DNA of 64,000 bases from Candidatus Accumulibacter cognatus (lineage in GTDB: Bacteria > Pseudomonadota > Gammaproteobacteria > Burkholderiales > Rhodocyclaceae), in NCBI GenBank assembly GCA_013414765.1, contig CP058708.1, positions 3,901,553 through 3,965,552 on the forward strand. Reading direction: 5' to 3'. A program made the position numbers and the translations under genes. The first letter of the stretch is position 1, and the number at the start of each line of letters is the position of its first letter. Below, in pieces: positions 1 through 64,000 of the stretch. Below the pieces are notes generated by a model. That model did no database searches. It had not been told where the DNA came from and saw only the letters and a program-made list of their open reading frames with translations.

Positions 1-1112
1 CGCGCCTTGGTAGTCCAGTTGATCCCGGCGGTTACGAATATAGCGGTCACAGGCGGTGGCGGGGTTGTCGCTATTGGTCTCTACGAACGGTGCCAACGCT
101 TCCAGCACAGCACCGGATTGGTTCGCCTTGAGCCGACTTTTTTGTTCTTCCAACCAGGCTCGGGGATCATTGGCGGCGCAGACCTTGGACGCTTCGCCGA
201 GGTACTCGCAGAGATGGAAGAAATCCACCAAATAGGCTCCTTGCGCACCGAATTGGATCTTCTCCTGCGTGACAATCCACGACGCGCCATCGCCCACCGC
301 ATGCAGGTAACTCCCCGGGCCAAACCCCGCTTTGGCCGCACAACGCCACCACTGTCGCCCGCTTTCCTCGACCCCACCGGCAAAATTTCCACCAAATATC
401 GGGGTGACGCTGCCTTTCGGATGCACGAGACTCAGGCGAACTTCTTTCCAGGCCAAACGCTTCCCTTTGCGTTTGTCTTCGGCATCCGAAGAAATTTCCA
501 CCACCGGGACCATCGAACCATCCATCTCGCCGATAAAGGTGACTCCGGCCATCGTCCCGGCCACAATCTCCCGCTTGGCCTCTTGCTCGCAAATGATTGG
601 CGCGTGATGTTCGGTGATCCGTTGAATCGTGCTTACCGGCATCTCGATCCCATAGTGTTCCTTCAGCTTTTCCGGCACCCGCCCAAAAGCCGCATCTGCC
701 CCAAAATCACTCATCACCCGTTGCAACGGCTGCGAACTGCCCCGGCAACTGATTCCCGCACGGGTGCTGAAACGCCGCTCGATCCGTGGGCCATTCCGCC
801 ACAGAGGCTCTACCACATCGACTTTACCGAAGGTCGTGTGCCAATAGAGTTTTTTTTACCCGCCGAACGTAACTCAGGCTCCACTCGTGCCACTGCCACA
901 CTCTTCTCCACTCCACGTTCCGCCCAGGCGGCCAGAGCTTCGTTGCCCATCTGGCGGAGTTCTTCGATCACTCGACGTTCCGCTGCATCCGCCTTCTCCA
1001 AGTCTCCGGCAGCGTCTTCCACCACGCCCAGCAAGCTTTCCATACGGGCACGCAACGTAGGATGACGATTCAGACGCTCCAACAACATCTGGTCGCGGTC
1101 AGTGGCTAGCAT
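1..1112 (-). CDS. IS transposase in two frames, C-terminus cut by window edge
   Basis: Transposase read leftwards. The N-terminal frame runs from ATG at 1112 (GAGGG seven bases upstream) and stops near 810. The catalytic frame is one base back and open from about 855 to base 1. It encodes segments such as WHTTFGKVDVVEPLWRNG, FIGEMDGSMVPVVEISSD and VTQEKIQFGAQGAYLVDFFH, of the type seen in ISKra4-family transposases. The two frames overlap at eight A on the coding strand (850-857). A -1 slip there joins GKK to KLYWHTTFG, which restores one continuous protein. So this is probably a programmed frameshift, not decay. A 352-codon open frame on the opposite strand is a shadow. Confidence 0.7.
850..857 (-). 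other. A8 slippery run, candidate -1 frameshift site
   Basis: The coding (minus) strand reads GGT AAA AAA AAC in the upstream frame. Moving back one base gives AAA CTC TAT TGG and enters the frame that holds the rest of the transposase. The upstream frame, if not shifted, ends after about 100 residues. Both ribosomal slippage and transcriptional slippage are possible on such a run. Confidence 0.55.
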
Positions 1113-1210
1113 GGCTGTTCCCTCTGGTGGCAAATGCTGAAATTATGGGGCTTGCATCACTTTGAATCACACCCCATTTTGCGCAGAGCGCGGCATTCCT
1201 GTCCTACTCT

Positions 1211-1219
1211 TGGTATAAT
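1211..1219 (+). promoter_or_regulatory. Extended -10 promoter for ndk operon
   Basis: TGG followed by a perfect TATAAT (1214-1219) forms an extended -10 element about 70 bases upstream of the ndk start. No good -35 hexamer sits at the usual distance, as expected for extended -10 promoters. The insertion sequence ends just upstream. Confidence 0.5.
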
Positions 1220-1290
1220 TTAAGGTTATGTGTCTAGGAACATGATTTGCCGTTGTTTTTGTTGATTTACCCGCCCTTGGAGAATGACGC

Positions 1291-1719
1291 ATGGCCATCG
1301 AACGTACTCTTTCCATCATCAAACCCGACGCAGTTGCCAAGAATGTGATCGGCAAGATTTACTCCCGTTTTGAGACGAATGGCCTGAAGGTCATTGCCGC
1401 CAAACTGGCTTGGTTGTCGCCGCAGGAAGCGGGCGCCTTTTACGCCGTTCATAAGGAGCGCCCCTTCTTCAACGATCTGGTTTCCTTCATGATTTCCGGC
1501 CCGGTGATGATTCAGGTTCTTGAGGGCGAGAACGCCATCGCCAAGAACCGCGAACTGATGGGCGCAACCGATCCGAAAAAGGCCGATCCGGGAACGATTC
1601 GCGCTGATTTCGCCGAGTCGATCGACGCCAACGCAGTGCATGGTTCCGACGGAGAGGAAACAGCGAAGGTGGAAATCGCTTTCTTCTTCCCGGCGATGAA
1701 CGTCTATTCCGGCCGCTAG
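1291..1719 (+). CDS. ndk: Nucleoside diphosphate kinase
   Basis: Transfers the gamma phosphate from ATP to nucleoside diphosphates through a phosphohistidine intermediate, balancing NTP pools in the cytoplasm. The 142 residues are the normal family length. The start has [12 protein letters not shown], the nucleotide-binding beginning of the family, and the active-site motif NAVHGSDG contains the catalytic His near residue 117. GGAGAATG lies just before the ATG. It is the first gene of the 1.3-10.4 kb operon; rlmN follows after about 20 bases. Nothing unusual is seen. Confidence 0.97.
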
Positions 1720-1738
1720 GTCAGAGCCATTCGCCCAG

Positions 1739-2857
1739 ATGACGGTCAATCTGCTCGACCTCGATGCCGCCAGACTGACGGCCTTTCTGGCCGATAACGG
1801 TGAAAAGCCTTTTCGTGCCAGACAGGTGCTGCGCTGGCTGCATCGTTTTGGGCAGCGTGATTTCGATGCCATGACCGACATTGCCAAGAGTCTGCGCGAG
1901 AAACTCAAGGCCCTGGCGGTGGTGGTGCCGCCAGGGCTCCTCGCCGATCGGGTCTCGGACGACGGAACGCGCAAGTTCCTGTTCGATGTCGGTGGCGGTA
2001 ACGTCATCGAATCGGTCTTCATCCCCGAGCTTGATCGGGGAACGCTGTGCATTTCAACGCAGGCCGGCTGCGCGCTCGACTGTTCGTTCTGCTCGACCGG
2101 AAAACAGGGATTCAACCGCAATCTGACAGTGGCCGAGATCGTCGGTCAGTTATGGCAGGCCAGGCAGGCGCTGGGTGCTTGCCAGGAGCAGAAGGGGCAG
2201 TCCGAACGGGTGATCAGCAATGTCGTACTGATGGGCATGGGCGAGCCGCTGGCCAACCTCGACAATACGGTGACAGCACTGCGCCTGATGCTTGACGACC
2301 ATGCCTATGGCTTGTCGCGCCGCCGGGTCACGGTATCCACCTCGGGTCTGGTGCCGGCGATGGATCGTCTGCGCGACGAATGTGCGGTGGCGCTGGCAGT
2401 CTCTTTGCACGCTCCAAACGACCGCTTGCGTGATGAACTGGTGCCGATCAACCGGAAATACCCCCTGCGTGAGTTGCTGGCCGCCTGCCTGCGCTATCTC
2501 GAGAAAGCGCCACGTGACTTCGTGACCTTCGAGTATGTGATGCTCGACGGGGTCAATGACACCGATGCGCTGGCGCGCGAATTGCTGGCCCTGACGCGCG
2601 ACGTGCCGTGCAAATTCAACCTGATCCCCTTCAATCCCTTTCCGGGCTCGCGCTATCGGCGTTCGCCAGCGACGCGCATCCGGCGTTTCGTCGAGCTTCT
2701 GAGCGATGCCGGAGTGGTGACCACCACTCGCAAGACACGTGGCGAGGACATCGCTGCTGCCTGTGGCCAACTGGCCGGACAGGTTCTCGACAGAACGCAG
2801 CGGACGGGTCGGCGAAGCTTTGTTCTCCACCTTGATCGTCAGGAGGTCTGCACTTGA
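1739..2857 (+). CDS. rlmN: Dual-specificity 23S rRNA/tRNA adenine-C2 methyltransferase RlmN
   Basis: Radical SAM enzyme that methylates C2 of A2503 in 23S rRNA and A37 in some tRNAs, supporting translational fidelity. The 372 residues include the CxxxCxxC cluster motif at C111, C115 and C118 (CALDCSFC), the SAM-binding stretch [15 protein letters not shown], and C342 in the C-terminal [12 protein letters not shown], which corresponds to the methyl-carrier cysteine of the family. It is in the same operon as ndk. The next gene's TTG start overlaps its stop codon. Confidence 0.97.
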
Positions 2858-3660
2858 GGAGGAAGGCGTGCTGGGCGATCCTTGCCTGTCTGTGCATCGC
2901 GGCCTGCTCGTCGTCAGGCGTATTGCAGACGACGAAGCAGAAGGAAGTCGATGAGGCAGCAGATTCGCGTACCCCGACCAAACCTCGAGACGCCCGCACG
3001 CGCGCCAAACTGCATACCGAACTGGGTTCGCTCTATCTCCAGGATGGCAATCTGGCGGTGGCTCTTGAAGAACTGACCATTGCCATCGACATCGACCCCG
3101 ACTACGCCAAGGCCTACGCGACGCGGGGACTGGCGGGCTTCCGGGTGCGCGAGATGCAGTCCGCCGACCAGGACTTTCGGCGAGCCTTGAGTCTCGACGC
3201 CAACGACCCCGAGATCAATAATAATTACGGCTGGTTCCTCTGCCAGGTGGGGCGGGAGAAGGAGGCGATCACGTTCTTTCAGCAGGCGATCAAGAACCCG
3301 CTCTATGAGACTCCCGAAAAGGCCTATCTGAACGCGGGCTCCTGTTACGCCAAGCTTGGCGAACTGGTCACTGCCGAGAATTATGTCCAGCAGAGCCTGC
3401 TGATCGCGCCGAATAACCCCCAGGCCTTGCTGCAACTGGCCAGCATCAATTATGAACGCGGTCATCTGGAACTGGCCAAGCAACAACTCTCGAGTCTATT
3501 GCGCAGGACCGAGCCAAGCGCCGAGGCTCTGTGGCTGGGGGTACGGATTGAACGCCGACTCGGTGAGCGTGTTGCCGAGGCCAAATACGTCAGTCAGTTG
3601 CGGCGAAGATTCCCGCTCTCGCCCGAGGCGCAGCAATTGCTGAGAGGCAACTTCGAATGA
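2854..3660 (+). CDS. pilW: Type IV pilus biogenesis/stability lipoprotein PilW (PilF)
   Basis: TPR lipoprotein that helps the outer-membrane secretin PilQ assemble. The 268 residues open with a short lipoprotein signal peptide with lipobox IAAC (Cys18), followed by about six TPR units, for example [20 protein letters not shown] and [20 protein letters not shown]. The TTG start at 2854 is chosen because AGGAGG (2841-2846) is seven bases upstream and because it gives a proper signal peptide; no later in-frame start does. It overlaps the rlmN stop, so translational coupling is likely. No other pilus gene is in the window. Confidence 0.93.
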
Positions 3661-4541
3661 GTGAATCATCCCGTTTTTCAGCTCCGGCTGCGCCCGGTCT
3701 GCCAGCGGCGGATCCGTTCCGCGAGCAGTTGACGAGTGGTGAAACGCTGGCACCCGTGAGCGGAAGCGTCGGCCAACAATTGCGTACCGCTCGGGAAGCC
3801 AGAAACATGAGTCTGGCCGAGGTGGCACAGTCGCTCAAGCTGGGCCCCAGGCAGATAGCAGCGATAGAGGCCGAGGATTGGGCGTCATTGCCTGGTAATA
3901 CCATGATCCGTGGCTTCGTTCGCAACTATGCGCGCCTGCTCAATGTGGATGCCGATACCCTGATGCACGGGCTGGATGCCGCACAACTGCAGCAAACAGC
4001 ACAGCTCGAGGTGTCGGCCGGAACCACTGCCAGCCTCCCGAATCCCAGCAACCGGCGCCCACAGCGCCGGGATTATCTTGCCGTATTGGCGGGCCTGTTG
4101 CTGTTGGGACTGGCCGTGCTGGCCTATTTCTATGCTCCGGCGGATTTCTGGCAGGAAAAGCTGGCGGCGCTGCTCGCCCGTAACCCAGTTCCTGTCCAGC
4201 AGCCGGCTGCCCCACCGGTTGCGCCATCGCCAGCTGCGACCGGCGAGTCGGTGACGATCGTACCGACGCCGAATGCAACGGTGCTTTCGGATACGACAAC
4301 CAATGGCCGTGGTCTGCGGCTGCGTTTCATGCAACCCGCCTGGGTCGAGGTCCGCGACGGTCGTGGCCAGATCGTTTTTGCCGAGTTGAGCCCGGCCGGT
4401 AGCCAGCGGGAAGTGACCGGGCAACCGCCGTTCTCTCTGGTGGTGGGCAATGCGACACAAGTGACGATCGAGTACCAGGGTCGGATGATCGACATTTCGC
4501 AGCGCATCAAGGGCGATGTCGCCCGACTGACGATCGAATGA
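3657..4541 (+). CDS. rodZ: RodZ-like HTH membrane protein (cell shape)
   Basis: Single-pass membrane protein linking MreB to the elongation machinery. In the 294 residues one sees a non-conserved N-terminus, an HTH_25/XRE domain at about 37-105 ([20 protein letters not shown]), one membrane helix at about 140-160, a Pro/Ala-rich linker, and a periplasmic DUF4115 domain ([15 protein letters not shown], then [17 protein letters not shown]). Its ATG overlaps the pilW stop (ATGA). Genes at this position before ispG are commonly RodZ or a RodZ-like regulator. The cytoskeletal role is inferred from family. Confidence 0.88.
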
Positions 4542-4545
4542 GCCG

Positions 4546-5811
4546 GTGTCGGCCGAGGCACCCATCATGAGCCAGACATTACCCGGCGCGGGACGTCGGC
4601 GTACGCGTCCAGTCAGGGTTGGCCAGGTCACGGTGGGTGGTGATTCGCCGGTGGTCGTCCAGTCGATGACCAATACCGATACTGTAGACGTGGTCAGGAC
4701 AGCGATTCAATGCGCCGAATTGGCGCGTGCCGGGTCGGAACTGGTACGTATCACCGTCAATACGTCCGAAGCGGCGGCATCTGTGGCGGCAATCCGCGCC
4801 CACCTCGACCGCATGGGTGTCGACGTACCGTTGATCGGCGATTTTCACTATAACGGTCATCGCCTGCTTGCCGATCACCCCGCTTGCGCCGAGGTGCTGG
4901 CAAAATATCGCATCAATCCAGGCAATGTCGGGCACGGTCGCAAGCGCGACGAACAGTTCGCGCAGATGATCGAGATTGCCTGTCGGTACGAAAAACCGGT
5001 GCGCATCGGGGTGAACTGGGGAAGCCTCGACCAGGATCTGCTGGCGCGCATCATGGACGAGAATGCGCTTCGCCCCAATCCCTGCGATGCGGTCGAAGTG
5101 ATGCGAGAAGCAATGGTTGCCTCAGCGCTCGAATCGGCTGCTCGCGCCGAAGCCATTGGCCTGCCGGGAGAGTGCATCATACTTTCGTGCAAGGTTTCCG
5201 GCGTGCAGGATTTGATCGCTATCTATCGGGAGTTGTCGCGCCGCTGTGACTATCCACTGCATCTTGGTCTGACCGAAGCCGGCATGGGCTCCAAAGGCAT
5301 CGTCGCGTCGACAGCAGCGATGGCGGTGCTGCTGCAGGAAGGCATCGGCGACACGATCCGTGTCTCTCTGACCCCCGAACCCGGCGGCAAGCGTACCCAG
5401 GAGGTGATCGTCGCGCAGGAACTGCTGCAGACCATGGGTTTGCGGGCGTTCACACCGATGGTTGTCGCCTGTCCGGGTTGCGGGCGGACGACCAGTACCT
5501 TCTTTCAGGAACTCGCGCAGTCGATACAGGCGCACGTTCGCCGGCAGATGCCGCAGTGGCGGGCCGACTATGATGGTGTCGAGAACATGACCCTGGCGGT
5601 CATGGGGTGCGTGGTCAATGGTCCGGGCGAGAGCAAGCATGCCAACATCGGCATCAGCCTGCCAGGTACCGGCGAGGCTCCGGCAGCACCGGTTTTTGAG
5701 GATGGTGTCAAGACCGTCACGCTGCGTGGTGAGCATATCGCCGAGGAATTCACCCGCATCGTCGACGCTTATGTGGCGCGCAGCTATCAGAGAAAGTCCG
5801 CAGGTTCGTAA
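4546..5811 (+). CDS. ispG: 4-hydroxy-3-methylbut-2-enyl diphosphate synthase IspG (GcpE)
   Basis: 4Fe-4S enzyme of the MEP isoprenoid pathway that converts ME-cPP into HMBPP. The 421 residues start with [22 protein letters not shown], carry the TIM-barrel region, and end with cluster ligands in [14 protein letters not shown] and [13 protein letters not shown] at 4546 is used here; ATG at 4567 (MSQTLPG) is an equally possible start. The hisS ATG overlaps its TAA (TAATG). Confidence 0.97.
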
Positions 5812-7106
5812 TGATTGCAAAAATCCAGTCGGTACGCGGGATGAACGATATCCTGCCGGACGAGGCCGAATTCTGGGACCAGTTCGAAGAAACCATCCGC
5901 TCATGGCTCAAGAGTTACGGCTACCGCCCGCTGCGCCTGCCGATCGTCGAGCCGACACCGCTGTTCAAGCGCGCCATCGGCGAAGTGACCGACATCGTCG
6001 AGAAGGAGATGTACTCCTTTGTAGATAGTCTCAATGGCGAGCCACTGACGCTGCGTCCTGAAGGGACCGCAGGTTGCGTTCGTGCCGTCATTCAGCACAA
6101 CCTGATCGCGCAACAGCCGCAGCGGCTTTACTACCTGGGCCAGATGTTCCGGCACGAACGGCCACAGAAAGGACGCTACCGCCAGTTTCACCAGGTCGGC
6201 GTCGAAGCGCTGGGATTTCCCGGACCGGACATCGATGCCGAACAGATCCTGATGGGGGCCCGCCTCTGGGATGACCTCGGTCTTGAAGGCATCACCCTGC
6301 AGCTCAACACCCTGGGCCAACCTGCCGAACGTGCTTGCCATCGTGCAGAGTTGATCCGCTATTTTGAGGAGCACAAGGAAGCTCTCGACGATGATGGCAG
6401 ACGGCGCTTGTACACCAATCCGCTACGCATCCTCGACAGCAAGAACCCGGCTTTGCACGACATCATCGTCGGAGCACCACGACTGATTGATCACCTGGGG
6501 GCCGAATCGCTGGCTCATTTCGAGGGCGTGCAGCAGGTACTGCGTGACGCTGGCTTGCCGTTCCAGATCAATCCGCGTTTGGTGCGCGGCCTCGACTATT
6601 ACAACCTGACGGTTTACGAGTGGCTCACTGATCGCCTCGGCGCGCAAGGAACCGTCTGTGCCGGCGGTCGTTACGACGGTCTGGTACAGCAACTCGGTGG
6701 CAAGCCGGCACCCGCCTGTGGTTTTGCAATGGGTGTCGAGCGTTTGCTGGCCCTGATTCGCGAGGCCGGCGGCGAGGCCAGGGCGGCAGCCATCGACGTC
6801 TATGTGGTGCATCAGGGCAGTGCGGCTTCGCGTTTGGCTGCGCGCGTCGCCGAGGGCCTGCGCGACCATGGTATCGATGTCCTTTTCCATTGTGGCGGTG
6901 GCAGCTTCAAAACGCAGATGAAGAAAGCCGATGCCTCTGGCGCGGCTTTTGCCGTGATCATCGGCGATGACGAGGCCAACGCTGGCGAGGTGACTCTCAA
7001 GCCGATGCACCCGCTCGGCGAACAGCCGAACGAACAGACGCGGGTACGTGTCGACGATCTCGCTGACGCAATCATCAGCTCCATTTTGAACCAGGAAGAC
7101 TCGTAA
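5811..7106 (+). CDS. hisS: Histidyl-tRNA synthetase
   Basis: Class II aminoacyl-tRNA synthetase charging tRNA-His. The 431 residues contain motif 2 ([20 protein letters not shown]), the histidine-specific [15 protein letters not shown] and GGRYDGL, and a C-terminal anticodon-binding domain from about 325. Start and stop overlap the neighbours as TAATG on both sides, suggesting coupled translation. Standard length; no anomaly. Confidence 0.98.
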
Positions 7107-7783
7107 TGGCAACTTACGACCTCGAAGAGCAGGAACAAATCGCCCAAATGAAGGCGTGGTGGCAGCAGTACGGCACTCTGCTGACCGGCCTCGTGACCGC
7201 GGCCTCGATCGGCATTGTTGGCTGGCAAGGCTGGAACTGGTATCAGCGCAGTCAGGCTGCACAGGCCTCTCAGGTATACAGCGTCATGCAGAAAGCCGTT
7301 CTCGACAACGATGCCCAGCGCATCAAGGCGGCGAGTGGAGAACTGCTCGAGAAATACCCGGGAACGGCGTATGCACCCTTGGCCGCCTTGACCGCTGCCA
7401 AGGTGACGTATGCCGCTGGTGATGTCAAAACCGCCAGGCTCCAATTGCTCTGGGTGGTGGAACATGGCAAGAACGAACTGCGGGATCTGGCGCGTTTGCG
7501 TCTGGCCAGCGTCCTGCTCGACGACCAGGCCTATGATGAGGCGCTCAAGCAACTCGATGGCGGGTCGAGTGCCGGCTTTGTCGTCCGTTTCCAGGACACG
7601 CGCGGCGACATCCTCGACGCTCAGGGCAAAACCGCCGAGGCGCGTGCGGCCTACCAGGCGGCTTTGGCCAGGCTGGATGAGGCCGAACCGGGTGGCAAGA
7701 ACACCCTGCAGGACCGGCAGGCCAATGCTGCTTATCGTGAATCGCTGCAGCAGAAGCTGGATGCGCTTGGGGGGGCCAGTTGA
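7106..7783 (+). CDS. yfgM: YfgM-type TPR membrane protein (TPR_21)
   Basis: Inner-membrane protein of the YfgM/TPR_21 family, which associates with SecYEG and periplasmic chaperones and always sits next to bamB. The 225 residues show a short cytoplasmic N-terminus (LEEQEQIAQMKAWWQQYG), one membrane helix at about 24-42, and periplasmic TPR-like repeats (ARLRLASVLLDDQAYDEALK). The start overlaps the hisS stop. The chaperone role is family knowledge. Confidence 0.92.
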   Translation: MATYDLEEQEQIAQMKAWWQQYGTLLTGLVTAASIGIVGWQGWNWYQRSQAAQASQVYSVMQKAVLDNDAQRIKAASGELLEKYPGTAYAPLAALTAAKVTYAAGDVKTARLQLLWVVEHGKNELRDLARLRLASVLLDDQAYDEALKQLDGGSSAGFVVRFQDTRGDILDAQGKTAEARAAYQAALARLDEAEPGGKNTLQDRQANAAYRESLQQKLDALGGAS

Positions 7784-8928
7784 TGGGGTATTCCTTCCGC
7801 GCGGCGGCGGGGCTGTTGTTGCTTCTGGTCGGCTGTTCGACGCTTGATGCCCTGAATCCGTTTTCTGGCGCTAGCGGGCCGAAGATGGCTGAATTGCAGA
7901 CGATCCAGCCAACGGATGCAGTGCGTGTGCTGTGGTCAGCAGACATTGGTAAGGCCGGCGACCATACCTTCGTTCCGGCGGTGGTGGGTTCATCGGTTTA
8001 CTCGGCGGCCCTGGACGGTACGGTCGTTCGCCTTGACGATGGCCAGCAGGTCTGGAAAATCAACGCCGGGAAGCCCCTCTCGGGAGGCGTTGGTGCGGAT
8101 CAGCGAATGGTCGTGGTCGGCACCGCCAAGGGCGAGCTGTTTGCTTTTGCTACGGCGGACGGCAGCCTGCTGTGGAAAGCCCGTGCCAGTAGCGAGATCG
8201 TTGCGCCGCCTACGGTCAGCTCTGGTCTGGTGATCGTGCGTAGTGGCGATCATCGCCTGACAGCCTATGACCCGCTCGACGGCAAGCGCAAATGGGTCTA
8301 TCAACGTCCCAGCACACCTCTATCTTTGCGAGTGGTGGCCGGCCCGGTGCTGATTGACAGATATGTCTTTGCCGGTTTTCCCGGTGGCAAGCTGATTGCG
8401 GTGAGCGCAGAAAACGGCGCACCGTTGTGGGAGGGAACGGTTGCTTTGCCTAAAGGCGCCACTGAACTCGACCGTATTGCCGATGTCACCAGCGTGCCGG
8501 TGATCGATGGACGCATGATCTGCGCGGTTGCTTTCCAGGGGCGAGTGGCCTGTTTCGACCTGGGAAACGGCAACCTGATCTGGTCGCGCGATATATCGAG
8601 TGCTGCCGGTGTGGCGATCGACAGCCGCTACGTTTATGTTTCTGACGACAAGGGGGCTGTGCATGCGCTCGACAAGGCCAGTGGTGCCAGCCTCTGGAAG
8701 CAGGATAAGCTTTTCCTGCGACGGCTTACGGCGCCGTTGCCGATGCGCCATCTGATCGCCGTGGCGGATGTCAAGGGCGTCGTCCATTACCTGAGTCGAG
8801 ACGATGGCTCGTTTGCGGCGCGTCAGACGACCGATGGCAGCGCGGTGCGAGCGCCCCTGCAACGACTGGGTAGCCACCTGGTCGTGCAGACCGCCAATGG
8901 GCGCCTGCTCGTGATCGAAACGCAATGA
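7783..8928 (+). CDS. bamB: Outer membrane protein assembly factor BamB
   Basis: Lipoprotein subunit of the BAM complex, an eight-bladed beta-propeller on the periplasmic face of the outer membrane. From ATG 7783 (TGATG overlap with yfgM) it has 381 residues, with lipobox LVGC at Cys18 and repeated PQQ-like blades ([53 protein letters not shown]). A TTG one codon upstream is possible but unnecessary. der follows with an ATGA overlap. Confidence 0.96.
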
Positions 8929-10361
8929 AGCCGAGTGTGGTTCTCGTCGGGCGTCCCAATGTCGGCAAATCAACGCTCTTCAATCGACTGACCAGGACCC
9001 GCGATGCCCTGGTCGCCGATCTCCCCGGCCTGACACGCGACCGTCATTATGGCCACGGAAGACTCGGCAACAAACCTCATCTGGTGATCGATACCGGTGG
9101 CTTCGAACCTCTCGCCAGGGAGGGGATCATGTACCAGATGGCGCGTCAGACAGAGCAGGCGATCTTTGAGGCCGACGTCGTGATTTTCGTCGTCGATGGT
9201 CGCAGTGGCATTACTGCCCTTGATAAGGAAATTGCCAACCGCCTGCGCAGGTCCGACCGTTCGGTACTGCTTGCCGTCAACAAAACTGAAGGGATGAGCC
9301 ATGGACTCGTCGTCGCTGATTTTTACGAACTCGGCCTCGGCGAACCATTTGCGATCTCGGCGGCGCACGGCGAGGGAGTCAGGACGCTGATCGAGGAGGC
9401 ACTCGCTCCGTATGAGGAACCGCCAGAGGACCACTTCGACGGTGGAGTGATCAAAGTCGCCATCGTCGGCCGCCCGAATGTCGGCAAGAGCACAATGATC
9501 AACGCGCTGCTCGGCGAAGAACGGGTCATCGCCTTTGATCAGCCGGGAACGACTCGCGATGCCATAGAAGTCGATTTCGAGCGCGGCGGTGGCCGGTATA
9601 CCCTCATCGACACCGCTGGCCTGCGCCGTCGCGGCAAGATTTTCGAGGCCATCGAGAAGTTTTCGGTGATCAAGACACTACAGGCGATCGAAGACGCGCA
9701 GGTGGTGATTCTGGTGGTCGACGCACGTCAGGATATCTCCGACCAGGATGCGCACATCGGCAGCTTTATCCGCGAATCCGGGCGCGCGCTGGTGGTTGCC
9801 GTGAACAAATGGGATGGACTGGATGCCTACGTTCGCGAGCAGGTCAAGGGCGCCCTTGAAAGCCGCTTGTCGTTCATTGATTTTGCCCGTTTTCACTACG
9901 TGTCGGCGCTCAGGGCGCAGGGTCTCGAAACGCTTTTCCGCTCGGTGGATGCCGCTTACCGGGCCGCCACTGCCGATCTGCCGACACCCAAGCTGACGCG
10001 TGCGCTGATTGACGCAGTGGCTCGCCAGGCGCCGCCACGCAGTGGTCTGATCCGGCCTAAGCTGCGCTACGCGCATCAGGGTGGCAGGAATCCGCCGCTG
10101 ATCGTGGTTCATGGCAATGCCCTCGACAAAATCCCGGAATCCTATCGTCGTTATCTTGAACATACCTTCCGTGAGGTGTTCAAGTTGCAGGGAACGCCGT
10201 TGCAAATCCAGTTCAAGGTCTCGATCAACCCCTTCGCCGACAAACCGGCCCCCGAGCAGAACCGGCGCAAGCTTAAGCCCGGAAAGCTTGCTTCCAGAAG
10301 CGAAGCCCAGCCAGTATCCGGCGGGAAAACCAGATCCAGGCCGCTATCCAGGTCTCGTTGA
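8925..10361 (+). CDS. der: Ribosome-associated GTPase Der (EngA)
   Basis: Tandem-GTPase needed for 50S subunit assembly. The 478 residues hold two G domains, each with a [10 protein letters not shown]-loop (near residues 9 and 185), with DTGG/DTAG G3 and NKTE/NKWD G4 motifs, then a KH-like domain and a basic tail ([15 protein letters not shown]). The start overlaps the bamB stop. In many related betaproteobacteria hfq-hflX-hflK-hflC follow der; here the next gene is unrelated and the operon appears to end. Confidence 0.97.
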
Positions 10362-10632
10362 TTGGCCGCTGCGAGAAGGTCGCGAGTGCCGGAAACCGTA
10401 ACGAAGGCATGTACATAATCCCCCCAAATGCTCGCGCAAGGTTGCAATGGTGGCCTTTTCGACGGATGATGAAGGCCTCGGCAGCATGTTGCCGTTGCCA
10501 AGGGATGGGTCATGTAAGCGGGCGACCGTCGTTTGACGCAAGGAGCGGTGATCGGCACGACAGGCCTGTGGCTGCCGGTGCAGGATCAGTCGAACGGAGG
10601 CAGGGGAACAAACGTATCTGGAAAAATGGACG
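10362..10632. other. Gap between der and the phosphatase gene
   Basis: 271 bases with no supportable gene. No convincing terminator or sigma-70 promoter is seen. Short open frames here are out of phase with known proteins. This is where hfq is usually found in related gene orders. Confidence 0.4.
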
Positions 10633-11160
10633 GTGATCAAGGTTCTATTCGTTTGCATGGGGAACATTTGCCGCTCGCCGACGGCCGAGGGCGTTTTCCG
10701 CCACCTTCTGCGTCAGAGGAACCTCGAAGACAGGATCGAGGTCGATTCGGCCGGGACGCATGGCTATCACGCGGGTGAGGCACCGGATCAACGGACGCAG
10801 CGTGCCGCAGCGATTCGTCAGTACAAGCTGTCCGACATGCGGGCACGCAAGGTAGCATCGCAGGATCTCGAGTACTTTGACCTCATTCTCGCGATGGATC
10901 ACAACAACCTTACAGTTCTGAAACGCATCTGTCCCCCGGACAAACATGACCGTTTGGGATTGCTGATGAGCTATTCAAAGAACTTCGACGACGATGAAGT
11001 TCCTGATCCCTACTATGGTCTTGGGCATGGCTTCGACCTGGTGCTCGACATGATCGAGGATGCCGCCAGTGGGCTGCTCGAGAGTCTCGAGCAGCGCCTC
11101 ATGGAGGAGGAGAATCCAGGCGTCGAGGAAGGTTCGTCTGCAGGCAACGGCACGGACTGA
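10633..11160 (+). CDS. Low-molecular-weight protein tyrosine phosphatase
   Basis: Removes phosphate from tyrosine, classically on BY-kinases, or acts on small phosphoesters. The 175 residues start with the signature loop VCMGNICRS, where C8 is the nucleophile and R14 binds phosphate; the acid loop VPDPYYG supplies the general-acid Asp. GTG 10633 is required to keep the P-loop strand; an ATG at 10657 would remove it. The C-terminus has an acidic extension (MEEENPGVEEGS). No tyrosine kinase or exopolysaccharide gene is nearby, so the substrate is unknown. Confidence 0.92.
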   Translation: MIKVLFVCMGNICRSPTAEGVFRHLLRQRNLEDRIEVDSAGTHGYHAGEAPDQRTQRAAAIRQYKLSDMRARKVASQDLEYFDLILAMDHNNLTVLKRICPPDKHDRLGLLMSYSKNFDDDEVPDPYYGLGHGFDLVLDMIEDAASGLLESLEQRLMEEENPGVEEGSSAGNGTD

Positions 11161-11165
11161 TCGTA

Positions 11166-14100
11166 TCAGGGCAGGTTGCGCTCGCGCAGCCACTGCGCGA
11201 AATCGTCTGGCGGCAGTGGTCGGGAATAGAGGTAACCCTGGCCATTGTGGCATCCGGAGGCGTCGAGTTCGACGTGCTGATCGGTGAGTTCGACGCCCTC
11301 GGCGACGACGCTCATCCCGAGGTGGCGCGCCAGTGCAATGATCGCCGAACCAATTGCACGGTCATCGGCGTTGCTCGATATGCCGTCAACGAAGCTGCGG
11401 GCAATTTTGAGTTCGTGGATCGGGAAACGCTTGAGGTACGACAAGGAAGAAAAGCCGGTACCAAAGTCATCGATGCTGATCACCAGACCGAAAGCCACCA
11501 GTTCAGCCAGCATGCGCTGAGCTCGCTCGAAGTCCATCAGCACCCCTTCGGTGATTTCGATGCACAGCTGCTGCGGGGAGACGCGATGCGCATTGACGAT
11601 CTGGATCAGATCGGCTGCCATGCCTTCCTTGCGGAAATGCCGAGCAGAGATGTTGACACTGATGCGTACCGCTGGCAATCCGGCCTTGTTCCACTGGTCG
11701 ATCTGTCGGCAAACCTCTCCAAGTACCCATTCGTCGATCGACACGATCAGGCTGCTTTGCTCGGCGACCGGAATGAACACCACCGGATCCACGACTTCGC
11801 CGTTGTATTGCCAGCGCAACAGCGCCTCGGCTCCGACGACACGTTGGTTTTCGAGGTTGACCTGCGGTTGGTAATGAATGAACAGCTCGCCGTTTTCGAT
11901 CGCACGTCGCAAACCCGTTTCCAGCGCCAGTCGACGCGTCGCCTGGTGAGCCAGGTCGGCGGTGAAGAAGCGAAAAGCGTTCTTGCCATGATCCTTGGCG
12001 CGGTACATCGCAGAGTCGGCATTGCGCATCAAGGCGCTGGCGTCGGCGGCATCCTCCGGAAACATGCTCAGCCCGATGCTGGCACTGATGAAGCATTCGT
12101 GCTCGTCGAACTGATAACTGGTACTCAAGGCGCTCAGCAAACGCTCGGCGGTCAGTGTTGCCTTGTGACGATCGGCGGTTCCGAGCAGGACCACGAACTC
12201 GTCACCGCCCAGTCGTGCCACCGTGTCTTCGGCACGCACGCAGTCGAGCAGACGCATGGCGGCCTGCTTGAGCAACTTGTCGCCGGTGGCATGACCGAGG
12301 GTGTCATTGACCACCTTGAAATTGTCGAGATCGATGAACACCACTCCGATACTCTCGCGTGATCGCTCGGCTCGTGCCAGAGCGAGATGCAGACGGTCAT
12401 TGAACAATGCCCGGTTGGGCAGTCCGGTCAGTTCATCGTGGGTTGCCAGATACTCGACGCGCTGCTGCGACTCGCGCACCTTGGTAATGTCGCTGAACAT
12501 GCCGACGTAGTTGACTATCTTGCCACTCTTGTCCTTGACGGTATTGATCGACAACCATTCGAGGAAAGTCTCGCCGTTTTTCCGTCGATTCCAGATCTCG
12601 CCCTGCCAGACGCCCAGGCGATTGACCCGATCCCACATTTCGACATAGAGCTCGGGTGGGGTCTTCTCGGATCGCAGAAGGCTGGGCTTCTTGCCGATGA
12701 CCTCCTGGCGTGTGAACCCGGTGAGGGTCGTGAAAGCGTCATTGACGGTCAGGATGCGTTGCTCGGTATCGGTTACCAGGACGCCTTCGGAAGCGCGATC
12801 GAAGACCATCGCCGCTAGCCGCAAACTTTCCTCAGCGCGCTTGCGGGCGGAGATGTCGGTGGCCTGGAAACAGAGGCCGGTGATTGCTCCGTCGTGGTCG
12901 AAGAGCGGAAAACGAACTGCCAGAAAGTGGTGATTTCCGCTAGTCAGAGGCAAGGTTTCTTCACCTTCGATCTCCTGGCGCAGACGCATCGCTTCAAGTT
13001 CGCTCTCACGGAAGATTTTCGATACGGCGTCGGGAAAGAGCTGCAGGTCGGTTTTTCCGATGACCCACCCGGCGGCGAAGCCAAAAGTCTGTTCAAACTT
13101 CGGGTTGACAAACTGGTAGCGACCGCTGGCGTCCTTGACGGCCATCAACGAGACCGAGTTGTTCATCACTGCCAGCAACCTGACCTGAGTTTCGCGCGCC
13201 GAACGCTCGATTTCGTACAAATTGGTGTTGTCGGCGAACAGCAGGATCGCGCCGGCACTGCGCTGCGAAGTGCGCAATAACGGTGCGATGTGCAGCGCGT
13301 AGTGGCGACGGTTGGCGTTCACGATCTGGCGGTCGAGGGCGTTTTGGGTGTCGATCACCTTCTGGCTGTCGGTGACCAGATCGGGCATGTCTGGCAGTGC
13401 CAGATCGCGCAGATGCCGGCCGATTTGTGGCTCGCCGAGCCTGAACAGCCGCGCAGCGGCGCTGTTGAAGCGCTGCAGGGCAGAGTTCTGGTCGAGGACC
13501 ATCAAGGGATAGTCGACACTGTTCTGGATACATTCCAGTTCGATGTTGAGTTCTTGAGTCTCGGCGGTCTTGATCTGCAATTCCTCGTTGACCGTTGCCA
13601 GCTCCTCGTTGGTCGATTGCAGTTCCTCGTTCGAAGCTTCAAGTTCCTCGTTGGAGGCCTGCATTTCCTCGTTCGAGGCCTGTATCTCCTCATTCAGTGC
13701 CTGCATTTCCTCATTCGAGGTCTCGAGTTCCTCGACCAGCGTCTGCAGATGTTCGCGCGTTGCGGCCAGTTCGTCCTCGAGCTCCTTGTCGGTGACATTG
13801 TTACTGTCATCGGTGGAATTCTTGCCGGCAGATGCCGCAATCCACTCGATACAGACCATGAACAGCGCTTCATTGCCGGGAGCCAGGACCGGATGGACTG
13901 AAAGGCGGATGCCGCGATTCGGGTCGAGCGCCTTGATGTGGCGTGGCCGTCCGTGAGCCACAGTTTGCTTGACCTGGACCTGCCGCATCAGCACCTGGAC
14001 CTCGGTGCGCAGCTCGCGACGGATCAACGAGATCAGGTCAAAAGCTGGTTTGCCGGGTGAAACGTTAAGCAGTCGGCTGGCGTCGCCATGGATGTGGCGG

Positions 14101-15776
14101 ACTTCGAACTTGCTGTTGACTAGGATGCTGGTGGGAATGAAATATCGTCCTGCCGCTTCTAGCAGGATGTTCTCGAAACCCAGTGGGGTGGTCGGTTTGG
14201 CCGGCCTCTGATGCTGGTTCAGACCGGCTGCGGCAAGGGGCATTTCGGTACGTGGCAGCGGCAGTCGGGCAGCGATCCCGTGTCGGCGGTAAAGTCGCCC
14301 TTCCTTGTCGACCACGCCGAACAGCGCCTCCTGCTGGAAGATTCCCTCCGATTTTCCAAGGAACAGGTAGGCACCCGGATTGAGCGCGTAATGGAATACC
14401 GACAGCAGGCGGGCCTGCAACTCGCTCTGGAAATAAATTAGTACATTACGGCAACTGATCAGGTCGAGTCGGAGAAACGGCGGATCCTGTACCAGATCCT
14501 GGCGAGCAAAGATGACCACGTCGCGCAGGTTCTTGTTGATTTCGTAACGGTCACCGTGGGGCGTGAAATGGGTGCGGATGCGATTGCGATCCATGTGCGC
14601 CAGGCTGGAGGCAGCAAACACGCCACGCCGCGCCAGTGCCATCGCGTCGAGATCGATATCGGTGGCGAAGATCTGCAGACGGTACTGATCGAAGGAAGCT
14701 CCCAGACGTTCAGAAAACAGAATGGCCAGGGAATAAGCCTCCTCGCCGGTCGCACAACCGGCAGTCCAGATGCGGATATCGTCGCCGGGTTGCTTGTTGG
14801 CGAGAATGTCGCCAATCACCTTTTCCAGACGAGCAAAGGCGTCGCTGTCGCGAAAGAAAGCCGTGACCGAGATCAGGATGTCCTTGCATAGCCGGTCCAG
14901 TTCGACCGGCGTGTCATCGACCACCTTAAGGTAATCTTGCAGTGTACTGACGTGGTTTGCCGCCATTCGCCGCTCGATCCGTCGCCACAGTGTCGGCTCC
15001 TTATATTGCGAAAAGTCGACCTTGGTGCGGCTTCGTACCTTGCCAAGGAGCGTCTTGAGCGTTGCCGGTGCGCTTGCTGCCTGGGTGGCCACCGGAATCA
15101 GGCCACGGTTGAGGACGATCAGACTGATCTCGGCACCCATCGTCTCGGGCGGGAGAATCCAGTCGACACTACCGGTATCGATCGCCGACTGTGGCATGCC
15201 GCTATACTTGGCTGTTTCGGGATCCTGGGAAAAGGTGAAACCACCAGCCGCCTTGATCGCGTGAATTCCCGCAGCACCGTCAGAGCCCGTGCCGGACAGG
15301 ATGATGCCGATCGTCGACTCGCCAATCTCCTCGGCCAGCGAGGCGAAGAAACGGTTGACCGATGGTTTGGGCATCGATTCCTTGGTGGGTTCGACGAGCC
15401 GGAAGTGGCCCGCCTGCAGCGTCAGATTGCGATTCGGTGGAGTGATATAGACCGTATTTGCTTCGGGCAACATTCCGTCCTCGATGTCCCGAACCAGCAT
15501 CGTCGTCTCACGACCGAGCAACTGTGCCATCATGCTGCGGTAGGTCGGCGACAGGTGTTGTACGACGACGTATGTCAGCCCAAGATTCTTTGGCAGGCTC
15601 GGCAAGAGCAGACGGAGCGCTTCCAGGCCACCGGCAGAGGCGCCGATCCCGATGATGAAGGGTCTCTCGTCCGAGCGGACCGGGAGCACTGCGTCGCCAG
15701 GCGGTTTCGCTGCTGCAAGCGGCTTCTTTGAGACTGGGCGTCTTTTTACGGGTTCTTCTGCATTGCCGATGCTCAT
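11166..15776 (-). CDS. CheB-CheR-PAS-GGDEF-EAL hybrid signalling protein
   Basis: A 1536-residue cytoplasmic protein. In order: CheB methylesterase at about 38-225 with a complete triad (S47 in GASAGG, H74 in VVQHLS, D166 in SGTGSDG); CheR methyltransferase at about 245-500 ([25 protein letters not shown]); a heptad coiled coil near 660-725 made of repeated NEE(L/M/I)QA/S units; three PAS segments; GGDEF at about 1110-1265 with an intact GGDEF motif; EAL at about 1285-1525 with [16 protein letters not shown] and AEGVE. The usual LKIDRSF motif reads LKIARSF, keeping the Lys but losing the Asp. It has no CheY receiver and no membrane helix. It would couple receptor-style methylation to c-di-GMP turnover. 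It ends five bases from the phosphatase gene, tail to tail. Confidence 0.93.
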
Positions 15777-16122
15777 TGCCTGTTGTCCAATTGATATCGG
15801 GTCGTCGACTGCGCTTGATCATACCACGGGAGAGTACCGATGGCTGGATGCCGGTTTACCGGTTCACCAGTCTACCGGGGCTCTGCCCTGACTACGGGAA
15901 AAAGGCCAGTATGGGGACAGAAAACAGCCAAGTTCATCGATTTGGTCGCCGAGAATGGGGGGGCTGATCTGCGCGCGGCCGTGTCCTTCGACAAGCTGAT
16001 GAAGTCAAGCATCCTGAAGCGATTTTGAGCTACCATCCTTGCTGAGGGGCTTCCTCGCTTGTGACAGGTCAGCAATTCTTTCTTGCTGGCAAATGGATTG
16101 AGGATTGACAAGGAGATTTTGG
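15777..16122. other. Intergenic region, no recognised gene
   Basis: 346 bases between two divergent genes. An open stretch near 15910-16028 reads like coding sequence for about 35 residues (AKFIDLVAENGGADLRAAVS) but matches nothing I recognise and has no start signal. It may be a remnant. AAGGAG at 16110-16115 is the ribosome-binding site of the Cache gene. Confidence 0.4.
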
Positions 16123-16566
16123 ATGCTACAGCAATTGTTTGCAGTTTCTGCACTGGCTTTCTTCGGGTCTATCGGTAGCGCCGTGGCAGCGGAATATGGG
16201 ACTCCAGCCGAAGCCAAAGCCCTGCTCGAAAAGGCTGTTATGGCTGTGAAGGCTGACAAGACCAAAGCGCTTGTGATGTTCACCAAGGGTGAAGGGGGAT
16301 TCAAGGATCGTGACCTGTATCCCTATTGCGGTGGTCCGGATGGGTACTTCACCGCGCATCCGACGCTCCTCGGGAAGAGCCTCAAGGAGCTCAGGGACAA
16401 GTACGGAAGACCTTTGGGAGAGGAGGTCTACGCTGCGGCCAGGGATGGGTCGATTGCCGAGGTGTCATACATGTGGCCGCGCCCTGGTCAGACCAATCCG
16501 GTGGCGAAGGTGGCCTTCGTGACCAGGGTCGACGACCAGGTGTGTGCGGTCGGCTACTACAAGTAA
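16123..16566 (+). CDS. Secreted single-Cache-domain protein
   Basis: 147-residue periplasmic protein. A signal peptide ends at about residue 23 (AVAA/EYG). The rest resembles a single Cache ligand-binding domain: AKALLEKAVMAVKADKTKALVMF, then DLYPYCGGPDGYFTAHPTLLGKSLKEL, SYMWPRPGQTNPVAKVAFV and the closing QVCAVGYYK. ATG 16123 is chosen because AAGGAG lies seven bases upstream; an earlier TTG at 16105 would lack a signal sequence. It has no transmembrane or output domain, so it may act as a soluble sensor or as a partner of the neighbouring CheB-CheR hybrid, which is inference. Confidence 0.85.
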   Translation: MLQQLFAVSALAFFGSIGSAVAAEYGTPAEAKALLEKAVMAVKADKTKALVMFTKGEGGFKDRDLYPYCGGPDGYFTAHPTLLGKSLKELRDKYGRPLGEEVYAAARDGSIAEVSYMWPRPGQTNPVAKVAFVTRVDDQVCAVGYYK

Positions 16567-16625
16567 AGATTTCTCTGAAGGCCTGTGCTCTTGCGACAGC
16601 GCAGCGCTCCTATATCCTGTAGAGT

Positions 16626-16659
16626 GACAAGACCCCGCGACAGCGGGGTTTTTCTTGTC
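16626..16659. terminator. Bidirectional terminator between Cache gene and ppk2
   Basis: CCCCGC (16633-16638), loop GACA, GCGGGG (16643-16648), then TTTTT. Outer arms GACAAGA (16626-16632) and TCTTGTC (16653-16659) are also complementary, so the hairpin can serve both converging genes. Confidence 0.85.
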
Positions 16660-16667
16660 TCAGTGCC

Positions 16668-17741
16668 TCAGTACACTTCTGGGATGAAGGTCTGGTCGGA
16701 AAGCGGCGGGCGAACATAACCCCCCTCCTCCTGACGGGGCGGCAGGACGATCGGCTCTGGTGTCAGGTCCTCGTAGTCGATCATGTTCAACAGGTGCGTG
16801 ATGACGTTAAGGCGGGCACGCTTCTTGTCGTCGCCGTCGACGACATACCAGGGTGCCTGTTTGATGTCGGTGTGCGCGAACATGGCGTCCTTGGCTTTGG
16901 AGTATTCGACCCAGCGCGCACGCGACTCGAGATCCATCGGACTGAGCTTCCAGTGTTTTTCTGGATGAAAGATGCGCTTCTGGAAACGGCGTTCCTGCTC
17001 TTCGTTGCTGACCGAGAACCAGTACTTGATCAGGATGATGCCGCTACGAACGAGCATACGCTCGAATTCCGGGCAGGTACGCAGAAACTCCCGGTATTCC
17101 TCTTCAGTACAAAAGCCCATGACCCGCTCGACACCGGCACGGTTGTACCAGCTGCGATCAAAGAGGACCATTTCGCCGCCGGCAGGAAGGTGCTGGACGT
17201 AGCGCTGGAAATACCACTGCGTCTGCTCACGGTCAGTTGGTGCAGGCAACGCGGCTACCCGGGTGACGCGCGGACTCAGGCTTTCAGTGATGCGCTTGAT
17301 GGTGCCACCCTTGCCGGCTGCATCACGCCCCTCAAACAGGACTACGACTTTCAGCTTCTTGAATTTGATCCACTCCTGGAGTTTGACGAGTTCGATCTGC
17401 AGCTTCGACAGTGTTTCTTCGTAATCCTTGGTCTTGATTGTCGGTTTGCGAGTGCTGCGTACGTTTTCGTTCAGATTGACTTTGCTTGGCGCGGTGGTGG
17501 GGGTGGCTACTTTTGGTTCAACAGCTTTCCCTCTTGGTGCTTTTTGAACCTTGCCCTGCACGGGTTTTGGTTCCGTCTTCTGCGAAGAAATTTTTGCTTC
17601 TGCTTTGGCAGGTTTCTTCTGCGCCGCAATTTTTGCTGCAGCAGCTGGTGGCGGGGCTGCCTGCACCGCAGTCAGCTGTTCGGTTTGGGTGCTTTCCGAT
17701 ACGACTTCTACTTCTTCTTGCACGGCTTTGACTTCACTCAT
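16668..17741 (-). CDS. ppk2: Polyphosphate kinase 2 (class I) with basic N-terminal extension
   Basis: Phosphorylates nucleoside diphosphates with polyphosphate, or the reverse. The 357 residues have a Walker A-like GRDAAGKGG (K144), the lid TQWYFQRYVQHLPAGGEMVL and a Walker B-like FDRSWYNRAGVERVMGF, typical of one-domain PPK2. ATG 17741 is chosen because GGAGGTACCA precedes it; the frame stays open 29 codons further without a signal. Residues 1-100 are an Ala/Lys/Pro-rich low-complexity extension (AAQKKPAKAEAK, VQKAPRGKAVEPK) unlike the usual short N-terminus. The enzyme fits a polyphosphate-accumulating lifestyle. Confidence 0.95.
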   Translation of the reverse strand: MSEVKAVQEEVEVVSESTQTEQLTAVQAAPPPAAAAKIAAQKKPAKAEAKISSQKTEPKPVQGKVQKAPRGKAVEPKVATPTTAPSKVNLNENVRSTRKPTIKTKDYEETLSKLQIELVKLQEWIKFKKLKVVVLFEGRDAAGKGGTIKRITESLSPRVTRVAALPAPTDREQTQWYFQRYVQHLPAGGEMVLFDRSWYNRAGVERVMGFCTEEEYREFLRTCPEFERMLVRSGIILIKYWFSVSNEEQERRFQKRIFHPEKHWKLSPMDLESRARWVEYSKAKDAMFAHTDIKQAPWYVVDGDDKKRARLNVITHLLNMIDYEDLTPEPIVLPPRQEEGGYVRPPLSDQTFIPEVY

Positions 17742-17991
17742 TGGTACCTCCTTGGTGTGGCGAATAACTGGTGAGTGGTGAACCGTCTCGGGTTCAGGAA
17801 TGCTGACCTGACCCGGACGATGTCCCACGACGCCGGCTGCCTACGGTATGCACGATCCGATAGGGCTTGTAAACAAATGAGACGAGTTTCACTTTGGCCA
17901 TGAATTCCTGGCATAGTTCTACCCCTTGTTGCACGGGAGTTTTCCGGGCCGGGAATTATCGTTCTTTTCTCCGCAAAAATGAACCATCCAG

Positions 17992-18006
17992 TGCACAAAA
18001 CGTGCA
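17992..18006. promoter_or_regulatory. Inverted repeat upstream of ppk2 (site 1)
   Basis: TGCAC-AAAAC-GTGCA is a perfect 5-base dyad about 250 bases upstream of the ppk2 start. It shares the GTGCA/TGCAC core with the second site 33 bases away, which suggests a common regulator. Confidence 0.35.
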
Positions 18007-18039
18007 ATCAATTGAGTAACAGGCAGTCTGGTAGCGGAA

Positions 18040-18053
18040 TTGTGCGTGCACAA
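18040..18053. promoter_or_regulatory. Inverted repeat upstream of ppk2 (site 2)
   Basis: TTGTGC-GT-GCACAA is a perfect 6-base dyad. It has the same GTGC/GCAC core as site 1. Function unknown. Confidence 0.35.
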
Positions 18054-18184
18054 CTTACGGGAAATGCGTTTGTCATGCAGGCCGCGCGTCATTCAGAAGC
18101 CAGCCGGTGGCGTCACGGTATTGACCAGGAGTTGGCGTGCAGCGAACGATGCAGGGGCCGTTCGAGCTGCCCGAGCAGAGCGGC

Positions 18185-18209
18185 GGACGGGCAGTGCATC
18201 TGCCCGTCC
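18185..18209. terminator. Perfect hairpin downstream of the VOC gene
   Basis: GGACGGGCAG, loop TGCAT, CTGCCCGTCC: a perfect ten-base stem about 80 bases beyond the VOC stop. No T-run follows on either strand, so it may stabilise the mRNA end or mark Rho-dependent termination. Confidence 0.45.
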
Positions 18210-18286
18210 ATTGAAGACTCGGCGTGATCGACCGGTCAGTCAGACCCGTTGTCGAGAACTGTCTGCGCCGGCATACGCGGGTATTT

Positions 18287-18760
18287 TCAGGCGAGTTTGG
18301 CGAAGGCTTCGATGACTTCCGGTGGCGCTTGTACCATCTCGATCAGTACGCCTTCACCGGCGATCGGGAACTCTGCACTCGCCTTTGGATGCAGAAAGGT
18401 GATGTCGAAACCAGCGGCACCCTTGCGGATTCCGCCCGGCGCGAAGCGAACGCCGTTGGCCGTAAGCCATTCGACTGCCTTCGGCAGGTCGTCGATCCAT
18501 AGACCAACGTGATTCAGCGGCGTCGCATGCACGGCAGGTTTCTTGTCGGGGTCGACCGGCTGCATCAGATCGACTTCGACCTTGAACGGTCCCTTGCCCA
18601 TGGCGACAATGTCTTCATCAACGTTTTCGCGTTCGCTGACAAAGTTGCCGGTGATTTCGAGGCCAAGCATGTCAACCCAGAGTTGACGAAGCTTAAACTT
18701 ATCGGGGCCGCCGATGGCGATTTGCTGGATACCGAGGACTTTGAACGGGCGTGGATTCAT
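18287..18760 (-). CDS. VOC-fold (glyoxalase/epimerase-type) metalloprotein
   Basis: 157-residue protein with two beta-alpha-beta-beta-beta units of the vicinal-oxygen-chelate fold: [20 protein letters not shown] starts unit 1 and [18 protein letters not shown] starts unit 2. Candidate metal ligands are the Gln in IQQI, His in LNHVG and Glu in VLIEMVQ. Methylmalonyl-CoA epimerase and lactoylglutathione lyase are the closest ideas; the first ligand position is Gln instead of the usual epimerase His. It lies 58 bases downstream of the malonyl-CoA decarboxylase gene on the same strand, which favours an acyl-CoA role. Confidence 0.8.
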
Positions 18761-18818
18761 GTTTGTTCTTTCTCTTGGCAGGATTAAAGGGGGAATTGGT
18801 GTGTGGTGTTGTGCAATC

Positions 18819-20204
18819 TCAATCGCGGGCTGAACGACGTATGGCGGCAGCGGCAGCGATCTCGCCGCTGCGCGAAAAAGCCTCGACGTTCGCTTCGATA
18901 GTATCAGGGTCGTAAAGATAATTCACCATCAGTCCGTAGGATTGCTGCTGACCGCGTGCCGAGGTGTCGGCCAGATAATTGAGACGTTCGATGCGAGCGC
19001 CATTGCCCAGGTGAAAGCGGGCGACCGGGTCGTAAGGCCGTCCGCCTTTGCTGGTGGTCAGCAGGTAGCGTGCAGCCAGGCGCAGCAGGCCATGTTGCAG
19101 GGCGCGTGCCAGGCGCGCGTCAGTCATCCAGCGTGCGTCGGCAAGCAGCTTCGAAAGGTCGCTTGCGTCGGCCAGTTGCGGCATTTCCGGTGTCAAATGG
19201 CGTTTGATCCGTTCAAGGTCGGCGGCGCTGAAAGCATGAGGCCAGGACTCCGGGTTCTTTTCAGCCCAGTGCCTGAACGAGGGCAGGGGAGAGAGGGTGG
19301 CAAAGTTGACCAGACGTGGGTAATCGCGTTTCAGGTCGTCTACAACCCGCTTGAGCAGGAAATTACCGAATGAAACACCACGCAGGCCGACCTGAGTGTT
19401 TGAAATCGAATAGAAGATCGCTGTATTTGCCCTGTGCGCATCAAATACCGGTGCATGCTCGTCGAGCAGTGTTTGCACATTGTCAGCGAGATGTTCGGTC
19501 AACGCCACCTCAACGAAGATCAACGGCTCCATGGGCATGCGTGGATGAAAGAAGGCGTAGCAGCGACGGTCGGAATCGAGGCGGTTCTTGAGATCACTCC
19601 AAGAACGGATCTGATGTACCGCTTCATACTCGATGAGTTTTTCGAGTAGCGCTGCCGGTGAACTCCAGGTGATGCGCTGCAGTTCCAGGAAGCCGACGTC
19701 AAACCAGGCACCCAGTCGGGATTCTAGTTCGCGATCAAGCGAACGCAGAGCGGCATCCTTTTCGACAAAGCGCAGCAGATCGGCACGCAGGTCGACCAGG
19801 AACTTGACGCCGTGTGAGAGTGCGTTGAATTGCGTCAGGATGCGCAGGCGAGCGGATCGCATGGCGTTGCGCAGGGCAGACTCGGCAGTCCACTGCGCGT
19901 CGCTGCCAATTGCCTCCTGATAGTCGGCGTGCGCCTTGGCGACCAACTCCGGGTCGGGACCGAATTCGGTCGCAACAATTCGCAGAAAGCTGGCACGCCC
20001 CTCGTCGTTGAGACGTAAATAGGTTTCCGCAAGACGGCCGGCACGCTGCCTGGCCGAAACTTCTCCGCCGATGCCGCTGGCGCATTCATGAAGCAGATCA
20101 CGAATGCGTACCAGTTGTTTGCCCTCCAGACTGCGCGTTGCACCGCCATCAGCGAGCAGTGTGCGCACGCGGCGCAGCCCCCGCACTACCATCCCTTCTG
20201 CCAT
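18819..20204 (-). CDS. Malonyl-CoA decarboxylase
   Basis: Converts malonyl-CoA into acetyl-CoA and CO2. The 461 residues have the helical N-terminal domain and the GNAT-like catalytic domain with [36 protein letters not shown] and the catalytic-type [14 protein letters not shown] 20204 is chosen because GAGGAGAAAGCA precedes it and because the 36 upstream codons look non-coding. It probably forms an operon with the VOC gene. In a cell that stores polyhydroxyalkanoate this enzyme would return malonyl-CoA to acetyl-CoA, which is inference. Confidence 0.92.
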
Positions 20205-20242
20205 TGCTTTCTCCTCACTCTCGCGGCCCTCGACGCGCTGAC

Positions 20243-21040
20243 TCAGCTGCGCTGGTGGTTCGCAAAGACGACAAAAATGATCCCGGCAACAATCATCGGC
20301 AGTGACAACCACTGCCCCATGCTGACGGTGTAAGAAAACCCGAAGATTCCCTCATCCGGTGATCGAAAATATTCGGCGATCCAACGCAGGACCCCGTAGC
20401 CGATGAGAAAAACCCCGGATACAGCGCCGCGTGCCCGCGTCTGGCCTGAGTAGATCCACAGGATAACAAACAGGGCGAGCCCCTCGAGTCCGGCCTGGTA
20501 GATCTGAGACGGATGGCGCGGCAAATCGTCCACCCAGGGAAATACCATCGCCCATGGCAAGGAAGGATCAGCCACACGTCCCCACAGCTCGCCATTGATA
20601 AAGTTGCCGATGCGCCCGGCGGCCAGGCCGAGCGGCACCAGCGGAGCGATGAAGTCGGTGATTTCGAGCCAGGTCCTGCCCGTTTTGCGCGCGTACAACC
20701 ACATTGCGAGCAGCACACCGAGAAACCCCCCGTGAAACGACATGCCTCCCCGCCAGACAGCGAAGATCTGCAGCGGCTGCGAGAGATAGTAACCCGGCTC
20801 ATAGAACAGAACCTGACCGAGACGGCCTCCGGCGATCACGCCCAGGACACCGTAGAACAACAGGTCATCGAGCTGTTGCACCGTCCAGCCGGCTTGCGAA
20901 AGTTGCGGATGAGTGAGAATTCGCCGCCGGCCAAGCCACCAGAACTGGAGAAAGGCCAGGAGGTACATCAGTCCGTACCAGTGCACGCTCAGCGGGCCGA
21001 GTGAAAGCGCAACAGGATTGAACTGCGGATGAATTAACAC
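20243..21040 (-). CDS. lgt: Phosphatidylglycerol-prolipoprotein diacylglyceryl transferase
   Basis: Inner-membrane enzyme that adds diacylglycerol to the lipobox Cys of prolipoproteins, here including PilW, BamB and the Liv binding protein. The 265 residues from GTG 21040 begin [26 protein letters not shown], the canonical family start, and contain the signature [17 protein letters not shown] and [14 protein letters not shown] at 21079 (MPILSESPQ) is an alternative that adds 13 residues. About seven membrane helices. Divergent from ilvD. Confidence 0.95.
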
Positions 21041-21123
21041 GGAACGAACATCCTGGGGGCTTTCGGATAGAATTGGCATTATATCGCGCCACCCTTGGGC
21101 GTGTTCCAGATTGGAGATCGGCA

Positions 21124-22980
21124 ATGCCACACTATCGTTCCCGCACCTCGACACACGGTCGCAACATGGCTGGCGCGCGCGCCCTTTGGCGTGCCACCGG
21201 CATGCAGGACGGTGATTTCGGCAAGCCCATCATTGCCGTCGTCAATTCCTTCACGCAGTTCGTTCCCGGACACGTGCACCTCAAGGATCTCGGCCAGTTG
21301 GTCGCGCGCGAGATCGAGGTTGCGGGTGGCGTGGCCAAGGAGTTCAATACCATTGCCATCGACGACGGGATTGCCATGGGGCACGATGGCATGCTGTATT
21401 CGTTACCTTCACGTGATCTGATCGCCGACTCCGTCGAATACATGGTCAATGCGCACTGCGCCGATGCGATGGTGTGCATTTCAAATTGCGACAAGATCAC
21501 ACCTGGCATGCTGATGGCAGCGATGCGGGTGAACATCCCGACGATCTTCGTTTCCGGTGGTCCGATGGAAGCCGGCAAGGTGAAATGGGGTGGCAAGGTG
21601 ATTGCGGTCGACCTCGTCGATGCGATGGTCAAGGGCGGCGACAGCAATTGTTCGGACGAGGAAGTCGACACTTTCGAACGCTCTGCGTGCCCGACCTGTG
21701 GTTCGTGCTCGGGGATGTTTACCGCCAATTCGATGAACTGTCTGACCGAGGCGCTTGGCTTTTCCCTGCCCGGCAACGGTAGTCTGCTGGCCACTCATGC
21801 TGACCGCCGAGGGCTGTTTCTGCAGGCGGGGCGCCAGATTGTCGACCTTTGCCGCCGGTATTACGAGCAGGACGACGCCTCGGTATTGCCGCGTGCCATC
21901 GGCAGTTTCGCAGCCTTCGAGAACGCGATGACGCTGGACGTGGCGATGGGCGGTTCAACGAATACCGTGCTGCACATTCTGGCGGCTGCGCAGGAGGGGG
22001 GAGTGAACTTCACGATGGACGACATCGACCGCATTTCGCGCAGGGTTCCCTGTCTGGCCAAAGTCGCTCCGGCGACACCCGATTATCACATGGAGGATGT
22101 GCATCGGGCCGGCGGCATTTTCGCGATTCTCGGCGAACTCGATCGTGCCGGCCTGGTGCATCGCAGCGTGCCGACCGTGCATGCAAGAACGCTCGGCGAA
22201 GCGATCGACCGCTGGGATGTGATCCGTACAGAAGACCCGCAGGTGTTCGAGTTTTTCCAGGCCGCACCCGGCGGCATTCCGACACAGAAGGCTTTCTCGC
22301 AGAACCGGAGGTATCCGGATCTGGATCTCGATCGCGCGCGCGGCTGCATTCGCAACCAGGCCAACGCCTATACGCGAGACGGCGGCCTGGCCGTGCTCTA
22401 CGGCAATATCGCGAGTGACGGCTGCATCGTCAAAACCGCCGGTGTGGATGAGAGCATCTGGGTGTTTACCGGCAGGGCGCGGGTGTTCGAGAGCCAGGAC
22501 GATGCCGTGCAGGCGATTCTTGGCGACCAGATCAAGGCCGGCGAAGTGGTGGTGATTCGCTACGAAGGACCGAAAGGGGGACCGGGAATGCAGGAAATGC
22601 TCTACCCCACGTCCTACCTGAAGTCCAAAGGCTTGGGCAAGGTCTGCGCGTTGCTTACTGACGGCCGCTTTTCAGGAGGGACCTCGGGACTGTCGATCGG
22701 GCATGTTTCACCGGAAGCCGCTGAAGGCGGGGCGATCGGTCTGATTGAGGAGGGCGATCTGATCGAGATCGACATTCCCGGACGCCGCATCCATCTGGCT
22801 CTTGCCGATTCCGAACTGGCCACGCGTCGTACGGCGATGGACGCCAAGGCGGCGTCTGCCTGGCGGCCGCGAGCCGAGCGTCAGCGGGTCGTTTCCCAGG
22901 CCTTGCAGGCTTATGCGTTGATGGCCACCTCGGCGGCGACCGGCGCGGTGCGCGACCTGAGGCAGTTGCGGCGGATCTGA
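21124..22980 (+). CDS. ilvD: Dihydroxy-acid dehydratase
   Basis: Iron-sulfur enzyme of valine, isoleucine and pantothenate synthesis. The 618 residues include the cluster/metal motifs [10 protein letters not shown] and [19 protein letters not shown], and the C-terminal [22 protein letters not shown] 21124 has GGAGATCGGCA upstream and gives the family's standard length; the track of open codons reaching 21073 overlaps lgt and is not needed. Confidence 0.97.
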
Positions 22981-23161
22981 GGGAGCATGCGCCATGCAAC
23001 GATGACAAGTGCTGGCAAGGTCAACGATCGCCGCTGTCGATGCGTTGATGAGAGGGTAACGCTGGCAGTATCGGCAAGACCGATCAGGAGGCTTTCCAAG
23101 CTGGCCAAACTGAAATACTATCGGAGCGTTGCAACCCCCCTCATCTGAACGGAGTAATAGC

Positions 23162-23473
23162 ATGAAAGCGATCTACGTGTGTCTGCTGGCTGCTGCCGGC
23201 GTAATGTCTGCTGGTGCTGTCCAGGCTCAGGACGCCGAAGCCTTGGCCAAATCGAAGAACTGTCTATCGTGTCACGCGGTCGACAAGAAGGTCGTGGGCC
23301 CGTCATACAAGGATGTGGCCAAGAAGTACACGGCGAAGGATGAAGCGGCGCTGTCCACGAAAATCATCAAGGGCGGCAAGGGTGCCTGGGGTGAGATACC
23401 GATGCCGCCGAACCCGTCTGTTACGCCCGATGAGGCGACCAAACTCGTGAAGTGGATCCTCAGCCAGAAGTGA
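23162..23473 (+). CDS. Periplasmic class I cytochrome c (c551/c5 type)
   Basis: 103-residue electron carrier. A signal peptide ends near residue 22 (VQAQDA), the heme motif is CLSCH (C34, C37, H38), and the likely axial Met is M81 in EIPMPPNP. ATG 23162 has CGGAGTAATAGC upstream; an in-frame ATG 11 codons earlier would break the signal peptide. It is a single gene closed by a strong terminator. The IPMPPN ligand loop is typical of cytochrome c551-like donors to terminal reductases. Confidence 0.93.
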   Translation: MKAIYVCLLAAAGVMSAGAVQAQDAEALAKSKNCLSCHAVDKKVVGPSYKDVAKKYTAKDEAALSTKIIKGGKGAWGEIPMPPNPSVTPDEATKLVKWILSQK

Positions 23474-23484
23474 AGGCTGACTGA

Positions 23485-23518
23485 ACAAGAAACCGGCTGC
23501 GTGCCGGTTTCTTGTTTT
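23485..23518 (+). terminator. Rho-independent terminator of the cytochrome c gene
   Basis: A perfect 13-base stem, ACAAGAAACCGGC (23485-23497) with GCCGGTTTCTTGT (23503-23515), loop TGCGT, ending in a T-rich tail. Confidence 0.93.
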
Positions 23519-23644
23519 GAAGACGCACTTCAGGAAGAGGATATGCCGGTCGGGAAATCATATGCTGGTTGACAAGGTCCTGATGTGCTTGGACAATCGC
23601 GCGTTCGTTAGCCCAGTAAGAACACCATAGTGGAGATCAAAATC

Positions 23645-24865
23645 ATGAATAATGTACGTATACCTGGTGTACTCGCCATTCTGGCTGCCTCGGTGGCCAT
23701 CATTGGTTGTGGAAAGAAGGAAGAACCCAAGGCCGCTGCTCCGGCCCCAGCCCCGGCTGCAGCCGCCCCTGCGCCAGCACCGAAGCCCGAAATTGTCGTG
23801 AAAATCGGCCACGTCGCACCACTGACTGGCCCGATCGCTCATCTTGGCAAGGACAACGAAAATGGCGCCCGTCTGGCCGTTGACGATGCCAATGCGAAAA
23901 AGATCGAGATCGATGGGAAGGTCATCAAGTTCGAACTCCTCGGCGAGGATGATCAGGCAGATCCGAAAACTGGTACCGTCGTGGCCCAGAAACTGGTTGA
24001 TGCCAAGGTTGCCGGCGTCGTCGGTCACCTGAACTCGGGTACCACCATTCCAGCATCGGCAATCTACAACCAGTCCGGCCTGCCACAGATTTCACCGTCA
24101 GCAACCAATCCGAAGTACACCCAGCAGGGGTTCAACACCGCTTTCCGGGTGATGGCCAACGACATCCAGCAGGGTTCCGTGATCGGTACCTACGCAGCCA
24201 AGGACATGGGTGCCAAGAAGTTCGCGATCATCGACGACCGTACGGCCTATGGTCAGGGTTTGGCTGATGAGGTCGAGAAAGCTGCCAAGGCGGCTGGTGC
24301 TACCGTTGTCGCGCGCGAGTTTACCAATGACAAGGCCACTGACTTCAAGGCCATTCTGACCAAGATCAAGGCCAAGAATCCAGATGTGATCTTCCTCGGC
24401 GGCATGGATGCGGTCGGTGGCCCGATGCTCAAGCAGATCAAGGAACTTGGGATCAAGGCCAAATTCACCACTGGCGACGGCGGCTGTTCGCCCGAACTGA
24501 TCAAGCTTGCCGGTGCGGCGTCCGAGGGCGTGATCTGCTCACAAGCGGGTCTACCCCCCGAGAAGCTCCCGAATGGCCAGAAGTTCCTCGAAGACTTTAC
24601 CAAGAAGTATGGTCAGATCCAGATCTACTCGCCGTACAGCTATGATGCGGTGATGGTCCTGGTCGACGCCATGAAGCGTGCCAACTCGGTTGACCCGGTC
24701 AAATATCTGCCGGAAGTGGGCAAGACCGCTTACGATGGCGTGACCGGCAAGATTGAGTTTGACGAAAAGGGCGACATCAAGAACGGCGCGATCACGGTTT
24801 TCGAGATCAAGGATGGCAAACTTACCACGCTGAAATCCGAAGGTGGTACGGCAGCCGGCAAATAA
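23645..24865 (+). CDS. livK: Branched-chain amino acid ABC transporter, substrate-binding lipoprotein
   Basis: Periplasmic binding protein (type I fold, Peripla_BP_6). The 406 residues open with a lipoprotein signal (AIIGC), then an Ala/Pro-rich linker of about 30 residues that probably tethers the domain away from the membrane, then KIGHVAPLTGPIAHLGKDNENGARLAV. Ligand contacts include PQISPSATNP and YGQGLADE. ATG 23645 has GGAG nine bases upstream. First gene of a complete liv operon. Specificity within the family (Leu/Ile/Val, amide or urea) is not decided by sequence reading alone. Confidence 0.92.
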   Translation: MNNVRIPGVLAILAASVAIIGCGKKEEPKAAAPAPAPAAAAPAPAPKPEIVVKIGHVAPLTGPIAHLGKDNENGARLAVDDANAKKIEIDGKVIKFELLGEDDQADPKTGTVVAQKLVDAKVAGVVGHLNSGTTIPASAIYNQSGLPQISPSATNPKYTQQGFNTAFRVMANDIQQGSVIGTYAAKDMGAKKFAIIDDRTAYGQGLADEVEKAAKAAGATVVAREFTNDKATDFKAILTKIKAKNPDVIFLGGMDAVGGPMLKQIKELGIKAKFTTGDGGCSPELIKLAGAASEGVICSQAGLPPEKLPNGQKFLEDFTKKYGQIQIYSPYSYDAVMVLVDAMKRANSVDPVKYLPEVGKTAYDGVTGKIEFDEKGDIKNGAITVFEIKDGKLTTLKSEGGTAAGK

Positions 24866-24882
24866 ACTCTTCCGCTTGGCTG

Positions 24883-24910
24883 GGAGGGAATGGTTGCGGC
24901 CAATCCCTCC
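24883..24910 (+). promoter_or_regulatory. Intercistronic hairpin between livK and livH
   Basis: GGAGGGA-A-TGG, loop TTGCGG, CCA-A-TCCCTCC. It has no T-run, so it is likely an mRNA-stabilising or attenuating element that gives more binding protein than permease. Confidence 0.6.
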
Positions 24911-25040
24911 TGTTCTCCTGAATTCGCATCCGCTCAGCATCAACCGCGCCCTTGCTTCCGCACCCTCCCTCGTACGATCCTGAAGGCAAGAGGCGGAGAC
25001 GATGGTTCGCCATCAGCGCCTTGTTGCGGAAAGCCTGACC

Positions 25041-25964
25041 ATGGACACTCTTCTCCAGCAGTTGATCAACGGCCTCACTCTGGGTGCCGTCTACGCGCTG
25101 GTCGCTCTTGGCTACACGATGGTGTACGGCATCATCGGCCTGATCAACTTCGCCCATGGCGAGGTGGTGATGATCGGGACGATGGTCGCCTTTACCGTGA
25201 TCGTTTTTCTCGCCGGTTCCGGCATGTCGCCATTGCTGATTCTCGGTATTGGTTTGCTGGTTTCTGTGGTGGTCTGCATGGTGCTCGGCTGGGCACTCGA
25301 ACGGGTGGCCTATCGCCCATTGCGGCATGCCCCGAGACTGACCCCGCTGATTACTGCGATTGGTATGTCGATCGTTTTGCAGAATGTCGCGATGATCATC
25401 TGGGGTCGCAATTACATTACTTTCCCACCGATGATCAACAAGCAGATCTATGAAGTTGCCGGCGCCAGTTTCACCAACGTGCAGGTCGCGATCGTTTTCC
25501 TTGCTGCATTGGTGATGCTGGGGTTGATCTATTTGGTACACCGTACACGCATCGGCATGGCCATGCGGGCGACGGCGCAGAACCCGCACGTGGCGTCACT
25601 GATGGGAGTCGATATCAATCGCGTGATTGCCATGGCCTTCATCATCGGCTCGGCGCTGGGTGCGGTGGCGGGCTGCATGGTTGGTTCATATTATGAGATC
25701 GCGCATTACCAGATGGGTTTCATGCTTGGCCTGAAGGCTTTCACGGCAGCCGTTCTCGGCGGCATCGGCAATCTCGCTGGCGCCATGGCCGGCGGCCTGT
25801 TGCTGGGCCTGATCGAGGCCCTGGGTGCTGGCTATATCGGTGACCTGACCGGCAATTTCCTCGGCAGCCACTACCAGGACATCTTTGCCTTCATTGTGCT
25901 GATCATCGTCCTGATGTTTCGTCCTTCAGGGCTGTTTGGCGAACGTACTGGAGATCGCGCATGA
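25041..25964 (+). CDS. livH: Branched-chain amino acid ABC transporter permease LivH
   Basis: Integral membrane permease of 307 residues with about eight helices. Conserved start MDTLLQQLINGLTLGAVYALVALGYTMVYGIIGLINFAHGE and the C-terminal GGIGNLAGAMAGGLLLGLIEALG loop that docks to the ATPase. ATG 25041 is chosen by homology of this start; the frame opens 13 codons earlier. livM overlaps by ATGA. Confidence 0.95.
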   Translation: MDTLLQQLINGLTLGAVYALVALGYTMVYGIIGLINFAHGEVVMIGTMVAFTVIVFLAGSGMSPLLILGIGLLVSVVVCMVLGWALERVAYRPLRHAPRLTPLITAIGMSIVLQNVAMIIWGRNYITFPPMINKQIYEVAGASFTNVQVAIVFLAALVMLGLIYLVHRTRIGMAMRATAQNPHVASLMGVDINRVIAMAFIIGSALGAVAGCMVGSYYEIAHYQMGFMLGLKAFTAAVLGGIGNLAGAMAGGLLLGLIEALGAGYIGDLTGNFLGSHYQDIFAFIVLIIVLMFRPSGLFGERTGDRA

Positions 25965-27046
25965 ACGGACACCTCAAGCTGCTCCTCATTCCTGGTCAGC
26001 GACCTTGGCTGGGTTTTCTATTGCTCGCTGCCGTCCTGGTGGCGGTGCCTTTTGTTGCCGCACTGGGTGGCCAGGCCTGGGTGCGTATTGCCAACTTTTC
26101 GATTCTCTATATTTTCCTGGCACTTGGTCTGAACATCGTGGTCGGCTATGCGGGGCTGCTCGACCTCGGTTATGTCGCTTTTTACGCGGTTGGTGCCTAT
26201 ACCTATGCTCTCCTGGCATCGCCGCATTTCGGTATTCACCTGCCATTCTGGGTGATCCTGCCGCTGGGTGCCGGCCTGGCTTGCATCTTTGGGGTTCTGC
26301 TCGGCGCGCCGACCCTGAAGCTGCGGGGCGACTATCTGGCGATAGTGACACTCGGTTTTGGTGAGATCGTCCGCATCTTCATGAACAATCTGAATGCACC
26401 CATTAACGTTACCAACGGCGCACAGGGAATTACCCTGATCGACCCGATCCGGCTGGGCGATTTTTCGTTTTCCCAGACCAGTACCCTCCTTGGCGTCTCG
26501 TTTTCCGGGCCGCAGAAGTACTACTTTCTCCTGGTCGCGCTGGCGTTGCTGGTGATCGTCGTCAATATTCGCTTGCAGGATTCACGCATCGGTCGGGCCT
26601 GGCAGGCGATTCGTGAGGATGAGGTGGCTGCCAAGGCCTGCGGGATCAATACCCGGAACATCAAATTGCTGGCTTTTGCCATGGGTGCCTCGTTCGGAGG
26701 GATTGCGGGTGGCGTTTTTTCAGCGATGCAGGGATTCGTCAGTCCAGAGAGCTTCTCGCTGATGGAATCGATCACCATTCTGGCAATGGTCGTTCTCGGC
26801 GGCATGGGCCATATCCCTGGCGTCATTCTCGGTGCGGTGCTGTTGACCGGTCTTCCCGAAGCACTGCGTTACGGTATCGAGCCACTACAGCGAGGGCTCT
26901 TCGGGCGCATGATCATCGACCCGGAGAGCTTGCGGATGCTGGTCTTCGGGCTTGCGCTGGTGCTCGTGATGCGCTTCCGGCCGGCTGGTCTCTGGCCCTC
27001 GTCGCAACGCCGCCGCGAACTGGCCGAGAGTGCGGATCAACCATGA
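25961..27046 (+). CDS. livM: Branched-chain amino acid ABC transporter permease LivM
   Basis: Second permease subunit, 361 residues, about nine helices. Features LGLNIVVGYAGLLDLGYVAFYAVGAY, the LKLRGDYLAIVTLGFGEIVRI segment and the coupling loop GGMGHIPGVILGAVLL. Start overlaps livH and end overlaps livG (both ATGA), so expression is coupled. Confidence 0.96.
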   Translation: MNGHLKLLLIPGQRPWLGFLLLAAVLVAVPFVAALGGQAWVRIANFSILYIFLALGLNIVVGYAGLLDLGYVAFYAVGAYTYALLASPHFGIHLPFWVILPLGAGLACIFGVLLGAPTLKLRGDYLAIVTLGFGEIVRIFMNNLNAPINVTNGAQGITLIDPIRLGDFSFSQTSTLLGVSFSGPQKYYFLLVALALLVIVVNIRLQDSRIGRAWQAIREDEVAAKACGINTRNIKLLAFAMGASFGGIAGGVFSAMQGFVSPESFSLMESITILAMVVLGGMGHIPGVILGAVLLTGLPEALRYGIEPLQRGLFGRMIIDPESLRMLVFGLALVLVMRFRPAGLWPSSQRRRELAESADQP

Positions 27047-27819
27047 GCGAGAAACCGCTTCTTCTTGAAGCCCGCGAGGTTGCCAAACATTTCGGCGGCG
27101 TGAAGGCCTTGCATGACGTTTCGCTGACCATTCGCCGGGGCGAGATCTATGGCCTGATCGGACCGAATGGCGCCGGCAAGACCACCTTCTTCAATTGCCT
27201 GACCGGTCTTTACAAGAATGAGAGCGGTTATTTCATCTTTGACGGCGTCAAGCTCCAAGCCGATGCACCGCACAAGGCAGCCGCGGTCGGGATCGCCCGC
27301 ACCTTTCAGAACATTCGCCTGTTCGGCAACATGACGGCGATCGAGAACGTCATGGTTGGGCGCCATTTGCGCACACACGCGGGCGTCTTTGGCGCGATCA
27401 GCCGCAACCCGGCCACGCGTGCTGAAGAGGGAGCGATTGTCCGCCGCGCCGAAGAACTGTTGCACTATGTGGGAATTCATGAACGGGCCCATGACTATGC
27501 CAAGCATTTGTCCTACGGTGATCAGCGGCGCCTCGAGATTGCCCGTGCCCTTGCCACTGAACCCAAGTTGCTTGCGCTTGATGAACCTGCGGCCGGAATG
27601 AACGGTACCGAAACCGAGGCTTTACGCGTGCTTGTCGAGGGCATTTGCCGGGATGGCGTGACGGTCCTGTTGATCGAGCATGATGTCAAGCTGGTGATGG
27701 GGCTGTGTGGGCGGGTGGCGGTACTCGATTATGGCGAGAAAATCTGTGAAGACGTACCTGCCGTGGTGCAGAAGGATTCGCGTGTGATCGAGGCCTACCT
27801 TGGTGGGTCGGTAGCCTGA
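27043..27819 (+). CDS. livG: Branched-chain amino acid ABC transporter ATP-binding protein LivG
   Basis: Cytoplasmic ATPase of 258 residues. Walker A GPNGAGKTTFFN, signature LSYGDQRRLEIARAL, Walker B LLALDEPAAGMN, and the family-specific ARTFQNIRLFGNMTAIENVMVG. Confidence 0.97.
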   Translation: MSEKPLLLEAREVAKHFGGVKALHDVSLTIRRGEIYGLIGPNGAGKTTFFNCLTGLYKNESGYFIFDGVKLQADAPHKAAAVGIARTFQNIRLFGNMTAIENVMVGRHLRTHAGVFGAISRNPATRAEEGAIVRRAEELLHYVGIHERAHDYAKHLSYGDQRRLEIARALATEPKLLALDEPAAGMNGTETEALRVLVEGICRDGVTVLLIEHDVKLVMGLCGRVAVLDYGEKICEDVPAVVQKDSRVIEAYLGGSVA

Positions 27820-27834
27820 AGGGAACGATGAATC

Positions 27835-28539
27835 ATGCTCGAAGTTAACGGTTTGCGCGTTTCCTATGGCGGTATCCAGGCTGTACGCGGCATCACCTTT
27901 CATGTCAACGAGGGCGAGATGGTGGCGTTGATCGGCGCTAACGGTGCCGGCAAGAGCAGTACCTTGAGAGCGCTGTCAAGATTGCTCGATCCCGCCGGTG
28001 GCAGTGTACGCTATCGCGGCAAGGAACTGCTGGCCTTGCCCCCACACCGCCTGGTCAGTGAAGGGATCGCCCTGGTACCAGAGGGCAGAGGAGTCTTCCC
28101 GCGCATGAGCAGCCTCGAGAACCTGCGCATGGGGGCTTACGCCCGCAACAACAAGAAGGAGATCGAAAGCGACCTCGAACAGGTTCTCGGGCACTTTCCT
28201 CGTCTCAAGGAACGGGCACAGCAACTGGCAGGGACACTCTCGGGCGGTGAACAGCAGATGCTGGCGATTGGCCGGGCGATGATGAGCAAACCGCGGCTGC
28301 TGTTGCTCGACGAACCGTCAATGGGGCTCGCGCCGATCATGGTGCAGAAAATCTTCGAGGTGATTTGTGCGGTGGCCAGCGAAGGGATGACCATTCTGCT
28401 CGTCGAGCAGAATGCCAAGCTGGCGCTGGAAGTCAGTCAACGTGGCTATGTCATGGAGAGCGGCGAGATCACGCTGACCAACGAGTCTAAGGCTCTGCTC
28501 ACCGACCCGAAAGTGCGCGCCAGCTATCTGGGCGAATAG
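27835..28539 (+). CDS. livF: Branched-chain amino acid ABC transporter ATP-binding protein LivF
   Basis: Second ATPase, 234 residues. Walker [13 protein letters not shown], signature [16 protein letters not shown], Walker [14 protein letters not shown]. Last gene of the liv operon, 15 bases after livG. Confidence 0.97.
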
Positions 28540-28681
28540 GGCACTGTCCAGGCTTGCAGCCGCTGGACGCCCAGTTCAGGCGGGCAGGCGGATGTCGCTA
28601 CCGGGCCGTCCGGGGTCGTCCAACGTTCGAGCAAGAAGCGGGTGTTCAGCACCGCGAAGCGATCACGCAAGATTGATCAAG

Positions 28682-28703
28682 GGGGGTCATCAAATCGACC
28701 CCC
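28682..28703. promoter_or_regulatory. Hairpin just upstream of the YgiQ-type gene
   Basis: GGGGGTC (28682-28688), eight-base loop, GACCCCC (28697-28703). It lies 20 bases before the start codon and could mask the ribosome-binding region. No T-run follows. Confidence 0.45.
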
Positions 28704-28723
28704 GGTTCCTATGGAATCGCCTT

Positions 28724-30859
28724 ATGAATACCACTTCCAACCCCGCATCCAGGACTCTCTTTTCGTACCGCAAATACTGGGCCAGCCGCTTTGGCACAGC
28801 ACCATTCCTGCCGATGTCGCGTACCGAAATGGATCAACTCGGCTGGGACTCCTGCGACGTTATTATCGTGACCGGTGACGCCTACATCGATCACCCAAGT
28901 TTTGGCATGGCACTGGTTGGACGTCTGCTCGAGGCGCAGGGTTTTCGCGTCGGCATCATTAGCCAGCCCGACTGGCGGTCGGCAAAGGATTTTCGGGTGC
29001 TCGGCAAGCCGAACCTGTTCTTCGGCGTTACCGCCGGAAACATGGATTCGATGGTCAATCGCTACACCGCCGATCGCAAGCCACGTTCAGATGACGCCTA
29101 CACACCGAATGGCGAAGCCAACCGGCGGCCCGATCATGCCGTCGTCGTCTATGCACAGCGCTGTCGCGAGGCCTTTCCCGGCAGCAATGTGGTGATCGGA
29201 TCGATCGAGGCTAGCCTGCGCCGCATTGCCCATTATGATTACTGGTCAGACAAGGTGCGTCGCTCGGTGCTGCCGGATTCGAAAGCCGACCTGCTGATTT
29301 TCGGCAGTGCCGAGCGGGCAATCGTCGAACTTGCGCACCGTCTTGCCGCCGGCGAACCCATCGTCGCGATCCGTGATCTACGCGGCACCGCATTCATGGT
29401 GCCGCGCGGCTGGCTGCCGGGCGACGACTGGGCCGAGATCGATTCGAGCCAGGTCGATACATCGGGTCTGCTGGTTCGCCACCCCGACCCTTACGCGATG
29501 ACTCCTGAGATGGGCAAGGAGATCGCCTGTGCGTCCCGGCCAGCACCATCGGAGACCCGCGCCAGATCAGACCGGACGCAGGTGATCCACTTCCAGTCGC
29601 ATCCGCGCATGCCGAAGCTCGATCGGATGCGCAGCGCAATTCGCCTGCCGTCTTACGAAACCGTTGCCGCCGACCCCGTGCTGTACGCGCATGCTTCGCG
29701 TATATTCCACGTCGAATCGAACCCCGGCAACGCGCGCGCGCTGGTCCAGGCGCATGGCGAGCGCGATGTCTGGCTCAATCCGCCGCCGATTCCGCTGTCG
29801 ACGCCGGAAATGGACGGCGTCTTCGCCTCGCCATTCCAGCGCCGGCCGCATCCGTCCTATGGCGATGCGAAGATTCCAGCCTTCGAGATGATCCGCTTTT
29901 CGGTCAACATCATGCGCGGCTGCTTCGGCGGCTGCACCTTCTGCTCGATTACCGAACATGAGGGGCGGATCATCCAGAGCCGCTCCGAGCAATCGATTCT
30001 GCATGAGATCGAGGAAATTCGCGACAAGACGCCGGGTTTCACCGGCATGATCTCCGATCTCGGTGGACCGACCGCCAACATGTACCGTTTGGCGTGCAAG
30101 GATCCGAAGATCGAATCGGCGTGCCGCCGCCTGTCGTGCGTCTACCCCGGCATCTGCGAGAACCTAGGCACCGACCACACGCCGCTGCTCCAGCTTTACC
30201 GCAAGGCGCGGGCGCTGCCGGGGGTGAAGAAGGTGCTGATCAGTTCCGGCCTGCGCTACGATCTTGCTGTACGCGATCCGCAGTACGTCAAGGAACTGGT
30301 CAGCCACCACGTCGGTGGCTACCTAAAGATTGCTCCCGAGCACACCGAAGACGGGCCGCTGGCACACATGATGAAGCCCGGAATGAGTTCCTACGAGCAG
30401 TTCAGGATCCTGTTCGAGAAATTTTCGAAGGAGGCCGGCAAGGAGCAATATCTGATCCCTTATTTCATTGCCGCGCATCCGGGCACTACCGACCAGGACA
30501 TGCTCAACCTGGCCTTGTGGTTGAAGCGTCACCATTTCCGTCTCGATCAGGTCCAGACTTTCTTGCCGACGCCGTTGGCGATGGCCACCGCCATGTATCA
30601 CAGCCGCAAGAATCCGCTGAAGAAGGTCGGCCGCGATTCAGAGGCCGTCGAAACCGTTCGCGGCACCCGCCAGCGCCGCCTGCACAAGGCTTTTCTACGC
30701 TATCACGATCCCGAAAACTGGCCCCTGCTGCGCGAAGCCTTGAAGCAGATGGGGCGCTCCGACCTGATCGGCAACGGCAGGAAGCAACTGATTCCGTTTA
30801 TTCAGCCGCCTGGAACCGGGGCTCGCCGGACAATACGGAAGGTCATGCCTACCGGGTGA
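28724..30859 (+). CDS. YgiQ-type radical SAM protein
   Basis: 711-residue radical SAM protein of the YgiQ family, whose reaction is not established. N-terminal B12-binding-like segment ([31 protein letters not shown]), radical SAM cluster [19 protein letters not shown], and the C-terminal YgiQ-specific domain ([23 protein letters not shown]). ATG 28724 is chosen because [19 protein letters not shown] fits the family beginning; the 44 codons upstream look non-coding. The 3' end overlaps ettA by 11 bases on the opposite strand. Confidence 0.9.
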
Positions 30860-32513
30860 TCGGCTTGTAGCGAATCCGTTTCGGTTTTGCCGCTTCCTCG
30901 CCGAGCCGGCGTTTCTTGTCTTCTTCGTACTCGTGATAGTTGCCGCCGAAGAAGGTCCATTGCGAATCGCCTTCGCAGGCGAGAATGTGGGTGCAGATGC
31001 GGTCGAGAAACCAGCGGTCGTGGGAAATGACCAGCACACTGCCGGCAAATTCAAGCAGGGCGTCTTCGAGGGCGCGCAGCGTTTCAACGTCTAAATCGTT
31101 TGACGGTTCGTCGAGCAACAGGACATTGCCGCCGGCAATCAGGGTCTTGGCCATGTGTAGACGCCCGCGTTCGCCGCCCGAGAGCTGGCTGACACGCTTC
31201 TGCTGGTCGCCACCCTTGAAGTTGAAGCGGCCGATGTAAGCGCGCGCCGGGGTTTCATACCGGCCAACAGTCAGCACGTCGGCACCGCCGGAAACCTCCT
31301 CGAAAACGGTCTTGTCGCCGTCGAGGCAATCGCGGCTCTGGTCGACATAGGCCAGCTTGACGGTATTGCCGATCTCGATTTCGCCGGAATCGGGTTGCTC
31401 CCTGCCGATCAGCATCCGGAACAGGGTCGATTTGCCGGCACCGTTCGGGCCGATGATCCCGACGATGGCGCCTGGCGGGACGCTAAAGCTGAGCTTGTCG
31501 AGCAACAGACGGTCGCCGAAAGACTTGCTGACCGCCCTGAATTCGATCACCTTGCTACCGAGACGCTCGCCGACCGGGATGAAGATTTCCTGCGTTTCGT
31601 TACGCTTCTGATATTCGATGCTCGACAGTTCCTCAAAACGCGACAGACGCGCCTTGCTCTTGGCCTGGCGCGCTTTCGGGTTTTGGCGCACCCATTCGAG
31701 TTCCTGTTTCATTGCCTTGATGCGGCCAAGTTCCTGGCGACCTTCGCTTTCCAGCCGTGCTTCCTTCTGCTCGAGCCAGCTCGAATAGTTGCCCTTCCAG
31801 GGGATGCCGTGGCCACGGTCAAGTTCAAGGATCCATTCGGCGGCATTATCGAGAAAGTAGCGGTCGTGCGTGACAGCGACCACCGTGCCGGGGAAGCGCA
31901 CCAGAAACTGCTCCAGCCATTCGACCGATTCAGCGTCGAGATGATTGGTCGGTTCATCTAGCAGCAACATGTCCGGTTTCGAAAGCAGCAGCTTGCACAG
32001 CGCGACACGCCGTTTCTCGCCGCCGGAGAGATTGCCGATCAGAGCCTCCCAGGCCGGCAGGCGCAGCGCGTCGGCAGCGAGCTCGAGTTGGCTGTCGAGG
32101 TCCGAACCGGCACTGGCGATGATCGCTTCAAGGCGGGCCTGTTCTTCGGCCAGTTGATCAAAATCGGCGTCGGGCTCGGCATAGGCCGCGTAGACCTCTT
32201 CGAGCCTCGCCTGCGCCTGGAAAGCTTCGCCGAGGCCGGACTCGACTTCCTGGCGGACAGTCTTCTGCGGAGCGAGTTGCGGTTCCTGCGGCAGGTAGCC
32301 GATGTGCAGATTGGGCATCGGTATCGCTTCGCCGACGATGTCCTTGTCGACGCCCGCCATGATGCGCAGCACAGTCGACTTTCCTGAGCCGTTGAGACCG
32401 AGTAGGCCGATCTTGGCGCCGGGGAAAAAGGAGAGCGAAATGTCCTTGAGGATCTGGCGTTTGGGCGGGACGATCTTGCCCACGCGGTTCATCGTGAATA
32501 CATATTGGGCCAT
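30849..32513 (-). CDS. ettA: Energy-dependent translational throttle protein EttA (ABC-F)
   Basis: ABC-F ATPase that binds the ribosomal E site and senses energy state. The 554 residues have two ATPase domains: Walker [10 protein letters not shown] and GPNGAGKST; signatures [13 protein letters not shown] and [13 protein letters not shown]; Walker [15 protein letters not shown] and [14 protein letters not shown], plus the linker arm [24 protein letters not shown] typical of EttA. Length is standard. Confidence 0.96.
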
Positions 32514-32619
32514 GGCAGTCGATCCAGGGGGGCGGTTGGCAGACGCAAAGCGTCTGGAAAGTGCAAGTCTACCCGAGACTGGCGGCCAATGGCTCGCTAC
32601 CCAGCGAAGAGGGTCGCAG

Positions 32620-32690
32620 GTCGGGTTAGCCGATAAGGCGCAGCCCGACTTCCGTTGGGCAAGATGTCGGGTTAGGCTGAGCTAACCCGA
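32620..32690. repeat. Paired hairpin repeat, GTCGGGTTAG type
   Basis: Two imperfect copies of a short palindromic unit. Copy 1 at 32620-32649 (GTCGGGTTAGCC...AGCCCGAC) and copy 2 at 32667-32690 (TCGGGTTAG, loop, CTAACCCGA). Such units occur as dispersed extragenic palindromes in many proteobacterial genomes. It sits between the start of ettA and the end of fpr, both on the minus strand. Confidence 0.65.
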
Positions 32691-32745
32691 ACTACGAACT
32701 GGCAGTGGCCTATGGCTCGCCATCACATTGACGAGTTCAACGCCT

Positions 32746-33522
32746 CTACTTGTCGACAAAGGCCCGCTCGATCACATAATCTCCCTGGGCGCCGATGTAC
32801 GGTGAAACCTGGAAGCCGTGCGAGTCGAGCAAGGCGCAGCAGTCCTTGATCATCGCCGGGCTGCCGCAGACCATCGCGCGGTCGCGCGCCGGGTCGAACG
32901 GCGGCAGGCCGATGTCGGCAAACAGGAGGCCACTGTTGACAAGGTGCGTGATTCGGCCTTGGTGGCGGAAAGATTCGCGGGTCACCGTCGGGTAATAGAT
33001 CAGCTTGTCGCGCACCAGCTCGGCGAAAAACTCGTGGCCGGGCAACTCTTTTTCGATGAACTCGCTGTAAGCCAGGTCCCTGATCCAGCGAACGCCATGG
33101 ATCAGCACCACCTTCTCGAATCGTTCGTAGGTCTCGGGGTCCTGGATCAGGCTGATGAACGGCGCGAGGCCCGTGCCGGTGGCCAGCAGATAGAGGTTCT
33201 GGCCGGGGCGCAGGTCGCGCAGCACCAGCGTTCCGGTCGGTTTGCGACTGACCACCACCTCGTCACCGATCGCAAGGTGTTGCAGTTTCGATGTGAGCGG
33301 GCCGTTGGGAACCTTGATGCTGAAGAATTCCAGGTAGTCATCGTGGTTAGCGCTGGCGATGCTATACGCGCGCGTCAGCGGTCGTCCCTCCTGCGGCAGG
33401 CCGATCATCAGAAATTGTCCGTTGATGAAGCGCAGGGCGGGGTCGCGCGTGGTGCGAAAACTGAACAGCGTTTCGTTCCAGTGATGAACCGAAAGGACGC
33501 GTTGTGCGGAATAATTGCTCAT
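32746..33522 (-). CDS. fpr: Ferredoxin-NADP+ reductase
   Basis: FAD enzyme exchanging electrons between NADPH and ferredoxin/flavodoxin, often induced by oxidative stress. The 258 residues include the FAD motif RAYSIAS, the NADP-binding ATGTGLAPFISLI, and the C-terminal YIGAQGDYVIERAFVDK. ATG 33522 (MSNYSAQRVLSVHHWNETLF) matches the family start. Divergent from finR, as in pseudomonads. Confidence 0.95.
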   Translation of the reverse strand: MSNYSAQRVLSVHHWNETLFSFRTTRDPALRFINGQFLMIGLPQEGRPLTRAYSIASANHDDYLEFFSIKVPNGPLTSKLQHLAIGDEVVVSRKPTGTLVLRDLRPGQNLYLLATGTGLAPFISLIQDPETYERFEKVVLIHGVRWIRDLAYSEFIEKELPGHEFFAELVRDKLIYYPTVTRESFRHQGRITHLVNSGLLFADIGLPPFDPARDRAMVCGSPAMIKDCCALLDSHGFQVSPYIGAQGDYVIERAFVDK

Positions 33523-33621
33523 GGCCTTGACCCTGCTGTGCGGTGGATGCGAGTCATCGTAGTTGCGCATGCTATATTTGTAAAACAGATTTTATGAATA
33601 GAATATATCTGGATATTGGAT
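33523..33621. promoter_or_regulatory. Divergent fpr/finR promoter region
   Basis: The 33570-33615 part is strikingly A/T-rich compared with the window. Reading towards fpr, TTCATA and TATAGC are spaced by 16 bases. An ATATT...AATAT dyad of the T-N11-A kind expected for a LysR regulator lies across the same stretch. A FinR-type control of fpr is known in Pseudomonas; its use here is inference. Confidence 0.4.
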
Positions 33622-34548
33622 ATGAGGTTCACCTTGCGCCAGATCAGCGTGTTCGTGGCGGTCGCTCGCCACGAGAATGTCTCGCGTGCCGCCGCAGAGC
33701 TTGCGCTGTCACAGTCAGCAACCAGCACGGCGCTGGCTGAGATCGAGCGACAATACGACACGCAACTTTTCGACCGGTTCGGCAAAATGCTGCGTCTCAA
33801 CGAACTCGGGCAGGCCCTGCTGCCACAGGCAGTCGAACTGATCGAGCGGGCGGCGGCGATCGAAAGTGCGCTCGAGGGTCGCGCCGGCTACGGCAAGCTG
33901 CGTATCGGCGCAACGCTGACCATCGGCAACTACCTGGCGACGCTGATCGTCGCCGACTTCCTCAAACGCCACCCCGAGAGCACGCTGCAATTGAGCGTGC
34001 ACAATACTGCCACGATCATCGATCAACTGGCTCGACACGAACTCGATCTGGGCTTGATTGAAGGATCATGCCGGCATCCCGATCTGATCGTCGAACCGTG
34101 GGTGGCAGACGAACTGGTGGTGTTCTGCGCGCCCGGCCATCCTTTGGCGGAGCAGGGGAGAGCATCGCTGGCCACCTTGGCCGGACAGGCATGGATCGTT
34201 CGCGAGCCCGGATCGGGGACGCGCGAGACACTCGACCAGGCGCTGCGCCATCAGCATTTTGCCTTGCAAATCCGGCTGGAATTGGAGCATACCGAAGCGA
34301 TCAAGCGTGCTGTTGAGTTCGGCCTGGGTATCGGCTGCATTTCCCGACTGGCGTTGCGCGAGGCCTTCCGGCGAGGTAGCCTGGTCGCCATTGAGACTCC
34401 CGAACTCGACCTGCGCCGGCACTTCCACTTCCTCTGGCATGGCCGCAAGTTCCAGACCGCGGGCATGCGCGAGTTCGTCGCTCTGTGTCGAACGATGACC
34501 ACAGGCATCGAGCGCAGCGATCAGATCCAGTGGTCGTTGATTCCCTGA
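33622..34548 (+). CDS. finR: LysR-family regulator, FinR-like
   Basis: 308-residue LysR-type regulator: winged HTH at 1-60 (LRQISVFVAVARHENVSRAAAELALSQSATS) and substrate-binding domain from about 90 (GKLRIGATLTIGNYLATLIV). ATG 33622 is used; TTG 33616 is two codons earlier. The name follows from its divergent pairing with fpr. Confidence 0.82.
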   Translation: MRFTLRQISVFVAVARHENVSRAAAELALSQSATSTALAEIERQYDTQLFDRFGKMLRLNELGQALLPQAVELIERAAAIESALEGRAGYGKLRIGATLTIGNYLATLIVADFLKRHPESTLQLSVHNTATIIDQLARHELDLGLIEGSCRHPDLIVEPWVADELVVFCAPGHPLAEQGRASLATLAGQAWIVREPGSGTRETLDQALRHQHFALQIRLELEHTEAIKRAVEFGLGIGCISRLALREAFRRGSLVAIETPELDLRRHFHFLWHGRKFQTAGMREFVALCRTMTTGIERSDQIQWSLIP

Positions 34549-34717
34549 TGCCAAAGTCGCGTCGGCCAGGGGGTGAGAGTGAAAGTGTTGGTCGAAGTGC
34601 CTTGTTCGATGGAGCCATGACTGTTATCCTCCCCCGATCTTTCCCGCTTGCGGGAGGGAGCTTTGTGAGTGGCCGGCGCAACTTTCTCATGAACAGGCAT
34701 GCAATGGAGGAGAAGCG

Positions 34718-35092
34718 GTGGATAGAGTGGCGGACATTGATAAGGCGATTGGCGCGCATACCCGGTGGATGTCGCAGCTCAGGGAAACCGTGCTTGAAGC
34801 GCACCCTGGCATCGAGTTGGAAACTATCCGGGCGGCTGACCAATGTGAATTCGGCAAATGGTTGGAGGGGACTTCCTGGTCTGCGGAAGATCGAATATCA
34901 GACGATTATCAGGAAGTCAGACGATTGCACGCCGAATTTCATGAACTGGCAGCGCAAGTGGTCGAGCTGGCGGCGTCTGGCAAGAAAAACGAGGCCTACG
35001 GGATGTTCTACGGTGAATACGTCACGTTGTCCGGGAGACTCGCGCTGACCCTGCGGACCTGGCAGGACAGGCTCTCGAGGGCAGCGCGGTAA
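34718..35092 (+). CDS. CZB-domain (zinc-binding chemoreceptor-type) protein
   Basis: 124-residue cytoplasmic four-helix protein with the 3His/1Cys zinc site of CZB domains: H14 (IGAHTRWM), C43 (DQCEFGKWL), H71 and H75 (LHAEFHELA). It stands alone without receptor or cyclase parts. The CZB family senses zinc or hypochlorite and normally regulates chemoreceptors or diguanylate cyclases. GTG 34718 has GGAGGAGAAGC directly upstream. No partner is adjacent; the nearest signalling candidate is the CheB-CheR hybrid 19 kb away. Confidence 0.87.
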   Translation: MDRVADIDKAIGAHTRWMSQLRETVLEAHPGIELETIRAADQCEFGKWLEGTSWSAEDRISDDYQEVRRLHAEFHELAAQVVELAASGKKNEAYGMFYGEYVTLSGRLALTLRTWQDRLSRAAR

Positions 35093-35221
35093 TTCTGCGG
35101 GTCTCGCGGGATTCCTTAAGGCCGGGGATCACCCTGCCGGACCGCTGCGGTGCTGCCCATGCATTCGGCAAGAAGGTCGAGGTGTTGCGCAGGTTCCGCC
35201 TGGCGCTTTGCTTCAATCCGG

Positions 35222-36169
35222 CTACGGTCTTTTCTGCCTGCCGAGCGCGGCACGGATGGCTGCGAAACCCCGGACACCAAGAAGGGCCAGGCCGCCGGCA
35301 ACGACGCCCGCCAGCACGTCAAGCAGGGGCGGCAGCAGCGCCTTGAGCACGCTGCCGACGCCGGCAATGCTCCCAGCCAGCCCGGCGAGGTGTTCGATCA
35401 GGTGATGTAGCGGCGGTATGCCGTGTGTCAGGATGCCACCGCCAACCAGGAACATCGCTGCCGTGCCAATGACCGTCAGCGCCTTCATCAGGCGCGGCGC
35501 CGCCAGCAGCAGGCCCTTGCCGATCGTTTGTGCCAGTGCGCCGCTTTTGGTCAGCAGATGGAGTCCGATATCGTCCATCTTGACGATGCCGGCGACAACG
35601 CCATATACACCAACCGTCATGATCAGGCCGATCCCTGACAGCACGACCACCTGCGTGCCGAACGACTGGTCGGCGACGGTGCCGAGCGCGATGACGACAA
35701 TCTCGGCCGAGAGCACGAAGTCGGTACGGATGGCCCCCTTGATCTTGTCAGCTTCGAGAGCCGGCAGGTCAACATTATCTTCGGCCAGCAGCGCCAGTTG
35801 CCGAGTGTGTTGGGCGTCGTCATCGTCACGGCCATGCAGCCAGCGGTGAGTCAATTTCTCGGCTCCTTCGAAGCACAGATAAATGCCGCCGAGCATCAGT
35901 AGCGGCATCACTGCCGAGGGCATGAAGCGGCTGATTACCAGCGCCGCCGGTACCAGGATGAGCTTGTTCTTCAGCGAACCGACGGCGACTGCCCAGACCA
36001 CCGGCAACTCGCGCTCGGCCCGTACGCCAGACACCTGTTGGGCGTTGAGCGCCAGATCGTCGCCAAGGACGCCAGCGGTTTTCTTGGCGGCGACCTTGGT
36101 CATCAGGGCGACGTCGTCGAGGACCGAAGCAATGTCATCGATCAGGGCAAGCAGGCTGGCTCCGGCCAT
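35222..36169 (-). CDS. yedI: DUF808/YedI-family inner membrane protein
   Basis: 315 residues with six to eight hydrophobic segments. Family start [46 protein letters not shown] is diagnostic for DUF808. A charged cytoplasmic loop ([13 protein letters not shown]) interrupts the helices. Function of the family is not known. Confidence 0.9.
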
Positions 36170-36429
36170 GGTGGCTCCAGATTTTAGGGTGAGTATTGCG
36201 TTCGAGCGCTACCAGGGTCGCGGTAGCCGGGAGTGAATTCTAGACGATCAGGCGATGCACGGTCGGCCATTATGCCCGGTGAGGTATTTATTGCGGCCAT
36301 CATCAGGGCCTTCCCTGCCGCCAGGCTGTTTTGCGACTAGCGCGCCATGCGGACTTGGCGTTATTCTCCCCGTCCTTCACTGACGCAATTTTTGCTTTTT
36401 ACCTCCCACTCAACTCACTGGAGACAATT

Positions 36430-37581
36430 GTGCCTGCACTGCTGCCCCAACCTGATCCCGATGGTCTGCTCGAATACTCGGTGGTCTATACCGATCGCTC
36501 CCTGAACCATATGTCGCAGCGCTTCCAGGGCGTGATGAAAGACATCGCGCGGATTCTCAAGACTGTCTACAACGGCAAGACGGCGATCATCGTACCGGGC
36601 AGTGGCACCTTCGGCATGGAAGCCGTGGCTCGCCAGTTTGCCACCGACAAGAAGTGCCTGATCATCCGCAATGGCTGGTTCAGCTTCCGCTGGACACAGA
36701 TCCTGGAGATGGGGCGGATTCCCTCGGCCAGCATCGTGATGCAGGCTCGCCAACTCGGCGAGGAAAAACAGGCGCCGTTCGTTCCGCCACCGATCGAGGA
36801 AGTCGTTGCCCGAATTCACGCCGAGAAACCGGACCTGGTCTTTGCGCCGCACGTCGAAACCGCCTCCGGAATGATCCTGCCCAACGACTACCTGCGCGCC
36901 CTCGGTGAGGCCGTGCGCGCAGTCGACGGCCTGTTTGTCCTCGATTGCGTTGCTTCCGGTGCGGTCTGGATCGATATGGTCGCCAACTCGGTCGATGTAC
37001 TGATCAGTGCTCCCCAGAAAGGCTGGACCGGTCTGCCCTGCTGTGCGCTAGTGGTGCTCGGCGAGCGCGCCCGGGAAAGGATAGACGCTACGACCAGCAG
37101 CAGCTTTGCCTGTGACCTCAAGAAGTGGATGCAGATCATGGAGAACTTCGAGAATGGCGGTCATGCCTATCACGCGACGATGCCGACCGACACGCTGGCG
37201 GCTCTGCGCGACGTGATGCGGGAAACCGAAAACTACGGTTTCGAGCGCGTACGCCAGGAGCAACTCGAAGTCGGCCTGCGCGTGCGCGCCTTGCTGACAG
37301 GCAAGGGTTTCAGGAGCGTTGCCGCCGAAGGCTTTCAGGCGCCAGGCGTCGTCGTCAGCTATACGGACGATCCGGAAATCCAGTCGGGCCGGAAATTCCT
37401 CGCCATTGGCGTTCAGACAGCTGCTGGCGTGCCACTGCAGTGTGGCGAACCGGCCGATTTCAGCACCTTCCGGATCGGCCTGTTCGGCCTGGAAAAGCTC
37501 CATAATCCCGACCGTACGGTACGCAATCTGGCCGACGCGCTCGATGCGGTGACGCGGATGCCCCAGCTGCCGGGAGCATGA
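36430..37581 (+). CDS. Class V aminotransferase (serine/alanine-glyoxylate type)
   Basis: PLP enzyme of 383 residues. IIVPGSGTFGMEAVA opens the cofactor-binding region; HVETASGMILP and VLDCVASGAVWIDM follow; the PLP Lys is in SAPQKGWTG. GTG 36430 is chosen because GGAGAC lies about seven bases upstream; the open frame to 36331 has no signal. Related enzymes use Ser, Ala or phosphonates with glyoxylate or pyruvate. Substrate not decided. Confidence 0.88.
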   Translation: MPALLPQPDPDGLLEYSVVYTDRSLNHMSQRFQGVMKDIARILKTVYNGKTAIIVPGSGTFGMEAVARQFATDKKCLIIRNGWFSFRWTQILEMGRIPSASIVMQARQLGEEKQAPFVPPPIEEVVARIHAEKPDLVFAPHVETASGMILPNDYLRALGEAVRAVDGLFVLDCVASGAVWIDMVANSVDVLISAPQKGWTGLPCCALVVLGERARERIDATTSSSFACDLKKWMQIMENFENGGHAYHATMPTDTLAALRDVMRETENYGFERVRQEQLEVGLRVRALLTGKGFRSVAAEGFQAPGVVVSYTDDPEIQSGRKFLAIGVQTAAGVPLQCGEPADFSTFRIGLFGLEKLHNPDRTVRNLADALDAVTRMPQLPGA

Positions 37582-37717
37582 GAGTACGAACATGAAATCC
37601 CGCTGATGCGGCTGCCCATGCACGAGCACTGTCATCTTCTTCTCATATCCGGGCAGGAGCAGGGCGGAAATGGCTGAAGCAGCGTTGCTGATCACCCGAG
37701 TTGGAGGGAAATGCGCA

Positions 37718-38026
37718 ATGCCGCGCCAGGCGTTGGTATCCTTGCTTGTCATCGGGTTGATGCTGGCGGTGTCGGCTGCCGAGGCCGGCGGCCCCTGGCG
37801 GGCCAGCGAAGAGAATACCCGTGGCTGGCAGTTGATGACCCCCCAGGAACGGATCGACCATCAGGCCCGTATTCGGAGTTTCCGAACCCTGGAAGAATGT
37901 CGCGCCTACCAGCAGGAACACCATCAGCTCATGGAGCAGCGGGCCCGACAACGCGGGGTCGCGCTGCCCAGCGGTCGCCGGGACATCTGCGAACATCTCA
38001 AGCGCCCCGATGCCGTCGGTGAATAG
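37718..38026 (+). CDS. Small secreted protein of unknown function
   Basis: 102 residues with a signal peptide (LVSLLVIGLMLAVSAAEA/GG). The mature part has LMTPQERIDHQARIRSFRTLEECRAYQQEHHQLMEQRARQRG, a charged helical segment I associate with a small betaproteobacterial periplasmic family without known role. ATG 37718 has GGAGGGAAATGCGCA upstream. It overlaps or abuts the following membrane reductase gene and may be co-transcribed. Confidence 0.72.
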   Translation: MPRQALVSLLVIGLMLAVSAAEAGGPWRASEENTRGWQLMTPQERIDHQARIRSFRTLEECRAYQQEHHQLMEQRARQRGVALPSGRRDICEHLKRPDAVGE

Positions 38027-38054
38027 CCTTTTACCGGATAGCAATCGATCGACG

Positions 38055-39308
38055 ATGAACCGCCTGCGCTTTCTGTTGTTGCCGATCGTTGTTTCTTTCC
38101 TCGTTGGGGGGCCGGTTTTCTGGGCTTTTCCCGAAGGTCTTCGCTTCTGGCGAGCAACCGCGATCGTTCTGGGCTGGGTGGGTTGCGGTCTGCTGCTCGC
38201 CAGTCTGCTGCTGATGGTGCGCGAGGTGCGTCTGGCGATCTGGCTCGGTGGTCTTGAGCGGATGACGCTCTGGCACCACTACAGCGGCGTTGCGGCTTAC
38301 CTGCTGCTGCTGCTCCACCCGCTGGCTCTGGCCGCCGATGGCTGGCAGGAATCGCCGCTGCTGGCCTGGCAGGTGATCTCGCCGTTTTCGGCGAACTGGA
38401 CGATCTGGGTGGGCTGGGGAGCGCTGCTACTGCTGATGCTGGGGCTCGCCACGACCTTTGCCAGGCGTTTGCCTTACGGCCCCTGGCGCTGGCTGCACGG
38501 ATTGTTGGGAATCGGCGTCATCGTCGGATTCGTGCATGTTCTTCTGCTCGGGATCAGCATTGCTGCTCTGCTCGCCACTCTGGCGGCCGTCCTGCTGCTG
38601 GTCTGGCGCCTGATCCGGGTCGACGCCGGCCTCGCCGCCAGACCCTACGTGGTCAATTCGGTTCACCCGGTTGCCCAGTCGATGGTCGAGGTTTCCCTGC
38701 TGCCGCTGGCCACGCCGATCGTTGCGCGGGCAGGCCAGTTTGTTCTCGTCGCCTTTTTCCACGGCCCGCAATACCGGGGATGCGGGGAATACCACCCCTT
38801 CACCATTTGCGCGACAGATCCCGGAGTGGCATTCAGAATTGGCATCAAAGCGCTGGGCGATTGCACGCAGCAGATGCAGAGGCTCGAACCGGGGGTGGCC
38901 GCGCGCGTGCAGGGACCTTTTGGCGAGTTCCTCGCCGAACGACCGGCGACTCCACAGATCTGGGTAGCGGGTGGTATCGGTATTACTCCGTTTTTAGCGA
39001 TCCTCAGGAGCGAGGCGCTGAGCCAGCCGACGCGCCTGCTGTACCTGTTCCACAGCGCCGCGGATGCGGCTTTTCTAAATGAACTGCAAGCTCTTGCCGA
39101 CCGTGATGCGCACCTCATCCTGGAAGCCGTGCCGACCGGCGCCGGCATTCCGAATGTAGAAAAACTCCTGCCGGCAAGCGACCTGTTGAGCGGGAACGAG
39201 TGCTATCTTTGCGGTCCGCCTGCCTTGGTCAAGAACATCTCACGCGTGCTGAGGGATCGTGGTGTAAGTGAGCAGAATATTCATTTTGAAAGGTTGGATT
39301 TCCGATGA
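38055..39308 (+). CDS. Membrane ferric-reductase-like flavohemoprotein
   Basis: 417 residues. About six membrane helices carry paired His suited to b hemes (LWHHYSGVAAYLLLLLHPLAL and WRWLHGLLGIGVIVGFVHV). From about 205 a ferredoxin-reductase module follows: FAD motif EYHPFTICA, NADP motif GGIGITPFLAIL, and YLCGPPALV near the end. It likely moves electrons from NAD(P)H across the membrane. ATG 38055 puts the first helix at the N-terminus; an earlier in-frame ATG at 38010 lies inside the preceding gene. The cytochrome b5-like gene overlaps by ATGA. Confidence 0.85.
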   Translation: MNRLRFLLLPIVVSFLVGGPVFWAFPEGLRFWRATAIVLGWVGCGLLLASLLLMVREVRLAIWLGGLERMTLWHHYSGVAAYLLLLLHPLALAADGWQESPLLAWQVISPFSANWTIWVGWGALLLLMLGLATTFARRLPYGPWRWLHGLLGIGVIVGFVHVLLLGISIAALLATLAAVLLLVWRLIRVDAGLAARPYVVNSVHPVAQSMVEVSLLPLATPIVARAGQFVLVAFFHGPQYRGCGEYHPFTICATDPGVAFRIGIKALGDCTQQMQRLEPGVAARVQGPFGEFLAERPATPQIWVAGGIGITPFLAILRSEALSQPTRLLYLFHSAADAAFLNELQALADRDAHLILEAVPTGAGIPNVEKLLPASDLLSGNECYLCGPPALVKNISRVLRDRGVSEQNIHFERLDFR

Positions 39309-39673
39309 CCCGCAAACTCTTCGTTGTTTCTACCATCGCTTTCTGGATAGCAGTCACTGGCCTCGGCACCACATCAGTCTGGTGGCTGCCGACCGGACAG
39401 GCAAGCGCGCAGGCCAGGGAAAAAATCATCTCCCCGGCCGACCTCGCGAAACACACTTCACCGGAGAATTGCTGGATGGCCATTCGCGGCGCGGTCTATG
39501 ACCTCAGCACCTACCTGCCGGAGCATCCATCCCGTCCGGACATCGTGCTGCCGTGGTGCGGCAAGGAAGCCAGCGAGGCGTACAACACCAAGATGAAAGG
39601 CCGGCCGCATTCGCCCTATGCTGACGAGCTACTCGCGAAATACCGCATCGGGTCGTTTGCCAAAGTCCCCTGA
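39305..39673 (+). CDS. Exported cytochrome b5-like heme-binding protein
   Basis: 122 residues: N-terminal signal or anchor helix (VVSTIAFWIAVTGLG), then a cytochrome b5 fold with SPADLAKHTSPENCWMAIRGAVYDLSTYLPEHP. Heme ligands would be H74 (LPEHPSRP, where most family members have HPGG) and H102 (GRPHSPYADELL). Its start overlaps the reductase gene, so it is the likely periplasmic electron acceptor or partner. Confidence 0.85.
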   Translation: MTRKLFVVSTIAFWIAVTGLGTTSVWWLPTGQASAQAREKIISPADLAKHTSPENCWMAIRGAVYDLSTYLPEHPSRPDIVLPWCGKEASEAYNTKMKGRPHSPYADELLAKYRIGSFAKVP

Positions 39674-39794
39674 GCATGCGTCAACGCACATCGCCCTCCG
39701 CCTGTCCGTATCTGCTGCCCGTGCGCACGGCTGAAGGCCAGCGTTTGCGGCGGATTCCGGCTTTGTGTTCAAAGATCGAACAGGGGACTGAGGG

Positions 39795-40637
39795 TCACCT
39801 CCGTCTCCTGTTCGATTGGGTGCGACGCTGAATCAGCCCGAATAAACCCAGCCCCATCAAGGCCAGTGTGGTGGGCGCCGGAACATTCCCGGGCGGGTCG
39901 ACGAAAATGCTGTCGTTGGCGCAGTTCTGCGTCCAGTGAATGTCGAAGGCCTTGCCATCCCAGCCGGCGGCAAACAGAAGACCGGTATCGATACTCATCT
40001 CGTAGAAATAATGGAGGTCGGTACTTCGCTGTCCATAGCCTGCCACCCCGACTGTCGTATACTTCAACTCGGCCTGTCCTACCTGCGTTCCACCGGTCAT
40101 GTGCGTCGGATGAGCACGATCAGCGTTGCCTTTCTTGGCAAGGTTTCCCGCCGTGTCCCAGAGTCCGTAGGCCCACACCGGGTTCTTATAGACACCTCCC
40201 TCGACGCCAAATGTCTCGAAGGTGTAGGCACCCTTCTTGAAACCTTCGGCATGCAGAATGTTGATGCCGACATCGAAGCTGCCGTCCTTGTTGAAATCGA
40301 TCGCGAAATCACCCGCGCCGTAACTGTTTCCCTGGTTCAAGGTCCGCGGGTTGTGGCCGGTCGCCAGGGCAATGTAGACCTTGCCGTCGGCCTTCTTCGC
40401 GTATAGCGCTTCGGCATCATAGGCCTGGCCACCCCAGCCGGGAGTCAGGTAGTAGGCGCCGACACCGATCTGATCTTCAATGGTGAACTGGATTCCGTCG
40501 GCAGGAATCCATGTTTTCGTATCCACTCCCCAATCGTCGAGTTTCCCGTCGATGATGAATGCAGCGGCCGGCAGGCTGCCTGCCACGCCCATGACGGCGA
40601 TGGAGAATGAAAGGAGTTTTCTCATCATGTAATGCAT
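39795..40637 (-). CDS. PEP-CTERM sorting-domain protein
   Basis: 280-residue exported protein. Signal peptide near 1-26 (SLPAAA/FIIDG), a beta-rich middle with many Gly/Asp/Tyr (DGKLDDWGVD, FNKDGSFDVGINILHAEGF), and a C-terminal sorting signal with VPAPTTLALMGLGLFGLI and a basic tail RRTQSNRRRR. The usual VPEP reads VPAP. Such proteins are processed by exosortase and go to the extracellular matrix; no exosortase gene is in the window. Confidence 0.88.
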   Translation of the reverse strand: MHYMMRKLLSFSIAVMGVAGSLPAAAFIIDGKLDDWGVDTKTWIPADGIQFTIEDQIGVGAYYLTPGWGGQAYDAEALYAKKADGKVYIALATGHNPRTLNQGNSYGAGDFAIDFNKDGSFDVGINILHAEGFKKGAYTFETFGVEGGVYKNPVWAYGLWDTAGNLAKKGNADRAHPTHMTGGTQVGQAELKYTTVGVAGYGQRSTDLHYFYEMSIDTGLLFAAGWDGKAFDIHWTQNCANDSIFVDPPGNVPAPTTLALMGLGLFGLIQRRTQSNRRRR

Positions 40638-40886
40638 TCAGCCAGGAATTTGTGTTTCGGGTAATCGAGCCTTCGTTGCTTGCAGGAGCGGCTGCGCGCC
40701 TCGACTTGGAGAGGGAGTGTCTCGTGAAACCACAGACGGCCGTTATGAATTACTGCACGGGGACTGACACGATTCCACTCCTTCAGGCATCCGCCGCGCT
40801 GGCGCCCGGGGTCGCAAACATTCCGGATTTCCTCACCTCCGATATGATTTTTCCTAGCAGAACGCGCAATGCGAATGAGGCTGTGG

Positions 40887-41474
40887 TTACGGAGAGGCTG
40901 GAGAGATTGCGACCTCGGCTGCCGTTGCGCCGGTCATGGCCAATAGTTCGCCCGGTGTCAGTTCGAAGACCGCATGTGGATGGCCGGCAGCGGCCCAGAT
41001 CCGGTCAAAGTGCAGTAAATCCTGATCGACCAGTACGAGCGTTTGACCGCAATGTCCGACCGGACAGACCCCGCCGATTGCGTAACCGGTGCGCTGTCGC
41101 ACGAAGGCAGCGTCGGCCTTGCCGAGCGGCCCGACCAGTGCGGCCACCTTGAGCTCGTCGACGCGGTTTGCGCCGCTGGCGATGATCATTACTGCCGCAT
41201 CGTCCGAGAGGCGTCTGAAGACGATCGACTTGGCAATTTCGGCGACGCTGCAGCCAAGTCCTGCGGCTGCTTCGGCAGAGGTTCGGCCGCTCGCCGGTAA
41301 CAGGACAACGGGCTTGCCGTGGCCGATCCGCAGCAGCAGATCAGCCACTCGCTGCGCACTATCAGGGAGTCTGGTGGCAGGTTCCACCGGTGTTGGCGGA
41401 TGACCTCCGGCGCCGTCTGCGTCGCGCCCGACACCGCTTGCTGAAGAAAACTGCGAAGGCCTGTCGATGTTCAT
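40887..41474 (-). CDS. YbaK/ProX-type aminoacyl-tRNA deacylase
   Basis: 195 residues. A disordered 40-residue N-terminus, then the YbaK fold: VAEIAKSIVFRRLSDDAAVMIIASG with the conserved Lys, VGPLGKADAAFVRQRTGYAIGGVCPVGH, and a C-terminal FELTPGELLAMTGATAAEVA. Family members hydrolyse mischarged Cys- or Ala-tRNA-Pro. ATG 41474 has AGGAGATCAATC upstream. Its start overlaps the preceding small gene by ATGA. Confidence 0.88.
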   Translation of the reverse strand: MNIDRPSQFSSASGVGRDADGAGGHPPTPVEPATRLPDSAQRVADLLLRIGHGKPVVLLPASGRTSAEAAAGLGCSVAEIAKSIVFRRLSDDAAVMIIASGANRVDELKVAALVGPLGKADAAFVRQRTGYAIGGVCPVGHCGQTLVLVDQDLLHFDRIWAAAGHPHAVFELTPGELLAMTGATAAEVAISPASP

Positions 41475-41911
41475 GATTGATCTCCTGTTTTCGACGCGCT
41501 GTTGTTCATCTGCCTGACAAGCCGCCACGCCATTCCGCCCAACACGAACACGCCGAGCAGCAGAACTCCCCACAGGACGTCAGTACGGTTGCGCGCCGAG
41601 CGGCCGGCTTGCGCCGCGGCGCTTTCAGCAGCCGTGCCGGTTTTACCGCTTTGTAGTTCGCCGACCTGAGCGGTTTGCTGTCCGGACGCAGGCTTGAGCC
41701 AAAGGGTTGCGCGAAAAGGTTCGCCACGTTGTCGGGTGAGGACTTTAGCCTGGATACCGGCAAGTCGGAAGCTGGATCGCGTATTCCATCTCGATGACTG
41801 CGACAGGAGACTGCGCGGGAGCCGATATGATCTTTGCCGCGCATACACGGTTTCCGGTAAATACCCGCCCCAGATTATCACATAGGAATCAGGCCGCCTC
41901 TTCTTTGGCAA
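41471..41911 (-). CDS. Orphan C-terminal membrane-anchor fragment
   Basis: 146 codons. The first 45 look non-coding, then LAGIQAKVLTRQRGEPFRATLWLKPAS, a linker, and one membrane helix (VLWGVLLLGVFVLGGMAWRLVRQM) followed by a short tail. This resembles the C-terminal end of larger periplasmic proteins (DUF3999-like is my best guess). It is probably a truncated gene. It overlaps the YbaK-type gene by ATGA. Confidence 0.4.
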   Translation of the reverse strand: MPKKRRPDSYVIIWGGYLPETVYARQRSYRLPRSLLSQSSRWNTRSSFRLAGIQAKVLTRQRGEPFRATLWLKPASGQQTAQVGELQSGKTGTAAESAAAQAGRSARNRTDVLWGVLLLGVFVLGGMAWRLVRQMNNSASKTGDQS

Positions 41912-42355
41912 GGGGAATCCTGTGCTATGCTGGTCGGGCGATTCCGGAGTGCACCCCGGACGGTATGATTTCCCCGGTTCAAGATTGCCGGTAACGGCGG
42001 CTCAAAAACCGGGCAGGGCATCGGGGTGCAGCAGGACGGCGTCACCAGGATGGGCACCCTCCAAGAGCCTGGAATCCTTGCCGAAACGGAATTGGACCAT
42101 TTGGCACGCTTCAACGTTCAGAGGTCCTGGGAGGCCGATAGCACGCCGCCGGCACTTGCGGCGTTTAGCCGCAAGATCGGTAGGCCGTTTCCCCCGGAAG
42201 CGGTGCCAGGACTCCTGACATTTGATTTGCGCCGAACCGCGATTCCCTGCGGACGATTTTGATCCTACCATGTCTACCCGTGACTGGTGGCCGCCTCCGG
42301 TTACTTGCACCACGTCGTTCCCTGGTCCCCTCATCCCACTTTCTGGAGACTCTTC
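41912..42355. other. 444-base divergent intergenic region
   Basis: No supportable gene. It contains GGAATC...GATTCC and CCGGAGTGCACCCCGG imperfect dyads at 41916-41960 and the hairpin listed at 42155-42175, so a structured RNA is possible but none is recognised. Confidence 0.45.
42155..42175. promoter_or_regulatory. Perfect hairpin upstream of the GST gene
   Basis: CTTGCGGC, loop GTTTA, GCCGCAAG: an eight-base perfect stem 180 bases upstream of the GST start. No T-run. Possible leader structure or operator. Confidence 0.4.
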
Positions 42356-42991
42356 ATGTCGGCTACCCCAGCTACCCCCATCAAACTCTATCGTCACCCC
42401 TTGTCCGGTCACGCCCATCGTGCGCAACTGATGCTGTCACTGCTCGGTCTGCCGATGCAACTCATAGACGTCGACCTGATGAAGGGGGCGCACAAACAGC
42501 CCGAGTTCCTGGCCCTGAACCCGTTCGGCCAGGTTCCCGTGCTCGACGACAACGGCACGATCGTCGCCGATTCCAACGCGATTCTCGTCTATCTGGCGCG
42601 CAAGTACGGAGGCGAGCACTGGCTGCCGAGCGACGCGGTCGGTGAAGCTGCCGTGCAACGGTGGCTGTCCGTGGCCGCCGGTCAGATTGCCTTCGGGCCG
42701 GCCGTGGCGCGTTTGGTGACAATATTCGGGGCGAAGAAGAATGCGGACGAAGCGATTGCCCTTGCACACACCGTGTTGAAGGTCATTGAACATGAGTTGT
42801 CGCGGCACGCCTTCCTCGTCGGTGACGGGATGACCATCGCCGATGTGGCGGCCTATACCTACCTCGCGCATGCGCCTGAGGGCAACGTATCCCTGGACGC
42901 TTACCCGAAGGTGCGCGACTGGCTGGCGAGAATCGAAGGTCTGCCCGGCTTTGTCGGCATGCAGAAGACCGCCGCTGGACTGGTGGCATGA
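42356..42991 (+). CDS. Glutathione S-transferase family protein
   Basis: 211 residues: thioredoxin-fold N-terminal domain ([50 protein letters not shown]) and helical C-terminal domain ([15 protein letters not shown] type). Ser in PLSGHA is the likely glutathione-activating residue. ATG 42356 has GGAG eight bases upstream. Head of a three-gene redox cluster. Confidence 0.93.
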
Positions 42992-43016
42992 GCACCGAAA
43001 CCGGGAGTCGACGAGG

Positions 43017-45086
43017 ATGAACGCGGCAACAGCTTCCCCCTGGCACCGCGGCGAACGCGAACTGCAACAGAGCGTCGGCGTCGCCGAACGCATGGAGGCA
43101 TTTGGTCGCCAGGTCATCCGCGACTTCATGCCGGAGCAGCATCGCACGTTCTACCGGCAGCTACCGTTTCTGGTGATCGCCGCCGTCGACACGGCCGGCG
43201 ATCCCTGGGCGACGCTCGTCGAGGGGCGCACCGGTCTGGCGCGGTCACCCGATGCGCGGCACCTGCAAATCAACGCCCTGCCCGGTCCGGGGGACCCCGC
43301 CCGCGGCGCGTTGATGCCGGGCGACGGCATTGGGGTGCTCGGCATCGAACTGCAGACGCGCCGCCGCAATCGCGTCAATGGCAGAGTGGTCGCGCGCGAC
43401 GACCGCCGGTTGACGCTGCAGGTCGAGCATGCTTTCGGCAACTGTCCGCAATACATCCAGGCCAGAAGCGTCACGTTCTCCGGTGACCCCGCCGAGCCGT
43501 TCTCCAGTTCCGCTGAAATCCTGTCGACTCTCGACGCCGAGGCGACTGCCATGATCCGGGCTGCCGATACCTTCTTCGTCGCCAGCTATGTGGATCCGGA
43601 AGGAGTGGAGGGCAGACGGCAGGTGGACGCCTCGCATCGCGGCGGCAAGGCAGGTTTCGTCCGTATCGACGGCGATGTGCTGACCATCCCCGATTTTGCC
43701 GGTAACCTGCATTTCAACACATTGGGCAATCTGCGGGTCAATCCGAGGGCGGGGCTGCTGTTCATCGACTTTGCCAATGGCGACCTGCTGCAGCTGACCG
43801 GCCGTACCGAATTGCTCCTGGCCGGTGACGAAGTCAGCAGTTTCCAGGGGGCTGAACGGCTCTGGCGCCTGCATGTCCACAAGGCGGTGCGCCACCGCGG
43901 CGTGCTGAAGCTGCGCTGGCGCCCTGGAGAGGTTTCTCCCAATTCACTGCTGACCGGATCGTGGGAGGAGGCTCTGGCTCGCCAGCAGGCACAAGCGCTA
44001 CGCAACCAGTGGCGGCGTTTTCGCATCGCGCGCATCACCAACGAAAGCTCGACCATCAAGTCGTTCCACCTCGAAGCCACCGACGGCGCCGGTTTGCCGC
44101 TCTTCAAGGCCGGGCAGCACCTGCCCGTCCGGCTGGCCCTTGCCGTGGGCGCCGCGCCGGTCATTCGCACCTACACCCTGTCGGCGGCACCGTCGGATGG
44201 CTACTACCGTATCAGCGTCAAACGCGAAGGACGCGTTTCGCAGTTCCTGCATGAGCACACCGCCATTGGCGATGAAATCGAGGCCCGTGCGCCGCTGGGC
44301 AATTTCGTCGTGGACCCGCACGAACTCCGCCCGCTCGTCCTCCTGTCGGCCGGGGTGGGCATCACCCCCATGCTCGCCATGCTGCGCGAGGTGGTGTACG
44401 AAGGCGTGCGTACCCGCCGCGTCCGCCGGACGTTTTTCGTCCATGCGTCGCGCACGCTGGCCGAACGGGCCTTCGACGGCGAACTCCAGGAACTGATCGC
44501 GCGTGCCGATGGTGCGGTCGAGGCGCTGCGCATTCTCAGCCAGCCCGAACCCACGGCCGTTCTCGGCGACGACTATGACCTTCAGGGCCGCATCGATCTG
44601 CCCTTCCTGAAGGCCATCCTGCCCTTCGACGATTTTGATTTCTACCTCTGCGGTCCGGCGGCGTTTGCGCAGGACCTGTACGATGGCTTGCGGGCGATGC
44701 GGATTGCCGACGAGCGAATCCACGTCGAGCAGTTTGGCCCCTCGTCACTGCGCCGACGGGAGCTGGATACGGTCACGGAAAGCCGCCTGCCCACCTTGCC
44801 GGTTGCCGAAGCTTCCGTCGCCGTCGTGTTTGCGCAGTCGGCCAAGGAGGCCCGCTGGCAGCCGGGCGGCGGCAGCCTGCTGGAACTGGCGGAAGCGCGT
44901 GGCCTGACGCCGGAATTCAGTTGCCGTGGCGGTTCCTGCGGTACCTGCAAGACCCGCTTGCTGGCAGGCCAGGTCAGCTATACGTCGCCGCCGGCCGTCG
45001 CACTGGCCACGGACGAGATTCTGATTTGCTGCTCGGTGCCGGCGGCAGGTGCCGGCAACGTGGAGGGTCTGGTGCTGGACTTGTAA
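43017..45086 (+). CDS. PNPOx-FNR-[2Fe-2S] ferredoxin fusion oxidoreductase
   Basis: 689 residues with three modules. 1-330: pyridoxamine-phosphate-oxidase-like flavin domain (HRGERELQQSVGVAERM, LPFLVIAAVDTAGDPWATLVEGRTG, ADTFFVASYV). 340-590: FAD/NAD reductase (IRTYTLSAAP, SAGVGITPMLAML, FYLCGPAAFAQDLYDGL). 600-689: plant-type ferredoxin with CRGGSCGTC and ILICCSVP ligands. It probably passes NAD(P)H electrons through FAD and 2Fe-2S to a substrate or partner. ATG 43017 follows GGGAG; it starts 25 bases after the GST gene. Confidence 0.93.
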   Translation: MNAATASPWHRGERELQQSVGVAERMEAFGRQVIRDFMPEQHRTFYRQLPFLVIAAVDTAGDPWATLVEGRTGLARSPDARHLQINALPGPGDPARGALMPGDGIGVLGIELQTRRRNRVNGRVVARDDRRLTLQVEHAFGNCPQYIQARSVTFSGDPAEPFSSSAEILSTLDAEATAMIRAADTFFVASYVDPEGVEGRRQVDASHRGGKAGFVRIDGDVLTIPDFAGNLHFNTLGNLRVNPRAGLLFIDFANGDLLQLTGRTELLLAGDEVSSFQGAERLWRLHVHKAVRHRGVLKLRWRPGEVSPNSLLTGSWEEALARQQAQALRNQWRRFRIARITNESSTIKSFHLEATDGAGLPLFKAGQHLPVRLALAVGAAPVIRTYTLSAAPSDGYYRISVKREGRVSQFLHEHTAIGDEIEARAPLGNFVVDPHELRPLVLLSAGVGITPMLAMLREVVYEGVRTRRVRRTFFVHASRTLAERAFDGELQELIARADGAVEALRILSQPEPTAVLGDDYDLQGRIDLPFLKAILPFDDFDFYLCGPAAFAQDLYDGLRAMRIADERIHVEQFGPSSLRRRELDTVTESRLPTLPVAEASVAVVFAQSAKEARWQPGGGSLLELAEARGLTPEFSCRGGSCGTCKTRLLAGQVSYTSPPAVALATDEILICCSVPAAGAGNVEGLVLDL

Positions 45087-45157
45087 CGCATCGATGGCAC
45101 CGATTCCCGGCAGTAGCGGGCATCGGCAACGATGGACCCGAGACAGGGGGGTTGCTC

Positions 45158-46597
45158 ATGAATACACGGGAAGTTGATGTCGCCATTATCGGCGCCGGCA
45201 CGGCCGGAATGTCCGCCTACCGCGCCGCGCTGGCGCATACCCGCAGCGTCGTGGTCATCGAGGGAGGTCCGTACGGGACGACCTGCGCCCGCGTCGGCTG
45301 CATGCCCAGCAAGCTGCTGATTGCCGCCGCCGAGGCCGCGCATGCGGCAAGGCACGCCGACGCCTTCGGTGTCGCCGTCGACTCGCTGCGGATCGATGGC
45401 GCCGCCGTCATGCGGCGCGTTCGTGACGAACGTGACCGCTTTGTCGGCTTCGTCACCGAGGCGGTGGAGCATTGGCCACCCGAGCACCGCCTGCGCGGTC
45501 ACGCGCGCTTTGTCGATAGCCACACCTTGCAGCTTGGCGAGCACACGCGCGTAAAGGCGCGGCGCATCGTCATCGCCACCGGCTCGCACCCGAACGTACC
45601 GACCCACTGGCGCGAAGCCGCTGGCGATCGGCTGATCGTCAACGACGACGTCTTTGCCTGGCAATCGCTGCCGCAGTCGGTCGCCGTCCTCGGTAGCGGG
45701 GTGATCGCTCTGGAGTTGGCGCAGGCCCTGCATCGACTGGGTGTGCGCGTCTGTCTCTACGGCCGCAGCGCGCGCGTCGGCCCACTCACCGATCCCATCC
45801 TGCAGGCCGAAACGCGCAAGGTCTTCGCACAGGAGCTGTCGATGCGCCTGGGGGCGTCCGACCTGCATCTCCGGCGTGTCGGCAACGAGGTCGCCGTCCG
45901 CGTCGGTGACGAGGATGCGGCTGCTGAACAGCGCTACGAGTGGATACTGGCGGCGAGTGGCCGCCCCCCCAATCTGCAGGCACTCGACTTGCCGCAGAGC
46001 GGCCTGCCGCTGGACGCGCGTGGTGTCCCGCTGTTCGATCCCGGTACCGGCCAGGTCGCCGACAGCCACGTCTTCATCGCCGGGGACGCCACCCATGAAC
46101 GGGAGATCCTCCACGAGGCAGCGGACGAGGGCCGCATCGCCGGTGACAATGCCGGCCGCTTCCCCGATGTGCGCGTACGTCCGCGTCGCGCTCCGCTGTC
46201 GGTGGTGTTCTCCGATCCGCAGATCATGCTCGCCGGACAGAGTCACGCGCAGTTGCTGCGCTCCGGGGTGGACTTTGCCGTGGGAGAGGTCTCGTTCGAG
46301 GATCAAGGGCGCAGCCGCGTGATGCTGAAGAATCGCGGTGCCCTGCATCTCTATGCCGAGCGGAGCAGTGGTCGCCTGCTGGGGGCCGAAATGCTCGGAC
46401 CGGCGGCTGAGCATCTGGGGCACCTGCTGGCCTGGTCGGTGCAGCGAGGCGACAGCGTGCAGGCGATGCTCGACAGTCCCTTCTACCACCCGGTCATCGA
46501 AGAGGGCCTGCGAACGGCGCTGCGCGGGCTGCAACGTGCCTTGCGCATGGGGCCGCCGCCGGTCGAGCGTTGCCTGGACTGTGGTCCGGGCGCGTAA
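45158..46597 (+). CDS. Dihydrolipoamide-dehydrogenase-like disulfide oxidoreductase
   Basis: 479 residues of the class I pyridine-nucleotide-disulfide oxidoreductases. FAD motif AIIGAGTAGMSAYRAA, redox-active disulfide in TCARVGCMPSK, NAD motif VLGSGVIALELAQALHRLG, second FAD motif HVFIAGDA, and a C-terminal dimer His-Glu motif HPVIEEGL. It has no lipoyl domain or E2 partner nearby, so it may not be the dehydrogenase-complex E3. Its stop codon is inside a dispersed hairpin repeat (46583-46614). Confidence 0.92.
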   Translation: MNTREVDVAIIGAGTAGMSAYRAALAHTRSVVVIEGGPYGTTCARVGCMPSKLLIAAAEAAHAARHADAFGVAVDSLRIDGAAVMRRVRDERDRFVGFVTEAVEHWPPEHRLRGHARFVDSHTLQLGEHTRVKARRIVIATGSHPNVPTHWREAAGDRLIVNDDVFAWQSLPQSVAVLGSGVIALELAQALHRLGVRVCLYGRSARVGPLTDPILQAETRKVFAQELSMRLGASDLHLRRVGNEVAVRVGDEDAAAEQRYEWILAASGRPPNLQALDLPQSGLPLDARGVPLFDPGTGQVADSHVFIAGDATHEREILHEAADEGRIAGDNAGRFPDVRVRPRRAPLSVVFSDPQIMLAGQSHAQLLRSGVDFAVGEVSFEDQGRSRVMLKNRGALHLYAERSSGRLLGAEMLGPAAEHLGHLLAWSVQRGDSVQAMLDSPFYHPVIEEGLRTALRGLQRALRMGPPPVERCLDCGPGA

Positions 46598-46614
46598 ACT
46601 TCGGACCGGGCGCC
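46583..46614. repeat. Dispersed hairpin repeat, copy 1
   Basis: GGTCCGGGCGCG TAAACTTCGG ACCGGG: the arms GGTCCG and CGGACC pair. The same unit is found at 56239-56266 with two differences. It includes the last codons and TAA of the disulfide oxidoreductase gene and may act as its transcription end. Confidence 0.7.
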
Positions 46615-46675
46615 CTGGTTCTGAAGTGGACGCTCTTGCTGGCGCCACGCCGGACAGCCGCCAACCTTGGGCTCA

Positions 46676-47004
46676 CGAAGACGCCATCAGGCACTATCGC
46701 CAGGCGACCGAGCGCCAAGTCGTGCTGCGCGACTTGGCCGGCGAAGGCCGCGTCCGCAGCAACCTCGCCAACACGCTGCGCCGCCTCGGCCGGCTCCAGG
46801 AAGCGCGCCAAGCGAGCTTGCAGGCGCGCGACACGTACCTTGCCTACCGCCGCGACGGCGGCGAGAGCCATACCGGAGGTGCGCTGCTGGTGGCCGAAAT
46901 CGCCCGCCTACTGCTCGCCGGCGAGCGACGCGCCCGGACTCGACTACGATGATGCCGCCGAAATCCTGCTGCTGCTCGACCGCCTGGCGGCCGCCGGGCG
47001 CTAA
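46676..47004 (+). pseudogene. Decayed duplicate of the TIR-CHAT gene 3' end
   Basis: Reads DAIRHYRQATERQVVLRDLAGEGRVRSNLANTLRRLGRLQEARQ, then LLVAEIARLLLAGE, then in another frame APGLDYDDAAEILLLLDRLAAAGR. This matches the 3' end of the gene at 47907-52361 (about 51864-52361) at DNA and protein level. It lacks a stretch corresponding to about 52000-52095 and part of 52225-52270, and changes frame at the second gap. It has no start of its own. It is the relic of a partial duplication or of a lost sister gene. Confidence 0.8.
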
Positions 47005-47163
47005 GCCCTGGGGTCGTCGAGCGCGCGATGGAGGTCATCGGAGCAATCGTGGTGGCGGCATTGTCTTGTGCACAGTGCAAGGGATGGTTCATCACGCAGC
47101 GTCGCGGCATCGGGACAAGATCTACGCTTCAGGCGCTGCACGTTTTTCTTGTGTTGATACCGC

Positions 47164-47188
47164 TTGACATGCTACGGGAAACCCGTAG
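47164..47188 (+). promoter_or_regulatory. Promoter/operator candidate of the toxin-antitoxin pair
   Basis: TTGACA (47164-47169) is a perfect -35 hexamer. It is followed by the perfect palindrome CTACGGG-AAA-CCCGTAG (47172-47188), the kind of operator bound by HigA-type antitoxins. The -10 is weak (TAGAGA). Confidence 0.55.
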
Positions 47189-47495
47189 AGATGAAATCCT
47201 GCGTACCGTGATCGAAACCCCGACATTCCAGAAACAGGCCGCGAAGCTGTGGTCCGAAGACGAGCGGCTGGCCTTCATCGACTGGATTGCCGCGAATCCG
47301 CTGGCCGGGGACGTGATCCCGGGTGCGGAGGGCGCACGCAAGGTTCGCTGGAGCCGTGCCGGGTCTGGCAAGTCTGGCGGGGCGCGGGTGATCTACTTCA
47401 ATCTGAGCGCGCGGGAAGTCGTGCTGCTGGTGGCGGCGTATGGCAAGGCGGAACGCAGCAACATGCTGCCCGTCGAAATCGACAAGGTGGTGTGA
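47169..47495 (+). CDS. HigB/RelE-type toxin
   Basis: 108 residues from ATG 47169. Core VIETPTFQKQAAKLWSEDERLAFIDWIAANPLAGDVIPG, then KVRWSRAGSGKSGGARVIYFNL and EVVLLVAAYGKAERSNML, as in HigB-2/RelE mRNA interferases. The start is uncertain: the palindrome at 47172-47188 would lie inside the gene, GTG at 47208 would give 95 residues, and an ATGAAATCC at 47191 would be in frame if one base were added. Antitoxin follows one base later. Confidence 0.85.
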   Translation: MLRETRRDEILRTVIETPTFQKQAAKLWSEDERLAFIDWIAANPLAGDVIPGAEGARKVRWSRAGSGKSGGARVIYFNLSAREVVLLVAAYGKAERSNMLPVEIDKVV

Positions 47496-47496
47496 G

Positions 47497-47820
47497 ATGG
47501 AGATGACGCGAATGGACATCGAGAAGGTGGCAACGGCGATCGAGGCCGATGCCGGTGAAGCGCTGCCGGACCTGCGACAGGCGCTTGCCGAGGCGAGGGA
47601 CGGGATGGGGCGGGTTACGACGCCCGAACAAATTCTGGTCCGCGAGGCGCGGAAGCAGTCGGGCCTGACGCAAGCGGCCTTCGCCGAGCGCATCGGAACC
47701 CCGCTGGCGACGCTGCGCGACTGGGAACAAGGACGCTTTGAGCCGCCGGGCGCGGTGTTGTGCCTGTTGCGCCTGATCGTCAAACATCCCGAGTTGTCTC
47801 AGGAATTGAGCGAAGCTTGA
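47497..47820 (+). CDS. HigA-type HTH antitoxin
   Basis: 107 residues. N-terminal acidic toxin-binding half (MDIEKVATAIEADAGEALPDLRQALAEARDG) and C-terminal XRE helix-turn-helix (LVREARKQSGLTQAAFAERIGTPLATLRDWEQGRFEPPGAV). Pairs with the toxin gene and probably represses at the palindrome upstream. It ends 87 bases before the TIR-CHAT gene. Confidence 0.9.
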   Translation: MEMTRMDIEKVATAIEADAGEALPDLRQALAEARDGMGRVTTPEQILVREARKQSGLTQAAFAERIGTPLATLRDWEQGRFEPPGAVLCLLRLIVKHPELSQELSEA

Positions 47821-47838
47821 GATTCGCCGAACGGGAAT

Positions 47839-47858
47839 CCGGCGTACACCGGCGTACA
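47839..47858. repeat. Tandem 10-base repeat upstream of TIR-CHAT gene
   Basis: CCGGCGTACA occurs twice head to tail, 50 bases before the ATG. Its position suggests an operator or an upstream-activator site for this gene. Function not shown. Confidence 0.5.
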
Positions 47859-47906
47859 CTTGTCCGCTCGCAGAACAAGAGCCAACACCGCTATGGGAAA
47901 GCCACG

Positions 47907-50900
47907 ATGGCCGAGTATGCTTCCGGCAGCGAAACGCCCACCCCGTCGCTCACCTACTTCCTCTCGCACAGCAGCGGCGACGACGCCATCGTCCGCCAGA
48001 TGCGCATCGCGCCCGCCGAGCTGGACACGTCCCTGACGATCGAATCGCGCGCCTTCCACGGCGGCGACCCGCTCGAATCAACGATCCGCGACGCGATAGC
48101 CAGCTCGTCCGGCGTTCTCGTCCTCGTCTCGCCGCGCGCCCATCAAGCCAGTTGGGTCGGCAAGGAACTGAAGCACGCGCTCGCCGTGCAGCGGCAGCGC
48201 GGCGGCGCCGACGCGTTCCCGGTCGTCCCGCTGCTCCTCGACGGCACGCCGCTCGGCGCGTTCGAGGCCTTGTTCGACGAAGCGCCGATCCACGTCACCA
48301 TCGCCAGCACCGCGCCCGACGCCGCGCCGCACGCCCTCCTCGTCGCCTTGCGCCGGCGGCTGCCGATCGACGCCGCGCCGCAACCGCAACCGCCGGCCGA
48401 AGCGGTCGAAGAACTGCTGCTCAAACTCAGCGACCCGCGCGTCGTGACGCACGCCGTCGGCCGGCGGCGCGCGTGCGCGCGGGCGCGGCTGCTGCATGTC
48501 CCGGCGACGCCGGGGCAGCGCGAAGTGCACAGCGCCCGCTTCGCGCTCGAAGCACCGCTCGGCGTCATCGAAGCCGACGAGCTGCGCTGGTACCTCGAAG
48601 ACTACGCTCTCTGGCCGAGCCCGCTGCTCGCCGAGCGCGCGCAGCGAATCGAAGAACAACTCGCCGCCTGGGGATGGTCACTCTACGGCGCCGCCCTGCC
48701 AATGTTGCCGACCGCCGAAGTGCTCAAGTCCTGGGCCGCGCTCGGTGGCTCGTGCGGCACGGGCGGCTTGGGCAGTGCCGGCAAGAGGCGCCTCGCGCGC
48801 CGTTTCTCGGTCGAAGTCGACAGCGCCAGCGACGCCGGCACACCCGAAGAGCAAGTGCTGTTGGCCCGCGAAGCCGCAACGCTCCTGCTCGGCCTGCCGT
48901 GGGAACTCCTGCACGACGGCCGCGGCTACCTCTTCCAGGGTGGAGAGCCGGTGCGCGTGCGCCGCCGGCTGCCGAGCGAACAGCCGGTGCCGGTCGCCGT
49001 CCTCGCCACCCCGATTCGCGTTCTGCTCGCCAGCCCGCGGCCGGAAGACGACGCGTGTTCCTACATCGACCACCGCGCCAGCGCCGGGCCGCTGGTCGAC
49101 GCGATGGAAGCGCTCGCCGGCCAGGTCGAAGTGCATCTCTTGACCCCGCCGACGCTGCCCGCCTTGCGCGACGAACTCGATCGCGCCAAGCGCGCCGGCC
49201 AGCCGTACCACGTCCTGCACTTCGACGGCCACGGCGTCTACGACCGGCACGCCGGCCTCGGCGCGCTCTGCTTCGAAGACCCGGAAGACGTACGCCCGCG
49301 CGGCCGGCGCCGGCACACCAACGTCCCCTCGCCCGAACTCGGCGCGCTCCTGCGCGAATACGGCATTGCGCTCGTCTTCCTCGAAGCGTGCCAGAGCGCG
49401 CAGGCCGAAAGCGCCAACGAATCGGTCGCCAGCGCCCTGCTCAAGACCGGCGTCGGCTGGGTGGTCGCCATGAGCCACAGCGTCCTCGTCGAAACGTCGC
49501 GGCGCTTCGTCGAATCCTTCTACCGCGCCTTGAGCCAGGGCCAACGCGTCGGTTCCGCGATGCTCGCCGGCCAGCGCGAACTGCAGGACAACCCGGTGCG
49601 CGGCCGCGTCTTCGGCGTCGGCGAATTCCGCCTGCAGGACTGGTTCGTCCCCGTCCTCTACCAGGACCGCGACGACCCGCCGCTCTTCCAGGAAATGCCC
49701 AGCCCGCAGACGAGCGAAGACTGGCGTGCGCGCCTCAGGAAGCGCCTCGGCAAGCTGCCGGAGCCGCCGGCGCACGGCTTCGTCGGTCGCAGCCGCGAAC
49801 TCCTCGCGTTCGAACGCCTGCTCGCCGGCGAACGCTACGCCGTCGTTCGCGGCCAGGGTGGCGAAGGCAAGACCGCGCTGGCCAGCGAGTTCGCGCGCTG
49901 GCGCGTGCGCGCGCGGCAAGTCGCGTGCGCCACCTTCGTTTCGCTCGAAACGCACGGACACGCGCCCGCCGTGCTCGACGCCCTGGGTCGCCAACTGCTC
50001 GGCCAAGGCTACAGCGTCGCCGCGCATGCGTCGTTCGACGCGGCGCTGGCCGAGGTCGAGCGTCCACTGCGCGAGCAGCCGACGCTGCTCGTACTCGACA
50101 ACCTCGAGAGCGTGCTGGCGCCGCCGTTCGCGCTCGACCGAGGAAACGGGTCACACGGCGCCACCGCCGAAGATGGCGCCAGCACGCCCAGCGACGCCGG
50201 CGAGGACAGCGCGCTCGCCTCCGACGAACGCGAGCGCGCCGACGAGATCCTGCGTCTCGCTGCGCGGCTGCTCGCCTGCGGCGAGACGCGCGTCGTCTTC
50301 ACCAGCCGCGAAGCGCTGCCGGTGCCGTTCGCCGGCGCAACGCAGTGCCTCGAGCTCGAACGGCTCAGCCGCGCCGACGCCGTGCAGCTGGTCGAACGCG
50401 CGCTCGGCCTCGACGCCGCTGGCATGGGCCACGCCGCCGAGGCGCAGCGCGCCGAGATCGAGTCGCTGGTCGACGCCGTGCATGGGCACGCGCGCACGCT
50501 CGCGCTGCTCGCGCCGGCGCTGCGCGAACGCGGGCCGGCGGCGACGCAAGCCGCGCTGGTCGAATTGATCGAAGCGATGGAGCGGCGCTTCCCAGGGCAG
50601 CGCGAGCATTCGCTGCTGGCCAGCGCCGAGCTGTCGCTGCGCCGGCTGCCGCCGGGGTTGCGCGAACGCGCGCCGGTGCTCGGCGTTTTCCACGGCGCCG
50701 TCGATCTCGATATGCTGCGGCACATGACCGGCTGGGAGGCGGCCGAGGTGCAGGCGCTCGGCCAGGCGCTGGTCGCCACCGGGCTGGCGAGAGGCGAAGC
50801 CTACAACCATCTGAGCCTCAACCCGGCGCTGTGCCCGTATCTCGCAGCGCAACTGGTGCCGGCGGCGCGCGCGGCGCTGGCCGAGCAGTGGACCGAGGCG

Positions 50901-52361
50901 ATGCGGCAGTATGCCGAGTTCCTGCGCCGCGAGCAGTCGAAGAACAGCGAAATGGCCGCCGCGCTGACGCTAATGGAACTGCCGAACCTGATGGCGCTGC
51001 TCGAGCGCGTCGAGCACGCCGGCGATCCCGAAGCGACGATCGACCTGACGACGACGCTGCACACGCTGCTGCAATACCTGAACCGGCCGCGGCTGCTGGC
51101 GCGCGTCGCGCAGGCGCGCGACGCCGCGAGCCGCTCGCTCGGCGAGGCGGCCTGGGGCCAAGCACAGTTCCGGGCCGAAGCCATGCGCGTCGAGCAACTC
51201 CTCGCCGCCGGCCGCGTCGGCGAAGCGCTGACGGCGGCGCAACGGCTGCACGAGCGCGCGCAGGCGGCCGGCGAGGCGGTGTACGCCGACGCCGACTACG
51301 ACCTGGCGACGGCGTTCATCCTCCTCGGGCGAATGCTGTTCCGGGCTGGGCAGGCCGGCGCCGCGTTGCCGCTGCTCGCAGATGCGCAGCGGCGCTTCAC
51401 TACGGTCGAAGCGCGTGCACCCGGCTGCGGCGCAGCGCACATGGTGACGCGTTGCATCGGCGAGCGGGCGGACTGCCTTCGAGACCTTGGTCGCCTCGAC
51501 GAAGCCGTGCAGGCGTACGAACAGGCGATTGCCTTAGCCGAGCAGCGCCACAACGAACGCGAGGTCGCGGTTGGCAAGGGCCAGTTGGGCACCGTCCGCC
51601 TACTGCAACGCCGCTTCCCGGAAGCGCTCGCCGCGCATACCGAAGCGCGCGAGCGCTTCGCGGCGCTCGGCGAAGCGGCGTCGGTGGCCGTCGCCTGGCA
51701 CCAGATCGGCTTGGTCCACCACTACGCCGGCAACGGCGAAGCCGCGGAAGACGCGTATCGCGAAGCGCTGGCGATCGAGGTGCTATGCAACAACGTGGCC
51801 GGGCAGGCGGGAACCTTGACCCAGTTGGGCCTTCTCTACGCCGACGTTCTCGGCCGCCCCGGACGCCGTCACGCACTATCGCCAGGCGGCCGAGAGCGAC
51901 GTCGCGTTGCGCAACGTAGCCAACGAAGGCCGCGTGCGCAACAACCTCGCCAGCACGCTGCGCCGCCTCGGCCGTCGGCAGGAAGCGCGCCGAGAGATCG
52001 AACGCGCGATCGCGTGTATGCACGGGCTCGGCCACGCCGCCATGCCGTGGATAGCCTGGGCCATCCTCGCCAAGATCGAGAACGACGACGGCCGTGCCAG
52101 CGAAGCGCGCCAGGCGAGCCGGCAGGCGCGCGAGGCCTTCCTCGCCTGGCGCCGCGACGGCGGCGAGAACCACACGCCCGGCGCGCGCCTGGCGGCCGAA
52201 ATCGCCGGCCTGCTGCTCGCCGGCGACCGCGGCAGCGCCGCCGCGGGGCTCGCGCAACTGGCCAGCGCCGCGCGGCGCTCGCCGAGACGCCCGGACTGAA
52301 CTACGACGATGCCGCCGAAATCCTGCTGCTCCTCGACCGCCTGACCGCCGCTGGGCGCTGA
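47907..52361 (+). CDS. TIR-CHAT-STAND NTPase-TPR conflict-system protein, frameshifted near 3' end
   Basis: 1484 codons. 14-153: TIR domain (LTYFLSHSSGDD; ASWVGKEL with candidate catalytic E87). About 160-330: linker of unknown fold. 330-600: CHAT caspase-like protease with H442 (LHFDGHG) and C495 (LEACQS). 620-950: STAND/AAA NTPase, Walker A GQGGEGKT (K655), Walker B TLLVLDN (D731). 960 to end: helical/TPR repeats. Up to about 51850 the frame is intact. Then the TPR sequence continues in another frame (DAVTHYRQAAESDVALRNVANEGRVRNN) to about 52270 and returns for TPGLNYDDAAEILLLLDRL. The duplicate at 46.7 kb supports that second frame as original. ATG 47907 gives the TIR start. Confidence 0.88.
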   Translation: MAEYASGSETPTPSLTYFLSHSSGDDAIVRQMRIAPAELDTSLTIESRAFHGGDPLESTIRDAIASSSGVLVLVSPRAHQASWVGKELKHALAVQRQRGGADAFPVVPLLLDGTPLGAFEALFDEAPIHVTIASTAPDAAPHALLVALRRRLPIDAAPQPQPPAEAVEELLLKLSDPRVVTHAVGRRRACARARLLHVPATPGQREVHSARFALEAPLGVIEADELRWYLEDYALWPSPLLAERAQRIEEQLAAWGWSLYGAALPMLPTAEVLKSWAALGGSCGTGGLGSAGKRRLARRFSVEVDSASDAGTPEEQVLLAREAATLLLGLPWELLHDGRGYLFQGGEPVRVRRRLPSEQPVPVAVLATPIRVLLASPRPEDDACSYIDHRASAGPLVDAMEALAGQVEVHLLTPPTLPALRDELDRAKRAGQPYHVLHFDGHGVYDRHAGLGALCFEDPEDVRPRGRRRHTNVPSPELGALLREYGIALVFLEACQSAQAESANESVASALLKTGVGWVVAMSHSVLVETSRRFVESFYRALSQGQRVGSAMLAGQRELQDNPVRGRVFGVGEFRLQDWFVPVLYQDRDDPPLFQEMPSPQTSEDWRARLRKRLGKLPEPPAHGFVGRSRELLAFERLLAGERYAVVRGQGGEGKTALASEFARWRVRARQVACATFVSLETHGHAPAVLDALGRQLLGQGYSVAAHASFDAALAEVERPLREQPTLLVLDNLESVLAPPFALDRGNGSHGATAEDGASTPSDAGEDSALASDERERADEILRLAARLLACGETRVVFTSREALPVPFAGATQCLELERLSRADAVQLVERALGLDAAGMGHAAEAQRAEIESLVDAVHGHARTLALLAPALRERGPAATQAALVELIEAMERRFPGQREHSLLASAELSLRRLPPGLRERAPVLGVFHGAVDLDMLRHMTGWEAAEVQALGQALVATGLARGEAYNHLSLNPALCPYLAAQLVPAARAALAEQWTEAMRQYAEFLRREQSKNSEMAAALTLMELPNLMALLERVEHAGDPEATIDLTTTLHTLLQYLNRPRLLARVAQARDAASRSLGEAAWGQAQFRAEAMRVEQLLAAGRVGEALTAAQRLHERAQAAGEAVYADADYDLATAFILLGRMLFRAGQAGAALPLLADAQRRFTTVEARAPGCGAAHMVTRCIGERADCLRDLGRLDEAVQAYEQAIALAEQRHNEREVAVGKGQLGTVRLLQRRFPEALAAHTEARERFAALGEAASVAVAWHQIGLVHHYAGNGEAAEDAYREALAIEVLCNNVAGQAGTLTQLGLLYADVLGRPGRRHALSPGGRERRRVAQRSQRRPRAQQPRQHAAPPRPSAGSAPRDRTRDRVYARARPRRHAVDSLGHPRQDRERRRPCQRSAPGEPAGARGLPRLAPRRRREPHARRAPGGRNRRPAARRRPRQRRRGARATGQRRAALAETPGLNYDDAAEILLLLDRLTAAGR

Positions 52362-52729
52362 CACCGCGGCGCCGCGAGCCTGGCGATTCGCTCATCGGCC
52401 TCGGCGGCGGCCTGTCGTTCTCCAGCGCTTTCCTTGCTACAGCGCTCCTGCCTGCTCGATCGATCGCCGACCACCGGGATTCGACGCAGACCCTTCAGCG
52501 AGCTGGTCAGCGATCGGCGCCGGCTGTCCGATGGCCTGATCGAAGTGCGCTTCGTCGACACGGCGGGCTGCATTTTCGCCGTGCCGTCGCCAACTCGCCG
52601 TCCGGGCGCCAATATCGCCGACCGGGTCCATTTCAGTTATCGATACCGAAAGCCGGCACATCCGGGCGCTGGAGGGGGCGAGGCGGTGAAGATCGTCGCC
52701 CTGACCGCCTCGGCACCCAGGTCTGGCCG
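52362..52729. other. 368-base gap, no recognised gene
   Basis: Converging ends of the TIR-CHAT gene and the sigma-54 regulator. A 108-codon open frame at 52434-52760 resembles no family I know and has no ribosome-binding site. No terminator with a T-run is visible. Confidence 0.45.
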
Positions 52730-54220
52730 CTACGCCGGACCGGCGGTATCCGCTTGCTGATGAATGTACTTCCTGGCGGTGCGTCTATCCAAACCGGTGC
52801 GCCGTGCCACTTCTTCATAGGTGCCCAGGCGCTTGTAGAGCAGCTGACAATAGCCGGCAAGCAAGGCGCTGGCTCCGAGCCGGCCGTCGTCGATCGCTTG
52901 CAGCAAGGCGTCGCTGCTCGCTCCGGCTGACGCCTCGATGGCGGCATCATAACGTCCGGTGAGCAGGATGCGACGCACCGCCTGTTCGAGTTCGCGCACA
53001 TTGCCCGGCCACGGATAATCGGCTGGCAGGCAGCCGGCGAGCGCGTCAAGGACACGTCCGCCGACCGTTGCGTCGGCAACGCCGAGCATGCGCGTCACCA
53101 GCAGCCCGACCAGTCTCGCCAGCTCGTCCGGCGCCTCGGCGAGTCGTTGGCGCAGCGTTGGCAGCGTGATGGCATCCGAGCACAGGCGGTAGTAGAAGTC
53201 GTGACGAAATTCGCCGCGCGCGATCAGTTGATGTACGGGTCGATTGGTAGCGGCGATGACGCGTCCGGCAAAGCGCTGTGTCTGGTGGCTGCCGATGGGC
53301 GTGAAACTTCGCTCCTGCAATACCTGCAGGAGCTTGATCTGAATCGGGATGCTGACCTCGCCGATTTCGTCGAGAAGCAGCGTGCCGTGCGCGCTCGAGC
53401 GCGCGAGAACGCCGTCGTGGTGTTCGATGGCGCCGGTGAAGGCACCCTTGCGATGGCCGAACAGCTCGGACTCGATCAGGGTCTCCGGGAACTGTGACAG
53501 ATTGATGGCGATGAAACTGTCGGCGAAGTTGGCGGCGAAACGCCGCTGCTGCCACAGGTAGGGGATGTGCCCCGAGCGGCCGATCGCCGCCGCCGCCTGA
53601 CCCTTGCCGGTTCCTGTTTCCCCCAGCAGCAGGGTCGAGAAATCTTCCATCCGTTTCCACAGATGGGTGTCGAACAACTGCATGTCATGGGTGAAGACGT
53701 TGTTCCAGAGAGCCCGCCGCAGGCTTTTCATCGATGGACTCTCGCCCACGAGTCCGGCCTCGATGAAGTAGTACGCCCGCCGCAACTGGTGAAAGAGGGC
53801 GAAATAACGGGCCGCTTCTTCGTCGGAAAAGCCTCGGCGTACCAGTTCGCCGAGGAGCCGGTCGGCGAGCGTCGCGTCAACCCGCGTTTCCCGTTGACTG
53901 GCCTGGCGCTCGATCAGGGCGTCCAGGCCTGCCAGATGGCGGTGATAAACGTCGAAAAGGAATACCGGCTTCGCGCAGTGGGCGTCTTCGGCGGTCAAAT
54001 CACTCAACGCGAACGTCCCCTGCGCATCCAGCGCCTGCAATCGGCGGTTGATGACCGTCATCAGGGCCTCGGCGTCGGCCATCCCTGGCCGCATGAAGTC
54101 CCCGGCGACTTCGCGCACCTGCTGCGCCCGTATTTCCGAGAAGGGATTGGCGAAAACGATCTTGCCGATGCGCAGAAAGAAGTCTCGATCACGCGCGCTC
54201 AGCATCTGCGACGCAGCCAT
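52730..54220 (-). CDS. Sigma-54-dependent transcriptional activator
   Basis: 496 residues. 1-190: N-terminal sensory region with no receiver, GAF or PAS signature I can recognise (FANPFSEIRAQQVREVAGDFM). 190-430: AAA+ domain with Walker A LLGETGTGKGQ, the sigma-54 contact loop KGAFTGAIEHH, Walker B GTLLLDEIGE and the sensor ATNRPVHQL. C-terminus: FIS-like HTH (TYEEVARRTGLDRRTARKYI). It is divergent from the 54.4 kb operon, whose start has a -24/-12 promoter, so it is the likely activator. The inducing signal is unknown. Confidence 0.93.
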   Translation of the reverse strand: MAASQMLSARDRDFFLRIGKIVFANPFSEIRAQQVREVAGDFMRPGMADAEALMTVINRRLQALDAQGTFALSDLTAEDAHCAKPVFLFDVYHRHLAGLDALIERQASQRETRVDATLADRLLGELVRRGFSDEEAARYFALFHQLRRAYYFIEAGLVGESPSMKSLRRALWNNVFTHDMQLFDTHLWKRMEDFSTLLLGETGTGKGQAAAAIGRSGHIPYLWQQRRFAANFADSFIAINLSQFPETLIESELFGHRKGAFTGAIEHHDGVLARSSAHGTLLLDEIGEVSIPIQIKLLQVLQERSFTPIGSHQTQRFAGRVIAATNRPVHQLIARGEFRHDFYYRLCSDAITLPTLRQRLAEAPDELARLVGLLVTRMLGVADATVGGRVLDALAGCLPADYPWPGNVRELEQAVRRILLTGRYDAAIEASAGASSDALLQAIDDGRLGASALLAGYCQLLYKRLGTYEEVARRTGLDRRTARKYIHQQADTAGPA

Positions 54221-54236
54221 GACAGCACCTCACGAG

Positions 54237-54268
54237 CATGTACAGGAAATGCAATGGCTGCATACATG
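54237..54268. promoter_or_regulatory. Candidate enhancer (inverted repeat) for the sigma-54 activator
   Basis: CATGTA (54237-54242) and TACATG (54263-54268) form an inverted repeat about 60-90 bases upstream of the -24/-12 promoter. Inside it TGCA occurs twice. The location fits an upstream activator sequence. Confidence 0.4.
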
Positions 54269-54328
54269 GAACGCGTACCGGCAGCCAGAATCCGGGGTTG
54301 GCTGCATTGTAGATCAACAGGTTACGGA

Positions 54329-54344
54329 TGGCACGCAAACTGCT
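54329..54344 (+). promoter_or_regulatory. Sigma-54 (-24/-12) promoter
   Basis: TGGCACGCAAACTGCT matches TGGCAC-N5-TTGCW in all but one base, with GG and GC separated by ten bases as required. It is 40 bases upstream of the membrane-protein ATG. Confidence 0.8.
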
Positions 54345-54382
54345 AGATGACGGATGCCCGAACAACCACGAAGGAGCATGCG

Positions 54383-54772
54383 ATGAACCCTACCCTCAAC
54401 CACATCAACCTCTGGATGGCCTGGATCGGCATCCTGCTGGGACTGCTCAGCGGTGCGCTGATCGGCCTTTTCTTCCACCGCGACGAGTGGCTGGGTGGCT
54501 ACGGTAGCTGGCGTCGCCGCCTGCTGCGACTGGGCCACATCAGCTTCTTCGGGATAGCGTTTCTCAATCTCGCGTTCGCCAACACGGTCAGCCTGATGGG
54601 AGCGGCGACGCCCGCCTTCGCTGCCTGGTCCTTGGTGGCAGGCGCCGTGCTGATGCCGGCCATCTGTTTTCTTGCAGCGTGGCGCCCAGGCTTCCGTCAC
54701 CTTTTCTTCTTGCCGGTGGTGACGCTGATCAGTGGCGCGGTCGGCCTGCTCGCTGGCGAGGTGCTGCCATGA
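54383..54772 (+). CDS. Four-helix membrane protein of unknown function
   Basis: 129 residues with four hydrophobic segments (LWMAWIGILLGLLSGALIGLFF, ISFFGIAFLNLAFANTVSL, AAWSLVAGAVLMPAICFLAA, FFLPVVTLISGAVGLLAG). No catalytic motif. ATG 54383 has AAGGAG upstream. It overlaps the radical SAM gene by ATGA and shares its sigma-54 promoter, so the two products likely work together. Confidence 0.85.
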   Translation: MNPTLNHINLWMAWIGILLGLLSGALIGLFFHRDEWLGGYGSWRRRLLRLGHISFFGIAFLNLAFANTVSLMGAATPAFAAWSLVAGAVLMPAICFLAAWRPGFRHLFFLPVVTLISGAVGLLAGEVLP

Positions 54773-56169
54773 GCCAGCCGATTGATGGGCCGTTCGCATT
54801 GCCCGCAGCGGCTAGTCAGCCCATGCCGGTGATCGCCGGCACGAAGCCGTTGCGAATCGTCTTCATCGCCATGAGCGGACTGCGCGCCTGTGATCCCGAA
54901 CTGACCGCGCTCGGCCTGACGCTCCCCGGTTTCGTCGAACGCAATCGCAGCATTGCCTCGCTGCCCAGCCTCGGTCTGCTCACTCTGGCCGGGATGACGC
55001 CGGCGCAGCACCAGCGCCGCTACCTTGAAATGCCCGACCTGAGCGGCATCGACCAGCTTCCCCGTGACGTCGATCTGGTGGCCATCTCGAGCTTCAGCGC
55101 GCAGATCAAGGAAGCCTACCAGGTGGCAGAACATTATCGGACACTGCGTATCCCGGTGGTGATAGGCGGCCTGCATATGACCGCGCTGCCGCAGGAAGCG
55201 ATTGCCCACGGTGCGGCCGCAGTTGTCGGCGAAGGCGAGACCGTGTGGCACGACGTTCTGCGTGACGCCGAGCGTGGCCATTTGCGCCCCTTGTACGACG
55301 CGCGCGGTGCCGAGTTCAACCTTGCAGCCGCCCCGATGCCGGCGTACGAACTGCTGGACCTCGAGCGCTACAATCGCATCACCGTGCAGACCAGCCGCGG
55401 CTGCCCATGGCGCTGCAGCTTCTGCGCGAGTTCGATCCTGCTCACCCGCAAGTACAAGCAGAAACCCGCGGCGCAGGTGCTGGCGGAAATCGACCACATC
55501 CGTTCGCTCTGGCCGCGGCCTTTCATCGAGTTCGCCGACGACAACAGCTTTTGTCACCGCGCCTACTGGAAAGCCCTCTTGCCAGAGATCGCCAAGCGCC
55601 AGATCAAATGGTTTGCAGAAAGCGATCTCGCGATTCATGAAGACGACGAGTTGCTGAGGCTGATGCGCGAAGCCGGTTGCGCGGAGGTGCTGATCGGTCT
55701 CGAGAGCCCAACGACCGAGGGACTCGACGGGGTGGAGACGAAGTGCAACTGGAAACTGTCGCAGGCACCGCAATATCGCGACGCCATCCGCCGCATCCAG
55801 GCCCGGGGCATTCGCGTCAACGCCTGCTTCGTGCTCGGACTCGACGGTCAGACGACACAGATCTTCGATCAGGTCCTCGACTTCGTTGCCGAAGCCCTGC
55901 CTTTCGACGTGCAGGTGACGGTGCCGACACCTTTTCCAGGTACACCGCTGTTCGCGCAACTGCAGCGGGAAGGGCGCCTGCTGGCCGATCGGGCATGGGA
56001 GCGCTGCACCTTGTTCGACGTCGGCTTCCGGCCGACACACATGAGCCCGCAGGAGTTGGCGGCCGGCCTGCGCCAGATGGTCGTTGCGCTCTACAGCGAG
56101 GAGGCGACGGCGCGCCGGCACCAGCATTTCAAGGCGCTGCGCCAGCAAACGCAGTCGATGGCCGCCTGA
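54769..56169 (+). CDS. B12-binding-domain radical SAM protein
   Basis: 466 residues. 25-190: B12-binding-type Rossmann region (VDLVAISSFSAQIKEAYQVAEHYR, IPVVIGGLHMTALPQEA). 205-420: radical SAM with QTSRGCPWRCSFCASSILL and the downstream FIEFADDNSFCHR and EVLIGLESPTTEGLDG. C-terminal tail is short. Related enzymes methylate or rearrange unactivated carbons in lipids and natural products; substrate here not decidable. Expression is probably sigma-54 dependent. Confidence 0.9.
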   Translation: MSQPIDGPFALPAAASQPMPVIAGTKPLRIVFIAMSGLRACDPELTALGLTLPGFVERNRSIASLPSLGLLTLAGMTPAQHQRRYLEMPDLSGIDQLPRDVDLVAISSFSAQIKEAYQVAEHYRTLRIPVVIGGLHMTALPQEAIAHGAAAVVGEGETVWHDVLRDAERGHLRPLYDARGAEFNLAAAPMPAYELLDLERYNRITVQTSRGCPWRCSFCASSILLTRKYKQKPAAQVLAEIDHIRSLWPRPFIEFADDNSFCHRAYWKALLPEIAKRQIKWFAESDLAIHEDDELLRLMREAGCAEVLIGLESPTTEGLDGVETKCNWKLSQAPQYRDAIRRIQARGIRVNACFVLGLDGQTTQIFDQVLDFVAEALPFDVQVTVPTPFPGTPLFAQLQREGRLLADRAWERCTLFDVGFRPTHMSPQELAAGLRQMVVALYSEEATARRHQHFKALRQQTQSMAA

Positions 56170-56238
56170 GGGCAAGGGAACGGCCCGCTGTTCAGCAGCC
56201 GCTGCCGTCGGACAGGCGATCGACGCCTGGATATCCGG

Positions 56239-56266
56239 GGTCCGGGCGCGTGAACTTCGGCCCGGG
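56239..56266. repeat. Dispersed hairpin repeat, copy 2
   Basis: GGTCCGGGCGCG TGAACTTCGG CCCGGG, the same unit as 46583-46614. It lies between the converging radical SAM and histidine kinase genes, where it can act as a terminator-like hairpin. Confidence 0.7.
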
Positions 56267-56269
56267 GTT

Positions 56270-57334
56270 TCAGCAGCGCCGCGGCACGGCCGGCAGGTCG
56301 AAGCGGAACGTGGTCCCGACCCCGGCGGTGCTGTCCACGGTAATGCATCCTCCGTGCAGTTCGACGATTCTCCGGGTGATCGCCAGACCCAGACCGGCGT
56401 TGCCCGCGTTGCCGAACTCGCCACGGTCGACGCGGTAGTAGCGATCGAAGACCTGGGCCAGATCCTCGGGGGCAATGCCGCGACCGGTGTCGCTGATGCT
56501 GACCAGCACATGCTCCGCGTCAGCGTCGAGTTCGATGCGCACCGCTCCGCCGGCGGGCGTGTGGCGGATCGCGTTCTCCAGCAGGTTCTCGAGGACGCGC
56601 TCGATCATGCCGATATCGGCCCGCACTGGAGGCACGGCGCTGGCCAAGCGATGTTCGAGGCGCAGGCCACGCTGCTCGGCTGTCAGCTCGAACTTCTGCA
56701 ACACGTCCTGCACCAGTTCGGTCAACGGAAATTCTTCCGCCTGCGGACGGACGTCGTGCGCCTCGAGTTTGGTGAGTTCGAACAGGTCACGCACCAGTTT
56801 GCCCAGTCGGTCGCTGTGCTTGGCGGCGATCTCGAGGTAGCTGCGCGCCTCGTCGGGAGATAGCGCGCCATGCCTGAGGAGCAGGATCTCCAGATAACCC
56901 TGCATCGACGCGAGCGGCGTGCGCAGGTCGTGCGACACGTTGGCGAGCAGTTCCCGGCGCTGCTCGTCGTTGCGTTCGAGTGCCCGCAGTTGCGAGGCTA
57001 TACGTTCCGACATCTCCTGGAACGCGATGACCAGGCGATCGATCTCGTCGCCTTGCGGCCTGGCGTTCAGACCGCGCATCGGCTGGCTGAGGCCGTGGGC
57101 GCGAAAGGCATCCATCTCGGCGGCCAGCAGACGCAGGCGCCGAGTCAGCAGATTGAAAACGATCAAGGCGGCGAGCAGGGAAAAGGCAATGGCTCCGATG
57201 ATCAGATCGGCGGCCAGCTCGAGCAGGCGGGGGCCCTCGAGCATCTGCTCCGTCGCCACGATGAAGGCGGCGCCGAGGGAGAAGAAGACCAACATGAGAG
57301 CGATCGTCAGCTTGCCGTAGAGCGACCGCAACAT
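56270..57334 (-). CDS. Membrane sensor histidine kinase
   Basis: 354 residues. Two membrane helices (about 8-28 and 43-62) with almost no periplasmic part, HAMP at about 63-115, HisKA with phospho-acceptor H135 (NVSHDLRTP), and HATPase with N box ENLLENAIRHTP and G boxes DTGRGIAPED and AGLGLAI. The short extracytoplasmic loop suggests it senses in the membrane or receives its signal from the PAS-GAF protein encoded first in this operon. Cognate regulator six bases upstream. Confidence 0.93.
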   Translation of the reverse strand: MLRSLYGKLTIALMLVFFSLGAAFIVATEQMLEGPRLLELAADLIIGAIAFSLLAALIVFNLLTRRLRLLAAEMDAFRAHGLSQPMRGLNARPQGDEIDRLVIAFQEMSERIASQLRALERNDEQRRELLANVSHDLRTPLASMQGYLEILLLRHGALSPDEARSYLEIAAKHSDRLGKLVRDLFELTKLEAHDVRPQAEEFPLTELVQDVLQKFELTAEQRGLRLEHRLASAVPPVRADIGMIERVLENLLENAIRHTPAGGAVRIELDADAEHVLVSISDTGRGIAPEDLAQVFDRYYRVDRGEFGNAGNAGLGLAITRRIVELHGGCITVDSTAGVGTTFRFDLPAVPRRC

Positions 57335-57340
57335 GGACGT

Positions 57341-58045
57341 TCAGCCGGCGCTCTGGTCGCGGAATTTGTAGCCCACACCCCACACCGTCAGGATGAACTC
57401 CGGCTGGTTCGGATTCGGCTCGATTTTCGCGCGCAGGCGGTTGATGTGCGCATTGACGGTGTGCTCGTATCCGCTGTGGCTATAGCCCCATACCTTGTCG
57501 AGCAGTTGCGCGCGGCTGTAGACGCGGCCCGGGTGCTCGGCAAAGTACCACAGCAGGTCGAACTCCTTGGCGGTGAGATCGACCGCCTTGCCGGCCAGAG
57601 TCACCTGCCGCCGTTCGACATCGACTCGCAGCGGCCCCGAGTCAAGTACCTTGGCCTGTTCGGTCGGCTTGGCCAGGTGGTCCACGCGGCGAAAAATGGC
57701 TTTCACCCTCGCCGCGAGCTCGAGCACGCTGAACGGTTTGGTGAGGTAGTCGTCGGCGCCCATCTCGAGGCCGAGAACTCGATCGAGCTCGGTGGACTTC
57801 GCCGTCAGCATCAGAATTGGCGTATACGTGCTCTTGCCGCGAATGCGGCGGCAAATCTCCAGTCCGTCCATGCCGGGGAGCATCCGGTCGAGAATCACCA
57901 GGTCATAGTCCCGCGACTCCGCTTCGGCGAGGCCGACGATCCCGTCGTAGGCAGTCTTCACCGCGCACGACAGCTCGCCGAGCTGAAGCGTGATCAGCCG
58001 GGCAATGTCCTCGTCGTCCTCAACTACCAGAACCTGTCGTACCAT
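57341..58045 (-). CDS. OmpR/PhoB-family response regulator
   Basis: 234 residues: receiver with phospho-acceptor D53 (LVILDRMLPGMDG), acidic pair D10/D11 and the KPF motif (LTKPFSVLELAARV), then a winged-helix DNA-binding domain (VDLTAKEFDLLWYFAEHPGRVYSRAQLLDKVWGY). Start overlaps the PAS-GAF gene by 26 bases. Confidence 0.95.
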   Translation of the reverse strand: MVRQVLVVEDDEDIARLITLQLGELSCAVKTAYDGIVGLAEAESRDYDLVILDRMLPGMDGLEICRRIRGKSTYTPILMLTAKSTELDRVLGLEMGADDYLTKPFSVLELAARVKAIFRRVDHLAKPTEQAKVLDSGPLRVDVERRQVTLAGKAVDLTAKEFDLLWYFAEHPGRVYSRAQLLDKVWGYSHSGYEHTVNAHINRLRAKIEPNPNQPEFILTVWGVGYKFRDQSAG

Positions 58046-59324
58046 GTGGGCTCCCTTGCGGTTGTTCGGCAGCGTGCTTAGCCGCCTGTAGTCGAAGCAC
58101 TTCGAGAGCCATCTCCCTTTCCATCTCGGCCCCGGCCCGCGCCGCGAAGACGCGGTAGATGGACGCGATCAGCATCTCGTCGCCCATCGGCCGGGTGTCG
58201 AGAAAAGCGAGGTGGCCAATGACCTTGCCGTCGCTGGCGAAGATCGGAATCCCGAGATACCCTTCATAGCCTGCCTCGACGGGGAAAGTCGTGCCGACGT
58301 TCTGCGGGTGGAAGCAGACGCGCCCTTCCTTGACAACGGTCTCGCAAGGCGTACCCGGCAGGTCATACTCGAAATCATCGAGAAAAGCGTGCCCGGACCA
58401 GAAGGCCAGCGTCCGCAGGCGGCTCGTCGGATAATCCGCGCACTGGGTGATGAAGGCACACGAGACCTGTAGGGCACAGGCGAAATGCTGCACCAGGGTG
58501 CGATAGAAGGCATCGCCGGCCGCGCCTGCGGTGCCTTCCGCCATCTCGTTGAGGATGGTTTCAAAGCGCTTGATGCGTGTGATGTCGGTATCCAGCCCGA
58601 CCATCCGATAAGCCTTGCCACTGGCATGACGGACCACCGTTCCCCGCGACAGTATCCAGCGCGTACTGCCGTCCCGATGCAGCATGCGATATTGCTGTTC
58701 ATAGGGCTCGCCAGTGCTCTCGAGGTTGGCCTGGATGGCGGCTTCCACCGCCGCCCGATCGTCAGCATGGATGCGCTCCCGCCACCGCTCCCGACAATCG
58801 GGCAAGTCGCTGTCGGCGAACCCGAGCATGCTCTTCCAGCGTGGCGAAAGCAGCATTTCGCCACTCGCCAGATTCCATTCCCACAAGCCGTCGCTGCTGC
58901 CACGCAGGGCGAGCGCATAACGCTCCTCGCTCAGCCGCAGCGCGGCCTCGATCTCCCGGCACCGCTGCTCGACCGCGCACTCGTGCCGCCGCTGCCGGGT
59001 GGCCGAATCGGTGAGCGCTTCGATAGTGAGCTTGACGGCCTGGATTTCATTGCCCGCAGAAGGATCGGCATTGACGAGATCACCTGACTCGAAGATTTCG
59101 CCAGGGTGGCGGGCAAGGCCCGCCAGAGGCTGGATGACCTGTCGATCGACGGTGATCGCACTGACCACCAGGAATGCCGCTGCGGTCGCCAACACGGCCA
59201 TTGCCAAAGCCGTCCGCCCGGCCGGCAGCATCACTTCCGGTAGCCAGCCCCATGCCAAATAGGCCGCCGCAAGAACACCGAACAGGCAGGGTGGTAGCAG
59301 GATTTTCCATCGCAAGTTGATCAA
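58020..59324 (-). CDS. Membrane PAS-GAF sensor without output domain
   Basis: 434 residues from TTG 59324, preceded by GGAGG with seven-base spacing. Two membrane helices (ILLPPCLFGVLAAAYLAWGW and ALAMAVLATAAAFLVVSAI), HAMP-like linker, a PAS domain near 150-270 (ALALRGSSDGLWEWNLASGEMLLSPRWKSMLGF), and a GAF domain near 275-410. It has no kinase, cyclase or methyl-acceptor domain. The frame stays open on to 60467 but only as antisense to the MNIO gene. An ATG at 59372 is an alternative start. Operon with regulator and kinase suggests a separate input component. Confidence 0.82.
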   Translation of the reverse strand: MINLRWKILLPPCLFGVLAAAYLAWGWLPEVMLPAGRTALAMAVLATAAAFLVVSAITVDRQVIQPLAGLARHPGEIFESGDLVNADPSAGNEIQAVKLTIEALTDSATRQRRHECAVEQRCREIEAALRLSEERYALALRGSSDGLWEWNLASGEMLLSPRWKSMLGFADSDLPDCRERWRERIHADDRAAVEAAIQANLESTGEPYEQQYRMLHRDGSTRWILSRGTVVRHASGKAYRMVGLDTDITRIKRFETILNEMAEGTAGAAGDAFYRTLVQHFACALQVSCAFITQCADYPTSRLRTLAFWSGHAFLDDFEYDLPGTPCETVVKEGRVCFHPQNVGTTFPVEAGYEGYLGIPIFASDGKVIGHLAFLDTRPMGDEMLIASIYRVFAARAGAEMEREMALEVLRLQAAKHAAEQPQGSPHGTTGSGS

Positions 59325-59597
59325 GAAGCATCCTCCAGTCGTCCTTCGCGCAGCTTTCACAGGCGCAACCATAGGCGAAGTAAGCAATAGATTCAAGTTT
59401 CTGCTGAGTGTTGCCGGCCTGCCGTCGCTGGCGCTAGTCGGTGCCTGCCGATGTGATTGAAGCTTGAGCAGTGCGTGATACATCCGTGATTTTCGGCCGC
59501 CATACTGCTTTCGACGATGCACAACAACCCGGGAGAAAGGGTTACCCCGGCGGCCATTCCGGCTGCCACGCGAGCCCACTCGATGAGGACAATGCAC
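59325..59597. other. Divergent intergenic region before the bufferin-type operon
   Basis: 273 bases. No clear -35/-10 or ECF-type promoter was recognised. In-frame ATGs at 59517, 59583 and 59592 precede the chosen MNIO start and could extend it. Confidence 0.4.
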
Positions 59598-60500
59598 ATG
59601 CCTGCTACAACCGAAACTGACTTGAGCCATGGACGCATGACTGCGCTGGGCGCGCTGCGCAGCCGACCGCTTGCCACAAGGATGCCGGCGCGCAGTGGGA
59701 TTGGGCTGCGCGCGCCGCACTACCGCGAAATCCTTGCGACGCTGCCGGCCGTCGGTTGGTTCGAAGTGCACAGCGAGAACTATTTTGGCGGCGGTCAGCC
59801 ACTGCACTACCTGGAACGCATCCGCGCCGAGTACCCGATCAGTCTGCATGGCGTCGGCCTGTCGCTGGGCACCACGGACAGCCTTGATCAGGATCATCTG
59901 CGGGCCTTGAAGACCCTGATGGCGTGTATCGAACCTGGCCTGGTGTCGGAGCATCTGTGCTGGAGCAGTGTCGCCGGCAGGCATGTGAATGACCTGCTGC
60001 CGCTGCCCTATACCGAAGAGGCTCTGGCCGTGGTCTGCGCGCACGTATGCCAGGCGCAGGAGGCGCTCGGCCGTCCAATCCTGGTCGAGAACGTCTCCAG
60101 CTATCTGCAGTACTCGCATTCGACGATCGACGAGTGGGACTTCATTGCTGAAGTCGCTGCTCGCAGCGGTTGCGGCATCCTGCTCGACATCAACAACATC
60201 TACGTCAGCGCCTGCAACCACGGCTTCGACGCGCGGCACTACCTGAGAGCGGTGCCGGCGGCAGCGGTCGGCGAGATGCACCTCGCCGGCTTCGACCGGA
60301 TCGCCGGCCTCCTCATCGATACGCACGGCACCCGCGTCGCCGACCCGGTGTGGCAGCTCTACGCTGAGGCGGTCGAGATCTTCGGTGCGCGGCCGACACT
60401 GATCGAATGGGATACCGACCTGCCGCCGCTGGCGGTACTGTTGCAGGAGGCGGCTACCGCCGATCACCTGCTAGGGGAAAGACATGCCTACGCTGCGTGA
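59598..60500 (+). CDS. bufB: MNIO (DUF692) multinuclear iron oxidase, BufB-like
   Basis: 300 residues of the DUF692 TIM-barrel family (MbnB/BufB), which modifies Cys of small precursor peptides. Seen: GIGLRAPHYREILATLPAVGWFEVHSENYFG, SLHGVGLSLGT, EHLCWSS, LVENVSSYLQY, LLDINNIYVSA, GEMHLAGF, and LIEWDTDLPP, which contain the His/Glu/Asn/Asp ligands of the iron centre. ATG 59598 has GAGG nine bases upstream. Overlaps the DUF2063 gene by 17 bases. Symbol by family and context. Confidence 0.92.
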   Translation: MPATTETDLSHGRMTALGALRSRPLATRMPARSGIGLRAPHYREILATLPAVGWFEVHSENYFGGGQPLHYLERIRAEYPISLHGVGLSLGTTDSLDQDHLRALKTLMACIEPGLVSEHLCWSSVAGRHVNDLLPLPYTEEALAVVCAHVCQAQEALGRPILVENVSSYLQYSHSTIDEWDFIAEVAARSGCGILLDINNIYVSACNHGFDARHYLRAVPAAAVGEMHLAGFDRIAGLLIDTHGTRVADPVWQLYAEAVEIFGARPTLIEWDTDLPPLAVLLQEAATADHLLGERHAYAA

Positions 60501-61353
60501 ACTGGAGCTTGCTTTCGTGCGCGGCATGTTCGATGCGACCGAGGTCGCAGCCGAGAGCTTCGTCTGCGCCAACGGCATGGCGCCGGCGGCGCGACTGGCA
60601 ATCTACCGCAACAACATCGTCCACAACTATCGTGAGGCGCTCCGCGACGTCTACCCGGTCATCGAGCGACTGGTAGGTGAGGATTTCTTCCGCTTCGCCG
60701 CCGATCACTACATCCCGTGCCATCCGTCCAGCCGGGGCAATCTGCATGGTTTTGGTGGCGAGTTTTCAACTTTTCTCGAGCAATTTCCCCCGGCGGCCGG
60801 TTTGCCCTATCTCGGCGACGTGGCGCGGCTGGAGTGGAACTGGCATGAATCATTTCATGCTGCCAACGGTAGCGCGATGGCGATCGACCAGTTGATGTCG
60901 GTGGCGGAAGCCATGCTGCCATCGCTGCATTTCCAGTTACACCCGAGCTGCCGTCTCCTGGCATCGCCTTTCCCGGTTGACCGCATCTGGGCGGCCAATC
61001 AGCCCGACGCTGCGGATAGTGTGACGGTCGACCTTGCCGCCGGTCCCGTGCGGCTGCTGATTCGCCGTCGGGGTGATGCGATGGCGATCGAGCCCGTCGG
61101 CGACTCCGAGTTCGCATTGCTGACCGCGCTGGTGCAGAACATGCCGCTTCAGGCTGCGCTGGACGCGGCGCAGGTGGTCGATGCGAATTTTGACCTCGCG
61201 GCCTTTCTGGTGCAGCGGGTAAGCGATAGCACGCTGGCTGGGTTCATCGTTCCGACCAGCACAGCGATCGGGGCGGCGGCCCTTCCCGGTCGCGGGCAAC
61301 GTGACCAACGATCGCGTTTACAGAAACGTGATCTTTCGGTGAACAGGGCGTGA
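60484..61353 (+). CDS. bufC: DUF2063 peptide-recognition partner, BufC-like
   Basis: 289 residues. N-terminal DUF2063 domain (LRELELAFVRGMFDA, LAIYRNNIVHNYREALRDVYPVIERLVGEDFFRFAA) and a C-terminal winged-type region (SEFALLTALVQNMPLQAALDAA) that in MNIO systems binds the precursor leader. A basic tail is not conserved in my view. RBS GGGGAAAGAC. Confidence 0.9.
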   Translation: MPTLRELELAFVRGMFDATEVAAESFVCANGMAPAARLAIYRNNIVHNYREALRDVYPVIERLVGEDFFRFAADHYIPCHPSSRGNLHGFGGEFSTFLEQFPPAAGLPYLGDVARLEWNWHESFHAANGSAMAIDQLMSVAEAMLPSLHFQLHPSCRLLASPFPVDRIWAANQPDAADSVTVDLAAGPVRLLIRRRGDAMAIEPVGDSEFALLTALVQNMPLQAALDAAQVVDANFDLAAFLVQRVSDSTLAGFIVPTSTAIGAAALPGRGQRDQRSRLQKRDLSVNRA

Positions 61354-61431
61354 AGTCCGCTCTGCATACTGACCACAGATGGGATGCCATCCTGTCTGAT
61401 CTCTTCAACCAACCCGTAAGGAGAAACAACC

Positions 61432-61725
61432 ATGAACCACTCAGAGCAAATCATCCGTAGTGCAATCGCCGGTCTGCTGGCCCTCGGCGTCAGCGCGGCA
61501 AGCAGCCAGGCCATCGCTGCTGCCGGTGATAACGAAAAGTGCGCCGGCATCGTCAAGGCCGGCAAGAACGACTGCGGCACGAGCAAGAGTTCGTGCGCCG
61601 GAACAGCCAAGGTGGACCGCGACCCGGAGGCCTGGGTGTTCGTGCCCAAGGGGACCTGCGACAAGATCGCCGGCGGCACGGTCACCTCCAGCGCACATGC
61701 CAAACCCGGCGGCGCGGGCAAATAA
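61432..61725 (+). CDS. bufA: Bufferin-type precursor peptide (DUF2282), BufA-like
   Basis: 97 residues. A Sec-type signal peptide (about 1-30, LLALGVSAASSQAIA) and a Cys-rich mature part with C37, C48, C55 and C76 and the family stretch KCAGIVKAGKNDCGTSKSSCAG and WVFVPKGTC. In described systems MNIO enzymes turn these Cys into copper-chelating heterocycles. AAGGAG upstream is strong. It sits after, not before, the enzyme genes. Confidence 0.92.
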   Translation: MNHSEQIIRSAIAGLLALGVSAASSQAIAAAGDNEKCAGIVKAGKNDCGTSKSSCAGTAKVDRDPEAWVFVPKGTCDKIAGGTVTSSAHAKPGGAGK

Positions 61726-61735
61726 GCCTGGCCTA

Positions 61736-61769
61736 CGCCCTGTCCGCTGCCACCGCAACGGACAGGGCG
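61736..61769 (+). promoter_or_regulatory. Strong hairpin between bufA and doxX
   Basis: CGCCCTGTCCG (61736-61746), 12-base loop, CGGACAGGGCG (61759-61769): an 11-base perfect stem without T-run. Placed after the precursor gene, it may protect its mRNA and limit read-through to doxX. Confidence 0.65.
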
Positions 61770-61797
61770 ACGCCGACCCATCCTGAAGGAGAGTGAA

Positions 61798-62292
61798 ATG
61801 GATCTCGTAGCGAATCGAAACGGCGGCATCAGCGTACCCGCCGACCATCCTGGCCGTATCGTGCGTTGGGTACAACTCGCGCTGCGCGCCGCCGACTGGC
61901 TGGCGCCCGGCCTGGACTTCGGCATCCGTCTGCTGGTCGGCAGCGTCTTCTTTCAATCGGGCCTGACCAAGATTGCTTCCTGGTCGTCCACCGTCGCGTT
62001 GTTCGAAAACGAATACGCCGTTCCTGGCCTGCCGCCGGAAGTGGCTGCTTATCTCGGTACCGGCGTCGAACTGTTCATGCCCGTACTGCTGGTGCTTGGT
62101 CTGGGCGCGCGTGCCTCTGCCGCGGTCCTGTTCGTGTTCAACATCATCGCCGTGATCTCGTATCCCGACCTGTCCGAGGTCGGCCTCAAGGATCACCAGT
62201 ATTGGGGCCTGCTGTTGCTGGTGACCTTGTTTCACGGTCCTGGCAAGCTCTCCCTGGATCATCTGATCCGCCGCAAAATTCTTGCCTGCTGA
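61798..62292 (+). CDS. DoxX-family membrane protein
   Basis: 164 residues, four membrane helices. Family hallmark LLVGSVFFQSGLTKIASWSSTVALFENEY and PEVAAYLGTGVELFMPVLLVLGLGAR. DoxX proteins are usual members of bufferin-type operons. GGAG upstream. Confidence 0.9.
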   Translation: MDLVANRNGGISVPADHPGRIVRWVQLALRAADWLAPGLDFGIRLLVGSVFFQSGLTKIASWSSTVALFENEYAVPGLPPEVAAYLGTGVELFMPVLLVLGLGARASAAVLFVFNIIAVISYPDLSEVGLKDHQYWGLLLLVTLFHGPGKLSLDHLIRRKILAC

Positions 62293-62301
62293 GGTGACGT
62301 G

Positions 62302-63156
62302 ATGACTGAATCATGTGGAGCATGCGAAATGCGGATGCATCAGACCAACATCCGGGAAACCACGCTCGATGGTCAGCGCGCCATTGTGACGGGCGCCAAC
62401 TCGGGCATCGGCGAAGCGATCGCCAAGGGTCTGGCTGAAGCCGGTGCCACCGTGGTGGTGAACTACGTCACCGATGACGAAAATGCCCAGCGCGTGGTCG
62501 ATGAAATCTGCGCCACGGGTAGCCGCGCTTTCGCCATCAAAGCGGATGTCAGCAGTGAGGAGCAGGTGCAGGCGATGTTCCAGAGTGCCATCAGCGAACT
62601 GGGTTCGATCGACATCGTGGTCAACAATGCCGGCCTGCAGCAGGACGCGCCCTTTCACGAGATGACCCTGGCCCAATGGCGCAAGGTGATCGACGTCAAT
62701 CTCACCGGCCAGTTCCTGTGCGCGCGTGCAGCAGTGCGCGAGTTCCTGCGCCGCGGCCTGATGCCGCAATTGTCGTGCTCCTTGGGCAAGATCATCTGCC
62801 TGTCGTCGGTCCATGACCTCATCCCCTGGGCCGGGCACGCCAACTATGCGGCGAGCAAGGGCGGCGTTGCGATGCTGATGAAGACGATGGCGCAGGAACT
62901 GGCGATGAAGAAGATCCGCGTCAATGCCATTTCACCGGGGGCGATCAAGACGCCAATCAATACCTCGGCGTGGGCGACGGCGCAGGCGGAAGCGGCCTTG
63001 CTGAAGCTCATCCCCTACTACCGGGTTGGCGAGACCCGTGACATCGCGAGGGCCGCGGTCTGGCTCGCTTCGGATCACTCCGACTACGTTACCGGCGCAA
63101 CGCTGTATGTCGACGGCGGCATGACCCTGTATCCAGAATTCCGGGAAGGAGGGTGA
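62302..63156 (+). CDS. Short-chain dehydrogenase/reductase
   Basis: 284 residues, classical SDR. Cofactor motif VTGANSGIGEAIA, NNAG motif VVNNAGLQQD, catalytic Ser in CLSSVHD and YAASK (YxxxK), and the C-terminal GATLYVDGGMTLYPEF. ATG 62302 has GAGG seven bases upstream. Resembles glucose 1-dehydrogenase-type SDRs; substrate unknown. Ten bases after doxX, so possibly the same transcript. Confidence 0.92.
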   Translation: MTESCGACEMRMHQTNIRETTLDGQRAIVTGANSGIGEAIAKGLAEAGATVVVNYVTDDENAQRVVDEICATGSRAFAIKADVSSEEQVQAMFQSAISELGSIDIVVNNAGLQQDAPFHEMTLAQWRKVIDVNLTGQFLCARAAVREFLRRGLMPQLSCSLGKIICLSSVHDLIPWAGHANYAASKGGVAMLMKTMAQELAMKKIRVNAISPGAIKTPINTSAWATAQAEAALLKLIPYYRVGETRDIARAAVWLASDHSDYVTGATLYVDGGMTLYPEFREGG

Positions 63157-63158
63157 GC

Positions 63159-64000
63159 ATGTACCCGTTTGTCAAGCAGGTGATTCGCGGCCTTGCCGTC
63201 GCCACCCTGGCCCTGAGCCTGGGCACAGGGGCGGAGGCGCTGGCCGCGGGTTCCGACTCGCGCGCGCTTGCCACGCCCTTGCCCGATGGCCAGAAGCCTT
63301 GGTGGCCAAGCCGTTATGGTGCCGATGACCAGCTCGGAACGCTCAACGAGATCACGCCGGCGATCACCGCCGCCGCCGCCCGCCTGGTAAGGACAGGCAC
63401 GGTCGTCGACCTCGGTCGCGTTCTGGATGAAAACACCCCCAAGTTTCCCGGTCGCTACTGGCACCAGACCGTCGATATCTCACCCCATTGGACCAACCTG
63501 CGCCGTCCCGACGCCGTAGGCCGGGGCTGGGGCCGCAACGAAATCAACTGGATCACCGAGATCCAGGTCGGCACCTTCCAGGTGGGGACGCAACTCGATT
63601 CCATCGGCCACATCCAGATCGGCGACCGATTCTACAACGGCTGGACGACGGCCGACGTGGTCGAGGACTGGGGTCTGAGCAAATTCGGCATCGAGACCGT
63701 ACCGCCCATCGTTACACGCGGCATTCTCGTGGATGTAGCGGCGTACAAGGGGGTTCAACGGTTGCCCAGGGGCTACGTGATCAGCGTCGCCGACCTTGAA
63801 GGTGCCTTGCAGCGGCAAGGGATCGATGTCCAGGCCGGCGACGCCGTACTGTTCCACACCGGCTGGGGCGGGCTGTGGGGGCGCGACAATGCGCAATTCC
63901 TTTCGGGCGAGCCCGGGCCAGGCCTCGAGGTCGTGCACTGGCTATACGCACGGCATGTCGCGCTCACGGGCGCCGACACCTGGAGCTACGGACCGGTTCC
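63159..64000 (+). CDS. Cyclase-family (kynurenine formamidase-like) exported protein, 3' end missing
   Basis: About 280 codons are present before the right edge. A signal peptide (about 1-30, LAVATLALSLGTGAEALA) is followed by LPDGQKPWWPSRYGADDQLGTLNEITPA and the metal motif VGTQLDSIGHIQIGD, as in the cyclase family PF04199. GGAAGGAGGG precedes the ATG at 63159, two bases after the SDR stop, so it is in one operon with it. Substrate unknown. Confidence 0.85.
   Translation, partial: MYPFVKQVIRGLAVATLALSLGTGAEALAAGSDSRALATPLPDGQKPWWPSRYGADDQLGTLNEITPAITAAAARLVRTGTVVDLGRVLDENTPKFPGRYWHQTVDISPHWTNLRRPDAVGRGWGRNEINWITEIQVGTFQVGTQLDSIGHIQIGDRFYNGWTTADVVEDWGLSKFGIETVPPIVTRGILVDVAAYKGVQRLPRGYVISVADLEGALQRQGIDVQAGDAVLFHTGWGGLWGRDNAQFLSGEPGPGLEVVHWLYARHVALTGADTWSYGPV

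What the first reader, a model, noticed from the sequence alone, without database searches (positions are those of the whole stretch)
47907..52361. One protein joins TIR, CHAT protease, STAND NTPase and TPR modules
Sequence shows TIR (E87), CHAT His/Cys pair (H442, C495), P-loop NTPase (K655, D731) and helical repeats in one chain. TIR NADases and CHAT proteases are each known effectors of bacterial conflict systems, and STAND-TPR parts are typical sensors. Two effectors on one sensor, next to a HigB/HigA pair, suggest a defence or cell-death module. I do not know of a described system with this exact order.
Basis: partly seen in the sequence, partly recalled or inferred. Interest (0 to 1): 0.85.

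Follow-up and report, generated by a model that had tools for sequence, protein, structure and literature searches.

The report
Immune-like receptor with two weapons
One bacterial gene family joins an NAD-destroying domain and a caspase-like protease to a single sensor-switch, a design found in many bacterial phyla that looks like an immune or suicide receptor; the copy in this window looks damaged, with an intact twin in the same genome.

Summary
Window 47907-52361 (+) encodes TIR, CHAT protease, STAND (NACHT) ATPase and TPRs in one chain; Pfam, AlphaFold models and PDB fold matches agree (SPARTA TIR; Craspase TPR-CHAT/separase; STAND-TPR/Apaf-1). The window copy is damaged: the frame is lost near 51.86 kb and regained near 52.3 kb, so most of the last ~165 residues are misread. 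An intact paralogue (1497 aa) lies elsewhere in the same genome (inferred Candidatus Accumulibacter).

The architecture is not a local accident. A scan of one genome for each of 84,980 species gave 56 loci. In 30 full-length relatives (seven NCBI phyla plus Aminicenantes) E87 and H442 are kept in 30 of 30, C495 in 29 of 30. dN/dS is below 0.4 for TIR and CHAT in all six pairs tested. No flanking family was shared by more than three loci; HigBA accompanies only some Accumulibacter copies.

Best reading: a single-gene, NLR-like immune or cell-death receptor with two catalytic effectors. Defence is untested. TIR plus CHAT in one protein is in print for a Thiohalocapsa protein; I found no description of this TIR-CHAT-STAND-TPR family in ten searches of open papers.

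The parts
47907..52361 (+). TIR-CHAT-STAND-TPR gene as an open frame (1484 aa); native frame up to about 51860
47943..48362 (+). TIR domain (residues 13-152), with W83 and E87 (E87 codon 48165-48167)
48402..49676 (+). CHAT protease unit with an N-terminal lobe (residues 166-590); H442 codon 49230-49232, C495 codon 49389-49391
49698..50906 (+). STAND (NACHT-like) ATPase and following helical region (about residues 598-1000); K655 codon 49869-49871, D731 codon 50097-50099; the end of this part is approximate
   Evidence: sub-threshold NACHT; 6mfv_A and Apaf-1 in Foldseek; K655 and D731 30 of 30
50907..51860 (+). TPR array read in the native frame (about residues 1001-1318)
   Evidence: TPR_12; helix pairs in the model; TPR structures
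51861..52361 (+). damaged 3' part: TPR homology in another frame at 51862-52311, last residues back in the first frame
46677..47004 (+). decayed 3' end of another copy of the same gene
   Evidence: 47.6% amino-acid identity in the longest piece; 82-90% DNA identity in three pieces to the window gene's own 3' part
47169..47495 (+). HigB/RelE-like toxin gene (start 47169 or upstream 47028)
   Evidence: RelE PF06296 E 0.00091, below its cut-off
47497..47820 (+). HigA-like HTH antitoxin gene
   Evidence: HTH_3 1.5e-9, MqsA_antitoxin 4.2e-8, both over the cut-off

Best explanation
It is a single-gene, NLR-like receptor. Shown by sequence and models: a TIR domain and a CHAT protease on an Apaf-1-like STAND ATPase with a TPR array, with conserved catalytic and ATP-binding residues. 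Inferred: the TPRs hold the protein shut and bind a trigger, probably a protein of an invader; ATP-driven oligomerisation gathers the N-terminal domains; the gathered TIRs consume NAD+ and the CHAT domains cleave proteins; the cell stops growing or dies before the invader multiplies. Two effectors on one sensor would make the response harder to block. The window copy is a damaged duplicate; the intact paralogue in the same genome is the one expected to work.
For: Domains and folds. Conservation in 30 full-length relatives: E87 30, W83 28, H442 30, C495 29, K655 30, D731 30; in 55 matched loci of 56, covered sites only: E87 52 of 52, W83 50 of 52, H442 50 of 50, C495 46 of 46, K655 41 of 41, D731 40 of 40. 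dN/dS in six pairs: TIR 0.22-0.35, CHAT 0.17-0.28. Patchy distribution and decay: one continuous TIR+CHAT match in 4 of 28 Accumulibacter species genomes, split, cut or remnant copies in others. Phyla are mixed in parts of the tree. No flanking family in more than three of 58 sources.
Against: No activity was tested. No recognised defence family covers the protein: PADLOC gave one weak hit, PDC-S66, E 0.0029, on the TIR part. Of nine flanking proteins scanned, two hit PADLOC models, an RtcR/PspF-like sigma-54 AAA domain and PDC-M51A, neither of which makes a clear defence island. The tree's phylum labels are still clustered (10 changes, shuffled mean 13.5, 0 of 200 as low), so long vertical stretches exist too. 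The TPR part is well conserved for a sensor.
Confidence: 0.62

Rival explanations
1. Single-chain relay of the type IV Thoeris kind: the TIR makes a cyclic ADP-ribose that switches on the CHAT protease of the same or neighbouring molecules, and the protease does the killing.
For: Both active sites are kept. In type IV Thoeris a TIR product, N7-cADPR, activates a caspase-like protease (passage in PMC12847820; the original paper was not held).
Against: No ligand pocket was looked for or found here; the CHAT unit matches Craspase and separase, which are not controlled by cADPR as far as I recall.
Confidence: 0.13
2. Protease-gated TIR: the CHAT domain cuts the linker and frees or activates the TIR.
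For: Proteases activate partner nucleases in AVAST and Hachiman (PMC12799240, abstract and passages).
Against: The TIR-CHAT linker region is as conserved as the domains (mean 0.70 for residues 131-205); no cleavage site was identified.
Confidence: 0.08
3. A signalling or developmental regulator, not a defence protein.
For: Weak NCBIfam hit to the cell-division protein HetF (2.4e-4, 19.5 bits against a cut-off of 1200); end-to-end conservation; no clear defence island.
Against: Patchy presence in the genus, none outside the genus among 395 sampled family genomes at 1e-20, remnants and split copies.
Confidence: 0.09

Closest known systems
Bacterial NLR-related STAND proteins (Avs, bNACHT)
   Same: N-terminal effector, central STAND ATPase, C-terminal repeats (general description as in PMC10907252, passages)
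   Different: Two catalytic effectors in tandem; no PADLOC model covers it
TIR+CHAT target protein of DGR 2 in Thiohalocapsa PB-PSB1 (PMC10907252, passages)
   Same: TIR and CHAT in one protein, proposed conflict system
   Different: Its sensor is a DGR-diversified C-type-lectin domain by that paper; STAND-TPR is not mentioned for it in the passages seen; its sequence was not compared here
Craspase TPR-CHAT (Csx29) and separase
   Different: No TIR or STAND there (recalled); sequence search with the profile of residues 1-620 returned no CHAT chain at E up to 1
Type IV Thoeris
   Same: Pairs a TIR with a caspase-like protease (passage in PMC12847820)
   Different: There two genes of one operon and a diffusing signal; here one gene with its own STAND-TPR part
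CHAT-STAND-TPR proteins without TIR, such as L124 (Streptomyces bambusae)
   Same: CHAT, STAND and TPR in the same order
   Different: No TIR in its Pfam list at E up to 0.01; about 29% identity

Membership tests
TIR-domain NADase | TIR fold with conserved catalytic glutamate | tested here: met
TIR-domain NADase | NAD+ hydrolysis | not testable with these tools
   needs an assay
CHAT / caspase-separase peptidases | fold with His/Cys pair | tested here: met
NLR-like STAND receptor | STAND ATPase with Walker A and B after an effector and before repeats | tested here: met
   6mfv_A 1.5e-11, Apaf-1 2.4e-8; K655, D731 30 of 30; Pfam NACHT is below its cut-off in the window protein
NLR-like STAND receptor | ligand-triggered oligomerisation | not testable with these tools
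   needs biochemistry
Avs (AVAST) system | match to a described Avs family | tested here: inconclusive
   PADLOC listed no Avs model for P0001 at E up to 0.1; other libraries of Avs were not searched
Type IV Thoeris | separate TIR and caspase-like genes in one operon | tested here: not met
   both domains are in one chain in the 30 full-length relatives
HigBA toxin-antitoxin partner | constant association with HigBA | tested here: not met
   absent at L018, L056, L058; homologues returned only at some Accumulibacter loci
MoxR-vWA ternary conflict systems | MoxR ATPase and vWA genes beside it | tested here: inconclusive
   no flanking family in more than three of 58 sources; MoxR and vWA were not searched for by model

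The most novel reading that the evidence does not exclude
A widespread family of one-gene bacterial immune receptors in which TIR and CHAT form an internal two-step circuit: either the TIR product is read by the CHAT protease, or the CHAT protease frees the TIR. It would be a single-protein counterpart of type IV Thoeris, governed by an Apaf-1-like switch.
Probability: 0.2. Interest if true: 0.88.

Novelty: new variant of a known kind. Interest (0 to 1): 0.68.

Why it matters
TIR NADases and caspase-like proteases are effector types shared by bacterial and eukaryotic cell-death pathways. Here both are kept with intact active-site residues on one Apaf-1-like switch in several phyla, in one gene without a constant partner found. 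That lets one test directly why a receptor carries two effectors: redundancy against inhibitors of the invader, or a relay in which one activates the other. Full-length copies occur in records of named strains (Nitrosomonas oligotropha Nm45, L086; Aquabacterium terrae S2, L072).

Tried and rejected
Chance match or wrong fold: rejected, as profile, model and conservation agree. A decayed relic as TIR or CHAT: rejected by conserved residues and dN/dS. HigBA as a necessary partner: rejected. Phage or plasmid cargo: not supported; plasmids gave 15 records, none covering 80% of the 620-residue query, matches starting at residue 213 or later; phages gave 1 record, residues 324-597; viral contigs gave 2 loci, residues 205-586 and 210-586. 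'Every relative has TIR' is wrong: L124 has none in its Pfam list, and L100 has about 600 other residues where the TIR would be, with one weak Pfam hit only. The second TIR-CHAT-STAND gene beside the A. phosphatis SBR_S copy was found at 1e-20 in 1 of 28 genus genomes, its own, so it did not help. Foldseek's first match 8tl0_C (SAVED-CHAT, 1.1e-8) aligns poorly as a whole (rmsd 29.3; 15.5), so I rely on the domain-level rows. The second look at the STAND-TPR model shows only TPR-type rows (residues 305-718 of the model) and says little on the STAND part. The window TIR has a higher dN to G013 than the paralogue's (0.172 against 0.114) though a lower one to Aquabacterium (0.163 against 0.208), so the claim that the window copy was not relaxed before its damage is only partly borne out. 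Loci L024 and L025, fetched as flanks of the window, were used only as BLAST targets. Single-domain models and superposition of active sites were not run.

Full report

THE WINDOW COPY IS DAMAGED. Against the paralogue, homology runs in this frame to nt 51860, continues in another frame at 51862-52311, and the last residues return to the first frame, with some of the paralogue's sequence missing between. The GC-rich DNA keeps the frame open. Whether this is real or an assembly error cannot be told here. An intact paralogue of 1497 aa lies at G000:C1:1,783,929-1,788,422 (L018:4930-9423, minus strand). A decayed 3' end of a further copy lies just upstream at 46677-47004. Measured to Aquabacterium, dN of the window copy against that of the paralogue is TIR 0.163/0.208, linker 0.159/0.156, CHAT 0.138/0.139, STAND 0.187/0.217, TPR 0.226/0.236; measured to G013 it is TIR 0.172/0.114, linker 0.161/0.166, CHAT 0.074/0.086, STAND 0.125/0.151, TPR 0.195/0.198. 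Apart from the TIR to G013 there is no sign of faster change, so the damage is probably late.

HOST. Contigs of its genus-mates have the lengths of named Candidatus Accumulibacter records (G007:C27 194,269 bases and NZ_SPMY01000025; G004:C46 76,593 and JEMX01000046; G016:C37 62,929 and JAEUOJ010000039), so the genus is inferred to be Candidatus Accumulibacter. The genome has 7 CHAT and 13 TIR_2 matches (one TIR_2 match with a stop inside); the two domains share an open frame at two places, the window gene and the paralogue.

DISTRIBUTION. In the genus, 17 of 28 species genomes have some match to residues 1-620 at E <= 1e-3; one continuous TIR+CHAT match occurs in 4 of 28 (own, two copies; G016; G013; G007), of which the G016 copy is broken further on; G004, G022 and G027 hold split or contig-cut copies and G003 and G006 remnants. 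Of 395 genomes drawn from the family, genus included, 9 matched at 1e-20, all of the window's genus; at most three candidates per genome were scored. A scan of one genome for each of 84,980 species gave 56 loci; records of the window's own genome may be left out of it. Over these 56 and six further sources, 31 full-length frames were found. L058 duplicates L078 and was dropped, leaving 30 relatives plus the in-frame part of the window protein. The 30 come from Pseudomonadota, Planctomycetota, Acidobacteriota, Chlorobiota, Cyanobacteriota, Myxococcota, Nitrospirota and Aminicenantes; most are from metagenome bins. The remaining loci are cut by contig ends, split by frame breaks, or lack TIR. 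In the tree Acidobacteriota need 3 changes and Pseudomonadota at least 4 on well-supported branches, and the A. phosphatis SBR_S copy groups away from the window's copies; yet labels are more clustered than chance (10 changes, shuffled mean 13.5, 0 of 200 as low). Bins can hold foreign contigs, so transfer is suggested, not shown.

CONSERVATION. In the 30 full-length relatives: E87 30, W83 28, H442 30, C495 29 (F in the second L092 copy), K655 30, D731 30. In 55 matched loci of 56, best match per locus, covered sites only: E87 52 of 52, W83 50 of 52, H442 50 of 50, C495 46 of 46, K655 41 of 41, D731 40 of 40. dN/dS (NG86, six pairs among window, paralogue, G013 and Aquabacterium): TIR 0.22-0.35, linker 0.17-0.52, CHAT 0.17-0.28, STAND 0.30-0.41, TPR 0.26-0.56. 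Both effectors are thus under purifying selection in these pairs.

NEIGHBOURS. Among 508 flanking frames of 58 sources no family was shared by more than three loci; the five that reached three are shared within Competibacteraceae-type or Methylococcaceae loci (the region between the remnant and the window gene, hence HigBA, was not in that test). HigA/HigB were searched apart: homologues (pieces of 70-100% identity) lie upstream of the gene in G027 (L060), G022 (L063) and G006 (L066), higB in two pieces in L060 and L063, with a weaker partial higB match (41%) in L062; none was returned at L018, L056, L058 or at any locus outside Accumulibacter. In the window, L060 and L063 a tail of another copy precedes HigBA and the gene, which suggests a duplicated unit. 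Of nine flanking proteins at the window and the paralogue, two matched PADLOC models at 1e-5: RtcR/PspF-like (window 52730-54220) and PDC-M51A (window 54679-56169).

MECHANISM. Shown: domains, order, conserved residues, selection. Inferred: TPR sensing, STAND oligomerisation, NAD+ loss, proteolysis, arrest or death. Parallel effectors, a TIR-to-CHAT signal and CHAT-to-TIR cleavage cannot be told apart from sequence. Precedents: a TIR product activates a caspase-like protease in type IV Thoeris (passage in PMC12847820), and proteases activate pro-nucleases in AVAST and Hachiman (PMC12799240, abstract and passages).

NOVELTY. The string 'TIR-CHAT' occurs in 0 held papers. 'CHAT domain', 'TIR domain' and 'STAND NTPase' occur together in 2, of which PMC10907252 (passages) reports one TIR+CHAT protein. 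PMC7159879 and PMC8195603 (passages only) describe TIR or caspase on STAND-type proteins; one passage speaks of STAND-GT4 proteins with 'TIR and caspase' N-terminal effectors, without saying whether on one chain. PMC3501461 (passages) lists NACHT and TIR among domains linked to prokaryotic caspases. I found no description of this TIR-CHAT-STAND-TPR family in ten searches; most subscription papers are not held, so it may be known elsewhere. I file it as a new variant of the NLR-like kind.

Noticed in passing
L058:4414-7752 (-): A second, divergent TIR-CHAT-STAND gene lies next to the intact copy of A. phosphatis SBR_S; at 1e-20 it was found in 1 of 28 genus genomes, its own.
   Followed up: partly
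L100:6120-7920 (+): In a Thermoanaerobaculia bin the frame has about 600 other residues where the TIR would be, before the CHAT-STAND-TPR part; only a weak HATPase_c_4 hit. Possible effector exchange or a chance open frame.
   Followed up: partly
own genome G000: 7 CHAT and 13 TIR_2 matches in one 5.17 Mb genome.
   Followed up: partly
L057:9381-10259: In G016 a stretch homologous to residues 803-996 of the paralogue lies inverted inside the broken copy.
   Followed up: no
L092:1489-12395: Two full-length copies in tandem in a Cyanobium bin; the second has F in place of the CHAT cysteine.
   Followed up: no
window 52730-54220 (-): Sigma-54 activator just downstream; PADLOC RtcR/PspF-like match over the AAA part.
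   Followed up: no
window 11166-15776 (-): A 1536-residue open frame that was not examined.
   Followed up: no
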